Shown one piece after another: positions 1 through 47,852 of a DNA stretch of 47,852 bases. A program made the translations under genes and the position numbers. Numbering within the stretch: the first letter of the stretch is position 1; each line of letters starts with the position of its first letter. The notes beneath the pieces are model-generated. The model ran no database searches, was not told the DNA's origin, and saw only the letters and a list, made by a program, of their open reading frames with translations. This stretch comes from Halolamina pelagica (GTDB taxonomy: Archaea; Halobacteriota; Halobacteria; Halobacteriales; Haloferacaceae), in assembly GCF_900115675.1 (NCBI RefSeq), contig NZ_FOXI01000015.1:1-47852 (forward strand). The letters run 5' to 3'.

Positions 1-200
1 GTACGTCATGCTACGATACGTTCCCAGTTAAATATCCGTATTGATGGTGAATGTGGGTTGTGGAGGCGTTGTCGGATTCACACCCGCCGTGACCGGCGGG
101 ATTCTCTCCTCGAAGAAAGATAGGTGTCTTGTGGGGGTGGAACCGCCGCGTTCAAGCACCCGAGACTCCTCTGTCGGCGTATGCAACGGGAGAGTGAGCG

Positions 201-425
201 ATGAGCGGCCGGGACGTCGGCTCGCTGCCGCTCCAGATCGGGTTCGTGCTCATCATCGCGCTCTCCGGCGTGTTCGTCTCGATCCAGGCCGGCGCCGGGA
301 TCCGCTTCGCGCTGCTGGCCGGCGTCGCGGGGCTGGTCGTCGGCGTCGTGATCACGTGGTTCATCGTCCGGAACCTCCGGGACGTGATGCCGGACACGCC
401 GGACATGTCCGACCGCGAGTGGTAA
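201..425 (+). CDS. Small two-helix membrane protein
   Basis: Predicted 74-residue protein of unknown function. After a short polar start (MSGRDVG) there are two hydrophobic segments, about residues 10-28 and 33-55, followed by an acidic Asp/Met-rich tail ending DREW, so it should be an integral membrane protein with a charged end. The codons have the strong GC third-position bias of the neighbours, which separates it from overlapping shadow frames. It stands alone, convergent with the zincin-like gene on the other strand. No catalytic motif is visible. Confidence 0.75.
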   Translation: MSGRDVGSLPLQIGFVLIIALSGVFVSIQAGAGIRFALLAGVAGLVVGVVITWFIVRNLRDVMPDTPDMSDREW

Positions 426-450
426 CGACGCGACCCGGGCGAGCAGCCGG

Positions 451-1413
451 TTACGCGATCCGGGCCAGCCAGCGCTCGGGGTCGTCGAGCTCGTCGTCGG
501 TCGGCAGGTTCTCGGGGCGATCCCAGACTTTTGCGGCCGTGTCGAGCCCCTCAGCGTCGGCGACGGCGTGGAAAAAGTCGGCGCCGCGCTCGTACTGCCG
601 GCGCTTGAGACCGAGCCCGAGCAGGCGGCGGATCAGCTGATCCACGGGCCCGCCGCCCCCGCGTCGGGCGTCGATCTTCCGGCGCAGGTCGTCGTACTCC
701 TCGTCGAAGGCGCGATCCATCAGCAGCTCCGCGTACCCCTCGACGGCGGTCATCGCGGCGTCGAGTTCCGAGAACGCCTCGCGGTTCAGCCCGCCCGACG
801 CGAGTTGGGTCACGGTGTCGCGCATGCGGGACTCCAGATACTCGGGGAGCCACTCCGCGGCGCCGAACTCCGCGGCGTGGGTCACCTCGTGGAACGCGAT
901 CCAGCGGCGGAATCGGGGGAAGTCGACGTTCAGTTCTGCGGCGGTGCGCTCGATGTTCGGGTGGACGAAGTAGAGCTCGTGGGTCGGCCCGCCGTCGGCT
1001 TCTGCGAGCAGGAGGGGGTCGTACTGGCCGAGCACGTGCCGACCGAGGAACGCGAGCGAGAACGACATCGAGCCCGTGTTGACGACGCGGGAGGCGCCGG
1101 GGAAGAGCGGCTGGTCGAACTCCGCGGTCATCGGCTCGATCAGGCGATGGAACGTGTCGACGTTGGCGTCGATCCAGTGGTGACGGTTCTGGAGCGAGAT
1201 CTTCTCGGGCACGTCGAAGGCGACGTCGCCCACCTCGCGGATGCGGTCGCGGGCGTCACGCACGTCGGTCGCGTACCCCTCGCGCTCGGCCGCCGAGAGT
1301 TCGAGCGAGCCGGGGTCGGTGCTCGCCTTCGCGGCCTCGGAGACGGCCCCCCAGTCGACGACGCCGTCCCCGGAGGCGGAGACGACGGCGTCGACGCTGC
1401 GGAAGAGATCCAT
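451..1413 (-). CDS. Zinc-dependent metalloprotease-like protein (DUF2342/zincin_2 family)
   Basis: A 320-residue protein with the zincin signature HEVTH at residues 175-179, followed by AAEFGAAEWLP. This arrangement is typical of the actinobacterial and archaeal family often labelled 'coenzyme F420 biosynthesis-associated' or DUF2342. In these families the two His residues bind zinc and the Glu acts as base. There is no signal peptide, so a cytoplasmic location is expected. The substrate is unknown for the family, and the F420 link comes from phylogenetic co-occurrence, not chemistry. The first ATG (MDLFRSVDAV) fits the family's usual start. It is transcribed alone. Confidence 0.85.
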   Translation of the reverse strand: MDLFRSVDAVVSASGDGVVDWGAVSEAAKASTDPGSLELSAAEREGYATDVRDARDRIREVGDVAFDVPEKISLQNRHHWIDANVDTFHRLIEPMTAEFDQPLFPGASRVVNTGSMSFSLAFLGRHVLGQYDPLLLAEADGGPTHELYFVHPNIERTAAELNVDFPRFRRWIAFHEVTHAAEFGAAEWLPEYLESRMRDTVTQLASGGLNREAFSELDAAMTAVEGYAELLMDRAFDEEYDDLRRKIDARRGGGGPVDQLIRRLLGLGLKRRQYERGADFFHAVADAEGLDTAAKVWDRPENLPTDDELDDPERWLARIA

Positions 1414-1792
1414 ACCCGTACTCGGCGGCGGCCGGGCAAAAACCCTCGCTCACTCGGTGCCTGCGGTGGCGTGTGTCGATCCCCCACAGGACCACCAGAG
1501 CTAAATCGGCCGTGTCCACACTCCGAGATGACGCGCACTATGACTCGCCGGCACTCGTGTCGTCCGGTGTTCGATCCGCTCTCGCCGCCGGCCGCGCGAG
1601 GGGCCCGATAGCTGCAGCACTCGGGTTCGCCTCGCTTCGCTACGTCCTGTAGCCGCAGTTCATCGATCGAACACACACGCACATGCCGCTATCCGCCGAG
1701 TCGCCGGCCCGCCGTCGGCGCTCGCTCGCCCCCGCTGACCGACAGCCGCATCGCTCGCAACCTGAACTGCTCCGAACGCCGGGTGGTCGTCG
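1414..1792. other. Gene-free gap between divergent genes
   Basis: About 380 bases separating the divergent zincin-like gene and the MFS transporter. It is GC-rich and no frame in it shows a credible start plus coding bias. It must hold both promoters, but no clear TATA-like box stands out. I see no repeat or RNA gene in it. Confidence 0.5.
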
Positions 1793-3142
1793 ATGACCGC
1801 CGATTCGGCCACGGCCGACGCGACTGAGGCCGCTGCGACCGACGCCGCCGACGCGACTGACGACACCGGACGTTCGGCGTCGTCCATCTGGCACAACCCC
1901 GACTTCCGGCGCTTCTTCGCCGGCCAGTTCGTCACCAACGCCGGCGACAGCCTCTACACCGTCGCCGTCCTGTGGCTGGTGTTCGAACTCAGCGGCTCGA
2001 CAGCCCTCACTGGAGCTATCAACGCGATCCTGCTGCTCCCGTGGCTGCTGCAGATCCTCGCCGGCCCGATCGTCGACCGACTCCCGCTCAAACCCCTGCT
2101 CGTCGGCTCGCAAGTCGTGCAGGGCGTCGTGGTGCTCGTGCTCCCAGTCGCCGCGGCGACGGGCCACCTGCGGGTCGAACTCCTGTTCGCCGTCGCGCCC
2201 GTGTTGATGCTCGCGTCGCTGGTGATGAGTCCGATGCAGGCCACGCTGGTCCCCAGAATCGTCGCCGAAACACGACTCTCCGAAGCGAACTCCGCGCTCG
2301 CGACGGTCACGCTCGGACTGGACATGGTGTTCGACGCGCTCGGCGGCGCGTTCATCGCCCTGTTCGGCGTCACGACGCTGTTCCTGTTCGACTCCGCGAC
2401 GTTCGCCCTCGCTGGCCTGCTGTTCGCCGGGATCGCCCTCCAGTCGGCGGAGCGCCGTGGCACCGACGAGGCCGCCACGGACGAGTCGATCCTCGCCTCG
2501 TACCTCGACGACATGCGGGACGGCATCGACGCGCTCCGCGGGACCGTGTTCGTCGAGTTCATCCTCATGACCGCGGTCGCCAACCTGGCGACGGGGACGA
2601 CACTCGCCGTCCTGCCGGCGTTCGGCGACGGCCTCGGCGGGCCGGCCGTGTACGGGATGCTACTCGGCGCACTCGGAGTGGGTCGACTCGTCGGGTCGCT
2701 GCTCGCGCCGTACGTCGAGGACGTCGGGTACGGTCGGTTCCTGTTCGTCGGGAACTCGCTGGCGGCCTGCTGCTGGCTCGGATCGGTGGTCGCCCCCTCG
2801 GCAACGCTCACCGTGGTCCTGTTCGGCCTCGCGTGGGTGCCCGCCGGCGCCAGCGGCGTGCTCACGGCGACGCTGAACCAGACGGTGTTCCCGGCCGACC
2901 TCCTCGGTCGCGTGTCGTCGGTGAAGGGGACCGCTTCCGGGGCGACGCTCCCGCTCGGATCGCTCGTCGGCGGCGTCGTCGCCGGGACGGTCGGAGTGAC
3001 GACCACGATGGCGCTGGCGGCGTTCGGCTTCGGCTTCACGGGGCTGTATCTCCTCGTACGCCCGCGCCTCCGCCGGCTTCCCGCGGTTACCGACGCCGAT
3101 CCGGCGGCGTTCGGGGTCGCCGCGACGACGGACGAGGGGTAG
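1793..3142 (+). CDS. MFS transporter
   Basis: A 449-residue major facilitator protein. A polar Ala/Thr/Asp-rich N-terminus of about 30 residues precedes the motif WHNPDFRRFFAGQFVTNAGD, the usual opening of MFS efflux proteins of the DHA3/enterobactin-exporter type. About twelve hydrophobic segments follow, with a charged central loop around residues 220-245 between the two six-helix halves. It is probably a drug or small-molecule exporter in the cytoplasmic membrane; the substrate cannot be read from sequence. The start shown includes the long polar leader; a start nearer SSIWHN is possible. It stands alone and converges on a membrane protein downstream. Confidence 0.85.
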   Translation: MTADSATADATEAAATDAADATDDTGRSASSIWHNPDFRRFFAGQFVTNAGDSLYTVAVLWLVFELSGSTALTGAINAILLLPWLLQILAGPIVDRLPLKPLLVGSQVVQGVVVLVLPVAAATGHLRVELLFAVAPVLMLASLVMSPMQATLVPRIVAETRLSEANSALATVTLGLDMVFDALGGAFIALFGVTTLFLFDSATFALAGLLFAGIALQSAERRGTDEAATDESILASYLDDMRDGIDALRGTVFVEFILMTAVANLATGTTLAVLPAFGDGLGGPAVYGMLLGALGVGRLVGSLLAPYVEDVGYGRFLFVGNSLAACCWLGSVVAPSATLTVVLFGLAWVPAGASGVLTATLNQTVFPADLLGRVSSVKGTASGATLPLGSLVGGVVAGTVGVTTTMALAAFGFGFTGLYLLVRPRLRRLPAVTDADPAAFGVAATTDEG

Positions 3143-3159
3143 AAAAGCGGGTCGGAGCG

Positions 3160-3645
3160 TTACTCCTCGACGACGATCTCCTCGCTCCCGGTGAGGAGTT
3201 TGTACGCGGCCACTGCCAGCGCCAGCAGCAGACCGACGACGGCGGCGACGACGAGGCCGGTTCGCCCGCCCGTCTGCTCCTCGGGGCTGGTGATTTCGAT
3301 GGGGACCGAGTCCTCGGCCTCGGCTTCGAGCTCTTCGGTCGCCTCGTCGACCTGCTCCTCGATGTCGTCCAGCGCGTCGAGCCCCTCGGGTTCGACGCCG
3401 GCGAGCAGTTTCCGGACGGCGTAGGCGAGCGCCGCGAGGGCGCCGAGTCCGACCAGCGGCGCGAGCAGGCTGGGGCCGGAATCCTCGGTCGACTCCTCGG
3501 TGGTCGTGGAGGTGTCGGCCGTGGTTGTCTCGGTCGTCGTCGTGTCGTCGTCGGTCGGTTCGTCGCCGCCCGGGAGGCTACGCGGCCCGACCTGGAACCC
3601 GTCGTGGAAGTGCAACTCGAAGAACGTGAACTGTTTGTCGGCCAT
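3160..3645 (-). CDS. Hypothetical two-helix membrane protein with Thr-rich linker
   Basis: A 161-residue protein of unknown function. The N-terminus (MADKQFTFFELHFHDGFQVGP) is followed by a Thr/Asp/Glu-rich low-complexity linker at about residues 30-55. A hydrophobic helix lies at about 58-80, then a Glu-rich stretch around 85-115 that could form a coiled coil, and a second helix at about 130-152. The linker resembles a potentially O-glycosylated extracellular spacer, but that is inference. It is convergent with the MFS gene 17 bases away. Confidence 0.8.
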   Translation of the reverse strand: MADKQFTFFELHFHDGFQVGPRSLPGGDEPTDDDTTTTETTTADTSTTTEESTEDSGPSLLAPLVGLGALAALAYAVRKLLAGVEPEGLDALDDIEEQVDEATEELEAEAEDSVPIEITSPEEQTGGRTGLVVAAVVGLLLALAVAAYKLLTGSEEIVVEE

Positions 3646-3679
3646 ACATGTTTATTCGGGCGCAGTCGGGAAAGCCGTT

Positions 3680-3904
3680 GTGGGGCGAGGCGGCGCCGCC
3701 AGAAACGGGACGAGCGCACGCTGGTACCGCCGGCCGCTGGTTCGGGCCGAGCGTCTCCGAGAGTGGGACGAAACCTGCCTCGCCCGGGACCCGTTTTACT
3801 GGGAGCAGAAGCGTGCGGCCATCGTCGGCGGGTGCGAACTCTTCTTCGTCGAAGAGCCGCCGGAGGACGGGGTACGCGGCTGTTCAAGCCCCCCGCAAGA
3901 CTAA
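3680..3904 (+). CDS. Possible small protein, unknown function
   Basis: A GTG-initiated frame of 74 codons ending just before the AbrB operator. The interior (DETCLARDPFYWEQKRAAIVGG followed by CELFFVEEPPEDG) has acidic composition and GC-rich third positions typical of real haloarchaeal genes. Competing frames here are Arg/Ala-rich shadows. I do not recognise a family. It may be a genuine small gene or the end of a decayed one; the start is uncertain because no promoter box is evident. Confidence 0.35.
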   Translation: MGRGGAARNGTSARWYRRPLVRAERLREWDETCLARDPFYWEQKRAAIVGGCELFFVEEPPEDGVRGCSSPPQD

Positions 3905-3925
3905 GGTATTACGAGGTGTATTACC
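3905..3925. promoter_or_regulatory. Imperfect palindrome over the abrB-pin promoter, likely antitoxin operator
   Basis: A 21-base near-palindrome with half-sites GGTATTAC and GTATTACC around a 5-base centre (7 of 8 arm positions pair). It ends 4 bases before the ATG of the AbrB gene and covers the AT-rich promoter element. AbrB/MazE-type antitoxins commonly bind palindromes in their own promoter, so autorepression is the natural reading. The same GTATTAC core can also be read as two direct repeats 12 bases apart. Confidence 0.55.
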
Positions 3926-3929
3926 GCGT

Positions 3930-4190
3930 ATGAGCAAGTCCACTCGTGTCACGGAGAAGGGCCAGGCGACGATCCCGCACGAGCTCCGCGAGAAGTACGA
4001 TCTGGAGCCCGGGGACGAGGTCATCTGGATTGACACCGACGAGGGTATCGTCGTGAAGAAGCGCACCCGCACCGGCGGACGCGGGATGCTCGTTCCCGAC
4101 GACACCCCGGACGAGAAGCGTGAGGAGGTCGCCGAGGAGTTGGGCCAGCGCGTCCGCGAGCGCCGCGACCGCAACTACGAGGAAGCCTGA
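3930..4190 (+). CDS. AbrB/SpoVT-type antitoxin
   Basis: An 86-residue DNA-binding protein. The N-terminal swapped-hairpin domain (residues about 4-45) carries the family hallmark TRVTEKGQATIPHELREKY followed by LEPGDEVIW. The C-terminal half is charged and probably binds the toxin. The ATG at 3930 is chosen over upstream in-frame starts because the homology begins here and the putative operator lies just upstream. The PIN-domain gene begins one base after its stop codon, the classical antitoxin-toxin order. It should neutralise the PIN nuclease and repress its own operon. Confidence 0.9.
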   Translation: MSKSTRVTEKGQATIPHELREKYDLEPGDEVIWIDTDEGIVVKKRTRTGGRGMLVPDDTPDEKREEVAEELGQRVRERRDRNYEEA

Positions 4191-4191
4191 G

Positions 4192-4599
4192 ATGGCGACG
4201 TACACCGCCGACGCCGTCTCACTCCTGGGCTACCTCGTCGATGCGCTCCCGCGAGCGGCTGACCAGGCGTTCGCCGAAGCCGAAGCCGGGGAAACGGTCA
4301 TGCAGGCACCGAGCACGGCGCTCGCTGAGGTGCTGTACTCGGTCTCGCGCGACAAGGACGTTCGGGGGGTCCCCCTCAGGGGGACGCCAGAGGACGCCCG
4401 CCAGGCGCTGGTCGGGAACGGCCCCGTCTCGGTCGCGCCGGTCGATGAGGCGGAGCTGGTCGAGTACGCGCAGGTCGTTGACGAGTTCAGCATCCACGAC
4501 GGCCTGATCGTCGCCAGTCACCGCGCGCAGGACACGGACGCGATTCTCACGACCGACGGGGCTATCCGCGACGCCGGCTACGACACCGTCTGGGAGTGA
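4192..4599 (+). CDS. PIN-domain ribonuclease toxin (VapC-like)
   Basis: A 135-residue PIN-domain protein, predicted Mg-dependent ribonuclease toxin. Visible acidic positions match the PIN active site: the Asp in YTADAVSLLGYL near the N-terminus, the Glu in STALAEVLY, and a C-terminal cluster in HDGLIVASH and ILTTDGAIRDAG. The last motif is characteristic of VapC proteins. The gene starts 1 base after the AbrB-type antitoxin, with a purine-rich GAGGA inside the antitoxin end as a likely ribosome site, implying coupled translation. Length is normal and no residue loss is obvious, so this pair looks intact. Confidence 0.88.
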   Translation: MATYTADAVSLLGYLVDALPRAADQAFAEAEAGETVMQAPSTALAEVLYSVSRDKDVRGVPLRGTPEDARQALVGNGPVSVAPVDEAELVEYAQVVDEFSIHDGLIVASHRAQDTDAILTTDGAIRDAGYDTVWE

Positions 4600-4675
4600 T
4601 CGTTCGGCCGGCGCCCAAAACGGCCACGTTGGCCACCATCGTCGGACTGATGGGCCTCCCCGCCGAGACGCCGCC

Positions 4676-5740
4676 ATGGACGACAGTCAGCGGGAATTCC
4701 TCGACGAACTGCTCACTACTCCCAGTCCCTCCGGCTTCGAGACGCGCGGCCAGCGCGTCTGGGTCGACTACGTCTCCGAGTTCGCCGACCGCGTCGAGAC
4801 CGACGCGTACGGCAACGCGATCGCGGTCCACGAGGGGGATCCGGAGGTCGACACCGAGTTCGCCGTCGGCGGCCATGCCGACGAGATCGGGTTCATCGTC
4901 CGGGACATCGTCGACGACGGGTTCCTCCGCATCGCCCGCGTCGGCGGCTCGGACCGCACCGTCTCGAAGGGCCAGCACGTGACGGTCCACACCGACGACG
5001 GGCCGGTCCAGGGCGTCATCGGCCAGACCGCGATCCACCTGCGCGAGGGCGACGAGGAGTACGAGGATATCGCCGAGCAGTTCGTCGACGTGGGCGCCGA
5101 GGACGACGACGACGCCGAGGACCTCGTCTCCATCGGCGACCCGGTGACGTTCTCCTCCGGGATTCAGGAGCTCGCGAACAGCCGCGTCGCCGCCCGCGGG
5201 ATGGACAACCGCGTGGGGACGTGGGTCGCCGCCGAGGCGCTGCGCCGCGCGGCCGAGGCGGGCGCCGACGCGACGGTGTACGCCGTCTCGACGGTGCAGG
5301 AGGAGGTCGGCCTGAAGGGCGCCCAGATGGTCGGGTTCGGCATCGATCCGGATGCCTACGTCGCCGTCGACGTGACCCACGCGACCGACAACCCGGACGT
5401 GGCCGGCAGCAACCGCGGGCCGGTCGAACTGAGTGCGGGACCGGTCGTGGGCCGCGGCAGTGCGAACCACCCGAAGCTGGTCGAGTTGGCCCGGGAGTCG
5501 GGCGAGGAGGACGACGTGGACTACCAGCTCCAGGCCGCCGGGAGCCGGACCGGCACCGACGCCGACGGCGTGTTCACGCAGAAGGGCGGGGTGCCGTCGC
5601 TGAACGTCGGGATCCCGAACCGGTACATGCACACGCCGGTCGAAGTAGTGGACACGGAGGATCTGGACGCCGTCGCGGATCTCTGCGCCGGGATGGCCGA
5701 GCGGGCCGGCGAGCACGGGTCGTTCGACGTGGAGATCTGA
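4676..5740 (+). CDS. M42 family metallopeptidase (aminopeptidase/FrvX-like)
   Basis: A 354-residue M42 co-catalytic metallopeptidase. Recognisable ligands and catalytic residues are His67 in GGHADEIGF, the Asp in MDNRVG, the Glu pair in TVQEEVGLKGA, the Asp in VDVTHATD and the late His in YMHTPVEV. These proteins form large tetrahedral complexes with two Zn or Co ions and trim N-terminal residues from peptides released by the proteasome. The cytoplasm is the expected location. An acidic insertion near residues 130-150 fits halophilic adaptation. It is a single gene 76 bases after the PIN gene, probably with its own promoter. Confidence 0.92.
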   Translation: MDDSQREFLDELLTTPSPSGFETRGQRVWVDYVSEFADRVETDAYGNAIAVHEGDPEVDTEFAVGGHADEIGFIVRDIVDDGFLRIARVGGSDRTVSKGQHVTVHTDDGPVQGVIGQTAIHLREGDEEYEDIAEQFVDVGAEDDDDAEDLVSIGDPVTFSSGIQELANSRVAARGMDNRVGTWVAAEALRRAAEAGADATVYAVSTVQEEVGLKGAQMVGFGIDPDAYVAVDVTHATDNPDVAGSNRGPVELSAGPVVGRGSANHPKLVELARESGEEDDVDYQLQAAGSRTGTDADGVFTQKGGVPSLNVGIPNRYMHTPVEVVDTEDLDAVADLCAGMAERAGEHGSFDVEI

Positions 5741-5916
5741 CTCGCGCTTTCTCACGTGGCCCGACCGCTTTTTCGACGGCGTCGGCGACTCGCCCGTTCG
5801 ACCGAACGGCGGTGATGGCGGTCCCACTCGCCGAGCGCGAACGGCTCGTGTCGGGTGGCGAGTGAACCCCTCGGTTCGGCGATACAACGAAATGGGCGTA
5901 GTGCGAAGACTGAGGT

Positions 5917-6840
5917 ATGGGCGCGATCGAACTCGAGGGGCTGACGAAGGATTACGGGCCGGTCCTCGCCAACGACGACGTCTCGTTCACCGTCGAATCC
6001 GGCGAGGTCTTCGGCTACCTCGGCCCGAACGGCGCCGGCAAGACGACGACGATCCGGATGCTGCTCGGGTTCCTCAATCCGACTGCAGGCACGGCCCGGG
6101 TACTCGGGACCGATATCCGGGACCGGAAGGCGCTCGTGGAGGCGAAACGCCGGATCGGCCACCTCTCGGACGATCAGGCCTTCGACGAGCAGGCCACCGG
6201 AGCCGAGATCCTCGATCTCCACGCCGCCGTGAAGGGCGACGAGCGGCGGGCGGAGCTGCTCGACCTGTTCGAGCCGCCGCTCGACCGGCGAGTCCGGGAC
6301 TACTCCAGCGGGAACGTCCAGAAGCTGGGGCTGGTGACGACGTTCATGCACGACCCCGACCTCGTCATCCTCGACGAGCCGACGAACGGGCTCGACCCGC
6401 TCGTGAAACATCAGTTCGCCGAGTTCCTCCGGGCCGAACGGGACCGGGGGGTGACCGTGTTCCTCTCCTCGCACATCCTGAGTGAGGTCCGGCGGCTCTG
6501 TGACCGCGTCGGGATCATCCGGGAGGGCCGGCTCGTCACCGTCGATCCGGTCGACTCGCTCCTGCGTCGGACCGGCAAAGTCGTCCGGCTCCACAGCGCC
6601 GAACCGATCCCCGTCGAGTTCGTCGATCTCGACGGCGTCCACGACCTCGAAACGACCGTTTCGGACGGTCGGGGTGTCGACCCCGAGGCGGCGTTCACGG
6701 AGTGTACGTTCACCTTCACCGGCGACATCAACGAGCTCCTGGACCGGCTCCCCGACCACGAGATGGTCGACGTCTCGATCGAGGAAGCGCCGCTCGAAGA
6801 CGTGTTCCTGCGGTTCTACGGGGGTGAGGGGGATGTTTGA
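5917..6840 (+). CDS. ABC transporter ATP-binding protein
   Basis: A 307-residue ABC ATPase. Walker A is GPNGAGKTT (residues 36-44), the signature is the variant YSSGNVQKL (129-137), and Walker B is LVILDEPTNGLD (149-160); a switch His follows in FLSSHIL. A C-terminal extension of about 90 residues is typical of NatA/CcmA-type export ATPases. It overlaps the permease gene by 8 bases, so the two are co-transcribed and translationally coupled. The pair probably exports a small molecule or supports membrane homeostasis; the substrate is unknown. Confidence 0.93.
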   Translation: MGAIELEGLTKDYGPVLANDDVSFTVESGEVFGYLGPNGAGKTTTIRMLLGFLNPTAGTARVLGTDIRDRKALVEAKRRIGHLSDDQAFDEQATGAEILDLHAAVKGDERRAELLDLFEPPLDRRVRDYSSGNVQKLGLVTTFMHDPDLVILDEPTNGLDPLVKHQFAEFLRAERDRGVTVFLSSHILSEVRRLCDRVGIIREGRLVTVDPVDSLLRRTGKVVRLHSAEPIPVEFVDLDGVHDLETTVSDGRGVDPEAAFTECTFTFTGDINELLDRLPDHEMVDVSIEEAPLEDVFLRFYGGEGDV

Positions 6841-7618
6841 GTTCGCCCGCTACGACGCCGCCAAGCGAGTACGGGGGAGCGTGTATCTCTCCGTCGGGAT
6901 CTCGCTCCTCGCCGCGTTCGCCGTGTGGGCGTACCCGTCATATAGCGAGGCGATGGACATGGAACAGCTCCGCGAGGCGTTCCCCGAGCCGATGATCCAG
7001 GCGTTCAACATCCAGACGATGGCCTCGCTCGAGGGGTTCCTGGCGGTCGAACTGTACATGTTCGGCTGGATCATCCTCCTGGGGCTGTACATGGCCTACA
7101 GCGCCGCGAGCATCGTCGCCGACGACGTCGACCGCGGCCGGATGGACACCCTGCTGTCGATGCCGGTCTCGCGGCCGCGGCTGGCGATCGAACGGTTCGC
7201 CGCGCTCGGCGTCCCGATCCTGATGGTGAACGTCGTCACTCCCGTCGTCGTGCTCGTCAGTGCCGACCTGATCGGCGAGTCGCTGTCCGCCGTCGACGTG
7301 ATCGCGCTCCACCTGCTGTCGATCCCGTACCTGTTCGCCTGTGCGGGGATCGGGCTGCTCGCGTCGGTCCTGTTCGACCGCGCGAGTATCGCCCAGCGCG
7401 TCGCGCTGGGGGTCACGTTCGGGATCTATCTGGTCGAGTCGCTGCTGCGGGGGACGGAGTACGAGGCGCTGGGCGTCATCGCGCCGATGCGGTATTTCGA
7501 CCCGAACGAAGTCCTGCTCGACGGCACGTACGATCTGGTTGGCGCGGCCGTCCTGCTCGGGATGACGGCGGTCCTCCTCGTCGTCAGCCAAGTGATCTTC
7601 GTCCGCCGGGACATCTGA
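6833..7618 (+). CDS. ABC-2 type transporter permease
   Basis: A 261-residue permease with about six membrane segments. The ATG at 6833 overlaps the end of the ATPase gene, and the protein opens MFEFARYDAAKRVRGS, as ABC-2 permeases of haloarchaea often do. A large first extracytoplasmic loop with PEPMIQAFNIQTMASLEG separates helices 1 and 2, and the motif DDVDRGRMDTLLSMPVSR matches the conserved coupling region of this family. With the upstream ATPase it would form a homodimer-plus-homodimer exporter in the cytoplasmic membrane. Confidence 0.9.
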   Translation: MFEFARYDAAKRVRGSVYLSVGISLLAAFAVWAYPSYSEAMDMEQLREAFPEPMIQAFNIQTMASLEGFLAVELYMFGWIILLGLYMAYSAASIVADDVDRGRMDTLLSMPVSRPRLAIERFAALGVPILMVNVVTPVVVLVSADLIGESLSAVDVIALHLLSIPYLFACAGIGLLASVLFDRASIAQRVALGVTFGIYLVESLLRGTEYEALGVIAPMRYFDPNEVLLDGTYDLVGAAVLLGMTAVLLVVSQVIFVRRDI

Positions 7619-7658
7619 CCCCGGGAACGCACCGGCGAGCGCGTTCCGGCGACGGCAC

Positions 7659-8015
7659 TCACCCGACGAGCAGCCACGCGAGTCCGAGCGCCACGCCCGC
7701 CAGCGCGAGCGTCCCGAGTGCGTAGCCGACCGCCAGCAGCCGATCGCCGTCTTCCCAGGCCCGCACGGTCTCGACCGAGAACGACGAGAACGTCGTGAAC
7801 GCGCCACAGGTCCCCGTCCCGAGCAGGAGCAGCGCGTCGTCGCCGGCGCCGGCGAACGTGAGCAGGCCGAGCGCGAACGTGCCGAGCGTGTTGACCGCGA
7901 GCGTCGCGGTCGGGAACGGCGCGTCGGCGTCCGCGAGCGCCTCGCCGACGGCGTAGCGAAGCGTGGCGCCGAGCGCGCCGCCGAGGCCGACGAGGACGGG
8001 CGCGGGAGCGATCAC
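7659..8015 (-). CDS. crcB: Fluoride channel CrcB/Fluc subunit
   Basis: A 118-residue protein with four membrane helices. Motifs are GGALGATLRYAVG, the Asn in AVNTLGTF, and CGAFTTFSSFSVE, which match the fluoride-pore residues of the Fluc family (TFSTF-type Phe box and conserved Asn). It lies downstream of and overlaps a second, divergent crcB by 4 bases. Paired crcB genes usually encode antiparallel heterodimers of two oppositely inserted subunits. The product lets toxic fluoride leave the cell. No riboswitch could be identified by eye upstream of the pair. Confidence 0.92.
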   Translation of the reverse strand: MIAPAPVLVGLGGALGATLRYAVGEALADADAPFPTATLAVNTLGTFALGLLTFAGAGDDALLLLGTGTCGAFTTFSSFSVETVRAWEDGDRLLAVGYALGTLALAGVALGLAWLLVG

Positions 8016-8410
8016 GTCGACTCACCCCCTGTGTGGTGTTCGTCGTCGGCGTCGACGACGCGGCGAGCGAGCCACATCCCCGCTGCGGCCGCGGCGAACC
8101 CCAGCGCGTAGTTCGCGAGCACGTTCCCGACGAGAAGGGCGGGCGAGCCAGCCAGCGCCGACTCGACGGCGAAGGTGGAGTAGGTCGTGAAGGAGGAGAG
8201 GAAGCCGGTCGCGATCGCGAGTCGGACCGCGCGTGAGAGCCGGCCCGCGGCGACGGTGGCGACGACGACGCCCAGCGCGAACGCGCCGAGGACGTTAGCC
8301 GCGAGCGTGCCGCCCAGTTCGGGGAGGGCAACGGCGAGCAGCCAGCGCGCGTTCGCGCCCGCGAACCCGCCGCCGGCGACGAGTGCGAGCGTTCGGGCGC
8401 TGGAGAGCAT
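8012..8410 (-). CDS. crcB: Fluoride channel CrcB/Fluc subunit
   Basis: A 132-residue paralogue and likely heterodimer partner of the downstream crcB. Four helices are visible, with GGGFAGANARWLLA near the N-terminus, the Asn in AANVLGAF, and the signature TGFLSSFTTYSTFAVES. The C-terminal tail is charged and His-containing. Translation of the two subunits is coupled by the ATGA overlap at 8012-8015. The start lies 95 bases from the divergently transcribed rpl11 gene, so the two promoters share this short spacer. Confidence 0.92.
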   Translation of the reverse strand: MLSSARTLALVAGGGFAGANARWLLAVALPELGGTLAANVLGAFALGVVVATVAAGRLSRAVRLAIATGFLSSFTTYSTFAVESALAGSPALLVGNVLANYALGFAAAAAGMWLARRVVDADDEHHTGGEST

Positions 8411-8474
8411 ACGGCGCCTGCTGGGCCCGGTGGGGCCAAACCGCTGTCGTTCCCGGTCGGATCCGGAAAGAAAC

Positions 8475-8483
8475 CGTTAAACG
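8475..8483 (+). promoter_or_regulatory. TATA-like promoter box of rpl11
   Basis: The element CCGTTAAAC is centred about 27 bases before the ATG at 8506, the distance expected for a leaderless archaeal transcript. A closely similar GGTTAAACG stands at the same distance before the zinc-microprotein gene at 11736, which strengthens the reading of both. Confidence 0.5.
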
Positions 8484-8505
8484 GCGCGCCGGGCACCTTT
8501 CGGGT

Positions 8506-8985
8506 ATGGCTGGAACCATCGAAGTGCTCGTCGCGGGCGGTGAGGCCGACCCTGGCCCGCCGCTCGGCCCCGAGCTGGGTCCGACACCCGTCGACGTGCA
8601 GGCGGTCGTGCAGGAGATCAACGAGGAGACCGACGCCTTCGACGGGATGGAGGTCCCCGTCACCATCGACTACGACGACGACGGCTCCTTCGGCATCGAG
8701 GTCGGCGTCCCGCCGACCGCGGAGCTGATCAAGGACGAGGCCGGCTTCGACACCGGCTCGGGCGAGCCCCAGGAGAACTTCGTCGCCGACCTGACCGTTG
8801 ATCAGCTCAAGAAGATCGCGGAACAGAAGTCCTCGGACCTGCTCTCCTACGACACCAAGAACGCGGCCAAGGAGGTCGCCGGCACGTGTGTCACCCTCGG
8901 CGTGACTATCGAGGGCGAGGACGGCCGGACGTTCAAACAGCGCATCGACGCCGGCGACTACGACGACACGTTCGCCGAAGCCTAA
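8506..8985 (+). CDS. rpl11: 50S ribosomal protein L11
   Basis: A 159-residue archaeal L11. The N-terminal domain contains GPPLGPELGPTPVDVQAVV, the highly conserved proline-rich loop that contacts 23S rRNA in the GTPase-associated centre. The C-terminal RNA-binding domain runs to the acidic end DTFAEA. The start at 8506 is chosen because MAGTIEVLVAGG begins the homology and a TATA-like box lies 27 bases upstream. Archaeal L11 is often separate from the L1-L10-L12 cluster, as here. It is flanked by crcB (divergent) and a membrane gene (convergent). Confidence 0.96.
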   Translation: MAGTIEVLVAGGEADPGPPLGPELGPTPVDVQAVVQEINEETDAFDGMEVPVTIDYDDDGSFGIEVGVPPTAELIKDEAGFDTGSGEPQENFVADLTVDQLKKIAEQKSSDLLSYDTKNAAKEVAGTCVTLGVTIEGEDGRTFKQRIDAGDYDDTFAEA

Positions 8986-9029
8986 CGCGGCGCTTCTCTC
9001 TCCGTTCTCCGACTCGAGTAGCGACGGGG

Positions 9030-9290
9030 TCAGTCGGCGCCCCGGAACTCGACCGCCACGAGCCCGGCCGCGATCAGCAGACACGCGGCCGTCAGTACGG
9101 TCGCCGCAGTCGGCCAGAAGTAGCCGTTCGCTTGCCCGAGTTGGAACACGCCGGCGAACGCGACGGCCGCGAGCGCCAGCGGTTTCAGCGGGCGCTCGCC
9201 GGTCACCGCGAACTGCCAGATTGCGACGCCGATGGCGGCGACGACGGCGACGCCGGCGAGACCGATCCAGAGGAGGGCGGTGTCGACCAT
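9030..9290 (-). CDS. Small three-helix membrane protein
   Basis: An 86-residue hydrophobic protein of unknown function with three predicted helices, at about residues 4-26, 37-50 and 59-80. The ATG at 9290 (MVDTALLWIGLAG) opens directly into the first helix; upstream extension in the same frame is Arg-rich shadow sequence and was discarded. It lies downstream of two other membrane-protein genes on the same strand after a 68-base gap, so it may share their transcript. Confidence 0.75.
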   Translation of the reverse strand: MVDTALLWIGLAGVAVVAAIGVAIWQFAVTGERPLKPLALAAVAFAGVFQLGQANGYFWPTAATVLTAACLLIAAGLVAVEFRGAD

Positions 9291-9358
9291 ACGCGGGGGT
9301 CGGTCGCCCGCCGAATCACCGTTCCGGTCCCGCCTCCGGCCGGAACCGTTCCGATCGG

Positions 9359-10024
9359 CTACTCGGCCCCGCTGCGTGCCCGGAGCCGATCGGTGAGCGA
9401 CTCGGTGAGCCCGGTCAGGTAGGCCGTCCCCCAGAGGCCGACGACGATGCCGCCCAGCGTGTCGAACAGCAGGTCCTTCATCGTGTCCTCGAGCCCGTAC
9501 TGGGTGAGCACTGCGGGCGCGCCGATCGCCTGGGCGACCAGCGTGATGGCGAACTCGAGCACCTCCCAGAGCACGCCGAACGCCATCGTGAACAGCAGGA
9601 TGAACACGAAGACGAACCGCGGCGGGAAGCGCACGGCGTCGGTGTGCTCGTCGAGTGCGCGGACCGTTACGTAGCCCGCGCCGGCGACGATGCTGGCTGA
9701 GAACGTGTGGGTCATGTGGTCCCACCAGGGCACCGCCCGGTAAGGGTGGGCCTCGGCGCCCGGGAGGCCGACGGTGCCGAACCCGTGGAGGAACACCGCG
9801 AGCGTGATCCACAGCACCAGCGCCGGGTCGAGTTGGATGTCGTAGTCCCGCTTGAGCAGCGCCGGGATGTACGTCACCGCGAACCCGACGCCGGCGTTGA
9901 CCATCACGCCGACGCTGCCCTCGTAGAAGCCGACGGCGATCATGCCGAACAGGCCGTACTGCATCGCCTGGGCGGCGATACGCTGCTGGCGGTCGCTCAG
10001 CCCGAGCCGGTCGCGGATCCTCAC
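9359..10024 (-). CDS. Polytopic membrane protein, YjdF/DUF2238-like
   Basis: A 221-residue integral membrane protein with about six helices. The combination PWWDHMTHTFSASIVAGAGY, LWEVLEFAITL and the late motif KDLLFDTLGGIVVGLWG is what I associate with YjdF/DUF2238 proteins, where acidic and His residues sit within helices. The function of the family is unknown. The gene starts inside the end of the upstream membrane gene (ATGA overlap at 10021-10024), so the two are translated together and may form a complex. Confidence 0.7.
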   Translation of the reverse strand: MRIRDRLGLSDRQQRIAAQAMQYGLFGMIAVGFYEGSVGVMVNAGVGFAVTYIPALLKRDYDIQLDPALVLWITLAVFLHGFGTVGLPGAEAHPYRAVPWWDHMTHTFSASIVAGAGYVTVRALDEHTDAVRFPPRFVFVFILLFTMAFGVLWEVLEFAITLVAQAIGAPAVLTQYGLEDTMKDLLFDTLGGIVVGLWGTAYLTGLTESLTDRLRARSGAE

Positions 10025-10665
10025 TGCGGCTCACCCCCGTCCGTGAGCGGGCCGTCGGCGCTCGGACCGCCGGTGCGGTCGTTTGCGCGCCGCCGGAAGT
10101 AGTAGGTGAACAGCAGCGCCGAGAGCACCCCCGCCATCGTCGCGGCGGTGAAGTCCCACATCAGCGCCTCCTCGGCGTGGGGGCGGTTGAGGAACCCCGT
10201 GCCGAGGTAGATGTCCGAGAGCCACTGGGCGACCGCCCAGATACCCGCGGCCGCCATGGTGGTGATGACGACGAACACCACCGCGAACGCGTCGTTCATC
10301 CGCGTCGACGTGAAGCGATCGAGCAGGACGGCGACGATCAGCGCGACCGCGGCGACGGCGACGTAGGTCGTCACGCGCCCGGTGAGGGCGATCTGACCGA
10401 CGGTCCGGCCGGTGACGAAGACGCGCCCCCCGACAGGGAGTGCCGCCAGCACGAGCAGTTCCCACGGCAGCATCGTCTGCCAGTTGCGGTGCAGTACCGC
10501 CGGCAGCGCCCCCAGCGCGACGACGACGAGCACGAATCCCGCCCAGACGAGTTCGCCGGTCAGGAGTTCGACCCCGCCCGTCGCGAGCAGGAAGCCGAGC
10601 ACGGCCCACGCAACCAGCGCGTTCCCGCGCTCGCCCTCGACGAGCCCCAGCCCTGCGCTGTCCAT
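10021..10665 (-). CDS. Polytopic membrane protein, unknown function
   Basis: A 214-residue protein with about six to seven hydrophobic segments. The ATG at 10665 (MDSAGLGLVEGERGNALVAW) is preferred over an in-frame TTG nine codons upstream. It resembles the downstream partner in its last third: HAEEALMWDFTAATMAGVLSAL parallels the Asp/Glu-containing helix of YjdF-like proteins, so the two may be distant relatives. It is the first gene of a probable two- or three-gene membrane operon. No enzyme motif is visible. Confidence 0.7.
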   Translation of the reverse strand: MDSAGLGLVEGERGNALVAWAVLGFLLATGGVELLTGELVWAGFVLVVVALGALPAVLHRNWQTMLPWELLVLAALPVGGRVFVTGRTVGQIALTGRVTTYVAVAAVALIVAVLLDRFTSTRMNDAFAVVFVVITTMAAAGIWAVAQWLSDIYLGTGFLNRPHAEEALMWDFTAATMAGVLSALLFTYYFRRRANDRTGGPSADGPLTDGGEPQ

Positions 10666-10707
10666 GTACCTGCCTATCGCCGGTGCGGGCAAAACCCTTC
10701 GGCCGCG

Positions 10708-11550
10708 TCAGAACCGTCGTCGATCCGCCGCCAGTCGAATCGAGAGGTCGAACTGCGGGGCGTCGTCGCCGCCCCACGCCGCCTCGCAGGTGGCTGCGAC
10801 CGCTTGCTGGCCGTCGTGGTCGCCGCGCCACGCGAACGCGTAGGCGTTGTCGTCGAACCCGGTTCGCTCGGGGACGACCCGGACCTCCCCGGTCTCGAGC
10901 GGGATCGACGCTGCCAGGCCGTCGACATCCGGCGAGGATGGGCCGATCGTGATCGGCCCTTTCGACCGGTCGCTGCCGGGTGTGTACGGGCCCATCTCGG
11001 CGCCGTCGCCGGTGAGTTCGACGCCGACTTCGAGGCGACGGAGCGCGGCTGTCGCCGCTGCGGGGCCATCGTCGCTTTCGCCCGGGAGGCGGCCGGCCGC
11101 CCAGAGCCAGAGTTGGTAGTGCTGTTTGCCGTCCTCCGAGCGGTCAGGGATCTCGTAGGCGGCCACGACGCCGTCGGCGACGGCGCGGAGGGCGCCCGTC
11201 CCGTCGGGCTGTGGGTCCGGGTCGCCCGCCGTGGTCAGCCCGATCGTGCGCGTCCACGCGCCGACGAACTGGAGATCGTGTTCGGGCTCGGCGTCGGCGG
11301 CGCCCCAGACGCCGTGGTCGCCGTAGCGCTCACGCTGGCGGGTGGTGTAGGCGTCGAACTCATCGTTCGAGAGCCCGGTCTCGGCCATCGCGCTGGTGCC
11401 GCCGATCGCCGTCGCGGGCGGGGAGACGGTGTCGCGCACGTCGCCGAGGCAGCCGGCGGTGCCGGTGAGGCCGGCGACGCCGAGGGCGCCCGCGGCACGT
11501 CGGAGGAACTGTCGTCGCGAGTTGTTGGCACTGCGTGGAGGGCGTCGCAT
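10708..11550 (-). CDS. Tat-exported lipoprotein, unknown function
   Basis: A 280-residue secreted protein. A twin-arginine signal [11 protein letters not shown] (residues 11-21) is followed by a hydrophobic stretch and a lipobox ending TAGC (Cys34), so it should be folded in the cytoplasm, exported by Tat and anchored as a lipoprotein, the usual haloarchaeal route. The mature part is rich in Asp/Gly/Thr with short beta-like stretches such as [13 protein letters not shown] and [12 protein letters not shown] recognise no domain. It is monocistronic, divergent from the zinc-microprotein gene. Confidence 0.8.
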
Positions 11551-11703
11551 ACCCGAATTATGTTCGCCTGTCGAGAGATAGTTTTGTCGATGGCCTGCTG
11601 TCGGCGCCCTCCGGCGTGGCCACGCCCTCCGTGTCTCGTGGGTTCACTGGAGCGTCGACGGCGCCGCGGCGAGCGATTCCGCCCGCTCGGCCGGGGAAGG
11701 TAA

Positions 11704-11713
11704 CGGTTAAACG
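11704..11713 (+). promoter_or_regulatory. TATA-like promoter box of the zinc microprotein/EF-1 beta operon
   Basis: CGGTTAAACG is centred about 27 bases before the ATG at 11736, consistent with a leaderless transcript. It resembles the box before rpl11 at 8475. Confidence 0.5.
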
Positions 11714-11735
11714 TCACGCGCCCGCCTTCCTGAAC

Positions 11736-11915
11736 ATGAGCGAAGCAGATACGACGGGAGATCGCGCCTGCGTCTCCTGTGGCATCTCCGTCACGGGGAC
11801 CAACGCGGCCCGGTTCAAGTGCCCGGAGTGCGGGAACGTCATCTTCCGGTGTGCCAAGTGTCGAAAGCAGAGCAACCTCTACGAGTGCCCGGACTGCGGG
11901 TTCAGGGGGCCCTGA
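11736..11915 (+). CDS. HVO_2753-like four-CxxC zinc microprotein
   Basis: A 59-residue protein made almost entirely of four CxxC motifs: Cys12/15, Cys29/32, Cys39/42 and Cys51/54. Length and spacing match the haloarchaeal zinc-finger microprotein typified by HVO_2753 of Haloferax volcanii, whose structure has two zinc-binding pockets and whose loss affects swarming and biofilm formation. It directly precedes the gene for EF-1 beta with 2 bases between stop and start, a conserved arrangement that hints at a translation- or RNA-related role. The start at 11736 gives the exact family length. Confidence 0.9.
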
Positions 11916-11917
11916 CG

Positions 11918-12184
11918 ATGGGTGACGTTGCTGCCAAGATCAAGGTCATGCCGGAGAGCCCGGACGTCGACCTCGACGCGCTCGAGGACCGACTCGAGGC
12001 CGCCCTCCCCGAGGGCGCCGAGATCCGTGGCTACCAGCGCGAGGACGTGGCCTTCGGCCTCGTCGCGCTGCTGCCGACGGTGATCGTCCCGGACGACGCC
12101 GGTGGCACCGAGGCCGTCGAGGAGGCGTTCAGCGACGTGGAGGGCGTCGAGAGCATCGACGTCGACTCCGTCGGCCGCCTGTAG
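11918..12184 (+). CDS. ef1b: Translation elongation factor 1 beta (aEF-1 beta)
   Basis: An 88-residue archaeal EF-1 beta, the nucleotide-exchange factor that recharges aEF-1 alpha with GTP. The opening [20 protein letters not shown], the central [20 protein letters not shown] and the terminal [15 protein letters not shown] match the ferredoxin-like fold of the family, and the length is normal. It is co-transcribed with the zinc microprotein just upstream, and the end of that gene probably provides the ribosome site. No anomaly is seen. Confidence 0.95.
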
Positions 12185-12431
12185 GGCCGTCGACGATTTC
12201 TGCGGTTCGCTACGCCGTGGAGCGCTAGCTGTCGATCTCTTGTGCTTCGGTCGGAGTAGCCAACCGGCGTTCGTGTTCTCGGTGCGGGAGTTTGGCACGG
12301 TAGTCGCTCCACCACCCCCTCGGGGATGTCCGCAATCGATATCGGCCATCTGATTGTTCAATCCTCTCCGGGACACCAGTTCTTCTGGGCGAAACACATA
12401 AGTCATTATCGCAGTAATGATTATCTGGATA

Positions 12432-13814
12432 ATGACCTTCTACGACAGGGAGGCGGAGCTCGAAGCGCTTGAGACCGCCTACGAATCGGGGGAGGGAGAG
12501 TACTTCGTCGTCTACGGGCGTCGACGAATCGGGAAAACGGCGCTGCTGAAGCAGTTCTGTATGGATCGGCCGCATATCTACTACCTCGCTGCACAGGAAT
12601 CCGAGCAGCGCCAGCGGGAGAAGTTCGTCGAACAGATCGCCGCATACGCCGACGAACGCCCGCCACGGGTTTCGGACTGGGAAGATGCACTCACGTACCT
12701 CGCCGAGAAGCTGCAGGAGGAGCGATTGATCGTCGCTATCGACGAGTTCCCATATCTCGTGGCAGAGAACGAGTCGCTTCCCTCGTACTTTCAGTCATTC
12801 ATCGACGAGCAGCTTTCTGGTACCGACTCGATGCTCGTGCTGTGTGGGTCAAGTGTCAGTACGATGGAGTCGGAGATTCTGGGTCAGGAAAGCCCGTTGC
12901 ACGGCCGCCGGACTGGACAGATCGACCTCCAGCCGTTCTCCTTCCGTGATGCACGGGCCGTCATCTCCTACGAGTTCGAGGACGCCGTACAGTCGTACAG
13001 TGTCACCGGCGGGACGGCAATGTACCTCACCCAGTTCGACTACGACCGCTCGCTCGCGGAGAACATCAAACAGGAGGTCCTGTCGCCGACAGCGATGCTG
13101 TACAACGAACCGGAGTTTTTGTTGCGGACTGAACTCCGGAGCCCGGCACGGTATCTGAGCATCCTCGAGGCGATTGCGACCGGCCATACAACGCCGAACG
13201 AGATCGCTGGGGCGACTGGGATCGGGTCGGGGCCTCTCTCAAAGTACCTGCAGACACTCCGGCGCCTCCGGCTGATCTCGCGGGAAACGCCGGTTACGGC
13301 GTCGATGAAGCAGTCAAAACGTTCGCAATACGTCGTCGCCGACGAGTTTCTCCGGTTTTGGTTTCGGTTTGTCGAGCCGAATCGCTCGAGTATCGAGGAG
13401 GCACCGGAGATGGTGTATGAGGGAACGATTGCACCTCGATTGGCGGATCACGTCTCGTCGACGTTCGAGGATATTTGCCAGGAAGCCATCTGGGAAGCGA
13501 TCAGGCAGGGTGAGCTCGCTCCCTACGCCGATCTTGGTCGCTGGTGGTACGGCGAACAGGAAATCGATATTGTCGGTCTCGCGCCGAGTGACGACCGAAT
13601 CCTCTTCGGCGAATGTAAGTGGACCACGGAGCCGGTCGGCCACGGACTCGTTGATTCCTTAGCTGAGAAAGCAGACGACGTTCGCTGGGGTCCGGCCGAT
13701 CGGACGGAATCGTTCGCGCTGTTCTCCCGCAGCGGGTTCGTCGATGGCCTCGCGGACGACGTTGACGAAGACTGGTCGTTGTTCGGCCCGGAGGAACTGA
13801 GTACCTTGCTCTGA
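12432..13814 (+). CDS. Archaeal ATPase with C-terminal nuclease-like DUF234 domain
   Basis: A 460-residue STAND-like archaeal ATPase. The N-terminal P-loop is GRRRIGKTALL (residues 29-39) and Walker B is LIVAIDEFPYL (99-109). A winged-helix segment lies around residues 240-290 (NEIAGATGIGSGPLSKYLQTLRR, in two parts). The C-terminal DUF234 domain has EIDIVGL followed by LFGECKW, an Asp and Glu-x-Lys arrangement as in PD-(D/E)XK nucleases. Such proteins are common and mobile in archaea; their role is unproven. The ATG at 12432 is preferred over 12417 because homology starts at FYDREAELEAL. Codon use is somewhat less GC-rich than the neighbours, suggesting acquisition. Confidence 0.88.
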   Translation: MTFYDREAELEALETAYESGEGEYFVVYGRRRIGKTALLKQFCMDRPHIYYLAAQESEQRQREKFVEQIAAYADERPPRVSDWEDALTYLAEKLQEERLIVAIDEFPYLVAENESLPSYFQSFIDEQLSGTDSMLVLCGSSVSTMESEILGQESPLHGRRTGQIDLQPFSFRDARAVISYEFEDAVQSYSVTGGTAMYLTQFDYDRSLAENIKQEVLSPTAMLYNEPEFLLRTELRSPARYLSILEAIATGHTTPNEIAGATGIGSGPLSKYLQTLRRLRLISRETPVTASMKQSKRSQYVVADEFLRFWFRFVEPNRSSIEEAPEMVYEGTIAPRLADHVSSTFEDICQEAIWEAIRQGELAPYADLGRWWYGEQEIDIVGLAPSDDRILFGECKWTTEPVGHGLVDSLAEKADDVRWGPADRTESFALFSRSGFVDGLADDVDEDWSLFGPEELSTLL

Positions 13815-14047
13815 CCGTGGGCCTTCTCCGTCGTACCTTCCGTGCGAATCTGCTCGGTCCGGTCTGTACGACATCCGAGCCGGAACTGACCGATTCGGAG
13901 CTTTTCACCTGAAGCGGTCAAGGCGGATGCCCCTTCCTCAACGAGTGCCGGGCTTCCGGCGTCCGCTCCGGAAGCACAAGCGAGTAGGGAGGGGAGGAGC
14001 CGACAACTGCTACGGAACCGCACGAAGCCGGCAGGCCGACTCTCCGA

Positions 14048-14057
14048 ACGTATATAA
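14048..14057 (+). promoter_or_regulatory. TATA-like box of the first tnpB
   Basis: ACGTATATAA lies about 31 bases before the ATG at 14085 and stands out in GC-rich surroundings. It argues for the ATG at 14085 over the GTG at 14073. Confidence 0.45.
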
Positions 14058-14084
14058 GAACCCCGTCTGTATGTGAACACGCAG

Positions 14085-15338
14085 ATGGAGGTCAAGCGCA
14101 CCGTCCCCGTCAAACTCGACGTCCCCGACGAGCGGTGCGACGACCTCCACACCACCATTGAACAGTTCAACGACGCCGCCAACTACACGGTCGAGAACGG
14201 ACGCAACGGCGACGGCTACCTCATCCTGAACAAGTCCACCATCCACGACAAGGTGTACTACGACCTTCGGGACCGGACGGACCTGCCGTCGAATCTCTGC
14301 ATCCGCGCCTACTCGAAGGCCGTTGAGGCGATGAAGTCCACCGTCGCAGACTGGAAGAAGGGTAACAGCCGCCCGCTTCCGCGGTTCAGCGAACTTTCGG
14401 CGGTGTACGACAAGCGGACGTTGACCATCCGCGACCGGAGTGCGACACTCTCGACGGTCAACGGGCGGGTCGAAGCCGAGTACGTCCTCGGCGACTACCA
14501 ACGGTCGTACTTGGACGACGACGAGTACGAGCGTCGGATGGGGACGTTGCACTACCACGAGGACGAAGACGCCTTCTACCTCCACATCGTCGTGATGAAG
14601 GAGGTCGAAGAACGCGACGGCGACCGCGTGATGGGCGTCGATTTGAACCTCAAGAACGTCGCCGTGACCAGCACGGGCGCGTTCTTCGATGGTGGCGAAC
14701 TGTTGTGGGGCCAGAACCACTACTTCCGAGTCCGCCGGAGCCTCCAAGACAAAGGCACTCGTTCCGCCAAGCAGACACTCAGGCAAGTGTCGGGGCGAGA
14801 AACCCGCTTCGTCTTGGACCGTCTGCACACCATTTCTCGGCGACTCGTCGAAGAAGCGCGGTCCCACGACTGCTCGTACATCGCCGTCGAACGCTTGACG
14901 CACATCCGCGACCGGATGGACAACGGGGACGACCGAACCAAGCGCCAGATGCACAACTGGGCGTTCCGCGAGTTGCAGGAGATGGTCGCGTACAAGGCCG
15001 CCGAGTACGGCATCCGGGTCGAAGACGTGAACCCGGCGTTCTCGTCGCAAACCTGCTCAAAGTGCGGCCACCAGTTGAGTACGAACCGCGATTCGGACGG
15101 CTGGTTCGAGTGCAACGAGTGCGGGTACGAACTCGACGGCGACTACAACGCGGCGAAAAACATCGGCAAGCGACTGATAACTGTACTCGAGGGCAAACGT
15201 CCCTCGGGGTTGGGCGACAGTCAACTCGCCCTGAAGTCCGGGACGCTGAACGGGACCGGGGACTACACCCCCGACGACCCATCCGGGTCGGCAGACCGGG
15301 AGTCCACGGACAAGCCCCGTCCTCAGACGCGAGCGTAA
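14085..15338 (+). CDS. tnpB: RNA-guided endonuclease TnpB
   Basis: A 417-residue TnpB, the transposon-encoded RNA-guided nuclease ancestral to Cas12. The RuvC-I Asp is in MGVDLNLKNVAVTS, the RuvC-II Glu in YIAVERLTHIRDRM, a zinc ribbon is formed by CSKCG and CNECG, and the RuvC-III Asp is in DGDYNAAKNIGKR, so all catalytic acids appear present. In this family the protein cuts DNA next to a short target motif using an omega RNA made from the right end of the element. An arginine/lysine-rich N-terminal half is expected to bind that RNA. It differs clearly from the TnpB at 18807-20042, so the two elements are independent arrivals. Confidence 0.92.
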   Translation: MEVKRTVPVKLDVPDERCDDLHTTIEQFNDAANYTVENGRNGDGYLILNKSTIHDKVYYDLRDRTDLPSNLCIRAYSKAVEAMKSTVADWKKGNSRPLPRFSELSAVYDKRTLTIRDRSATLSTVNGRVEAEYVLGDYQRSYLDDDEYERRMGTLHYHEDEDAFYLHIVVMKEVEERDGDRVMGVDLNLKNVAVTSTGAFFDGGELLWGQNHYFRVRRSLQDKGTRSAKQTLRQVSGRETRFVLDRLHTISRRLVEEARSHDCSYIAVERLTHIRDRMDNGDDRTKRQMHNWAFRELQEMVAYKAAEYGIRVEDVNPAFSSQTCSKCGHQLSTNRDSDGWFECNECGYELDGDYNAAKNIGKRLITVLEGKRPSGLGDSQLALKSGTLNGTGDYTPDDPSGSADRESTDKPRPQTRA

Positions 15339-15355
15339 GCGAGCGTCAGGCGGGG
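15315..15355 (+). ncRNA. Putative 3' scaffold hairpin of the TnpB omega RNA
   Basis: A bulged hairpin pairs CCCCG-CCT-GACGC (left arm, with a T and a CA bulge) with GCGTCAGGCGGGG at 15343-15355 around a 12-base loop. It overlaps the last tnpB codons and lies just inside the predicted right end. Omega RNAs of TnpB elements end with such a structure, and the bases after the element end then act as guide. Here the guide would start near 15365. Transcription is not shown by sequence. Confidence 0.45.
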
Positions 15356-15600
15356 TAGTTGACGTCGTCGCTACTGTGGGTTCGCCCCTCACGAATCTCT
15401 GCTTCGCTTGTGAGCATCGCCTTCAGGTCAGCACGGGTGAATTCGGGATGCTTGAGCGCATCGCGAAGCACGAACCGGATGAATTCGCTCCGGCTGTTGA
15501 ATCCCTGTTGCTCCCACGTCGTATCGACGTCCTCGAGGAACGTCTCCGTGATCCGGATGTTCACCGTGGTCTTGTCAGGGGGAGACTCAGCTTCTGCCAT
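15346..15600 (-). CDS. Ribbon-helix-helix (CopG-type) DNA-binding protein with IS-derived C-terminus
   Basis: An 84-residue RHH protein. The beta strand TTVNIRITETFLEDVD and helix-turn-helix NSRSEFIRFVLRDALKHP form the DNA-binding domain (residues about 10-50). The ATG at 15600 is chosen because homology begins there and a TATTCATA box on the minus strand lies about 24 bases upstream. The last codons (reading NYPA and the stop) lie inside the right end of the tnpB element, so the native C-terminus has been replaced. No toxin gene follows. It is probably a former antitoxin or small repressor, still able to bind DNA. Confidence 0.75.
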   Translation of the reverse strand: MAEAESPPDKTTVNIRITETFLEDVDTTWEQQGFNSRSEFIRFVLRDALKHPEFTRADLKAMLTSEAEIREGRTHSSDDVNYPA

Positions 15601-15763
15601 ACTTTGTGTTGAAATTGTGTATGAATAAGGATTACGGCTAGCAATACGGCTGTCGAACAGGTTCCTCCGGAGCTTCGCCTCTGCGGAGACAGCAGGGCTG
15701 TCGAGACTCGTCCGCCGCCACTCGAACGGAACGCCAAAGGCGCTCCTCTTCGTCGGCCCGACA

Positions 15764-16966
15764 ATGACTGTCGCCGTCGTCGTCGCCGCCGGCCAGGGAA
15801 CCCGGATGCGCCCGCTCACCGAGCGTCGGCCGAAGCCGCTGCTCCCGGCCGCGGGGCAATCGCTGCTCGAACACGTCCTCGACACCTGTGCCGACCACGT
15901 CGACCGCTACGTCGTCGTCGTGGGCTACGAGGGCGACCAAGTTCGCGAGACCATCGGCGACGAGTACGCCGACAACCCTGTCGAGTACGTCACGCAGGCC
16001 GAACAACTCGGGACGGCCCACGCCGTCGAGCAGGCTCGGGAGTACGTCGACGAGCGCTTCCTCGTCCTGAACGGCGACGTCGTGATCGACCCCGAACTGG
16101 TCGCCGACCTCGCTGGGACTGAAGGGAGCGCGATGGCGGTCAAACCCGTCGCCGACCCGCGGAACTACGGCGTCGTCGCACTCGACGGCCGGCGCGTGAC
16201 CAACGTCGTCGAGAAGCCCGCCGACCCGCCGACCGACCTCGCCAACCTCGGCATCTACGCGTTCGAGCCCGACGCCTTCGCCCACGTCGAGGCGACCGAA
16301 CTGAGCGATCGCGGGGAGTACGAGATCACCGAGTCGATCCAGCGCTACATCGACGCCGGCGGCGACGTGACCGCCGTCGAGTACGAGGGGAAGTGGCTCG
16401 ACGTGGGCCGGCCCTGGGAACTGCTGGAGGCGAACGAGTACCTCCTCGACGGGCTGGAAGGAGACGTCCGCGGGACGGTCGAACCGCGGGCGACCCTCGA
16501 CGGTGCAGTCGTCGTCGAAGAGGGTGCCCGGGTCCGCAACGGTGCGTACATCGAGGGGCCGGTCGTCGTCCAGTCGGGCGCCGACGTGGGGCCGAACGCG
16601 TACGTCCGCGGGGCGAGCGTGATCGGGCCCGATGTCCGGGTGGGCAACGCCGTCGAAGTGAAGAACTCGATCCTGATGGCCGACACCGCCTGCGGCCACC
16701 TCTCCTACGTCGGCGACTCGGTGCTCGGTCGGGACGTGAACTTCGGCGCCGGGACGACTGTCGCGAACCTGCGCCACGACGACGAGTGCGTCCGAGTGCG
16801 AGTGAAGGGTGAGTCGGTCGATACGGGTCGCCGTAAGTTCGGCGTCGTCGTCGGCGACGGGACGAAAACGGGGATCGACACGAGTCTGAACGCGGGTGTG
16901 AAACTCGGTGCTGAGGCACGGACGAAACCGAACGAGACGGTGACGCGCGACCGGATGGACGAGTAG
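15764..16966 (+). CDS. glmU: Bifunctional GlmU: GlcNAc-1-P uridylyltransferase / GlcN-1-P acetyltransferase
   Basis: A 400-residue two-domain enzyme. The nucleotidyltransferase part has the signature VVAAGQGTRMRPLTERRPKP (residues 7-26), the Asp of LNGDVVIDP, and NLGIYAFEPD. The left-handed beta-helix part (from about 245) retains GNAVEVKNS, SYVGDSVLG, NFGAGTTVANLRHDD and TGRRKFGVVVGDG, residues that bind acetyl-CoA and GlcN-1-P in GlmU. It should make UDP-GlcNAc in the cytoplasm from GlcN-1-P, acetyl-CoA and UTP. It begins after a 160-base spacer from the RHH gene and appears to be expressed alone. A second GlmU-like gene lies at 22259. Confidence 0.9.
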   Translation: MTVAVVVAAGQGTRMRPLTERRPKPLLPAAGQSLLEHVLDTCADHVDRYVVVVGYEGDQVRETIGDEYADNPVEYVTQAEQLGTAHAVEQAREYVDERFLVLNGDVVIDPELVADLAGTEGSAMAVKPVADPRNYGVVALDGRRVTNVVEKPADPPTDLANLGIYAFEPDAFAHVEATELSDRGEYEITESIQRYIDAGGDVTAVEYEGKWLDVGRPWELLEANEYLLDGLEGDVRGTVEPRATLDGAVVVEEGARVRNGAYIEGPVVVQSGADVGPNAYVRGASVIGPDVRVGNAVEVKNSILMADTACGHLSYVGDSVLGRDVNFGAGTTVANLRHDDECVRVRVKGESVDTGRRKFGVVVGDGTKTGIDTSLNAGVKLGAEARTKPNETVTRDRMDE

Positions 16967-17046
16967 CCCCGAACTGCAGGATATCCGTTGGGTGACGAAA
17001 CTATGTCGGAGTTGGGGGATCGGCAGGACGAAAAGTCCGACGCGGC

Positions 17047-17128
17047 CTACTGCTCTAGTTCCTCAACGAGTGCACTTACCGTAGACGACATCGCCACGTT
17101 CGAAAATCGGATCCTCGTCGTCGGTCAC
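17047..17128 (-). pseudogene. Internally deleted PemK/MazF-like toxin gene
   Basis: A GTG overlapping the stop of the upstream regulator begins VTDDEDPIFERGDVVYG, the typical N-terminus of haloarchaeal PemK/MazF proteins. After about 17 codons the frame breaks. The next frame continues directly as VSALVEELEQ and a stop, which looks like the usual C-terminus. The middle of roughly 80-100 codons is therefore missing. The remaining pieces cannot encode the RNase fold, so the toxin is dead while the regulator upstream remains. Confidence 0.6.
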
Positions 17129-17496
17129 TGTTCGTCCTCGATGCTCGGATGCGACTCACTGGGTGCCTTTTCACGCCACGATTCCTTGTCCTCTGTTCCG
17201 AGTTCCTCGTTGAACAGTGCTGTCGCTCGCTCGTAACTGCTGTATCCTTCGAGTCGCTCAGTGTCGTCGGTCACCGCCCAGTATGTCGCCTTGTGTTCGA
17301 CGAGGTCTCGATCCTTCAACCGCGAGAGTGCGGTGCTGACGGCGCCTTCATCGACGCCGACCTGCGAGGCGATTTCGCGGGCCTTGAACGCCCGATCCTC
17401 GTTGGTAGCGAGAAACCCAAGAACTTGGACGGGGACGGAGAGTCCTTCGAGTTCGTCCTCGCTCGTGTTCTCGAAGGTGTCTCGGTCGATGGACAT
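17125..17496 (-). CDS. MarR-like winged-helix regulator / antitoxin
   Basis: A 123-residue DNA-binding protein. The winged helix spans about residues 20-75: PVQVLGFLATNEDRAFKARE, then QVGVDEGAVSTALSRLKDRD, then LVEHKATYWAV. The tail is acidic, as expected for a toxin-binding or dimerising end. Its stop overlaps (GTGA) the start of a mazF-like remnant, and such regulator-mazF pairs are common in haloarchaea. It may now act only as a repressor with no partner. The ATG at 17496 fits the homology. Confidence 0.8.
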   Translation of the reverse strand: MSIDRDTFENTSEDELEGLSVPVQVLGFLATNEDRAFKAREIASQVGVDEGAVSTALSRLKDRDLVEHKATYWAVTDDTERLEGYSSYERATALFNEELGTEDKESWREKAPSESHPSIEDEQ

Positions 17497-17645
17497 CGTT
17501 GAATGGGTGTACGACTCTCGATGTGAAAACCGTTCGGCGTGAAAGCGATGAAAACGCTGGAGGAAAGTATGTCTAGGTCTGCAAAAGGGGCCGAGAACTG
17601 CCTGCCTTGGTCGCCTTGATACGAGCCCTCGATACTCGCCATCAG

Positions 17646-17656
17646 TTATTTATATG
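17646..17656 (+). promoter_or_regulatory. TATA-like box of the MNT-HEPN locus
   Basis: TTATTTATATG is centred 26 bases before the GTG at 17677. That is the leaderless distance and supports that GTG over the ATG three codons later. Confidence 0.55.
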
Positions 17657-17676
17657 CTGTTGCACAAAATCAGACA

Positions 17677-18366
17677 GTGTCCGAAATGGCGGGACAAGAG
17701 ATAACGGTCTGTATCAATGCGTATCCGAACTCGGATACCGGGATCTTCCGCATCAGCGCGGCAGACGAGATCCTTCGCCTCCTCGCTGACGCTCATGAGA
17801 CGGAGTTCACGATCCCGGAACTCGTCGAGGTGACCGGCGCCACTCGGTCGACAGTGTGGCGGGCGATCGACCTCCTCGACACCATCGGCGCGATTCGCGT
17901 TCGGGAGACGCCTCAACGGAACTACGCCGCTATCAATCCGGATCGACTCAAGAAAGACGATCCGGTCCTCGCCATCGATCAGTCGGAGTTTCACGAGCCG
18001 ACCCGGACGTTCGTGGACCGCATTCAGACGGCTATTGCCGACGCAGACGCCGTCGAGACAGTCGTCGGGATCATCGTCTTTGGGAGCGTGGCTCGCGGCG
18101 AAGCTGATCGACAGAGCGATATCGACCTGTTCGTGGTCGTCGAGGGTGACCGAACGGCGGCTCGGCGTGTCGTCACGGACGTCGTTACTGATCTTCAGTC
18201 GCAGCGCTTCGACGGCGACCGCTTCGCGTTCGAACCGTACGTCGAATCCGTCGAGAGTGCACGTCGAGCCGGGTCGAAGCTCGACGAAATCTTCGACGAA
18301 GGGGTGACGGTGTACGGAACAGCGGCGCTCCAGTCACTTCGCAAGGCGGTGATCGCCGATGAGTAG
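17677..18366 (+). CDS. HTH-MNT nucleotidyltransferase (antitoxin of an MNT-HEPN pair)
   Basis: A 229-residue protein in two parts. The N-terminal helix-turn-helix (residues about 25-85; TIPELVEVTGATRSTVWRAI) should bind DNA. The C-terminal minimal nucleotidyltransferase domain has GSVARGEADRQSDIDLFVVV, the GSxxxG...DxD motif with both metal-binding Asp residues. In known MNT-HEPN systems the MNT protein adds AMP to a Tyr of the HEPN RNase and silences it. The gene overlaps the following HEPN-like gene by 8 bases. That partner is split by an insertion sequence, so this antitoxin is left without an intact toxin. Confidence 0.85.
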   Translation: MSEMAGQEITVCINAYPNSDTGIFRISAADEILRLLADAHETEFTIPELVEVTGATRSTVWRAIDLLDTIGAIRVRETPQRNYAAINPDRLKKDDPVLAIDQSEFHEPTRTFVDRIQTAIADADAVETVVGIIVFGSVARGEADRQSDIDLFVVVEGDRTAARRVVTDVVTDLQSQRFDGDRFAFEPYVESVESARRAGSKLDEIFDEGVTVYGTAALQSLRKAVIADE

Positions 18367-18730
18367 TACCCGAATCGAACACCTCATTGACGAGGTCCAA
18401 GCGGCGTTCGACCGTCGACCGACTGATATCGAGCCTGGACTCGACGTGACGGACGGTGCGCTCCTCCAACTGCGGAAGGCCTGTCGGCTCCTTGCCGGCG
18501 CTGATTCGCTTCGCGATGCTCGCTACGACACGCTCGTGATCGAAGCGTCGTTCGTCGCCATCGAGCGCACAGTCGAATTCCGACTGTTCGAACAGGGAGC
18601 GATGCAACCGGACGATCTTCCGGGGACCCACCCAGGCGTGTATCGGGAGGCAGCGGCTGCCGGGATCTTCAGTGAGGCGATCGCGGCGGATCTCGAAGAT
18701 CTCTGGCGCGACCACCGAGCGAAAACATAC
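18359..18730 (+). pseudogene. HEPN-like protein, 5' part (interrupted by IS)
   Basis: The first 124 codons of an alpha-helical protein starting MSSTRIEHLIDEVQAAFDRR and ending LWRDHRAKTY. The frame then runs into the right end of the IS element. Joined to 20561-20682 with a single T at the junction, it reads on as KTYSYLDGLAAAARAEAMY and gives about 164 residues. The RDHRAKTYSY segment resembles the RNase and AMP-acceptor motif region of HEPN toxins (Rx4-6H or an Arg...Tyr variant). That assignment rests mostly on the MNT neighbour and the helical character. Confidence 0.75.
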
Positions 18731-18740
18731 TTTGACCTCC

Positions 18741-18762
18741 TCCCGCGCCTAAAGACGCGGGA
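18741..18762. repeat. IS right-end hairpin
   Basis: Perfect 7-base stem TCCCGCG/CGCGGGA around the loop CCTAAAGA. TnpA of this family recognises such imperfect or perfect subterminal hairpins in single-stranded DNA. It lies 10 bases from the element end. Confidence 0.75.
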
Positions 18763-18806
18763 ATCTCACCACGGGATCTCAGGCCGGTCGAACCGACCCT
18801 CTGGTT

Positions 18807-20042
18807 TCAAGACGCATACGTCCCAAGCGTCTCTTGCTGGGTAGCATCGGCTTGGCTGTCTTGTGGGGCGGTCAAACGCCCCCCATCCTCAGCCGAGTCA
18901 TTGCCATCCGTGTGTTCTCTTGTATGGCTCTCTCCGCTGAGGTAGCGGTCTGCGATATTTATCGCGCCGTTCACGTCCGCCTGGTACTCGCCCATCCAGC
19001 AAGCGTCGTTCGTACACTTGAACGTCGCCTGTCGCGGGCGGTATCCTACCTCACCGCAAGTGTGACACTCCTTCGAAGTGTTTCGTGGGTTTACCGTCTC
19101 GACAGGAATGCCTTTCTCGATGGCTTTGTAGCGTATCTGCGCGTGGAGTTTGGCGAACCCCCATCCGTGGAGACGCCGGTTCATGAAGTCGCCGTAGTCC
19201 ATCGACTCCCGTATGTACGTCAGGTCTTCCAGAACGAGGACTGGGTTCTCGACGGACTCAGCGTACTCCACGACTTCGCGGGTGACGCGGTGGAACACGT
19301 CGTCGATCTGGTTCCACACGCCATCCCCGAAGGACTCCGCGATACGCTCGCTTCCGCGCGTCTGGAGTCGGCGCTTGGCGGTGAAGTAGGTCTTGCGGAG
19401 CCGACGAACGGTCTTTCCCTCACCGGCCCACAGTTCGGGCGCGGTCGGCGAACCGTGGTCGTCGCGGTGACACACCGTGACGAGCGACGCTTCCCCGATG
19501 TCCACTCCGATCGGTGTCCATTCTTCGGCGGACACTTCGGAGCGTTCCTCCACGTCGCGGGTGGCGGTGACGTGGAGATACCACGTTCCGTCCCGCTCGA
19601 ACAGCCGACTCTCACCCATCGTGGCGTCTCCCGCGTGCAACGCTTCCAGCCAGTCCCGCTGTTCGGGGTTCGGTTGTGCTGGCATCCAGAGGTGGTAGTC
19701 CTCGTGGTGCGGGATTTTGACGTACCACTCGATAGCGTTCTCGGGCTTGTGGTCGAGCCGTAGCCCCTCGTTGGTGAAGCGGACAGGGTGGTCGTCGTGA
19801 AGTTCGCCCGCGTTGTACGTCGTCGTGAGTTGCGGAACGTACTTCTTGAGTGCGTTCTTCGCGTACCCGCTCAGGTCGTAGTTGACCACCACGTCGTTCG
19901 CTTCGGGCTGGGTGGTACATCGGGCGTCGAAGGCGTTTTGGAGGGCGTGCTGGTACGCTTCTCGGGTCTCTCGGAGTTTCTGCCGCTTGTGGGCGTTCGG
20001 GTCCACAAGTTTGAGTTCCAGCGTCTTCGTGAGTTCGGTCAC
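18807..20042 (-). CDS. tnpB: RNA-guided endonuclease TnpB
   Basis: A 411-residue TnpB. Catalytic acids are visible in PIGVDIGEASLV (RuvC-I), VLVLEDLTYIRE (RuvC-II) and YQADVNGAINIADR (RuvC-III). The zinc finger CHTCGEVGYRPRQATFKC ends NDAC. The C-terminal tail after the last RuvC motif is acidic and variable. It is coupled to tnpA by a 4-base ATGA overlap. The expected role is RNA-guided cutting of the empty donor site so that repair restores the element. The omega RNA would come from the tnpB 3' end and the right end at 18731-18830, with its guide reading into the interrupted HEPN-like gene. Confidence 0.92.
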   Translation of the reverse strand: MTELTKTLELKLVDPNAHKRQKLRETREAYQHALQNAFDARCTTQPEANDVVVNYDLSGYAKNALKKYVPQLTTTYNAGELHDDHPVRFTNEGLRLDHKPENAIEWYVKIPHHEDYHLWMPAQPNPEQRDWLEALHAGDATMGESRLFERDGTWYLHVTATRDVEERSEVSAEEWTPIGVDIGEASLVTVCHRDDHGSPTAPELWAGEGKTVRRLRKTYFTAKRRLQTRGSERIAESFGDGVWNQIDDVFHRVTREVVEYAESVENPVLVLEDLTYIRESMDYGDFMNRRLHGWGFAKLHAQIRYKAIEKGIPVETVNPRNTSKECHTCGEVGYRPRQATFKCTNDACWMGEYQADVNGAINIADRYLSGESHTREHTDGNDSAEDGGRLTAPQDSQADATQQETLGTYAS

Positions 20043-20428
20043 GAATCGCCCTCCTTGTGTTCTTGAATGTAGTTCTCGACAGTCTCATTCGAAACGTGCC
20101 CGGCGGTCCCTGCGTAGTACCCTCGCGCCCACCTGATTTTCTCGCTGTCGTGGTCGGCGTGTCGGTGGTTGTACTTGCGCGAGGAGATACCCTTGAACCA
20201 GTTGGCGAGGAGCGCCGGTTCGTTCTTGGGCGGACTACTGACAAACAGGTGAACGTGATCGGGCTGTACGGTGAGGTCGAGAATCTCGACGCCTTTGTCG
20301 TCGGCTATTTCGTGGAGGATGGACCGGACACGGCTGGCGACCTCGTTGACGAGTACCGATTGACGGTACTTCGGCAACCACACTATGTGGTAGTTGAGGT
20401 TGTAGGTCGCGTGCCGTGTGGTCTTCAT
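20039..20428 (-). CDS. tnpA: IS200/IS605 transposase TnpA (Y1 HUH family)
   Basis: A 129-residue single-strand DNA transposase. The HUH motif is HVHLF in LTVQPDHVHLFVS, and the nucleophilic Tyr is in VSNETVENYIQEH, spaced as in IS608 TnpA. The length is normal for the family. The enzyme works as a dimer, excising and inserting single-stranded element DNA at a short target on the left side. The gene starts about 130 bases inside the left end and is followed by tnpB with a 4-base overlap. No inactivating change is seen. Confidence 0.95.
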   Translation of the reverse strand: MKTTRHATYNLNYHIVWLPKYRQSVLVNEVASRVRSILHEIADDKGVEILDLTVQPDHVHLFVSSPPKNEPALLANWFKGISSRKYNHRHADHDSEKIRWARGYYAGTAGHVSNETVENYIQEHKEGDS

Positions 20429-20531
20429 CCGTGCTGCATACTATTGCCCGCCGCCACCTTAATACTACCGAGTGGGTGTTGGAAACCCCGCCGTGGCGTC
20501 GTCGGTTGGAGTGTAGGCTATTGTCCGCTCG

Positions 20532-20553
20532 ACCCCCGCCTAAAGACGAGGGT
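20532..20553. repeat. IS left-end hairpin
   Basis: Stem ACCCCCG/CGAGGGT (6 of 7 pairs, one C-A mismatch) around the loop CCTAAAGA, identical to the loop at the other end. It lies 7 bases from the element boundary at 20560. Confidence 0.75.
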
Positions 20554-20560
20554 ATACGCT

Positions 20561-20682
20561 CATATCTGGATGGACTTGCCGCAGCAGCCCGTGCCGAAGC
20601 GATGTATACGCTCGCTAGCGAAATACATGCCTACATCGTCGGCCAGTCACGGCAGGGCCACGAGTGTCGCTGCGACGATTGA
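20561..20682 (+). pseudogene. HEPN-like protein, 3' part (after IS)
   Basis: The last 40 codons of the gene interrupted at 18730, reading YLDGLAAAARAEAMYTLASE, then IHAYIVGQ, and ending CRCDD and TGA at 20680. The piece is helical and Ala-rich. Upstream in-frame codons belong to the IS left end and are not native. It has no start of its own that would give a functional product. Confidence 0.75.
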
Positions 20683-20711
20683 CAAGTCCGTCGAACCAGA
20701 GGACCGGACGC

Positions 20712-21161
20712 TTACGGTGCCGCAGCTGCCGTGTCGCCGCCTTCTGTATCGAACGAGAGATTGATGACTAGCTCGTCGAACCAGACGATTGGCCGTTTGC
20801 TCTGACCCTCTTCCTCGAAGAAGATGATGCCCAGCTGAGCGAGTCGACTGAGTTCCTCGTGGACGTTCTTCACGTCGCGGTCAACGACCCGGGCGGTTTC
20901 GTTGATGCTTGGTGGCTCCTCTCGACGGATGGCTTCGATAAGGTCGAGGACGCGCGGCGTGAGTGTCTCCATAAGGTCGTCGTAGCTGGTGAACGAGAGC
21001 GTCGGCGTGGCATCCACCGCGTCGCTCTGTTCGAGCATCTCGATCCCGTCTGTGACGGCCTCGTGAAACTCACTGGACGACTTCACGGTTACGACCAGGG
21101 TTGATTCGGCCCGGAGTTGTTCGCGCTCCATCGGGTGCAGCGGCGGCGTGGTATCGTTCAT
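20712..21161 (-). CDS. HTH DNA-binding protein of the HVO_A0114 type
   Basis: A 149-residue regulator. Residues about 10-35 form a beta-rich segment (ESTLVVTVKSSSEFHEAV), and the C-terminal winged helix runs from about 70 to 130 (LDLIEAIRREEPPSINETAR, then VHEELSRLAQLGIIFFEE). The ATG at 21161 (MNDTTPPLHPMEREQ) is preferred; the frame upstream is non-coding in character. HVO_A0114-type proteins usually sit beside a small toxin-like DUF6516 gene and may act as antitoxins. No such gene is present here on either side, so it seems to be an orphan. Confidence 0.75.
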   Translation of the reverse strand: MNDTTPPLHPMEREQLRAESTLVVTVKSSSEFHEAVTDGIEMLEQSDAVDATPTLSFTSYDDLMETLTPRVLDLIEAIRREEPPSINETARVVDRDVKNVHEELSRLAQLGIIFFEEEGQSKRPIVWFDELVINLSFDTEGGDTAAAAP

Positions 21162-21349
21162 GTGTCTCAGCGTATGTGGGGCCTCACTCAACCACGTACT
21201 GGATGGTTTCTCCAGAACTATTCGCAGAGTTTGACTACTCCTCCCTATTGGTACGTAGACCAACGCAATATCCCTATTGATTGAGTGACCCCTATGCCTG
21301 CTTCGGCGTTACTGGTAGCTGTCGTTGGTCGCGCACTTGTCTCTCGACG

Positions 21350-22156
21350 TCAAATCACCAGCACGCCGCCAGCGATCGCGAGCGCTCCCAGCCCCACACA
21401 GACCGCCCAGAACGGGAGTTCGTCGACGATCCGCAGCAGCGCGTCGATCGACGCGTACCCCGCGACGGCCGCGGCGCCGAGGGCGACCCCCGCAGCGAGG
21501 AGTGACGTGTTCAGTCCCGTGTCGAGGTAGCCGAGCAGGCCGCCGCCGATCGAGGCCGGGATCGCGAGCAGGAACGAGAAGCGGAACGCCTGCGGTCCCT
21601 CGTGGCCCCGCAGCAGGAGCGTCCCGGTGGTCATCCCCGACCGGGAAATCCCGGGGAGGATGGCGACTCCCTGTGCGATCCCGACGAGTACGGCGTCGCG
21701 GATCGTCGGCGTCCGTCGCGTCCCGAGGTGGTCCTGCGAGAGGTACTGGAACGCGCCGGTGAGCACCAGCAGGACGCCGATTAGGGCGATGAACACGCCG
21801 CCGCCCAGCTCCGAGACGGCGTCGACCAGCGTCAGGTACGCGGCGATGCCGACAACGCCCGAGACGAGCGTGCCGATCGCGAGGAACGTCACCGTCGCGT
21901 GCTCGTCCTCGGTGGCGTTGGCCGGCCGCCACGTCGGGAGGAGCTGCAGCACGTTCCAGAGGTCCCGGCGGTAGTACACCGTCGCGGCGAGGGCAGTCCC
22001 GAGGTGGAGGAAGAGTGCGAACGCGACGCCCGCCTCCGGCGATCGGCCGAGCGCGGAGAGGACGATCGTGATGTTGCCCTCGCTGGAGATCGGCAGCCAC
22101 TCGAAGATCCCCTGGAGGATCCCGACGACGAGGGCGACGACGAGGTCGCGAGCCAT
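21350..22156 (-). CDS. uppP: Undecaprenyl-diphosphate phosphatase family (UppP/BacA)
   Basis: A 268-residue membrane phosphatase with about eight helices. Signature regions are LQGIFEWLPISSEGN near the N-terminus (the bacterial form is E-x-L-P-x-S-S-T-G-H, so the T-G-H is E-G-N here) and LPGISRSGMTTGTLLLRG in the second half. The enzyme removes one phosphate from a polyprenyl diphosphate. In archaea the substrate is probably a dolichyl- or similar C55-C60 diphosphate released by glycan transfer. It is divergent from the second glmU-like gene and close to glmS, fitting a glycan-precursor neighbourhood. Confidence 0.9.
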   Translation of the reverse strand: MARDLVVALVVGILQGIFEWLPISSEGNITIVLSALGRSPEAGVAFALFLHLGTALAATVYYRRDLWNVLQLLPTWRPANATEDEHATVTFLAIGTLVSGVVGIAAYLTLVDAVSELGGGVFIALIGVLLVLTGAFQYLSQDHLGTRRTPTIRDAVLVGIAQGVAILPGISRSGMTTGTLLLRGHEGPQAFRFSFLLAIPASIGGGLLGYLDTGLNTSLLAAGVALGAAAVAGYASIDALLRIVDELPFWAVCVGLGALAIAGGVLVI

Positions 22157-22258
22157 ACAGCACGGCGGGACGGCGAGGCGTATGATGGTTCTGTTTTTCG
22201 CGCCAAAACTGCGCGTATCGAAACAGTAACCTATCGGGGTGAGAGAGATGCGTCCATC

Positions 22259-23452
22259 ATGGATGCTGTCGTTCTCGCGGCCGGGGAGGGCGAGCGGCTG
22301 GCGCCGCTGACCGAGTCACGGCCCAAGCCGATGCTTCCCGCCGCGAACCGTCCGATCCTCTCGTACGTCTTCGACGCCGTCGTCGCCGCCGACGTGGACT
22401 CGATCGTCGTCGTCATCGGCTACGAGCGTGACCACATCCGCGACCAGTTCGGCAACTCGTATCGGGACACGCCGATCGAGTACGTCACCCAGGAGAAACA
22501 GCTCGGGAGCGGTCACGCGCTCCGGCAGGCCAAAGGTGCGGTTGACGGCCCGTTCCTCGTGCTGAACGGCGACCAGATCGTCGCGCCCGAGATGGTCGTC
22601 GACGTGCGGGACGCCTACGAGCCAGCGCGTGCCTTCGGCGCCCTCGGCGCGATCGAACACGCGGATGCCGCCCAGTACGGCACCGTTTCGATCGCCGACG
22701 GGACGGTGTCGGCTCTCTTCGAGGATCCGGCTACCGACGAGCACTACCCGCTGAACGCCGGCGTCTACGCGTTCGACGAACGGCTGTTCGAGGCGCTCGA
22801 CGCGACGCCGCGAACCGATGGCGAGCTGTCACTGCCGACGACGCTCGAACGGGTCGTCGGCGACGGGGACACCGAGTCGATTCAGGCCGTCCGGACGGAG
22901 GGGCTCTGGGTCGACGCCACGTACGCGTGGGACCTGCTCACCGTCGCCGAGCGCCTGCTCGACGCGGGCTGGATCGAGGGCGTCGCCCAGGAGGACGATG
23001 TCTGGGTCGCCGACTCCGCACGGGTCCACGACTCGGCAGTGCTCCGGCCGCCCGTCGCGATCAGCGCGGACGCCGTCGTCGGGCCGAACGCGGTCGTCGG
23101 GCCCGCAACGTCGCTCGGCCGGAACGCGACCGTGGGGGCGAACGCGACCGTCTCCCGGTCCGTCCTCGACGTGGACACCCGGGTCGGCGCCAACGCGTCG
23201 CTACACGAGGTCGTCGCCGGCCGCGCCGTCGATATCGGTGCGGGGACGGTCGCACCGAGCGGCGCCGCGGACATCCCCGTCGCCGGGCACGTCGTCGAGG
23301 GGCAGTCCGTCGGCGCCGTGCTCGCTGATCGCGTCACGGTTGAAGGGGCTGGGAGCTTCGACCCCGGTGCGATCGTCGGGACAGGGGCGACGCTCGGCGT
23401 CGGGACGCACATTACGGGTCGCGTGGATCGGGACACGGAGGTGGTGCGCTGA
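22259..23452 (+). CDS. GlmU-like sugar-1-phosphate nucleotidyltransferase with diverged beta-helix domain
   Basis: A 397-residue GlmU paralogue. The N-terminal half has VVLAAGEGERLAPLTESRPK (residues 4-23), the Asp of LNGDQIVAP and LNAGVYAFDE, so nucleotidyl transfer is likely. The C-terminal half is a beta-helix of hexapeptide-like repeats (DAVVGPNAVVGPATSLGRNA). It lacks the GlmU acetyltransferase signatures NFGAG...NLRHD and TGRRKFG seen in the protein at 15764. It is therefore probably a monofunctional UTP- or dTTP-dependent enzyme. Its TGA is immediately followed by the glmS ATG, so the two are one operon. The ATG at 22259 begins the homology. Confidence 0.85.
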   Translation: MDAVVLAAGEGERLAPLTESRPKPMLPAANRPILSYVFDAVVAADVDSIVVVIGYERDHIRDQFGNSYRDTPIEYVTQEKQLGSGHALRQAKGAVDGPFLVLNGDQIVAPEMVVDVRDAYEPARAFGALGAIEHADAAQYGTVSIADGTVSALFEDPATDEHYPLNAGVYAFDERLFEALDATPRTDGELSLPTTLERVVGDGDTESIQAVRTEGLWVDATYAWDLLTVAERLLDAGWIEGVAQEDDVWVADSARVHDSAVLRPPVAISADAVVGPNAVVGPATSLGRNATVGANATVSRSVLDVDTRVGANASLHEVVAGRAVDIGAGTVAPSGAADIPVAGHVVEGQSVGAVLADRVTVEGAGSFDPGAIVGTGATLGVGTHITGRVDRDTEVVR

Positions 23453-25252
23453 ATGTGCGGCATCATCGGCGCCGTCGGTCGCGGGGACGCGACGCTCGAT
23501 GTGCTTCTGGAGGGGCTCTCGAACCTCGAGTACCGCGGCTACGACTCCGCGGGCGTCGCCGTGTCAGGTGGCGAGTTGTCGGTCGCGAAGCGCTCGGGCG
23601 AACTCGACGTGCTCGAGAAGGCGCTTGCTGGCAAGTCCCTTCCCGGAACTGTCGGCATCGGGCACACGCGCTGGTCGACCCACGGGGCGCCGACGGACGA
23701 GAACGCCCATCCCCATATGGACTGCACGGGCACAGTCGCTGTCGTCCATAACGGGATCATCGAGAACTACGAGTCGATCAAGACGGAGCTCATGGACGCG
23801 GGCCACGAGTTCAAGAGCGAGACGGACACGGAGGTCGTCCCGCACCTGATCGAGGCTCAGCGCGCCGAGGGGGCGTCGTTCGAGACGGCGTTCCGGAAGG
23901 CAGTCGGGCGACTCGAGGGGAGTTACGCCATCGCGGCCGTGCTCGAGGGGTCGGACACCGTCTACGCGGCCCGGAACGACTCGCCGCTGGTGCTCGGCGT
24001 CGCCGACGACGCGACGTACCTCGGGAGCGACGTGCCCGCGTTCCTCGAGTTCACGGATCGCGTCGTCTACCTCGAGGACGGCGAGGTGGCCGAACTCACC
24101 TCCGACGGGTGGGCCGTCTCGACGCTCGCGGGGGAGTCGGTCGAGAAGGACGTGCGGACGGTCGACTGGGAGTCCGAGGAGACGGGCAAGAGCGGCTACG
24201 ACCACTACATGCTCAAGGAGATCCACGAGCAGCCCCGGGCGCTCCGGCAGTGTCTGCAGGAGCGCGTCGACGAACTCTCGGGCACGGTGGACCTCGGCGA
24301 CGACATCGCGACGGCTGTTCAGAACGCTGAGTCGATTCAGTTGGTCGCCTGCGGGACCTCCTACCACGCGGCGCTGTACGCCGCGGAGCTGTTCCGCTCG
24401 CAGGGGGTGCCCGCCCAGGCGTTCGTCGCCAGTGAGTACGTCACCTCGCCGCCGCCGCACGACGACGACACGCTCGTCATTGGCGTCACCCAAAGCGGGG
24501 AGACCGCCGATACGCTGAGTGCGCTTCGGGACGCCCAGCGCCGCGGCGTCGACACGCTCGCGGTGACCAATGTGGTTGGGAGTACGGCTTCCCGGGAGTG
24601 TGACGGCGTGCTCTACATCCGGTCCGGTCCAGAGATCGGCGTCGCCGCCACCAAGACGTTCTCCGCGCAGGTGCTCGCGGTGAATATGGTCGCGGCTGTG
24701 ATGGGCAACGGCGACACGAGTCACGAGTTCGTGAGCGCGTTGCGGGATTTGCCCGGGCAGGTGCAGACGGTGCTCGACGAGACGAACGCGCGTGAGGTTG
24801 CCGAGCGATTCGTCGACTCGGACGCGTACTTCTTCATCGGCCGCGGGTACGACTACCCGGTCGCGATGGAGGGGGCGCTGAAGATGAAGGAGATCAGCTA
24901 CAAGCACGCCGAGGGGTTCCCGGCCGGTGAGTTGAAGCACGGGCCACTGGCGCTGGTAACTGGGAACACGCCGGTGTTCGCGGTGGTGACTGGGGAGACG
25001 GGATCGGAGAAGACCGTCGGGAACGTGAAGGAGGTCGAGGCGCGGAATGCGCCCGTCGTGGCTGTGACTGACGGGCGGACCGACGTCGAGCGGTACGCCG
25101 ATGAGGTGTTGGAGGTGCCCGAGACGGATCCGCGGCTGGCGCCCGTGCTGGCGAACGTGCAGTTACAGCTTGTGAGCTACCACGTCGCGAAGAAGCTGGG
25201 TCGCAGTATCGACAAGCCGCGGAACCTGGCGAAGAGCGTGACCGTAGAGTAG
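23453..25252 (+). CDS. glmS: Glutamine-fructose-6-phosphate aminotransferase (isomerizing)
   Basis: A full-length 599-residue GlmS. The N-terminal glutaminase domain begins MCGIIGAVGRG with the nucleophilic Cys at position 2, and contains GIGHTRWSTHG and HNGIIENY. Two SIS domains follow (ACGTSYHAALYAAELF; GRGYDYPVAMEGALKMKEIS), and the end is KPRNLAKSVTVE, where the Lys forms the Schiff base with fructose-6-phosphate. It makes glucosamine-6-phosphate, the entry to UDP-GlcNAc. A strong Shine-Dalgarno GGAGGT at 23437-23442 lies 10 bases before the ATG, inside the upstream gene, and suits translation of a second gene in an operon. Confidence 0.97.
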   Translation: MCGIIGAVGRGDATLDVLLEGLSNLEYRGYDSAGVAVSGGELSVAKRSGELDVLEKALAGKSLPGTVGIGHTRWSTHGAPTDENAHPHMDCTGTVAVVHNGIIENYESIKTELMDAGHEFKSETDTEVVPHLIEAQRAEGASFETAFRKAVGRLEGSYAIAAVLEGSDTVYAARNDSPLVLGVADDATYLGSDVPAFLEFTDRVVYLEDGEVAELTSDGWAVSTLAGESVEKDVRTVDWESEETGKSGYDHYMLKEIHEQPRALRQCLQERVDELSGTVDLGDDIATAVQNAESIQLVACGTSYHAALYAAELFRSQGVPAQAFVASEYVTSPPPHDDDTLVIGVTQSGETADTLSALRDAQRRGVDTLAVTNVVGSTASRECDGVLYIRSGPEIGVAATKTFSAQVLAVNMVAAVMGNGDTSHEFVSALRDLPGQVQTVLDETNAREVAERFVDSDAYFFIGRGYDYPVAMEGALKMKEISYKHAEGFPAGELKHGPLALVTGNTPVFAVVTGETGSEKTVGNVKEVEARNAPVVAVTDGRTDVERYADEVLEVPETDPRLAPVLANVQLQLVSYHVAKKLGRSIDKPRNLAKSVTVE

Positions 25253-25277
25253 TCGGTAGTTCCGCTTTCTGTCGGCG

Positions 25278-25475
25278 TCAATCGAATCGCTTTCGACCTT
25301 CACGGAGCCGCTTCATCGCCTCGCCGGCCTCGTCTTCCGACCACGAACTGAACACTATGGGTTCCTCCTCCCGCGTGACTCGCAGCAAAAATTCGTCCCA
25401 CGTTTCGCCCTCTCGCTTCAGCTTCTCGAGGGTCTCCTTCGTGTCGTCGTCGACCGGGATTGCGGTTCTCCCCAT
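25278..25475 (-). CDS. Short VapB-like antitoxin (DUF7557 type), orphan
   Basis: A 65-residue protein starting MGRTAIPVDDDTKETLEKLK, followed by GETWDEFLLRV. The short beta strand and two helices are the pattern of haloarchaeal VapB-like antitoxins. In the downstream direction the next gene is glmS on the other strand, and no PIN gene is adjacent. It may have lost its partner or act elsewhere. The start codon is the only ATG of the frame. Confidence 0.65.
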   Translation of the reverse strand: MGRTAIPVDDDTKETLEKLKREGETWDEFLLRVTREEEPIVFSSWSEDEAGEAMKRLREGRKRFD

Positions 25476-25515
25476 CCTGTGAATTCGTTATGAATTCGTG
25501 GTGAAGCAGTTTTCC

Positions 25516-25953
25516 CTACTTCGTCCGCCTATCGCCATCGCGCTCGCGTTTCTGCTCCCGTTCGTCTTCTGCGGGGGGCTCAGGCGGTTCGAGCAGCGCG
25601 ATCAGGAGTTCGCCGATACGGGTCTCGGCAGCGCGTTCGCCGAGCGCGACGACGGCGTCGACGCCACGTTTGAGCGTCGACTCGCGGTACCACGGTGCCG
25701 CCGTCTCGATCGCCCAGTCGAGGATCTTGATGAATGGGCCGACCGTCCAGGTCTTGTGGAGGTCGATCACGACGACTTCAGGTTCCGGTTCGGCTGTCAG
25801 CCACTCGTAGAGCCAAGAGTTCTTGACGAACGTGGAGGTCCGGTCGGCGACGGATTCAGCAGCCCCGATAAGGTGGGAGTTGTCCAGGACGCGGCTGACA
25901 CGCTCCAGTCGTGTTGCGAGCGAGTCGGGTAATCGCGAGTCTTGGGCAGTCAT
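25516..25953 (-). CDS. Conserved haloarchaeal-type hypothetical protein
   Basis: A 145-residue protein that I do not place in a named family. It is largely helical: DSLATRLERVSRVLDNSHLI, then AAESVADRTSTFVKNSWLY, then the beta-like EPEVVVIDLHKTWTVGPFIK. The last 20 residues are a strongly charged tail (EREQKRERDGDRRTK). No membrane helix or signal is evident, though the amphipathic middle could touch the membrane. It lies 57 bases downstream of the DUF4330-type gene on the same strand and may be co-transcribed with it. Confidence 0.65.
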   Translation of the reverse strand: MTAQDSRLPDSLATRLERVSRVLDNSHLIGAAESVADRTSTFVKNSWLYEWLTAEPEPEVVVIDLHKTWTVGPFIKILDWAIETAAPWYRESTLKRGVDAVVALGERAAETRIGELLIALLEPPEPPAEDEREQKRERDGDRRTK

Positions 25954-26010
25954 CGTGTTGAACGATTCGCTGGGGGCCGATGTCGGTTTCGGTACTGGAA
26001 GTCAAGGCGA

Positions 26011-27417
26011 TCAGCTGCCGATGCCGACGACCGTCGCCTCGACGGTGATCGTCCCGAGGTCGATGACGATCCGCGAGCCTTGCCGGATCGACTCGCCCTT
26101 GAACGTGAGCCCGGACGTCGTTTCGCGGACGCGGAGGTCGGCGGTGATCGTCACCTGCCGGTTGTACGGATGATCGACAACGTTGACGCTCCCGTTCTCC
26201 CCGGTAGTGATGATGAGCGAGGGGTCGGTCTGGACATCGGTGACGCGGGCGATGGTCTCCCCGCCCGAGCGCTCGGTCATGCCCGGCTGGATGGCGTCGG
26301 CCATCACGTTGCGCACCTCGTACATCTGGAGCGTGACCGTCCGTGTGGTGACGGCGCCGCGTGGCTCCAGCGCGCCGACGCGCTCGATCGTCCCGCCGAG
26401 CTCGTAGCTCCCGAAGTCGGCGGTGATGGCGTTCCCGCGCTGGACCGCCGTCGCCCCGAAACGCTCGCGCTCGCCCTGGGTGAGCGTCTCCAGCGAGAGC
26501 CCGACGACGACGCGCTTCCGGTCGGGGTTCCGGGTGGCGTAGCTCGTGACCGACTCGACGGTCGCCGTCTCGTGGCCCGCGACCGTCGCCACGTCGCCCT
26601 CGGTGATGCGGTCGGCGGTCTCGACGTCGACGATGTCCTTAATCAGCACGTCGGCGCTCCCGCGTTCGAGGCCGGCACCGACGCGGTCGATCTGCCCATC
26701 GAGAGTGTAGTCGCTCGCCGGGAGCGTGACCGTCTGGCCGGGCATGACGGGCGTGTTGCCGAAGCGGCGCTCGCCGAACTGCGTGTACGTCTCTAGGGTG
26801 GCTTCGGCGACGACGCGGCGCAGGGTCGGGTCGTTCGTCGCGTAGACGGCGACGTCCTCGACGGTGGCGACGGTGCGGCCGGCGAGACGGATCTGGTCGC
26901 CCTGGGTCACCTCGGCAGCGTTGGCGGCCGACATGGTGTCGCTGAGGACCACGGTCGTCTGTTCGGTCGAGAGGGAGTCGTTCCCGCCGACGGCGCGGAT
27001 GCGGCCGCTAATCTGGTAGGTGCTCGTGGCGATGTCGAGCGCGCGGCCGAGACGCGGGGGCGCGTCCGCGTAGTCGATACTGTCGCCGCTTGCGATGCCG
27101 CGGAGTTCCGCGCGGACGATGACTCGGGTCTGGTCGCCCTGCGGGGTGAGGTAGACGTCGGTGATCGTGAGCTGGCTTTCCCCGCCTGCGTCGTGGGTGT
27201 CGCCCTCGTTGATAGCCGAGACGAGGTAGTCCGGCTGCGTGCCGAGGTCGAGGGTGACGTGGGTGGTTCCCACGTCGGGTTCCGGTGCGGGTTCGGGCTC
27301 AGGCTGAAGGACGAACGCTGCGCCCGCGGCGACGACCGCGAGGACGAACAGCACGACGAGTGCATCCACGACGTTGACGACGCCGAAGAGGTTGCCCTCG
27401 TCGTCAAGGAGTTCCAT
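26011..27417 (-). CDS. DUF4330-type membrane-anchored protein with four repeats
   Basis: A 468-residue protein. The N-terminus MELLDDEGNLFGVVNVVDAL runs into one membrane helix (about residues 17-37), the classic DUF4330 opening. A Pro/Glu linker (PEPEPAPEPD) follows. The outside part contains four diverged copies of a unit of about 90 residues, at about 64-146, 162-250, 266-350 and 370-468. Each ends in a strand set like YTLDGQIDRVGA or YELGGTIERVGA. The function is unknown, but the family is often encoded near glycan genes. The ATG at 27417 is preferred to a GTG four codons upstream. The next gene upstream is the sugar epimerase. Confidence 0.75.
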   Translation of the reverse strand: MELLDDEGNLFGVVNVVDALVVLFVLAVVAAGAAFVLQPEPEPAPEPDVGTTHVTLDLGTQPDYLVSAINEGDTHDAGGESQLTITDVYLTPQGDQTRVIVRAELRGIASGDSIDYADAPPRLGRALDIATSTYQISGRIRAVGGNDSLSTEQTTVVLSDTMSAANAAEVTQGDQIRLAGRTVATVEDVAVYATNDPTLRRVVAEATLETYTQFGERRFGNTPVMPGQTVTLPASDYTLDGQIDRVGAGLERGSADVLIKDIVDVETADRITEGDVATVAGHETATVESVTSYATRNPDRKRVVVGLSLETLTQGERERFGATAVQRGNAITADFGSYELGGTIERVGALEPRGAVTTRTVTLQMYEVRNVMADAIQPGMTERSGGETIARVTDVQTDPSLIITTGENGSVNVVDHPYNRQVTITADLRVRETTSGLTFKGESIRQGSRIVIDLGTITVEATVVGIGS

Positions 27418-27489
27418 AGAGGCGATCACCGTTCATGTTGGGTTTGTCTGCTGGGCAGAGTGGCAAAACGGTTCCGGAAGGGACGTGGG

Positions 27490-28422
27490 TTAGTCGCGAT
27501 AGTAGGGGATCGTGCGTTCGAGGCCTTCCCGGAAGTCGACCTCGGGGTCGTAGTCGAGGAGTTTCTCGGCCTTCGAGATGTCGGCGTGGGAGTGGTGCAC
27601 GTCGCCCGGACGCGGGTCGTCGTAGACGGGGTCGATGTCGGTGCCGAGCAGGTCGTTGAGGGCGTCGACGAGTTCGTTGACGGTGACGCGGCCGCCACAG
27701 CCGACGTTGAACGCTTCGCCGGTGACGTCGCCCTCGGCGGCGAGGATGTTCGCCTGGACGGCGTTATCGACGAAGGTGAAGTCGCGGGACTGCTCGCCGT
27801 CGCCGTAGATGACGGGACGCTCGCCGTCGAGCATGAGGTCGATGAACTTCGGGATGACCGCAGCGTAGTCGCCGTTGGGGTCCTGGCGCGGGCCGAAGAC
27901 GTTGAAGTACCGGAGCGCGGCCGTGTCGATGTCGTAGAGGTCGCTGAACTGGAGCGCGAGCTTCTCGGTGTAGTACTTCGAGAGCGCGTAGGGCGATTCT
28001 GGTTGGGGCTCCATCGACTCGACTTTGGGGAGTCGGTCGGTCGAGCCGTACACCGACGAGGAGGAGGCGACGACGGCCGTATCGACATCGGCTTCGCGGG
28101 CCGCGTTCAGGACTGCCGCGGTGCCGGTGCAGTTGGCGTCGGTGGTCGTGACGGGGTCGTCGACGCTCCGCGGGACCGAGGGGACCGCAGCCTGGTGGAA
28201 CACGTAGTCGACGCCGTCGGTGGCGTCGGCCATCGCGTCCGCGTCACGGATGTCCGCCTCGTGGAACGTGAACGCTCCCTCGTTCTGGAGTGGATCGAGG
28301 TTCTGCTCGCGCCCGGTCGCGAAATTGTCGACGCCACGGACGTCGTAGCCGCGGTTGAGCAGCGTCTCGGCGAGATTCGATCCGATGAACCCCGAGACGC
28401 CGGTGACGAGTGCAGTGGGCAT
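27490..28422 (-). CDS. NAD-dependent sugar epimerase (GalE/WbpP-like)
   Basis: A 310-residue extended short-chain dehydrogenase. NAD binding is by GVSGFIGSN (residues 8-16), the catalytic Ser region is SSSSVYGS, and the Tyr-Lys pair is in PYALSKYYTEK. RYFNVFGPRQDPNGDYAAVI and the final HADISKAEKLLDYDP fit UDP-glucose or UDP-GlcNAc 4-epimerases. It would interconvert gluco and galacto sugar nucleotides for surface glycans. Exact substrate choice (Glc or GlcNAc) depends on residues that I cannot judge reliably. It stands at the edge of the glycan island, transcribed away from it. Confidence 0.88.
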   Translation of the reverse strand: MPTALVTGVSGFIGSNLAETLLNRGYDVRGVDNFATGREQNLDPLQNEGAFTFHEADIRDADAMADATDGVDYVFHQAAVPSVPRSVDDPVTTTDANCTGTAAVLNAAREADVDTAVVASSSSVYGSTDRLPKVESMEPQPESPYALSKYYTEKLALQFSDLYDIDTAALRYFNVFGPRQDPNGDYAAVIPKFIDLMLDGERPVIYGDGEQSRDFTFVDNAVQANILAAEGDVTGEAFNVGCGGRVTVNELVDALNDLLGTDIDPVYDDPRPGDVHHSHADISKAEKLLDYDPEVDFREGLERTIPYYRD

Positions 28423-28547
28423 ACCTCAGCGTTTCCGCGGGTCGGGATGGGTCTGTCGACTTCGAACCGGGACGTATCCGGATCCCGTGCTGCAGGCTTC
28501 GCGTTGTGGCGATAGGTCTTTGCCCGTGTGGCTCACAATGTACACAC

Positions 28548-28871
28548 ATGAGTTCGGAAACGGGGGAGAAACAGCGCGTCCAGTTTCGGGCGCCCGAGAG
28601 CGTCGTCCAGCAGGCGGACACGCTGGCGACAGTGCTCGGGACGGACCGGACGTCGATCATCCTCTCGGCGCTCCGGGAGTACCTGCGTGACGCCAGTCAC
28701 GACGACGAGCTCAAACAGGAACTCGCGGACGCGTACTACGACGACACCATCAGCTTCGACGAGCTCAAATCCGTTGTCGGCCACGAGGAGGCGGCGAACT
28801 TCCGCGTGCTCAAAGAGCAGCTCGACGAGGGGTTCGTCGACGAAGCGGCCGAGGAACTCGCGGACTCGTAG
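28548..28871 (+). CDS. Ribbon-helix-helix antitoxin (CopG-type)
   Basis: A 107-residue protein with an N-terminal RHH domain (QRVQFRAPESVVQQADTLAT, then LGTDRTSIILSALREYL; residues 8-48). An acidic C-terminal tail probably wraps the toxin. The sequence ends EELADS, and the next ATG starts at once with a PIN-type opening. The position of start and operon pattern are those of haloarchaeal RHH-PIN pairs. The PIN gene is truncated, so the antitoxin is alone. Confidence 0.8.
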   Translation: MSSETGEKQRVQFRAPESVVQQADTLATVLGTDRTSIILSALREYLRDASHDDELKQELADAYYDDTISFDELKSVVGHEEAANFRVLKEQLDEGFVDEAAEELADS

Positions 28872-28913
28872 ATGCAGGTCGTCGCAGACATGGGTGTGAT
28901 CGTCGCCTTGTAA
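28872..28913 (+). pseudogene. Truncated PIN-domain toxin gene (13 codons)
   Basis: Directly after the antitoxin stop, an ATG reads MQVVADMGVIVAL and then TAA. MQVVADxGVIVAL is the normal PIN start, with the first catalytic Asp. The frame is cut at codon 14, and no further PIN motif could be found in the 180 bases that follow. The break marks where the glycan island begins, so a deletion or island insertion may have removed the rest. Confidence 0.6.
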
Positions 28914-29068
28914 CGGTTGGCCGACCAGGAGCGGCCGGCAATGAGACGATCGTCCGCCAACGAGATAGATTCGTATGTGGTCGTCTCAATGTCGAGTCTG
29001 GGGGAGGTGATGGGCTTGGTGGTTGATGGTCGCGGTCCGGGTTCGAGTGGCTGAGTCGAATAAAGAAA

Positions 29069-29087
29069 CAGCCAAAAGGGTTGGCTG
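29069..29087. promoter_or_regulatory. Inverted repeat before the glycan cassette
   Basis: CAGCCAA and TTGGCTG form a perfect 7-base inverted repeat with a 5-base loop, ending 14 bases before the ATG at 29102. An AATAAAG box lies just upstream (centre near 29061). That places the repeat between the TATA box and the expected transcription start, a usual place for an archaeal repressor site. It could also fold as a 5' hairpin if transcription starts earlier. Confidence 0.4.
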
Positions 29088-29101
29088 CGGACATCGTATT
29101 A

Positions 29102-29680
29102 ATGAGTGACACCAGTGAAGACGGAATCGAGGTGCATCCAGATGCGTCACTCGGATTCGAATACGACGAGGAGTCCACTGAGCCAGAGGTTGGATCTGGG
29201 GCAACGATTCGGGCGGGGACGATAATATACAACGACGTACATATCGGAGACAGGTTTACCACAGGCCACAACGCGTTAGTTCGAGAACATACAGTAATTG
29301 GCGATAACGTTGTGGTCGGAACGAATACGGTTATTGACGGGGAAAGTAAAATCGGTTCGTCAGTTAGTATGCAGACAGATGTCTACATACCGAGTAACAC
29401 GACTATCCGGGACAACGTATTCCTTGGTCCGAACGCAGTCCTTACGAACGATCGATATCCTGTCCGGAATGACGTCCCGCTTGAAGGACCGACAGTGAAA
29501 GACGGGGTGTCGATTGGCGCGAATGCGACGATCCTACCGGGTCTAACGATTGGGGAGGGAGCGTTCGTGGCAGCGGGAGCGACAGTCACTAGGGATGTAC
29601 CACCCAAGACTCTCGCAGTCGGAACACCGGCCGAACACGAAGAATTACCGGAATCTCTCCAAGGGGAAAACGAAATTTGA
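29102..29680 (+). CDS. WbpD-like UDP-sugar N-acetyltransferase
   Basis: A 192-residue left-handed beta-helix acyltransferase. Hexapeptide repeats run from about residue 28 to 170 (GSGATIRAGTIIYNDVHIGD, then GDNVVVGTNTVIDGESKIGS), with the active-site His region at FTTGHNALVRE. The C-terminal end VGTPAEHEE matches WbpD/QdtC-type sugar acetyltransferases. In the WbpABED pathway this enzyme adds acetyl to the 3-amino group of UDP-2-acetamido-3-amino-uronate. It overlaps the aminotransferase start (TTGA), forming the first of four coupled genes. The GC content is lower than in the backbone. Confidence 0.85.
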   Translation: MSDTSEDGIEVHPDASLGFEYDEESTEPEVGSGATIRAGTIIYNDVHIGDRFTTGHNALVREHTVIGDNVVVGTNTVIDGESKIGSSVSMQTDVYIPSNTTIRDNVFLGPNAVLTNDRYPVRNDVPLEGPTVKDGVSIGANATILPGLTIGEGAFVAAGATVTRDVPPKTLAVGTPAEHEELPESLQGENEI

Positions 29681-30750
29681 TACCCATAGCAAATCCCGAT
29701 CTGGGTCCGTCAGAAATCGAGAACGTTGGCGACGTGATTGAGAGCGGTATGATCGCTGATGGACCGCGGGTCCGCGAGTTCGAGGAAGCGTTCGCAGATT
29801 ACTGTGGTACGTCACACGCAGTCGCGACCAATAACGGGACGACCGCACTTCATACTGCGCTTGAAGCCTTAGAGATCGGTGAAGGGGACCGGGTTGTAAC
29901 GACGCCATTCTCGTTCATCGCGAGCAGTAATGCGATTCGGCTCGCGGGAGCAGAGCCAGTTTTTGCAGATATCTCTCGTGAGACGTTTAACCTTGATCCA
30001 GACTCGGTTCGGGAGATCGTCGAAAGTGAAGACGTAGATGCGATTCTCGCGGTACACCTGTATGGGCTGCCCTGCGAGATGGATGCGTTATCTGATATCG
30101 CTGCGGAGCACAACCTCGAATTAATTGAGGATTGTGCGCAGGCTCACGGTGCAACGTATGACGGGCAACGAGTGGGATCGGTTGGCGACGTAGCGTGTTT
30201 TTCGTTTTATCCGACGAAGAACATGACAACTGGCGAGGGCGGAATGCTTACAACTGACGATGAGGCAGTCGCTAACCGGGCGGAAAGCTTCGTGAACCAT
30301 GGTCGACCCCCAGAAGGCGGATACGAACATGTCCGCGTCGGCCACAACTTCCGAATGACGAGTATCGCGGCCGCAATGGGGAGTGAACAACTCCAATCGT
30401 TACCGGGATACTTGTCGAAGCGACAGGCGAATGCGAAACGATTTATGGAGGAAATTGAGACAGATTCGGTACGTACCCCGATTGTGCCGCCCGACCGGAC
30501 ACATGCGTACCATCAGTATACGCTCCTAACGGAGGAGAGAGATGAGTTCCTCAACCATCTCCACGAGAATGAGGTTGGGGCGAAAGTGTACTATCCGACA
30601 TGTATACATCAGCAGCCCGCGTACGAGGAGTTTGATGCTATTGCCCCGGTAGCTGAACGGGTTGCTGATGAAGTCGTTTCAATTCCAGTGCACCCAGCAC
30701 TTTCGCAGGAAGAGGTTTCACAGATTGTTGCGGCAGTAAACGAGTTCTAA
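29677..30750 (+). CDS. DegT/DnrJ/EryC1 aminotransferase (WbpE-like)
   Basis: A 357-residue PLP enzyme. The cofactor Lys is in FSFYPTKNMTTGEGGML (about residue 177), with GTSHAVATNNGTTALHTALE and EDCAQAHGA typical of sugar aminotransferases. The start is a TTG overlapping the stop of the acetyltransferase. In WbpE the reaction is transfer of an amino group from glutamate to the 3-keto sugar made by the oxidoreductase. It is followed after 1 base by the oxidoreductase gene, so the steps of the pathway are encoded side by side. Confidence 0.9.
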   Translation: MIPIANPDLGPSEIENVGDVIESGMIADGPRVREFEEAFADYCGTSHAVATNNGTTALHTALEALEIGEGDRVVTTPFSFIASSNAIRLAGAEPVFADISRETFNLDPDSVREIVESEDVDAILAVHLYGLPCEMDALSDIAAEHNLELIEDCAQAHGATYDGQRVGSVGDVACFSFYPTKNMTTGEGGMLTTDDEAVANRAESFVNHGRPPEGGYEHVRVGHNFRMTSIAAAMGSEQLQSLPGYLSKRQANAKRFMEEIETDSVRTPIVPPDRTHAYHQYTLLTEERDEFLNHLHENEVGAKVYYPTCIHQQPAYEEFDAIAPVAERVADEVVSIPVHPALSQEEVSQIVAAVNEF

Positions 30751-30751
30751 G

Positions 30752-31714
30752 ATGACTGAAAATCAGATTCGAGTAGGCGTTATCGGCGTTGGGAGTATGG
30801 GCCAACACCACGTTCGAGTGTACGAAGAGTTGGACGAGGTAGAGTTAGTTGGTGTTGCAGACGCTGATGCTGAAAGGGCATCTGAGATCGCAGAAGAATA
30901 CGGTACTCGTGCGATAGAGATCCAGACGCTTGTAGAGCACATTGATGCGGTATCGATCGCGGTGCCGACGCCGTACCACTACGAAACGGCGATGACCTGT
31001 ATCGAACACGGCGTCAACGTTCTCATCGAAAAACCAATCGCTGCGTCTAAATCAGAGGGTGAGAAGTTAATTGAGGAAGCAAGATCAAACGATGTGCTCA
31101 TTCAGGTTGGGCATATTGAGCGATTCAATCCGGCCGTAACAGCACTGGACAAGGTCGTAGACAAGGAGGACATTGTCGCTATTCATGCCGAACGCTTAGG
31201 GCCGCCGCCAGAGCGTGAGATACACGACAATGCGGTCATCGATCTGATGATCCACGATGCAGATATTGTCCTCTCTCTGGCTGGCGATGAGCCGACTACC
31301 GTCCAGAGTGCAGGGACACGCGACAACAGATATGCGACGGCGACACTCCAGTTTGAATCCGGCATCGTGGCAACCTTGACTGCAAGTCGGCTCACCCAGC
31401 GGAAGGTTCGGAAGCTACAGATTACGACCGAGGAGAACTTCATTGAGGTAGATTATCTCGACAAGACGATCGACATTTACCGTCGTTCGGTACCGGAGTT
31501 CGTGAAGCATGATTCAGGAGTACAGTATCGTCATGAAAGCGTTATTGAACGTCCGCAGGTAGATAACAACGAGCCACTTAAAGTGGAACTGAGTGAGTTC
31601 CTTGAGGCAGTTCAAAACGGTACAAGACCGCCAGTAAGCGGATCTGACGGGCTCCGTGCGTTTGAGCTTGTGACTGAGATTGACAAAAAAGCAGGCGTGA
31701 AGGTACAAGAATGA
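30752..31714 (+). CDS. Gfo/Idh/MocA oxidoreductase (WbpB-like)
   Basis: A 320-residue NAD(P)-dependent sugar oxidoreductase. The Rossmann motif is GVIGVGSMGQHHVRVYEEL (residues about 8-26), and EKPIAASKSEGEKL contains the family Lys-Pro. HDADIVLSLAGDEP is a typical substrate-side motif. In the WbpABED pathway this enzyme oxidises C3 of UDP-GlcNAcA, handing a 3-keto sugar to the aminotransferase. It overlaps the dehydrogenase by 4 bases (ATGA). Confidence 0.9.
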   Translation: MTENQIRVGVIGVGSMGQHHVRVYEELDEVELVGVADADAERASEIAEEYGTRAIEIQTLVEHIDAVSIAVPTPYHYETAMTCIEHGVNVLIEKPIAASKSEGEKLIEEARSNDVLIQVGHIERFNPAVTALDKVVDKEDIVAIHAERLGPPPEREIHDNAVIDLMIHDADIVLSLAGDEPTTVQSAGTRDNRYATATLQFESGIVATLTASRLTQRKVRKLQITTEENFIEVDYLDKTIDIYRRSVPEFVKHDSGVQYRHESVIERPQVDNNEPLKVELSEFLEAVQNGTRPPVSGSDGLRAFELVTEIDKKAGVKVQE

Positions 31715-33078
31715 GCACGTTATACGATTTAGACGCCACTACCAAAGACAGAACGAAAGTATTCGAATCGGGTGAGATTCCTGTTGCGGTGTATGGACTC
31801 GGGAAGATGGGACTACCACTCGCAGCAGTCTATGCGGAGAATTGCTCGAATGTAATTGGGGTAGACATTGATCCAGAGGTCGTCAACGCAGTTGAGGCAG
31901 GAGATTGCCCGATTTCCGGAGAGCCAGGACTTTCAGCACTTGTTGAGGAGACTGTCAGGGAAGGTTCACTGAGTGCGACTACTAATATCAAAGCGGCTGC
32001 GACTGAATCAGAAATTCATGTCGCTATCGTTCCAACATTACTTGATGATGATCAGAATCCGGATCTGTCTATCCTAAAGTCTTTACTCAAAAAGGTTGGA
32101 GCGCAAATTGATGCTGGTGATGTCGTTTTTATCGAATCTACTGTCCCGCCAGGGGCTTGTCGGGACGAAATTCTTCCATTATTAGAAGAAGCTAGCAGAT
32201 TAAACCGGGGAGAGTTTGGGCTAGCGTTCTGTCCAGAGCGGACTTCGAGCGGACGAGCAATCAAGGACATCACCGGGGCATACCCGAAGGTCGTCGGTGG
32301 AATTGATGAAGCTAGTGCACGGGTTGCTCAAGCCGTATATGAGTCTATTAATGATGCTGGTGTAATTAGAGTTGAAAATGCAACAACAGCGGAGATGGTG
32401 AAGATTACGGAAGGACTGTACCGAGATGTGAATATTGCATTAGTAAATGAATTAGCTTCTGTGGCAGATGACCTACCGGTCAATTTCAGGGAAGTGACGA
32501 GTGCGGCCAGTACCATCCCATTCATTAACGTACATGAGCCGGGTGTCGGGGTCGGTGGACACTGTATCCCGTATTATCCATATTTTGTTATGAACTGGCT
32601 TGAGGGGGACTTTCCCCTCCTCCGATTGGCTCGAGAGCGAAACGATAGAATGCCAGAATTTACTATTGATTGTCTTCAGGACCAACTTGCTAGTGTCGGG
32701 GAGTCCTTAGAAGGATCACGCGTTCTTGTATTAGGTGTCGCCTACAAACCAGGGGTGGCAGAGACACGTGCGACACCAGCAGGGCCGATTATCAATCAAC
32801 TTGTAAAGGCTGGCTCGGAGGTTTTTGTTAGCGATCCAGTATTAGATGATGAAAAAATGGGCGACTTTGGAGGAGAGGTTCTTCCGACGTCCGATATTTT
32901 GAGGATGGATCTCGATGCAGTGGTGATAGTTACTGCTCACGAGGAATTCACTGAAATTGATTGGACTGCATTTGACCCGATGGTTATTATCAACGGACGC
33001 CAATCGATGTCCGTAGATAACGATAAGCATCGCATCTATACGATCGGAAGTGGTCTTGAATCTGAGGGTAACCTATGA
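31711..33078 (+). CDS. UDP-N-acetylglucosamine 6-dehydrogenase (WbpA/WecC-like)
   Basis: A 455-residue nucleotide-sugar dehydrogenase. NAD binding is at VAVYGLGKMGLPLA (residues 25-38), and the catalytic Cys285 is in GVGVGGHCIPYYP. The C-terminal UDP-binding domain has VLVLGVAYKPGVAETRATPA. It oxidises C6 of UDP-GlcNAc (or epimer) to the uronic acid with two NAD. It supplies the substrate for the oxidoreductase, aminotransferase and acetyltransferase upstream, and overlaps the deacetylase-like gene by 4 bases (ATGA). Confidence 0.9.
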   Translation: MSTLYDLDATTKDRTKVFESGEIPVAVYGLGKMGLPLAAVYAENCSNVIGVDIDPEVVNAVEAGDCPISGEPGLSALVEETVREGSLSATTNIKAAATESEIHVAIVPTLLDDDQNPDLSILKSLLKKVGAQIDAGDVVFIESTVPPGACRDEILPLLEEASRLNRGEFGLAFCPERTSSGRAIKDITGAYPKVVGGIDEASARVAQAVYESINDAGVIRVENATTAEMVKITEGLYRDVNIALVNELASVADDLPVNFREVTSAASTIPFINVHEPGVGVGGHCIPYYPYFVMNWLEGDFPLLRLARERNDRMPEFTIDCLQDQLASVGESLEGSRVLVLGVAYKPGVAETRATPAGPIINQLVKAGSEVFVSDPVLDDEKMGDFGGEVLPTSDILRMDLDAVVIVTAHEEFTEIDWTAFDPMVIINGRQSMSVDNDKHRIYTIGSGLESEGNL

Positions 33079-33821
33079 CTGAGGATCCAAGTAATCAGAT
33101 CAAAGGTGGCCAAACACAGTATGAATTCACCTATAGTCGCTACCGCCAATTCCTTAGGGAGTTAATGGAAAAAGGGTTTGAATTTAGTACATATGGAGAT
33201 GATGTTGAAGATGGTGAGATTTTACTTCGCCACGATGTCGACTTATCGCTGGAAAAAGCTGTTACAATGGCCGAAATTGAAGCGTCAGAAGGAGTTCAAT
33301 CTACCTACTTCATATTACTAACCAGCCAGCTATACAACGTTCTCCACACTAAATCACGGGAACGGATTTCGCATATTCAGTCACTTGGACATAATATCGG
33401 CCTGCATTTTAGCACACACCAGTACTACGACCGCGATCCAGGAGAGGAACAGTTGGTTGAGCAGATTAAGGATGAAAGAAGGGTTTTGAATATTGTCACG
33501 GGCTCCCCGATCAAGGCTGTCTCGTTCCACATTCCACCCGAATGGATTTTACGCCGATCTTTCGATGGATTCGTTAGCACATACGAAGAACGGTTCTTTT
33601 CCGACATCCCTTATAGGGGAGACTCAAATCAACGGTGGCGCGAAGATCCCCCATTTGAATCAGGATATCCGGAGAAGGGGCAAGTTCTTGTTCACCCGGG
33701 GCTTTGGGGAGAAGACGATAGACAGTTTGAGGAATGCATCCATGAAACAGTTGATGATATGATAGAATCTGTTGATCAATTTGTATCTCGGCAGTACTTA
33801 GACGATGAATTGTCCGATTAG
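33075..33821 (+). CDS. NodB-like polysaccharide deacetylase-family protein
   Basis: A 248-residue protein of the CE4 fold. The metal site is visible: Asp54 and Asp56 in LLRHDVDLS, and His111 and His115 in IGLHFSTH; STYFIL follows the first motif as in NodB proteins. It overlaps the dehydrogenase gene by 4 bases, so it belongs to the same transcript. By family it should remove an N-acetyl (or similar) group from an amino sugar. No signal peptide is seen, so a cytoplasmic nucleotide-sugar or lipid-linked substrate is more likely than a finished polymer. The exact substrate is inference. Confidence 0.75.
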   Translation: MTEDPSNQIKGGQTQYEFTYSRYRQFLRELMEKGFEFSTYGDDVEDGEILLRHDVDLSLEKAVTMAEIEASEGVQSTYFILLTSQLYNVLHTKSRERISHIQSLGHNIGLHFSTHQYYDRDPGEEQLVEQIKDERRVLNIVTGSPIKAVSFHIPPEWILRRSFDGFVSTYEERFFSDIPYRGDSNQRWREDPPFESGYPEKGQVLVHPGLWGEDDRQFEECIHETVDDMIESVDQFVSRQYLDDELSD

Positions 33822-33867
33822 GACGAGGAGAAAATGCTAATCAGGCCCCAGTACAAGGTTGTATATC

Positions 33868-34872
33868 ATGAGCATACAGAATAATAGAGTTGTATACGCG
33901 GGGTGTACTGAATCCGGATTTGATTTGATGCAGTATATTCATGAGGAGCTGGTACCCGTTGATGAGGTACTGACGCTCACTCCAGAGCAAGGTGAACAAT
34001 ACGGCGTTGCCGGCTACTTTGATTGGTCGGACTATTGTGCAAAAGAGGGAATCAAGGTATACACCCCGGACAAGTATTCCTTAAGCACTGCCGACGTTGC
34101 GCACTACAAGAACAATCCAGGGGATGTGATGATTGTTCATGGTTGGCAGCGGTTGATTCCAGGGGAAGTTCTGAGTAGTTTCAGACGTGGTGCGCTGGGA
34201 CTCCATGGAAGCGCATTTGGCCTTCCGGCGGGTCGCGGGCGCTCTCCGATGAACTGGTCCTTGATTGAGGATCTTGATCGGTTCCTTTTGTCCGTTCTAC
34301 ACCTTGACGAAGGTGCTGATTCTGGTGGGCTTGTTACCACGAAAAAGTTCGATATCACCGATCGGGACACAATCAAGACAATGTACTACAAGTTGATTGT
34401 GGCTGCCCAAGAGATGTTTGAGAACGAGCTAAGAAGTGGCTTAGAGGAGGGTTTCGACGTGACCCCTCAGAAAGGGAAGGCAACCTTCTACCCGAAGCGT
34501 CGGCCAGAGGATGGAGCAATAAACTGGAAGGATCCAACGAAGGTAATTGATAGGCTCATCAGAGCTGTGGCTGAGCCATATCCAGGTGCATTCACCGAGT
34601 ACGAAGGAAAGCGAGTGTTCTTCTGGGAAGCTCAGCCTTTCTCAACTGACTTCGTATTCGATAAACCACCGGGAACGATCGTTCAGGTATTCACTCCCGA
34701 ACGGGATTTCGTCGTCCAAACGTGTGATGGTACCTTACTCGTTACTGACTGGGAAGCTGATAACTGGCACCCAGAAGAGGGAATGACGTTCGATTCCTTG
34801 GAGAACGAGTCGATTGGGAGCCCGAATAGAGTAGACCGACACGATAAAGAAGACCAACTTAGTGATTCCTGA
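33868..34872 (+). CDS. Formyltransferase-fold protein (sugar N-formyltransferase candidate)
   Basis: A 334-residue protein with the methionyl-tRNA/sugar formyltransferase fold. The N-terminal Rossmann region leads to LGLHGSAFGLPAGRGRSPMN (residues 110-129; His113) and DEGADSGGL (Asp151). The usual catalytic Asn-x-His is Gly111-x-His here, so the Asn of the N-H-D triad is missing. A C-terminal domain (about 200-310) resembles the OB-like extension of FMT. It follows the deacetylase after 46 bases. Together they may replace an N-acetyl by an N-formyl group. Start: ATG at 33868 instead of the TTG at 33859. Confidence 0.75.
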   Translation: MSIQNNRVVYAGCTESGFDLMQYIHEELVPVDEVLTLTPEQGEQYGVAGYFDWSDYCAKEGIKVYTPDKYSLSTADVAHYKNNPGDVMIVHGWQRLIPGEVLSSFRRGALGLHGSAFGLPAGRGRSPMNWSLIEDLDRFLLSVLHLDEGADSGGLVTTKKFDITDRDTIKTMYYKLIVAAQEMFENELRSGLEEGFDVTPQKGKATFYPKRRPEDGAINWKDPTKVIDRLIRAVAEPYPGAFTEYEGKRVFFWEAQPFSTDFVFDKPPGTIVQVFTPERDFVVQTCDGTLLVTDWEADNWHPEEGMTFDSLENESIGSPNRVDRHDKEDQLSDS

Positions 34873-34901
34873 TAGATGATGTTCAATCAGCCGCGGTCCT
34901 G

Positions 34902-35981
34902 GTGGTGGATCCAGTGAAAATCCTGTCAGTCGTCGGTGCCCGTCCTCAGTTCGTCAAGGCGTTCGTCGTCTCTGAAGAAGTCCGCACAGAGCACGAAGAG
35001 GTACTCGTTCATACCGGTCAACACTACGATGAAGAACTCTCCGACGTATTCTTCGACAAACTCGGTATTCCAGAGCCGGACTATAATCTCGGCGTAGGTT
35101 CCGGGCCACACGGAGAACAGACTGCGGAGATGATTATCGAAATAGAGCGCCTGATCCAAAAAGAAGATCCCGACGCAATCTTGCTGTATGGGGACACAAA
35201 CTCGACACTAGCTGGAGCAATCGCTGGGTCAAAACTTGATCCTGCAGTTGTACACGTTGAGGCCGGGCTCCGTAGCCACAACCGCGAGATGCCCGAAGAA
35301 ATCAATAGAATCCTCACAGATCACGGTTCCGACCTGCTCCTCGCGCCTAGCCCTGATGCCGTCAACTGTCTCGAAGACGAGGGACAGTCAGAAAGGACTG
35401 TTACGACGGGAGATGTCATGTATGACGCCGTTCTTGAGGTCCGTGAACGGGCTGCAGGAACGTCAGACGTGCTTGATAGGCTGTCGCTGGACCCAGATGA
35501 ATTCATTCTGAGTACAGTCCATCGAGCGAAGAATACCGATGAACGAGATCGCCTCCGATCAATTCTTGAGGCGCTGCGTGACGCCGAGCTTCCTGTCGTA
35601 CTTCCGATTCACCCACGGACGGAATCACGTCTACGAGAATACGAGATGTGGGAGTTCGCAAACGAGTGCGTCGAAATCGTGGATCCACTCGACTACGTCG
35701 ACTTTATCAGACTAATCGACACCGCTGAGCGCGTCGCCACCGACTCCGGTGGAATCCAGAAAGAGGCATTCTTCCTCGATACGTTCTGCGTAACGATGCG
35801 TGACGAAACGGAGTGGGTCGAAACAGTAGATGCCGGATGGAACACGATTGTGGGAGCAGACTACGACGAAATCAGTGATGCATTAGAACGTGACTGGGAG
35901 CAGCCCGCCCAGAAACCAGAGCCGTACGGGGACGGGAACGCTGCAAGAGAGGTCCGAATGGCTCTGGAAACCCACTTATAA
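34902..35981 (+). CDS. UDP-GlcNAc(3NAcA) 2-epimerase (WecB/WbpI-like)
   Basis: A 359-residue non-hydrolysing 2-epimerase. Motifs include VVGARPQFVKAF (residues 10-21), TGQHYDEELSDVFF, LLYGDTNSTLAGAIAG, HVEAGLRS and TDSGGIQKEAFFL. It inverts C2 of a UDP-GlcNAc-type sugar. As the last step after WbpA, B, E and D it would correspond to WbpI and give UDP-ManNAc3NAcA; UDP-GlcNAc itself is the alternative substrate. The gene is more GC-rich than those just upstream, so it may have another origin. A GTG start at 34902 or 34914 is likely. Confidence 0.88.
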   Translation: MVDPVKILSVVGARPQFVKAFVVSEEVRTEHEEVLVHTGQHYDEELSDVFFDKLGIPEPDYNLGVGSGPHGEQTAEMIIEIERLIQKEDPDAILLYGDTNSTLAGAIAGSKLDPAVVHVEAGLRSHNREMPEEINRILTDHGSDLLLAPSPDAVNCLEDEGQSERTVTTGDVMYDAVLEVRERAAGTSDVLDRLSLDPDEFILSTVHRAKNTDERDRLRSILEALRDAELPVVLPIHPRTESRLREYEMWEFANECVEIVDPLDYVDFIRLIDTAERVATDSGGIQKEAFFLDTFCVTMRDETEWVETVDAGWNTIVGADYDEISDALERDWEQPAQKPEPYGDGNAAREVRMALETHL

Positions 35982-36003
35982 CATCCATAACTCTCCAATC
36001 GAC

Positions 36004-36273
36004 CGTCGCATCATCATCGCGGCTCCCGACGACATCCCGAAGGAAGCGTTCTTCCTCAACGTGCCATGTGTTACGCTCTGGGAGGAAACCGAGTGGCCGG
36101 AAACGGTCAACGCCGGGGAGAAGGTCCTCGTCGACGCTGCCCAAGACCCGATTCGAGCAGCACTGGCGAATCCACCGCAATCAACGTTCGACGCAGAGCA
36201 GTATGGTGACGGGAGCCCAGTCAGGAGATTCAATGAGTTCTCGAACGTTACGGTGAATAATTCAGCGTCGTAG
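36004..36273 (+). pseudogene. C-terminal remnant of a second 2-epimerase
   Basis: A frame of about 90 codons directly after the epimerase reads IPKEAFFLNVPCVTLWEETE and later DAEQYGDGSPVRRFNEF. These match the last quarter of the adjacent epimerase (QKEAFFLDTFCVTMRDETEW; PYGDGNAAREV) but with many differences. The N-terminal three quarters are absent. It is a leftover of a diverged 2-epimerase, probably marking a recombination point. Confidence 0.7.
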
Positions 36274-36274
36274 G

Positions 36275-37465
36275 TTATTGATTAGTCGCCGAGTGGTAGA
36301 TTTCCTCGTTCTTCCGTGCGTTTTCCGCCCACGTGAGGTTGTTCCGGACGTACTCGCTGGCGTTCTTTCCAATCTGCCGTACTTTCGATGGGTTGTCAAG
36401 GAGGTCGGTCAGAATGTCCGTGATGGCCATCGGGTCATTCGGTGGCACGAGATAGCCGGTTTCTCCATTCTCGACGAATTCAGATGGTCCCTCACCCTCA
36501 CAGCCGATAACAGTAGATTCACAGGCCATCGCCTCGATATACGCGATTCCGAACGCCTCTTCGGTACTCGGAAGTGCCATGATATCCGTGGATTTGAGAT
36601 ACGAAAATACCTCTTCGTGCGAGACGTTGCCTGCGAAGTTAACTGGTGAGTCGAGATCTGTAGCTTTCTGTTCTAAGTCCTCTCGCTGGGGTCCGTCCCC
36701 GATGAGGAGATAGTTCGGCCGTGAATCTCCCGGAAGATCCTGTAGAGCCTCAAAGACATCCCCTTGCCCTTTCGTTAGTTGTAGAGAGCCCACCGAGGTC
36801 ATAACCATGCGATTCTCGGAGAAGCTATCCGGTAGTTTGGCTGCAGAAGCTGACTTTAGCTTCGTTAACGGAACGCCGTTTGGAACGACCTTGGCATGAT
36901 TCAATCCATCGAAGTGTTTTTTCGCCTTCCCAAGTAGAACCTCGCTGTTGAATACGATTTCTGCTGATGACTGGAATACAGCCTGAATTTGGCGACGACA
37001 GAACCGGTTCTCACTGTTTACCTGAATACTGGCTCCGTGAACAGTCGTCACTAGAGGGGTCTCCAATCGTCGAGCCGCCGGAAGGCACGCGTAGCCGTCT
37101 GGAAGTGGTACGTGGGCGTTGATCACGTCGGGAGAGAAGGTAGTACTGGACTTGAGTTTCGAGATGGTGCTGTCGACGGTTCGACGAACGCTTTTCGCGA
37201 CGAAAGGGAGCGCGTGGCGAGATGGGAGCGAGAGGTACTTCGGGTAGGATATGTCGATTCCGTCGATCCGACTGTGGTCGGGGGTATCTCGAAATCGCGC
37301 CCAGCGCTCCGGTAGCTGTGGTACACTCGGAATGTACGGGGTCGGTGAAATAACCCTGACAGTGTGGCCTCTTTCCTGTAGTGCCTGGGCTTGCTGGTGG
37401 ACGAATATTCCAGATACAGAATCAGCCGGGGTAGGATACAGGTGCGAAACAATGAGGATATTCAT
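36275..37465 (-). CDS. Glycosyltransferase family 4
   Basis: A 396-residue GT-B enzyme. It opens MNILIVSHLYPTPADSVSGI and has the N-domain HGASIQVN, the donor-binding VTSVGSLQLTKGQGDVFEAL and the E-x7-E motif in EEAFGIAYIEAMACES. Retaining transfer from a nucleotide sugar to a lipid-linked or protein-bound glycan at the inner face of the membrane is expected. It converges with the epimerase remnant, 2 bases from its stop. Confidence 0.88.
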   Translation of the reverse strand: MNILIVSHLYPTPADSVSGIFVHQQAQALQERGHTVRVISPTPYIPSVPQLPERWARFRDTPDHSRIDGIDISYPKYLSLPSRHALPFVAKSVRRTVDSTISKLKSSTTFSPDVINAHVPLPDGYACLPAARRLETPLVTTVHGASIQVNSENRFCRRQIQAVFQSSAEIVFNSEVLLGKAKKHFDGLNHAKVVPNGVPLTKLKSASAAKLPDSFSENRMVMTSVGSLQLTKGQGDVFEALQDLPGDSRPNYLLIGDGPQREDLEQKATDLDSPVNFAGNVSHEEVFSYLKSTDIMALPSTEEAFGIAYIEAMACESTVIGCEGEGPSEFVENGETGYLVPPNDPMAITDILTDLLDNPSKVRQIGKNASEYVRNNLTWAENARKNEEIYHSATNQ

Positions 37466-37500
37466 GACACGTTCATCCTACAATCACCACAATAGAACTC

Positions 37501-38664
37501 TCATCCATCAATATTCTCAATTATTTTTTCGAGCTCTTGAGCAGAGTTTCCACGAGTGTACTCGTCATAAGGCCCATCACCTAAAGAAGCAGGTTGTTGT
37601 TCAATGATTTCTAAAAGTGTATTCTTAATTTGGTTTGTCTCGTTGGAGGCTACGTATCCAAATTCAAACCGCTCAATTACCTCCGTCATTGACCCTTCAG
37701 GACCACATCCCAAAATCGCCGTCTTGCACGCTATATAGTCGAATATTTTCGTGGTCATCTCCTGTGGGGATCCACCAGAAACGGCTAGCCCGAGGTCGGA
37801 TCTCTGAATCCACCGTGCTACTTCGTTTCGCCCAACGTATCCCGTGCACTCGTAGCTCTGTTCCAAGTCATACCGTCTTACAGTATCTTCGACATGCTTC
37901 TCCGGATTACCGACGTGGACGAACGATACGTTGCGCTGGGATTGAATATCAGAAAGCGCCTTCAGGAAGGGCTCTGGATCCCGAAAATCACTGAATTTTC
38001 CCACATAGACAACATCGAATCCCTCCCTCGGTTCAGTCTCGACTTTAGGAAAATCATTACGGTCATACCCATTCTCGACCGTATACAGCTTGCTTTTCAT
38101 TTCAGGATACGAGTTAGCATACGCTTCGTTTATTCCATCTGTTGCCACTGTTATGGCGTCCGCAGCTCGAAGTACACGTGGCTCGAGGATCCGTGATGTT
38201 TTCCCATAAAAATCCCCGAAAATAGTAGTTAAATCGATATATGGATGGAGAGTCCACGAATCCCGTAGATCGACGATAAAATTAGTATCAATTAATTTAT
38301 TGCAAATAAAGACTGTGAGTAGCGGGAGAAATGGGTTTCCAGTTTGCCAGATACAGTCAAAGTTAAGATTTTTATGAAGATTATAAACTTCCCAGGTGAC
38401 TGGCGCCGACCATCGAATATTGTCAAAGTTGTTCTCAAATCCATCAAAAGGTTCTTGCACTCTATGAATCGTCGCTCCATCCCTATCAAAAATTCCAGAA
38501 GAATAGTCATTGTGGTTTGGTTGGCTAGTAATCACGTGAATATCCCATCTATCTGGCAAGTATTTAGCGAATTTCGCAATGCGTATCGCACCAACCCCGG
38601 CTTCCGGAGGGTAATGGTATCCGATTAGTAATACTCGCTTCGGCACAAATGGATCGAAGGACAT
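37501..38664 (-). CDS. Glycosyltransferase (GT-B, family 4-like)
   Basis: A 387-residue AT-rich gene. The protein has VLLIGYHYPPEAGVGAIRIA near the N-terminus, the central motif VVYVGKFSDFRDPEPFLKAL and a late SDLGLAVSGGSPQEMTTKIF, followed by DYIACKTAILGCGPEGSM. This layout is typical of GT4-like enzymes related to WbuB/Fuc4NAc transferases. The ATG at 38664 starts the homology; the frame extends further upstream without support. It is divergent from the polymerase-like gene, with about 25 bases between the starts. Confidence 0.83.
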   Translation of the reverse strand: MSFDPFVPKRVLLIGYHYPPEAGVGAIRIAKFAKYLPDRWDIHVITSQPNHNDYSSGIFDRDGATIHRVQEPFDGFENNFDNIRWSAPVTWEVYNLHKNLNFDCIWQTGNPFLPLLTVFICNKLIDTNFIVDLRDSWTLHPYIDLTTIFGDFYGKTSRILEPRVLRAADAITVATDGINEAYANSYPEMKSKLYTVENGYDRNDFPKVETEPREGFDVVYVGKFSDFRDPEPFLKALSDIQSQRNVSFVHVGNPEKHVEDTVRRYDLEQSYECTGYVGRNEVARWIQRSDLGLAVSGGSPQEMTTKIFDYIACKTAILGCGPEGSMTEVIERFEFGYVASNETNQIKNTLLEIIEQQPASLGDGPYDEYTRGNSAQELEKIIENIDG

Positions 38665-38666
38665 TA

Positions 38667-38678
38667 CGTATAAATACG
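38667..38678 (+). promoter_or_regulatory. TATA-like box of the polymerase-like gene
   Basis: CGTATAAATACG (arms CGTAT/ATACG around AA) is centred near 38672. That is 26-28 bases upstream of the fourth of five consecutive ATG codons (38699), consistent with a leaderless transcript. Confidence 0.45.
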
Positions 38679-38689
38679 TGCCGATTGAA

Positions 38690-40084
38690 ATGATGATGAT
38701 GATGTCCCAATCTAAATTTCCTACTTTAACCGCCGCAAAGGAGCGCATGGAGTCGTGGGAGAGCAGCTGGACTGTGAGTTCCCTATCAACATTATATGTG
38801 ATTTCTTACATTTATTCGGTGGAGACTTACCTTTCCGTCGGAACACTTGAGTATAGTCCTAGGTTTGTACCAATCGAGTATATAGCTGTAGTTGTACTCT
38901 TTGCAGTCGTTCCCGTCCTATTGCTGCCAACCAAAATCGATCGCCCGTCCAAAGGCTTGTACTCCTTTCTCTACTACGCACTTTATGTTCCATCTGTTTC
39001 AATTCCGTTTTACCTGACAAATGTACATTTTTCTACCTTAATTACTTTCAATTTAGTTATTTTATCTACATTTTCGATTATATCTCTGTCGTTCAGAATT
39101 ACCCCAATATATCCAGATGTGAAGCAGTTTCGGCTTAGAAAGCGTACCCCCTCATTGATATTGCTTATTGCCTCCTTGTTCTGTATTCTCCTTATACTAC
39201 ACACCTTCGGAATAGAGCGAGTGCTTGATGTGCCAGCCCTCACCGAGGTATACGCAGCCAGAGAGATGTACAAACAACAAGCGACAGGTCGAGTACTGGA
39301 ACTAATTTCAGTAGCAATGTATATTATTTTTCCGTCTGTAGTAGCGATGGGTCTAATTTGGCGCAATCCGTTCTATATCGGCTTCGGGATACTTGGTGAG
39401 ATTACAGTATACTCGGTTGGAGGACACCGCTCAGCCATTGCATTAATTCTAGGCATCGTCGGTCTTTATGTAGTTCTTTCTCGTTTTAGGAACCTTTATG
39501 CGGAGTGTTTAGCTGGTGTGTTTATATTTGTCGCACTTATCCCACCAGTATCGCGTATTTTTGGAACCACTTTGTTTGAATCAATCTTCTTTGAACGCCT
39601 TGTTATTACCCCAGGAATGATCAGTGGCCTCTACTTTGAATTCTTCCTTAGTCATCCAAAGGCAAACGAGCAAATCCTACCGTACGCCTACTATTTCTTT
39701 GAACAAAGCTACCCGACAAGTATGGCAAATATTATAGGAGATACATATTTTCACTCAAGTACCCACGCTAATGGCAGCTTCATTGCAAGTGGGTTCGGTG
39801 CATTCGGATTCTTGGGTATAATCTTCTCAGGGGTACTAGTCGCAATTGCCCTATACGTATACGATTCGCTGGCGTTGAAGTCCGGGATGTTCGGGCACCT
39901 CATCCTAGTTGGCCCGATGCTCTTATTTGTTAATACTTCAATTACCAATATATTGGACTATGGGCCGGTCATCGCCCCTGTTCTGGTGATATTTGGCAAT
40001 TGGCCACTATTGTCTCTATTTACCTTCGGAGAGTTTATCGTAGCAATACTAATTGTGTATATGCTGGGAAGTATTACTGGATGA
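38690..40084 (+). CDS. Polytopic O-antigen/oligosaccharide polymerase-like protein
   Basis: A protein of about 464 residues with roughly twelve hydrophobic helices and short loops, low in GC. A larger outer loop near residues 310-355 carries PYAYYFFEQSYPTSMANIIG. The architecture is that of Wzy/O-antigen polymerase-like proteins, which have little sequence conservation. It should be a membrane protein joining repeat units outside the cell. The start lies within a run of five ATG codons (38690, 38693, 38696, 38699, 38702). Its end overlaps the convergent glycosyltransferase by 36 bases. Confidence 0.7.
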   Translation: MMMMMSQSKFPTLTAAKERMESWESSWTVSSLSTLYVISYIYSVETYLSVGTLEYSPRFVPIEYIAVVVLFAVVPVLLLPTKIDRPSKGLYSFLYYALYVPSVSIPFYLTNVHFSTLITFNLVILSTFSIISLSFRITPIYPDVKQFRLRKRTPSLILLIASLFCILLILHTFGIERVLDVPALTEVYAAREMYKQQATGRVLELISVAMYIIFPSVVAMGLIWRNPFYIGFGILGEITVYSVGGHRSAIALILGIVGLYVVLSRFRNLYAECLAGVFIFVALIPPVSRIFGTTLFESIFFERLVITPGMISGLYFEFFLSHPKANEQILPYAYYFFEQSYPTSMANIIGDTYFHSSTHANGSFIASGFGAFGFLGIIFSGVLVAIALYVYDSLALKSGMFGHLILVGPMLLFVNTSITNILDYGPVIAPVLVIFGNWPLLSLFTFGEFIVAILIVYMLGSITG

Positions 40085-41275
40085 GCCCCTCGACTGTGCA
40101 ACAGTACGAACTATCTGGTCAATTGTTTTGCTCTCCTGTTCAAAGTTGTAGCGCCGCTCGACGAGATCTCGCCCTTGAACCCCCATTTCCGAGACGGTCT
40201 CCGGAGATTGAGCAAGATCAATCAAAACTTCAGCCAACTGCTTTTCTTCATTAAAAGTCAATCCAACCTCATACTCATTTACGATTCGTCGCATAGAGGG
40301 ATGATTGTTCACAACGACTGGAGTTCGAAATGCCATCGATTGGAAAAATTTGTTCGGGAGTGCGTAGTCTGATGAGTCCGGTACAAGAGTAACGTCTGAA
40401 GCATCGTAATACGTCCTTACAGATTCGAAATCAACCCAACCAGTAAATTCCACCCTATCAGAGATTCCCAACTCTTCACATTGTCTTTGAAGCGAAGAAA
40501 CAAAATTCTTCTCCCCGTCGCCGACAAGCAAAAGTCTCGCATCGGGTACAGAACGAAGGATCTGAGGCATTGATTCGATTGCTATCCCAATTCCGCGCTG
40601 GGGCGTGAATCCCCCGATGTAGGAGATGATAAAGTCGTCCTCGTAATCTAAGTCTTCGACCTCCATCCGATCCAATCGGTCCAAGTCAGGAACGTTTCGA
40701 ACGACTCCAGAGATACCCTCAAAATCATATCGTTCGATGAAATAATCAAGCAATTCACCGCTAACGGTTATTAGCCCATCTGCGTGAGTGACCGCAAACC
40801 GTTCAAGTCTTTTTAGTCTCGATTTAGGAGTGAAAAGAACCTTTGGATCCAAGCGGGAAGTGAGTGATAGCGACTCCCGCCATAGCTCTGCTGATTGAGG
40901 GTACATCTCGTGAAGGTCAGCCACTACTGGTAAATTGTACCAATTTGCAAGCGTTGTGGCAAGTTTGGCGTGTTCGATGTCGTGATAATAGACCAAGTCG
41001 TATGCATCGTTCTCTAAGATTTCCCGAAGCTTTAGTAACCAGACTGGCTGAAACAATGTCGCAGCGTAGACACGCTCAGCGATGTTGTGGAGAATCTTCG
41101 AATTAGCACAGATTCGCGTGATTTCCACGCCATTGAGCTCTCCACTTGGCTCGCTATTGTACTGGCCCTTGCAGGCAACGTGAACCTCGTGGCCTGCCTC
41201 TACCAGTCCCTCGGCCTCCCGCCTGATTCGAATATCTGGCTCGTACTTTTGATTAGTAATCATTAGAATTTTCAT
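40049..41275 (-). CDS. Glycosyltransferase family 4
   Basis: A 408-residue GT-B enzyme. The N-domain begins MKILMITNQKYEPDIRIRRE and includes YYHDIEHAKLATTLANWYNL and ADLHEMYP. The C-domain has ISYIGGFTPQRGIGIAIESM and SDVTLVPDSSDYALPNKFFQ. It closely follows the layout of the archaeal and bacterial GT4 proteins of surface-glycan loci. Upstream on the same strand, 39 bases away, is the ABC flippase gene, so the two are likely co-transcribed. The donor sugar is unknown. Confidence 0.87.
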   Translation of the reverse strand: MKILMITNQKYEPDIRIRREAEGLVEAGHEVHVACKGQYNSEPSGELNGVEITRICANSKILHNIAERVYAATLFQPVWLLKLREILENDAYDLVYYHDIEHAKLATTLANWYNLPVVADLHEMYPQSAELWRESLSLTSRLDPKVLFTPKSRLKRLERFAVTHADGLITVSGELLDYFIERYDFEGISGVVRNVPDLDRLDRMEVEDLDYEDDFIISYIGGFTPQRGIGIAIESMPQILRSVPDARLLLVGDGEKNFVSSLQRQCEELGISDRVEFTGWVDFESVRTYYDASDVTLVPDSSDYALPNKFFQSMAFRTPVVVNNHPSMRRIVNEYEVGLTFNEEKQLAEVLIDLAQSPETVSEMGVQGRDLVERRYNFEQESKTIDQIVRTVAQSRGSSSNTSQHIHN

Positions 41276-41314
41276 AGTTTTGTGGAATATAGATTCGAGT
41301 TCTCCCCCGTGTGG

Positions 41315-43093
41315 TTATCTATCTGTTGAATACAGCTCCGCATACATTTCCTCCGCTTCAAGTAGTTCTTCGTGTGTCCCGACTTCCTCTACGCGCCCGT
41401 CCACCATCGTGTAGATACGGTCAGCGTTCCGAACAGTCGAAAGTCGGTGAGCAACGACGACAAGCCCGTGGTCGGCGTCCAGTGACTCGATGCCATCGTG
41501 AACATCTTCCTCAATATTCGTGTCCAGGTCACTCGTTGCCTCATCAAGTAGGAGGAAATCCACATCTCGTACGAGTGCACGAGCTAGTGCCACACGCTGT
41601 TTTTGGCCGCCCGACAAGCGAACGCCGTCGTCGCCGAGAGTTGATTGGTACCCCTCCGGGAGATCATCAAGGAATTCAGTCACGCACGCGAGTTCACACG
41701 CACGCTCGATCTCCGAACGGGAAGCATCACGGTTGCCGATCCGGACGTTGTACTCCAACGTGTCGTTGAAGATGTGCGGGTTCTGGCGAACCACCGAGAG
41801 GTGTTCCCGCCACTCCGTCAAGTCGAACTCCTCAATTGGGGTTCCGTCCGCGCGAATCTCCCCAGAGTCCGGTTCGTACATCCGCGCCAGCAGTGACACT
41901 ATCGTAGACTTCCCAGCACCAGAGGGACCGACGAACGCGATGAACTCACCGCGCTCGACCGAGTAAGAGACGTCGTCAAGGACTTGTTCGTCGCCGTCGT
42001 ACGAGAAATCCAGCGAGTCAGCTTCGATTCGCTCGACCTGTGACGGCACCGCTGTATCGCCACCAATCGGTTCCTGACTGGCCTGCATCTCGGCGATTAG
42101 CTGCTCGGTTCGAAGGAGGTGCGGGAGGTCCCCCTCGAGCCGGTAGATCCAGGTGTTCAAATTGCTGATGCGCGGGGAGAGACGGAACATGGCGAACAGG
42201 AAGACACCGAGTCCGGCGAGAGACAGGGACGAGAACTCGAGTGCGAAGTAGATGAGCACAAAGACGGTGACTGCGGTGGTCAACTGATAGAGGTTCTGGA
42301 TCGCTGCCTGATTCCGGCGAAGGGTGACTTTTGAGCGTGCGAACGTTCCGACCTGATCCTCGAAACGGTTGAAGAACTTCTCGGACAGGCCAAACAGTTT
42401 CACGTCCCGGATACCCTGTGTCCCAGCCTGTACGACCTCCTGAACGCGCTCGTTCGCTTCCGCTACCCGGTCACCGACCGAATACCCGGACTCGAATCGA
42501 TAACGGACGAGGTACGTCAACACAGCCAGAATAGCGCCGGCAGCGAGGGTCAACACCGGGGCGAGGTACAGTGCAACGGAGACGTACATCAGACTCAGAA
42601 TGCTTTGTTCGACGATGCGGACAAGGCGCATTATGGCGTTTCCTGCCTCTCGGGACTGTGTTACAATCGCGTTCAGAATCTCATCCGATCCCTGCTCGTC
42701 GAAGTACCCAATACGGGCGTCCAATGCACTATCGAAGGCTCGTGTTTGAATATCTCGCACGTACTGAACGCGGATCATTGCGCGAAGCCAAGCGACGAGG
42801 AATGATGCAGTGTACCGCAAAGTCATGACAAGTGCTACGCCGGCGATAATGTATTCTAGCGTGAACGGAACGCCGACAAGCTCGTAAGCCCAAACGAACC
42901 CCTCCGCAAGCCCACTCACCTCACCGTTTCCCCGTGCTTGCTGGATGATGGGCAGAAGGAATCCTAATCCGATCCCTTCGAATAAAGCAGCAATGACGCT
43001 CAAAAGAATAATTCCGAGAGAGAATATCGGACGGAAAAGTGCTACGCGTTTAGCGGCACCAAGCTTTTCGATTAGGGATAGTTGATCGGACAT
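41315..43093 (-). CDS. ABC transporter with fused permease and ATPase (PglK/MsbA-like flippase)
   Basis: A 592-residue half-transporter. The first 330 residues form six membrane helices (LGIILLSVIAALFEGIGLGF; LTTAVTVFVLIYFALEFSSL). The ATPase has Walker A GPSGAGKST, the signature LSGGQKQRVALARAL and Walker B FLLLDEATSDLD with the switch VVAHRLSTV. It works as a homodimer. In this island the obvious cargo is a lipid-linked oligosaccharide flipped to the outer face, as PglK does. The gene is more GC-rich than its neighbours. Confidence 0.88.
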   Translation of the reverse strand: MSDQLSLIEKLGAAKRVALFRPIFSLGIILLSVIAALFEGIGLGFLLPIIQQARGNGEVSGLAEGFVWAYELVGVPFTLEYIIAGVALVMTLRYTASFLVAWLRAMIRVQYVRDIQTRAFDSALDARIGYFDEQGSDEILNAIVTQSREAGNAIMRLVRIVEQSILSLMYVSVALYLAPVLTLAAGAILAVLTYLVRYRFESGYSVGDRVAEANERVQEVVQAGTQGIRDVKLFGLSEKFFNRFEDQVGTFARSKVTLRRNQAAIQNLYQLTTAVTVFVLIYFALEFSSLSLAGLGVFLFAMFRLSPRISNLNTWIYRLEGDLPHLLRTEQLIAEMQASQEPIGGDTAVPSQVERIEADSLDFSYDGDEQVLDDVSYSVERGEFIAFVGPSGAGKSTIVSLLARMYEPDSGEIRADGTPIEEFDLTEWREHLSVVRQNPHIFNDTLEYNVRIGNRDASRSEIERACELACVTEFLDDLPEGYQSTLGDDGVRLSGGQKQRVALARALVRDVDFLLLDEATSDLDTNIEEDVHDGIESLDADHGLVVVAHRLSTVRNADRIYTMVDGRVEEVGTHEELLEAEEMYAELYSTDR

Positions 43094-43164
43094 CCAGAGA
43101 GTTATAATGCGTATGGATTACAGGTGGATTAAGTCGTTCGATATGAGTCCCGGAATCCAACCTC

Positions 43165-43387
43165 ATGGATAAAATGGAAAATAGACCCCGCTTTCTCGAC
43201 GCAGACGACGACACAATAATTGCGCTCCCAGATCAAGCATATTATTCTTAACAGTACGCCCCTCATCGGTTTACCGGAAATTAGCGATCCCAAAAGCCGG
43301 TCATTGCCGATCAAGGGAGGGTATGAAACAAACTTCCCGGTGCTGTTCAAGAACTTCGGCATAACAACACTACTTCACGCCGAATAG
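43165..43387 (+). pseudogene. Frameshifted gene remnant, unknown family
   Basis: In an AT-rich gap of 400 bases two frames show protein-like sequence. The first begins MDKMENRPRFLDADDDTIIA, then LPDQAYYS and stop (43165-43251). The next frame follows on as ILNSTPLIGLPEISD and later GGYETNFPVLFKNFG, ending TTLLHAE and TAG at 43387. The acidic, regular composition suggests the C-terminal end of a lost gene with one frameshift. I do not recognise the family. The rest of 43094-43493 holds only the two facing promoters. Confidence 0.4.
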
Positions 43388-43493
43388 AACGATGTGAGTT
43401 CGCCAAACATTTTATGAAAAATTCAATTATATACGACATTGCAAAGCGCCTATATCACACCAGTTATTTACTTTCTGTACATAATCCATAACA

Positions 43494-44600
43494 ATGGATG
43501 GCCTACATTTGACGACTGCTCACCGCCCAACCGATACAAGAATCTTCGACAAGGAAGCGACCAGTCTATCAGAGGCAGGCTTCGACGTTGGTATCCTTGC
43601 TCATGATACACCGACAGAAAGCCAAAACGGTATTGACTTCTTTAATCTCGGGTCTGCTTCGACACGAGTTGATCGCTGGCGACACATTCCGAAAGCTGCT
43701 CGCATAGCGAAACGTCTGGATGCAGAGGTATACCATTTCCACGACCCGGAATTAATACCGGTCGGGCTCTACCTTGCCGAGTCGACCGATGGAGCAGTAG
43801 TGTATGATGTCCACGAGGATTACGGGCATGTTGTTACAACACGGGGATGGATACCAGATCCAATCTCTCCTCCTCTCTCGTACTTAGTTCCGGAGATCGA
43901 AAGTCGTGCAGTGAGCCGATTTGATGCGATTGTAACGGTTTCTGACTGGGTTGCCGCTCCGTTCCAAAACCAAGAAACCCCTGTCGTCGTCGCACATAAC
44001 TTCCCGCGAACGGAGATATTACAACGCACCGCTGATTCGGTTGAACGGGAGCAGACGCACGTTCTCTGTTACGTTGGCGGAATACATGAGATTCGCGGGA
44101 TTTATCGAATGCTCGATCTTCTCAACACTTTGTTGGAACGTGGAGTGGATGTCGAGCTATGGGTACTCGGAGCATGGGGGCCAGATGAAAACCACCAACA
44201 AGTAGCCCAATATATTCAGCGGCATGAACTGGGTCAGTATGTTCAGTTTCCGGGCTACCTCGCCTACGAAGATATGTTCCAGTATCTCCACTCTGCAGAT
44301 GTCGGACTCGCATTGCTAGACGTGGAACACTACGAGGGAGGTGTTCCGACAAAGTTCTTTGAGTACCTCTATGCTGGACTCCCGATTGTTACGACTCCAG
44401 TCGACGCAGTTAGTGCTTTCATGCCAGATGAATATTGTCACGTAGTCCAACAGGGAGATACTGAAGCGACGGCCAATGCTGTCGAAAATGCGCTTGAACG
44501 CGACTGCGACACCACCGAGATGCAGTCACTTGTCGAAACCAAGTACAGTTGGGAATCCGAAGCCAAGAAGCTTGTTCAAATATACGATGATCTAATCTGA
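43494..44600 (+). CDS. Glycosyltransferase family 4
   Basis: A 368-residue GT-B enzyme with the opening MDGLHLTTAHRPTDTRIFDK. EVYHFHDPELIPVGLYLAES is the acceptor-side motif of the GT4 type seen in haloarchaeal glycan loci. The donor-side motifs are VLCYVGGIHEIRGIYRMLDL and PTKFFEYLYAGLPIVTTP, which ends with the carboxylate used to bind sugar nucleotides. It is the first gene of a plus-strand pair with the methyltransferase, which begins 114 bases later. No defects are seen. Confidence 0.88.
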   Translation: MDGLHLTTAHRPTDTRIFDKEATSLSEAGFDVGILAHDTPTESQNGIDFFNLGSASTRVDRWRHIPKAARIAKRLDAEVYHFHDPELIPVGLYLAESTDGAVVYDVHEDYGHVVTTRGWIPDPISPPLSYLVPEIESRAVSRFDAIVTVSDWVAAPFQNQETPVVVAHNFPRTEILQRTADSVEREQTHVLCYVGGIHEIRGIYRMLDLLNTLLERGVDVELWVLGAWGPDENHQQVAQYIQRHELGQYVQFPGYLAYEDMFQYLHSADVGLALLDVEHYEGGVPTKFFEYLYAGLPIVTTPVDAVSAFMPDEYCHVVQQGDTEATANAVENALERDCDTTEMQSLVETKYSWESEAKKLVQIYDDLI

Positions 44601-44714
44601 TGGCACTGCTATCCCCGTTAGTTCACGATCGAAATATTGGATTTGCCAATACCATGATAGGAAACAGAATAGTGATAAATCAGGGCCGGGTAATTACAGG
44701 GGATTGCTAAATAT

Positions 44715-45482
44715 ATGAGTAATACTGAAACAAAAAAGGAAGAGATTGAGACATATGATGAAACTGAGTCTACTAGACCGTCATATGGTTCGCTCTGGGA
44801 TACGGATCACTATAAGCAATTAATCGAAGATGGACCAGAAGCCGCCTTCAAGCAGAATCTTGAGTCGGCACCTGGGAATAAACGAGTTCTATTTATCGGT
44901 GTCGGGGAGGGGAAACACGCAGGGGAATTTTCAGATTTGCATCCAAGCTCAGATATTACTGGAATAGAATTATCTCATAATAGGCTAAAAAATACGAAGG
45001 AAAAGTATGGGAGAGCACTAACTTTAGCACGAGCTGATGGAGAGGATCTCCCATTTGATGCTGATTCGTTCGATATTGTTGTTGCACACGCAGTCTTACA
45101 CCACCTGCCGAACTGGAATACGGACGGATTAGATGAAATTGAACGGGTACTCGCTGAAGGGGGGAGATTTGTGTTCTATGAGCCGGGCCGATTTAATCCG
45201 CCAGCGGTTTTCCGTCGGCGGTATATCCCTTCCGAGATTCATACGCCGGGAGAAAAACCGTTTAATCCAAAGGAATTATTGAGCGTACTGGAACAGAAAT
45301 TTTCGACCGTCGAAATGGAGGGGCACTGTTTAATCTCCCATACACTCCCGGTTATCGATAATTACACACCTTTTAGTATTCCCTATAGGGTTACGAAACG
45401 AATCTATAGCGCTGAACGAATTCTATTTGACCGAATTGACTCCCGATTAGCCTGGATCTTTACTGGCTATGCGGAAGTCTAA
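44715..45482 (+). CDS. SAM-dependent methyltransferase
   Basis: A 255-residue class I methyltransferase. Motif I is VLFIGVGEGKHAGEF (SAM binding), followed by the acidic strand end in ITGIELSHNRLKN; FDIVVAHAVLHHLPNW is motif IV of Methyltransf_11 proteins. A polar, Glu/Thr-rich N-terminus of 30 residues precedes it. In the context of a glycan island it probably methylates a sugar or uronic acid of the repeat unit, but lipid or small-molecule targets cannot be excluded. It converges with the GT2 gene 10 bases away. Confidence 0.85.
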   Translation: MSNTETKKEEIETYDETESTRPSYGSLWDTDHYKQLIEDGPEAAFKQNLESAPGNKRVLFIGVGEGKHAGEFSDLHPSSDITGIELSHNRLKNTKEKYGRALTLARADGEDLPFDADSFDIVVAHAVLHHLPNWNTDGLDEIERVLAEGGRFVFYEPGRFNPPAVFRRRYIPSEIHTPGEKPFNPKELLSVLEQKFSTVEMEGHCLISHTLPVIDNYTPFSIPYRVTKRIYSAERILFDRIDSRLAWIFTGYAEV

Positions 45483-45492
45483 TGTCAGTGAA

Positions 45493-46476
45493 TTAGCGGG
45501 GGGTTAATAGTCCAGTAACGAATCCGGATACGAATCCTGAATGTATTATAGTAAGTGCAATCACAATACCGAATATATGTTTTCTTGAAAACTCATTATT
45601 TCTTTGAATGACTTTTGTGGCGGTGAATACTATTCCAAGAACGTAGAGAGGAGGAAGAATTGAAAGAGCCAAAGTGGCTCCTGGAAGAATAAAAATGAGT
45701 GAAAACAACACAAGTGCAGCAGTATGCAATCCTAATCCACGATATGACTGTGACTTACTCTGTTGGTGAATTCGAGTTTTTCCTCGCCCATTCCCAAATT
45801 TTTGCTTGAAGAGTCCGATAAATGTCGAACGGGGTTCGTATTGAACAGTACTCTGCGCAGATTGGTAAATTGTGAACCCATGTTCACGTGCTCGCTTGTT
45901 GTACTCGTAATCTTGGCCACGCGGAAGATCAGGATCCATCTTGCCGACTGACTCGATCACATACCGTTTGTACGCCCCATAGCTCACAGTATCCACATAT
46001 CCCTCGTACGCTTGGAACCGTTTACTGCCGGCACCAAATCGAGACATCAACGCACCTGCAATGGATGTTTGAACGTATCCGTCAGCGACTGGATCAACCC
46101 TGGACCCGACAATGTCCGCGTCTGGTGCTCGTTCCTCAAACAGCTCCCGGATGTGATCGAAGAAATTAGGAGTTACCTGAGCATGCCCACTCATCAGGAT
46201 GATAACACCATTTGAAGCAGTCTCAAATCCTTTGTTGAATCCAGTTGGTGTCGTCTGTTGCTCGTTATCGACGAGCTGAATAGATGAATCCTTTCGGGAA
46301 TACTGGTCGATGATTTCACGCGTACCGTCATCACTCATCCCGTCAACTACGAGAATTTCAAGATCCACGTCAGATAACGAGGCACGGAGAAGAGAATCAA
46401 GACACCCTTCAATGTTCTCTGCCTCATTTAAAACTGGTAAAACGACAGAGAAACCACTGGAATCCACACTGGTCAT
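45493..46476 (-). CDS. Glycosyltransferase family 2 with C-terminal membrane helices
   Basis: A 327-residue GT-A enzyme. Motifs are SVVLPVLNEAENIEGCLDSL (residues about 9-28), ILVVDGMSDDGT, LMSGHAQVTPNF and the acceptor motif DLPRGQDYEYNKRAREHGF. Two to three hydrophobic helices at the end (about 240-325) anchor it in the membrane. It resembles ExoA-like enzymes that add a sugar to a lipid-linked chain. It is the last gene of the island by composition and is divergent from the methyltransferase only at its end (convergent). Confidence 0.86.
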   Translation of the reverse strand: MTSVDSSGFSVVLPVLNEAENIEGCLDSLLRASLSDVDLEILVVDGMSDDGTREIIDQYSRKDSSIQLVDNEQQTTPTGFNKGFETASNGVIILMSGHAQVTPNFFDHIRELFEERAPDADIVGSRVDPVADGYVQTSIAGALMSRFGAGSKRFQAYEGYVDTVSYGAYKRYVIESVGKMDPDLPRGQDYEYNKRAREHGFTIYQSAQSTVQYEPRSTFIGLFKQKFGNGRGKTRIHQQSKSQSYRGLGLHTAALVLFSLIFILPGATLALSILPPLYVLGIVFTATKVIQRNNEFSRKHIFGIVIALTIIHSGFVSGFVTGLLTPR

Positions 46477-46673
46477 ACACGTTATTTCGTTATGGCATAT
46501 ATGATGGTTCTTATCCTCGTTTGTGTCGCCGCCCCCCGGGTATGCGGATGGGTAAGCATCTACTCTATGTGGAGGGTGTCATAGAACGATTCACAAGGGG
46601 TTATTTGCACCTGAAAGTGGGTGAATTAGCCGTTAGAATGACTTTGCGTACTGCTCGATGGCATCGGTCAGGA

Positions 46674-47507
46674 CTAGAGGACAAACGGCTCGGTATCGGT
46701 GCCATGCAGAGTGACGGTCGCTACCCTGAGCATATAGGCGGTGAGGATGATGAACGGTGTCAGAGCAATCGTGAATGCGGCGGCCACAAACGTCAGGAGC
46801 GGTGAGAGGCCAAATATCAATATCTGTGGGAGGATGTTCGCGTTTATAGCCAGAATCATGGTTGCGGTTGCCAAGATGGCCGGGAGTGAGACGATTAAGA
46901 GTGTTCGTGATAACATCGAGAACTCTCGTTTATAATACAACGTCTTGAAAAAATGGCGTCCGGTTATGATCAGTTCGAACGCGCGGATAAGCCTCTCGAA
47001 CCGTTCATCACCACTCTCAGAGAGGGCATCGGCATACGCCCTCTGTAATACACGCGAGCGTTGCATCAATGGGCCAAGATTCAAATCGAGCCCAAGCCAC
47101 AGGGAACTGAACTCGCCCCCGCCCGTTTCCTCGACGGATTTCTCAACGTATTCGATGGTCTGGAGTATGGTCTCGATGTGGTTTCTGAGTTCCTCGGCAT
47201 CGTCCCCTTCAAGTTCCTCTGTAACCGTCTCCAACTCGTGTGCTCGCTGGTTGATCTCTCCGACCATCATCGAGAGGAATGTAGCCGGGTCGATGGTGGT
47301 ATACTCGGTGTCTGTCAGATGACTTAATTCGGTGCGGAACTCGAGGGTGCCCCGAAGACGATCTTCCTGTGCACCGATAGAGATGATATCGTACGAGAGG
47401 ACGATCGAGTTGATCGAGACGACGATCGAGACCAGCAGGATAATCCCGCCCAGGAAGGTGTTGAGTAGCGTCTGGACGGCAGCGGTCTCGGTGAGGAGTT
47501 GTTGCAT
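46674..47507 (-). CDS. Membrane protein, N-terminus probably cut by an insertion sequence
   Basis: A 277-residue protein of unknown function. It has a long helix near the start (NTFLGGIILLVSIVVSINSI) and a charged middle with coiled-coil character (HELETVTEELEGDDAEELRN). Two helices lie at the end (about 205-265). The ATG at 47507 lies only about 12 bases from the predicted end of an IS5-like element. Earlier codons in the frame belong to that element. The native protein may have begun further upstream; if so this is a truncated gene. Confidence 0.6.
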   Translation of the reverse strand: MQQLLTETAAVQTLLNTFLGGIILLVSIVVSINSIVLSYDIISIGAQEDRLRGTLEFRTELSHLTDTEYTTIDPATFLSMMVGEINQRAHELETVTEELEGDDAEELRNHIETILQTIEYVEKSVEETGGGEFSSLWLGLDLNLGPLMQRSRVLQRAYADALSESGDERFERLIRAFELIITGRHFFKTLYYKREFSMLSRTLLIVSLPAILATATMILAINANILPQILIFGLSPLLTFVAAAFTIALTPFIILTAYMLRVATVTLHGTDTEPFVL

Positions 47508-47517
47508 TTCGAACGGC

Positions 47518-47852
47518 CTGCTCTGTTGAATCCGCAGATGGCGGCGTGATTGCGTCGCTCTGAAGGCGGAAGCGAAGCGGAAGAGCCGAATGTGTCCAAA
47601 CTCCTCTTCCGCTTCGTTAAGCAAGCCGCGTCGCTGGCTCAAAAGCGCTGTGCCGCCAGTCCAACGGCGGTGAGTGATCCGACTGGCCACGGATTTCCCG
47701 GCTGGAAGCATGTGACGCTCCACTTTTTGCGGGTTCACATGGATGCGACGTACCGCGAGATTGTGGATTGGGCGAGTGAGATGGATCGCGTTCGTGGTCT
47801 GTTACAGCTGGCGCGGACGGCATTTCCCGCACCCTCAACGCTGTATCGGTCG
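47518..47852 (+). mobile_element. Left part of an IS5-like insertion sequence (cut by the window end)
   Basis: The end is marked by CTCTGTTGAATCC, close to the terminal sequence of several haloarchaeal IS5-family elements, at about 47518-47533. It is followed by a transposase reading frame that runs off the window. The right end and target duplication are outside the window, so the family call is tentative. Confidence 0.5.
47592..47852 (+). CDS. Transposase, N-terminal part (IS5-like)
   Basis: An open frame of at least 87 codons that continues past the window end. From the GTG at 47592 it reads SKLLFRFVKQAASLAQ, then SDPTGHGFPGWKHVTLHF, then YREIVDWASEMDRVRGLL and FPAPSTLYRS. The pattern of a helical N-terminal domain with a TYREIVDW-like segment and PSTLYRS is typical of haloarchaeal IS5-family transposases before their DDE core. 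A TTG start at 47550 is possible. Confidence 0.6.
   Translation, partial: MSKLLFRFVKQAASLAQKRCAASPTAVSDPTGHGFPGWKHVTLHFLRVHMDATYREIVDWASEMDRVRGLLQLARTAFPAPSTLYRS

Follow-up and report, generated by a model that had tools for sequence, protein, structure and literature searches.

Why does a gene cluster of the kind that builds diamino-uronic acids carry, between its UDP-sugar dehydrogenase and its 2-epimerase, a putative deacetylase and a formyltransferase homologue (FMT)? The question arises from a window of 47,852 nucleotides of the haloarchaeon Halolamina pelagica (genome G000), this being the whole stretch of DNA analysed, in which the genes across 29081-35981 are all encoded on the forward strand:

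29081..29680, + strand: WbpD-like hexapeptide N-acetyltransferase (Pfam PF00132, E 1.6e-24)
29677..30750, + strand: WbpE-like DegT/PLP sugar aminotransferase (Pfam PF01041, E 3e-122)
30752..31714, + strand: WbpB-like UDP-GlcNAc 3-dehydrogenase of the Gfo/Idh/MocA type (PF01408)
31711..33078, + strand: WbpA-like UDP-HexNAc 6-dehydrogenase (TIGR03026, 353 bits, above cut-off)
33075..33821, + strand: NodB-like de-N-acetylase, 248 aa, ATG start (D54, D56, H111, H115; AF2 model and PDB fold)
33868..34872, + strand: ArnA-like N-formyltransferase homologue, FMT, with G114-H116-D154 (PF00551/PF02911)
34902..35981, + strand: WecB/WbpI-like non-hydrolysing UDP-HexNAc(A) 2-epimerase (TIGR00236, 284 bits, above cut-off)

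The cluster has a G+C content of 44-54%, compared with 66-67% in the adjacent glmS and epimerase genes. The WbpD acetyltransferase gene overlaps the WbpE gene, and the top NCBIfam match of the WbpB-like protein is NF040723 (UDP-GlcNAc 3-dehydrogenase) at 257 bits, below the cut-off of 450. The preliminary description had the NodB-type gene coupled to the UDP-sugar dehydrogenase gene by a 4-base overlap, and this is the ATGA at 33075-33078, where the dehydrogenase ORF ends. A gap of 46 bases separates the NodB-like ORF from the FMT start at ATG 33868, which is the better of two candidates; residue numbers for FMT are counted from the other, TTG 33859. A strong Shine-Dalgarno-like GAGGAG lies in the same region (33834-33884, + strand), followed by an ATG out of the FMT frame that opens a 16-codon ORF overlapping the FMT start. 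At the other end of the cluster, 3' of wecB, a 127-aa ORF (35890-36273, + strand) matches the C-terminal part of WecB only (PF02350 positions 270-342); on this partial match, it is the remnant of a second epimerase gene.

The NodB-like protein belongs with the CE4/NodB de-N-acetylases by fold more clearly than by family profile. Asp54, Asp56, His111 and His115 occur exactly where the preliminary description had numbered them and are conserved over 31 homologues (H115 in >90%). The Pfam polysaccharide deacetylase profile PF01522 scores 20.4 bits, below its curated cut-off of 23.1. The AF2 model (pLDDT 92.6) and a PDB fold search, in which CE4 de-N-acetylases rank first (E 6e-7) at TM-scores of just 0.4-0.5, assign the NodB fold. 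The metal residues are present, but MT1 reads HDVD, as in ArnD (CE4 motif TFDD), and MT2 reads HFSTH (CE4 motif H(S/T)xxH). In hhalign comparisons with E. coli NodB-superfamily proteins, ArnD was nearest, as a weak match that still exceeds background (E 3.5e-4, probability 37%), followed by YadE (0.095) and PgaB (0.37), with unrelated proteins at 0.03-0.66; the motifs LRxDVD and GLHxxxH are common to ArnD and the NodB-like protein. ArnD (PDB 8t0j) was absent from the best 50 PDB folds for the model. No hydrophobic or signal stretch is visible at the N terminus, consistent with the cytoplasmic location that had been proposed. Elsewhere in the family, a paralogue at L110 (9774-10508, - strand) has HDVE in place of HDVD, lacks the metal histidines and is probably inactive; its genome also contains the FMT-NodB pair of L070.

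The formyltransferase fold assigned to the protein upstream of the 2-epimerase was borne out, as FMT passes the cut-offs for both Formyl_trans_N (PF00551, 48 bits) and Formyl_trans_C (PF02911, 63 bits), and its nearest solved relative is ArnA (PDB E 1.5e-28); its AF2 model is weak (pLDDT 67). Of the catalytic triad, His116 and Asp154 are kept and N102 of ArnA is replaced by Gly114, which leaves FMT without the Asn-His-Asp (N-H-D) signature of sugar N-formyltransferases. By its residues, FMT is a fold variant and no standard member of the ArnA, VioF and WbkC type. The missing triad Asn is no defect private to this protein, because Gly is common to a whole clade: Gly-His-Asp (G-H-D) was found in 31 of 57 FMTs compared, which group together on one side of the tree with a support of 95. 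The set comprises 20 NodB-linked loci (19 in the tree after removal of a near-duplicate), 10 PIG-L-linked loci, a named Halorussus locus and L080, where the FMT gene lies beside a NodB gene on the opposite strand. A de-N-acetylase, either NodB-like or of the unrelated PIG-L family, is encoded near all 31, and the haloarchaeal N-H-D FMTs compared are mostly near aminotransferases or else stand alone. Two extra residues follow HGS in the NodB-linked group. Conserved features are the triad His and Asp, the C-terminal domain and the motif RGRSP(L/M)NW. With Gly in place of the triad Asn across the clade, the textbook mechanism of formyl transfer may not apply, and the definition of this clade opens the mechanistic question to direct test. 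A folate route to the formyl donor is present in the host, which encodes FolD and further formyltransferase-domain proteins.

Among 292 haloarchaeal genomes, the FMT family (E <1e-70) was found in 19 and close NodB homologues (E <1e-50) in 45. These FMT-bearing genomes, together with the additional Natrinema gelatinilyticum, contain 20 FMT loci, and a NodB gene is adjacent on the same strand in all 20, so the pair is no chance neighbourhood. Lack of conserved co-occurrence had been named in advance as grounds for rejecting the exchange, and the opposite was observed, over 11 genera and 4 families among the 292 genomes. The reverse association fails, as 26 genomes encode NodB without an FMT family member. 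No DegT sugar aminotransferase gene was found within 6 kb of 17 of the 20 pairs (it is present at 3), so the amine for FMT is plausibly supplied by the deacetylase. Many pairs (L066, L069 and L073-L079) stand alone beside a XerC/D-type integrase gene and a DUF5805 gene, outside any sugar cluster, and no linked glycosyltransferases were found at these stand-alone pairs. The same chromosomal setting in L106 contains a lone NodB gene without FMT, and no FMT remnant was found beside it. An apparent FMT-NodB fusion in L070 (692-aa ORF) was an ORF-calling artefact; the additional N-terminal stretch comes from an unrelated, Arg-rich frame that matched nothing in Pfam.

NodB homologues without FMT have partners of their own. 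The commonest is an LpxD-family N-acyltransferase, encoded within 6 kb at 17 loci and directly adjacent at 11, including one case on a plasmid of Sphingomonas; the partners in L082, L127 and L125 score 229.5, 218.2 and 252.2 bits, above the 207 bits that NCBIfam sets for its LpxD subfamily (NF002060). Further neighbours are an ATP-grasp/GT2 cassette (9) and WbqC (6). Distant NodB-like proteins also occur with WbqC (PF08889) at L107, L108, L109, L126 and L128, and WbqC is possibly a further partner type. In the NodB tree, the protein of the window and those of L062 and L031 nest within the group partnered by LpxD-family or ATP-grasp proteins, at a distance from the 17 remaining NodBs that have FMT as partner. 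The pairing does not go back to one origin, since a tree forced to hold all 20 NodBs in one clade was rejected (AU P about 2.7e-50). The FMTs of both NodB lineages form one clade and gene order is opposite between the two sets; the pairing has therefore been re-formed and partners swapped. One of the FMT-paired NodB lineages is otherwise found beside an N-acyltransferase, which argues that FMT takes the re-acylating role.

The N5 of legionaminic acid derives from the 2-acetamido group of UDP-GlcNAc, and 5-N-formyl-legionaminic acid therefore requires an acetyl-to-formyl exchange. Among haloarchaea, the sister group of the window's FMT lies in legionaminic acid loci that also encode NeuB and a de-N-acetylase of the PIG-L family, for example in Halorussus caseinilyticus. 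The sugar itself is part of the S-layer glycan of Halorubrum sp. PV6 (PMC6137143), which contradicts the earlier supposition that N-formyl sugars were undescribed in haloarchaea. L081 matches the PV6 cluster exactly in the lengths of six genes: its legC, legB, legF, legG, FMT and neuD products are 379, 341, 240, 387, 317 and 209 aa, and the PV6 genes, in this same order, are 1139, 1025, 722, 1163, 953 and 629 bp (PMC6137143). L081 encodes a PIG-L de-N-acetylase (PF02585; 11141-11839, - strand) between neuD and legI, the expected place of HrrPV6_1052, a gene that goes unmentioned in the PV6 paper, whose published scheme names no deacetylase (PMC6137143). From this counterpart position, we infer that HrrPV6_1052 encodes PIG-L, which likely explains the 5-N-formyl group. 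L081 thus combines a de-N-acetylase and a G-H-D FMT, exactly what such an exchange needs, and offers a gene-level answer for the origin of the archaeal 5-N-formyl group, which the published pathway does not account for. Two FMTs, one G-H-D and one N-H-D, are encoded in the legionaminic acid loci L112, L113, L114, L115, L116, L118, L119 and L134, and we predict 5,7-di-N-formyl-legionaminic acid as the product of loci with both types.

We consider it probable, on the strength of these gene associations, that the NodB-like protein and FMT form an acetyl-to-formyl exchange module whose substrate would be an N-acetylhexosamine, or the corresponding uronate, in nucleotide-activated form. The fold, the metal-binding residues and the partners of the NodB-like enzyme suggest that it would strip an N-acetyl group, most likely the 2-acetamido group, to leave a free amine, which the ArnA-like FMT would then formylate with 10-formyl-tetrahydrofolate; the resulting N-formyl sugar would go into a surface glycan. 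The predicted product in the window is 2-formamido-3-acetamido-2,3-dideoxy-hexuronic acid. The exchange proposed in the preliminary description thus gains from co-occurrence, from partner swapping with LpxD-family proteins and from the PIG-L plus FMT parallel, and loses on substrate, novelty and the triad Asn. Nothing in the pairs identifies a diamino-uronate as the substrate; because 17 of 20 have no aminotransferase gene within 6 kb, the 2-acetamido group of UDP-HexNAc(A) is the more likely shared target, and the 3-position of the diamino-uronate need not be involved. As to novelty, an N-formyl uronate would be new, N-formyl sugars as such are already known in haloarchaea, and no description of a deacetylase plus formyltransferase exchange was found in the literature searched. 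A wider proposal, on which we are evenly divided, is that N-acyl exchange is modular in haloarchaea, with a NodB lineage served by either an LpxD-family protein or FMT, the G-H-D proteins forming a mechanistic class that functions only alongside NodB-like or PIG-L enzymes, and 5-N-formyl-legionaminic acid among its products. If the exchange is real, it provides a route to N-formyl sugars independent of an aminotransferase and makes haloarchaea with N-formyl surface sugars predictable.

Three other readings share parts of this evidence. The closeness of FMT to the ArnA transformylase, and of the NodB profile to ArnD, a deformylase, together with the motifs common to the latter two, would suit an Arn-like protect-deprotect sequence, in which FMT formylates an amino sugar nucleotide, a glycosyltransferase loads the lipid carrier and the NodB-like protein deformylates to a free amine. 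We regard this, the main rival, as unlikely, as aminotransferase genes are not linked to most pairs, nor glycosyltransferase genes to the stand-alone ones, and the model's top folds are CE4 deacetylases rather than ArnD; the 26 genomes with NodB and no FMT, in many of which the gene is beside that of an LpxD-family acyltransferase, make no sense for a deformylase. The scarcity of linked aminotransferases also tells against two independent modifications, with FMT formylating the 3-amine made by WbpB and WbpE and the NodB-like enzyme deacetylating another position to a free amine. Both WbpB and WbpE are encoded in the window, other sugar N-formyltransferases use aminotransferase-made amines, and haloarchaeal N-H-D FMTs often adjoin an aminotransferase, yet the dedicated WbpD acetyltransferase overlaps WbpE and FMT without NodB was never found across the 20 FMT loci, so we give this reading very little credence.

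The acetyl-to-formyl exchange would also fail if the G-H-D protein transferred no formyl group, using another one-carbon or acyl donor or serving as a non-catalytic partner of the deacetylase. Gly for the catalytic Asn in 31 of 31 and, among NodB-linked members, the two extra residues after HGS point in this direction. Against it stand the conservation of the triad His and Asp, the C-terminal domain and the RGRSP(L/M)NW motif, and the N-formyl sugar made by the PV6-type cluster, whose sole FMT type is G-H-D; we find this reading quite improbable.

The flanking wbpD-E-B-A and wecB genes are shared with the Pseudomonas WbpABED/WbpI pathway to UDP-ManNAc3NAcA and the euryarchaeal UDP-GlcNAc3NAc pathway; neither is known to contain an inserted NodB plus FMT pair. 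GalNFmA of P. aeruginosa is a possible analogue. Bordetella WbmS/WbmT, considered as a possible precedent, was set aside, as their functions are not described in the paper checked. ArnA/ArnD of the Ara4N pathway supply the nearest solved FMT and the apparent nearest E. coli relative of the NodB-like protein, but ArnA has N102 where FMT has Gly, an ArnB-like aminotransferase is usually not nearby, and the NodB relatives occur without FMT and with LpxD-family acyltransferases. LpxC/LpxD resemble the proposed logic of the pair, deacetylation and then re-acylation of the same 2-nitrogen on a UDP-hexosamine, and this NodB-like deacetylase family is usually partnered by LpxD-family proteins; unlike in that system, the deacetylase here does not have the LpxC fold, the acylating enzyme in the window is a formyltransferase, and archaea have no lipid A. 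The pathway of Halorubrum sp. PV6 (PMC6137143) is likewise haloarchaeal, with a G-H-D FMT and, in the matching L081, a de-N-acetylase near it; it differs in that the L081 deacetylase is PIG-L and the sugar is a nonulosonic acid.
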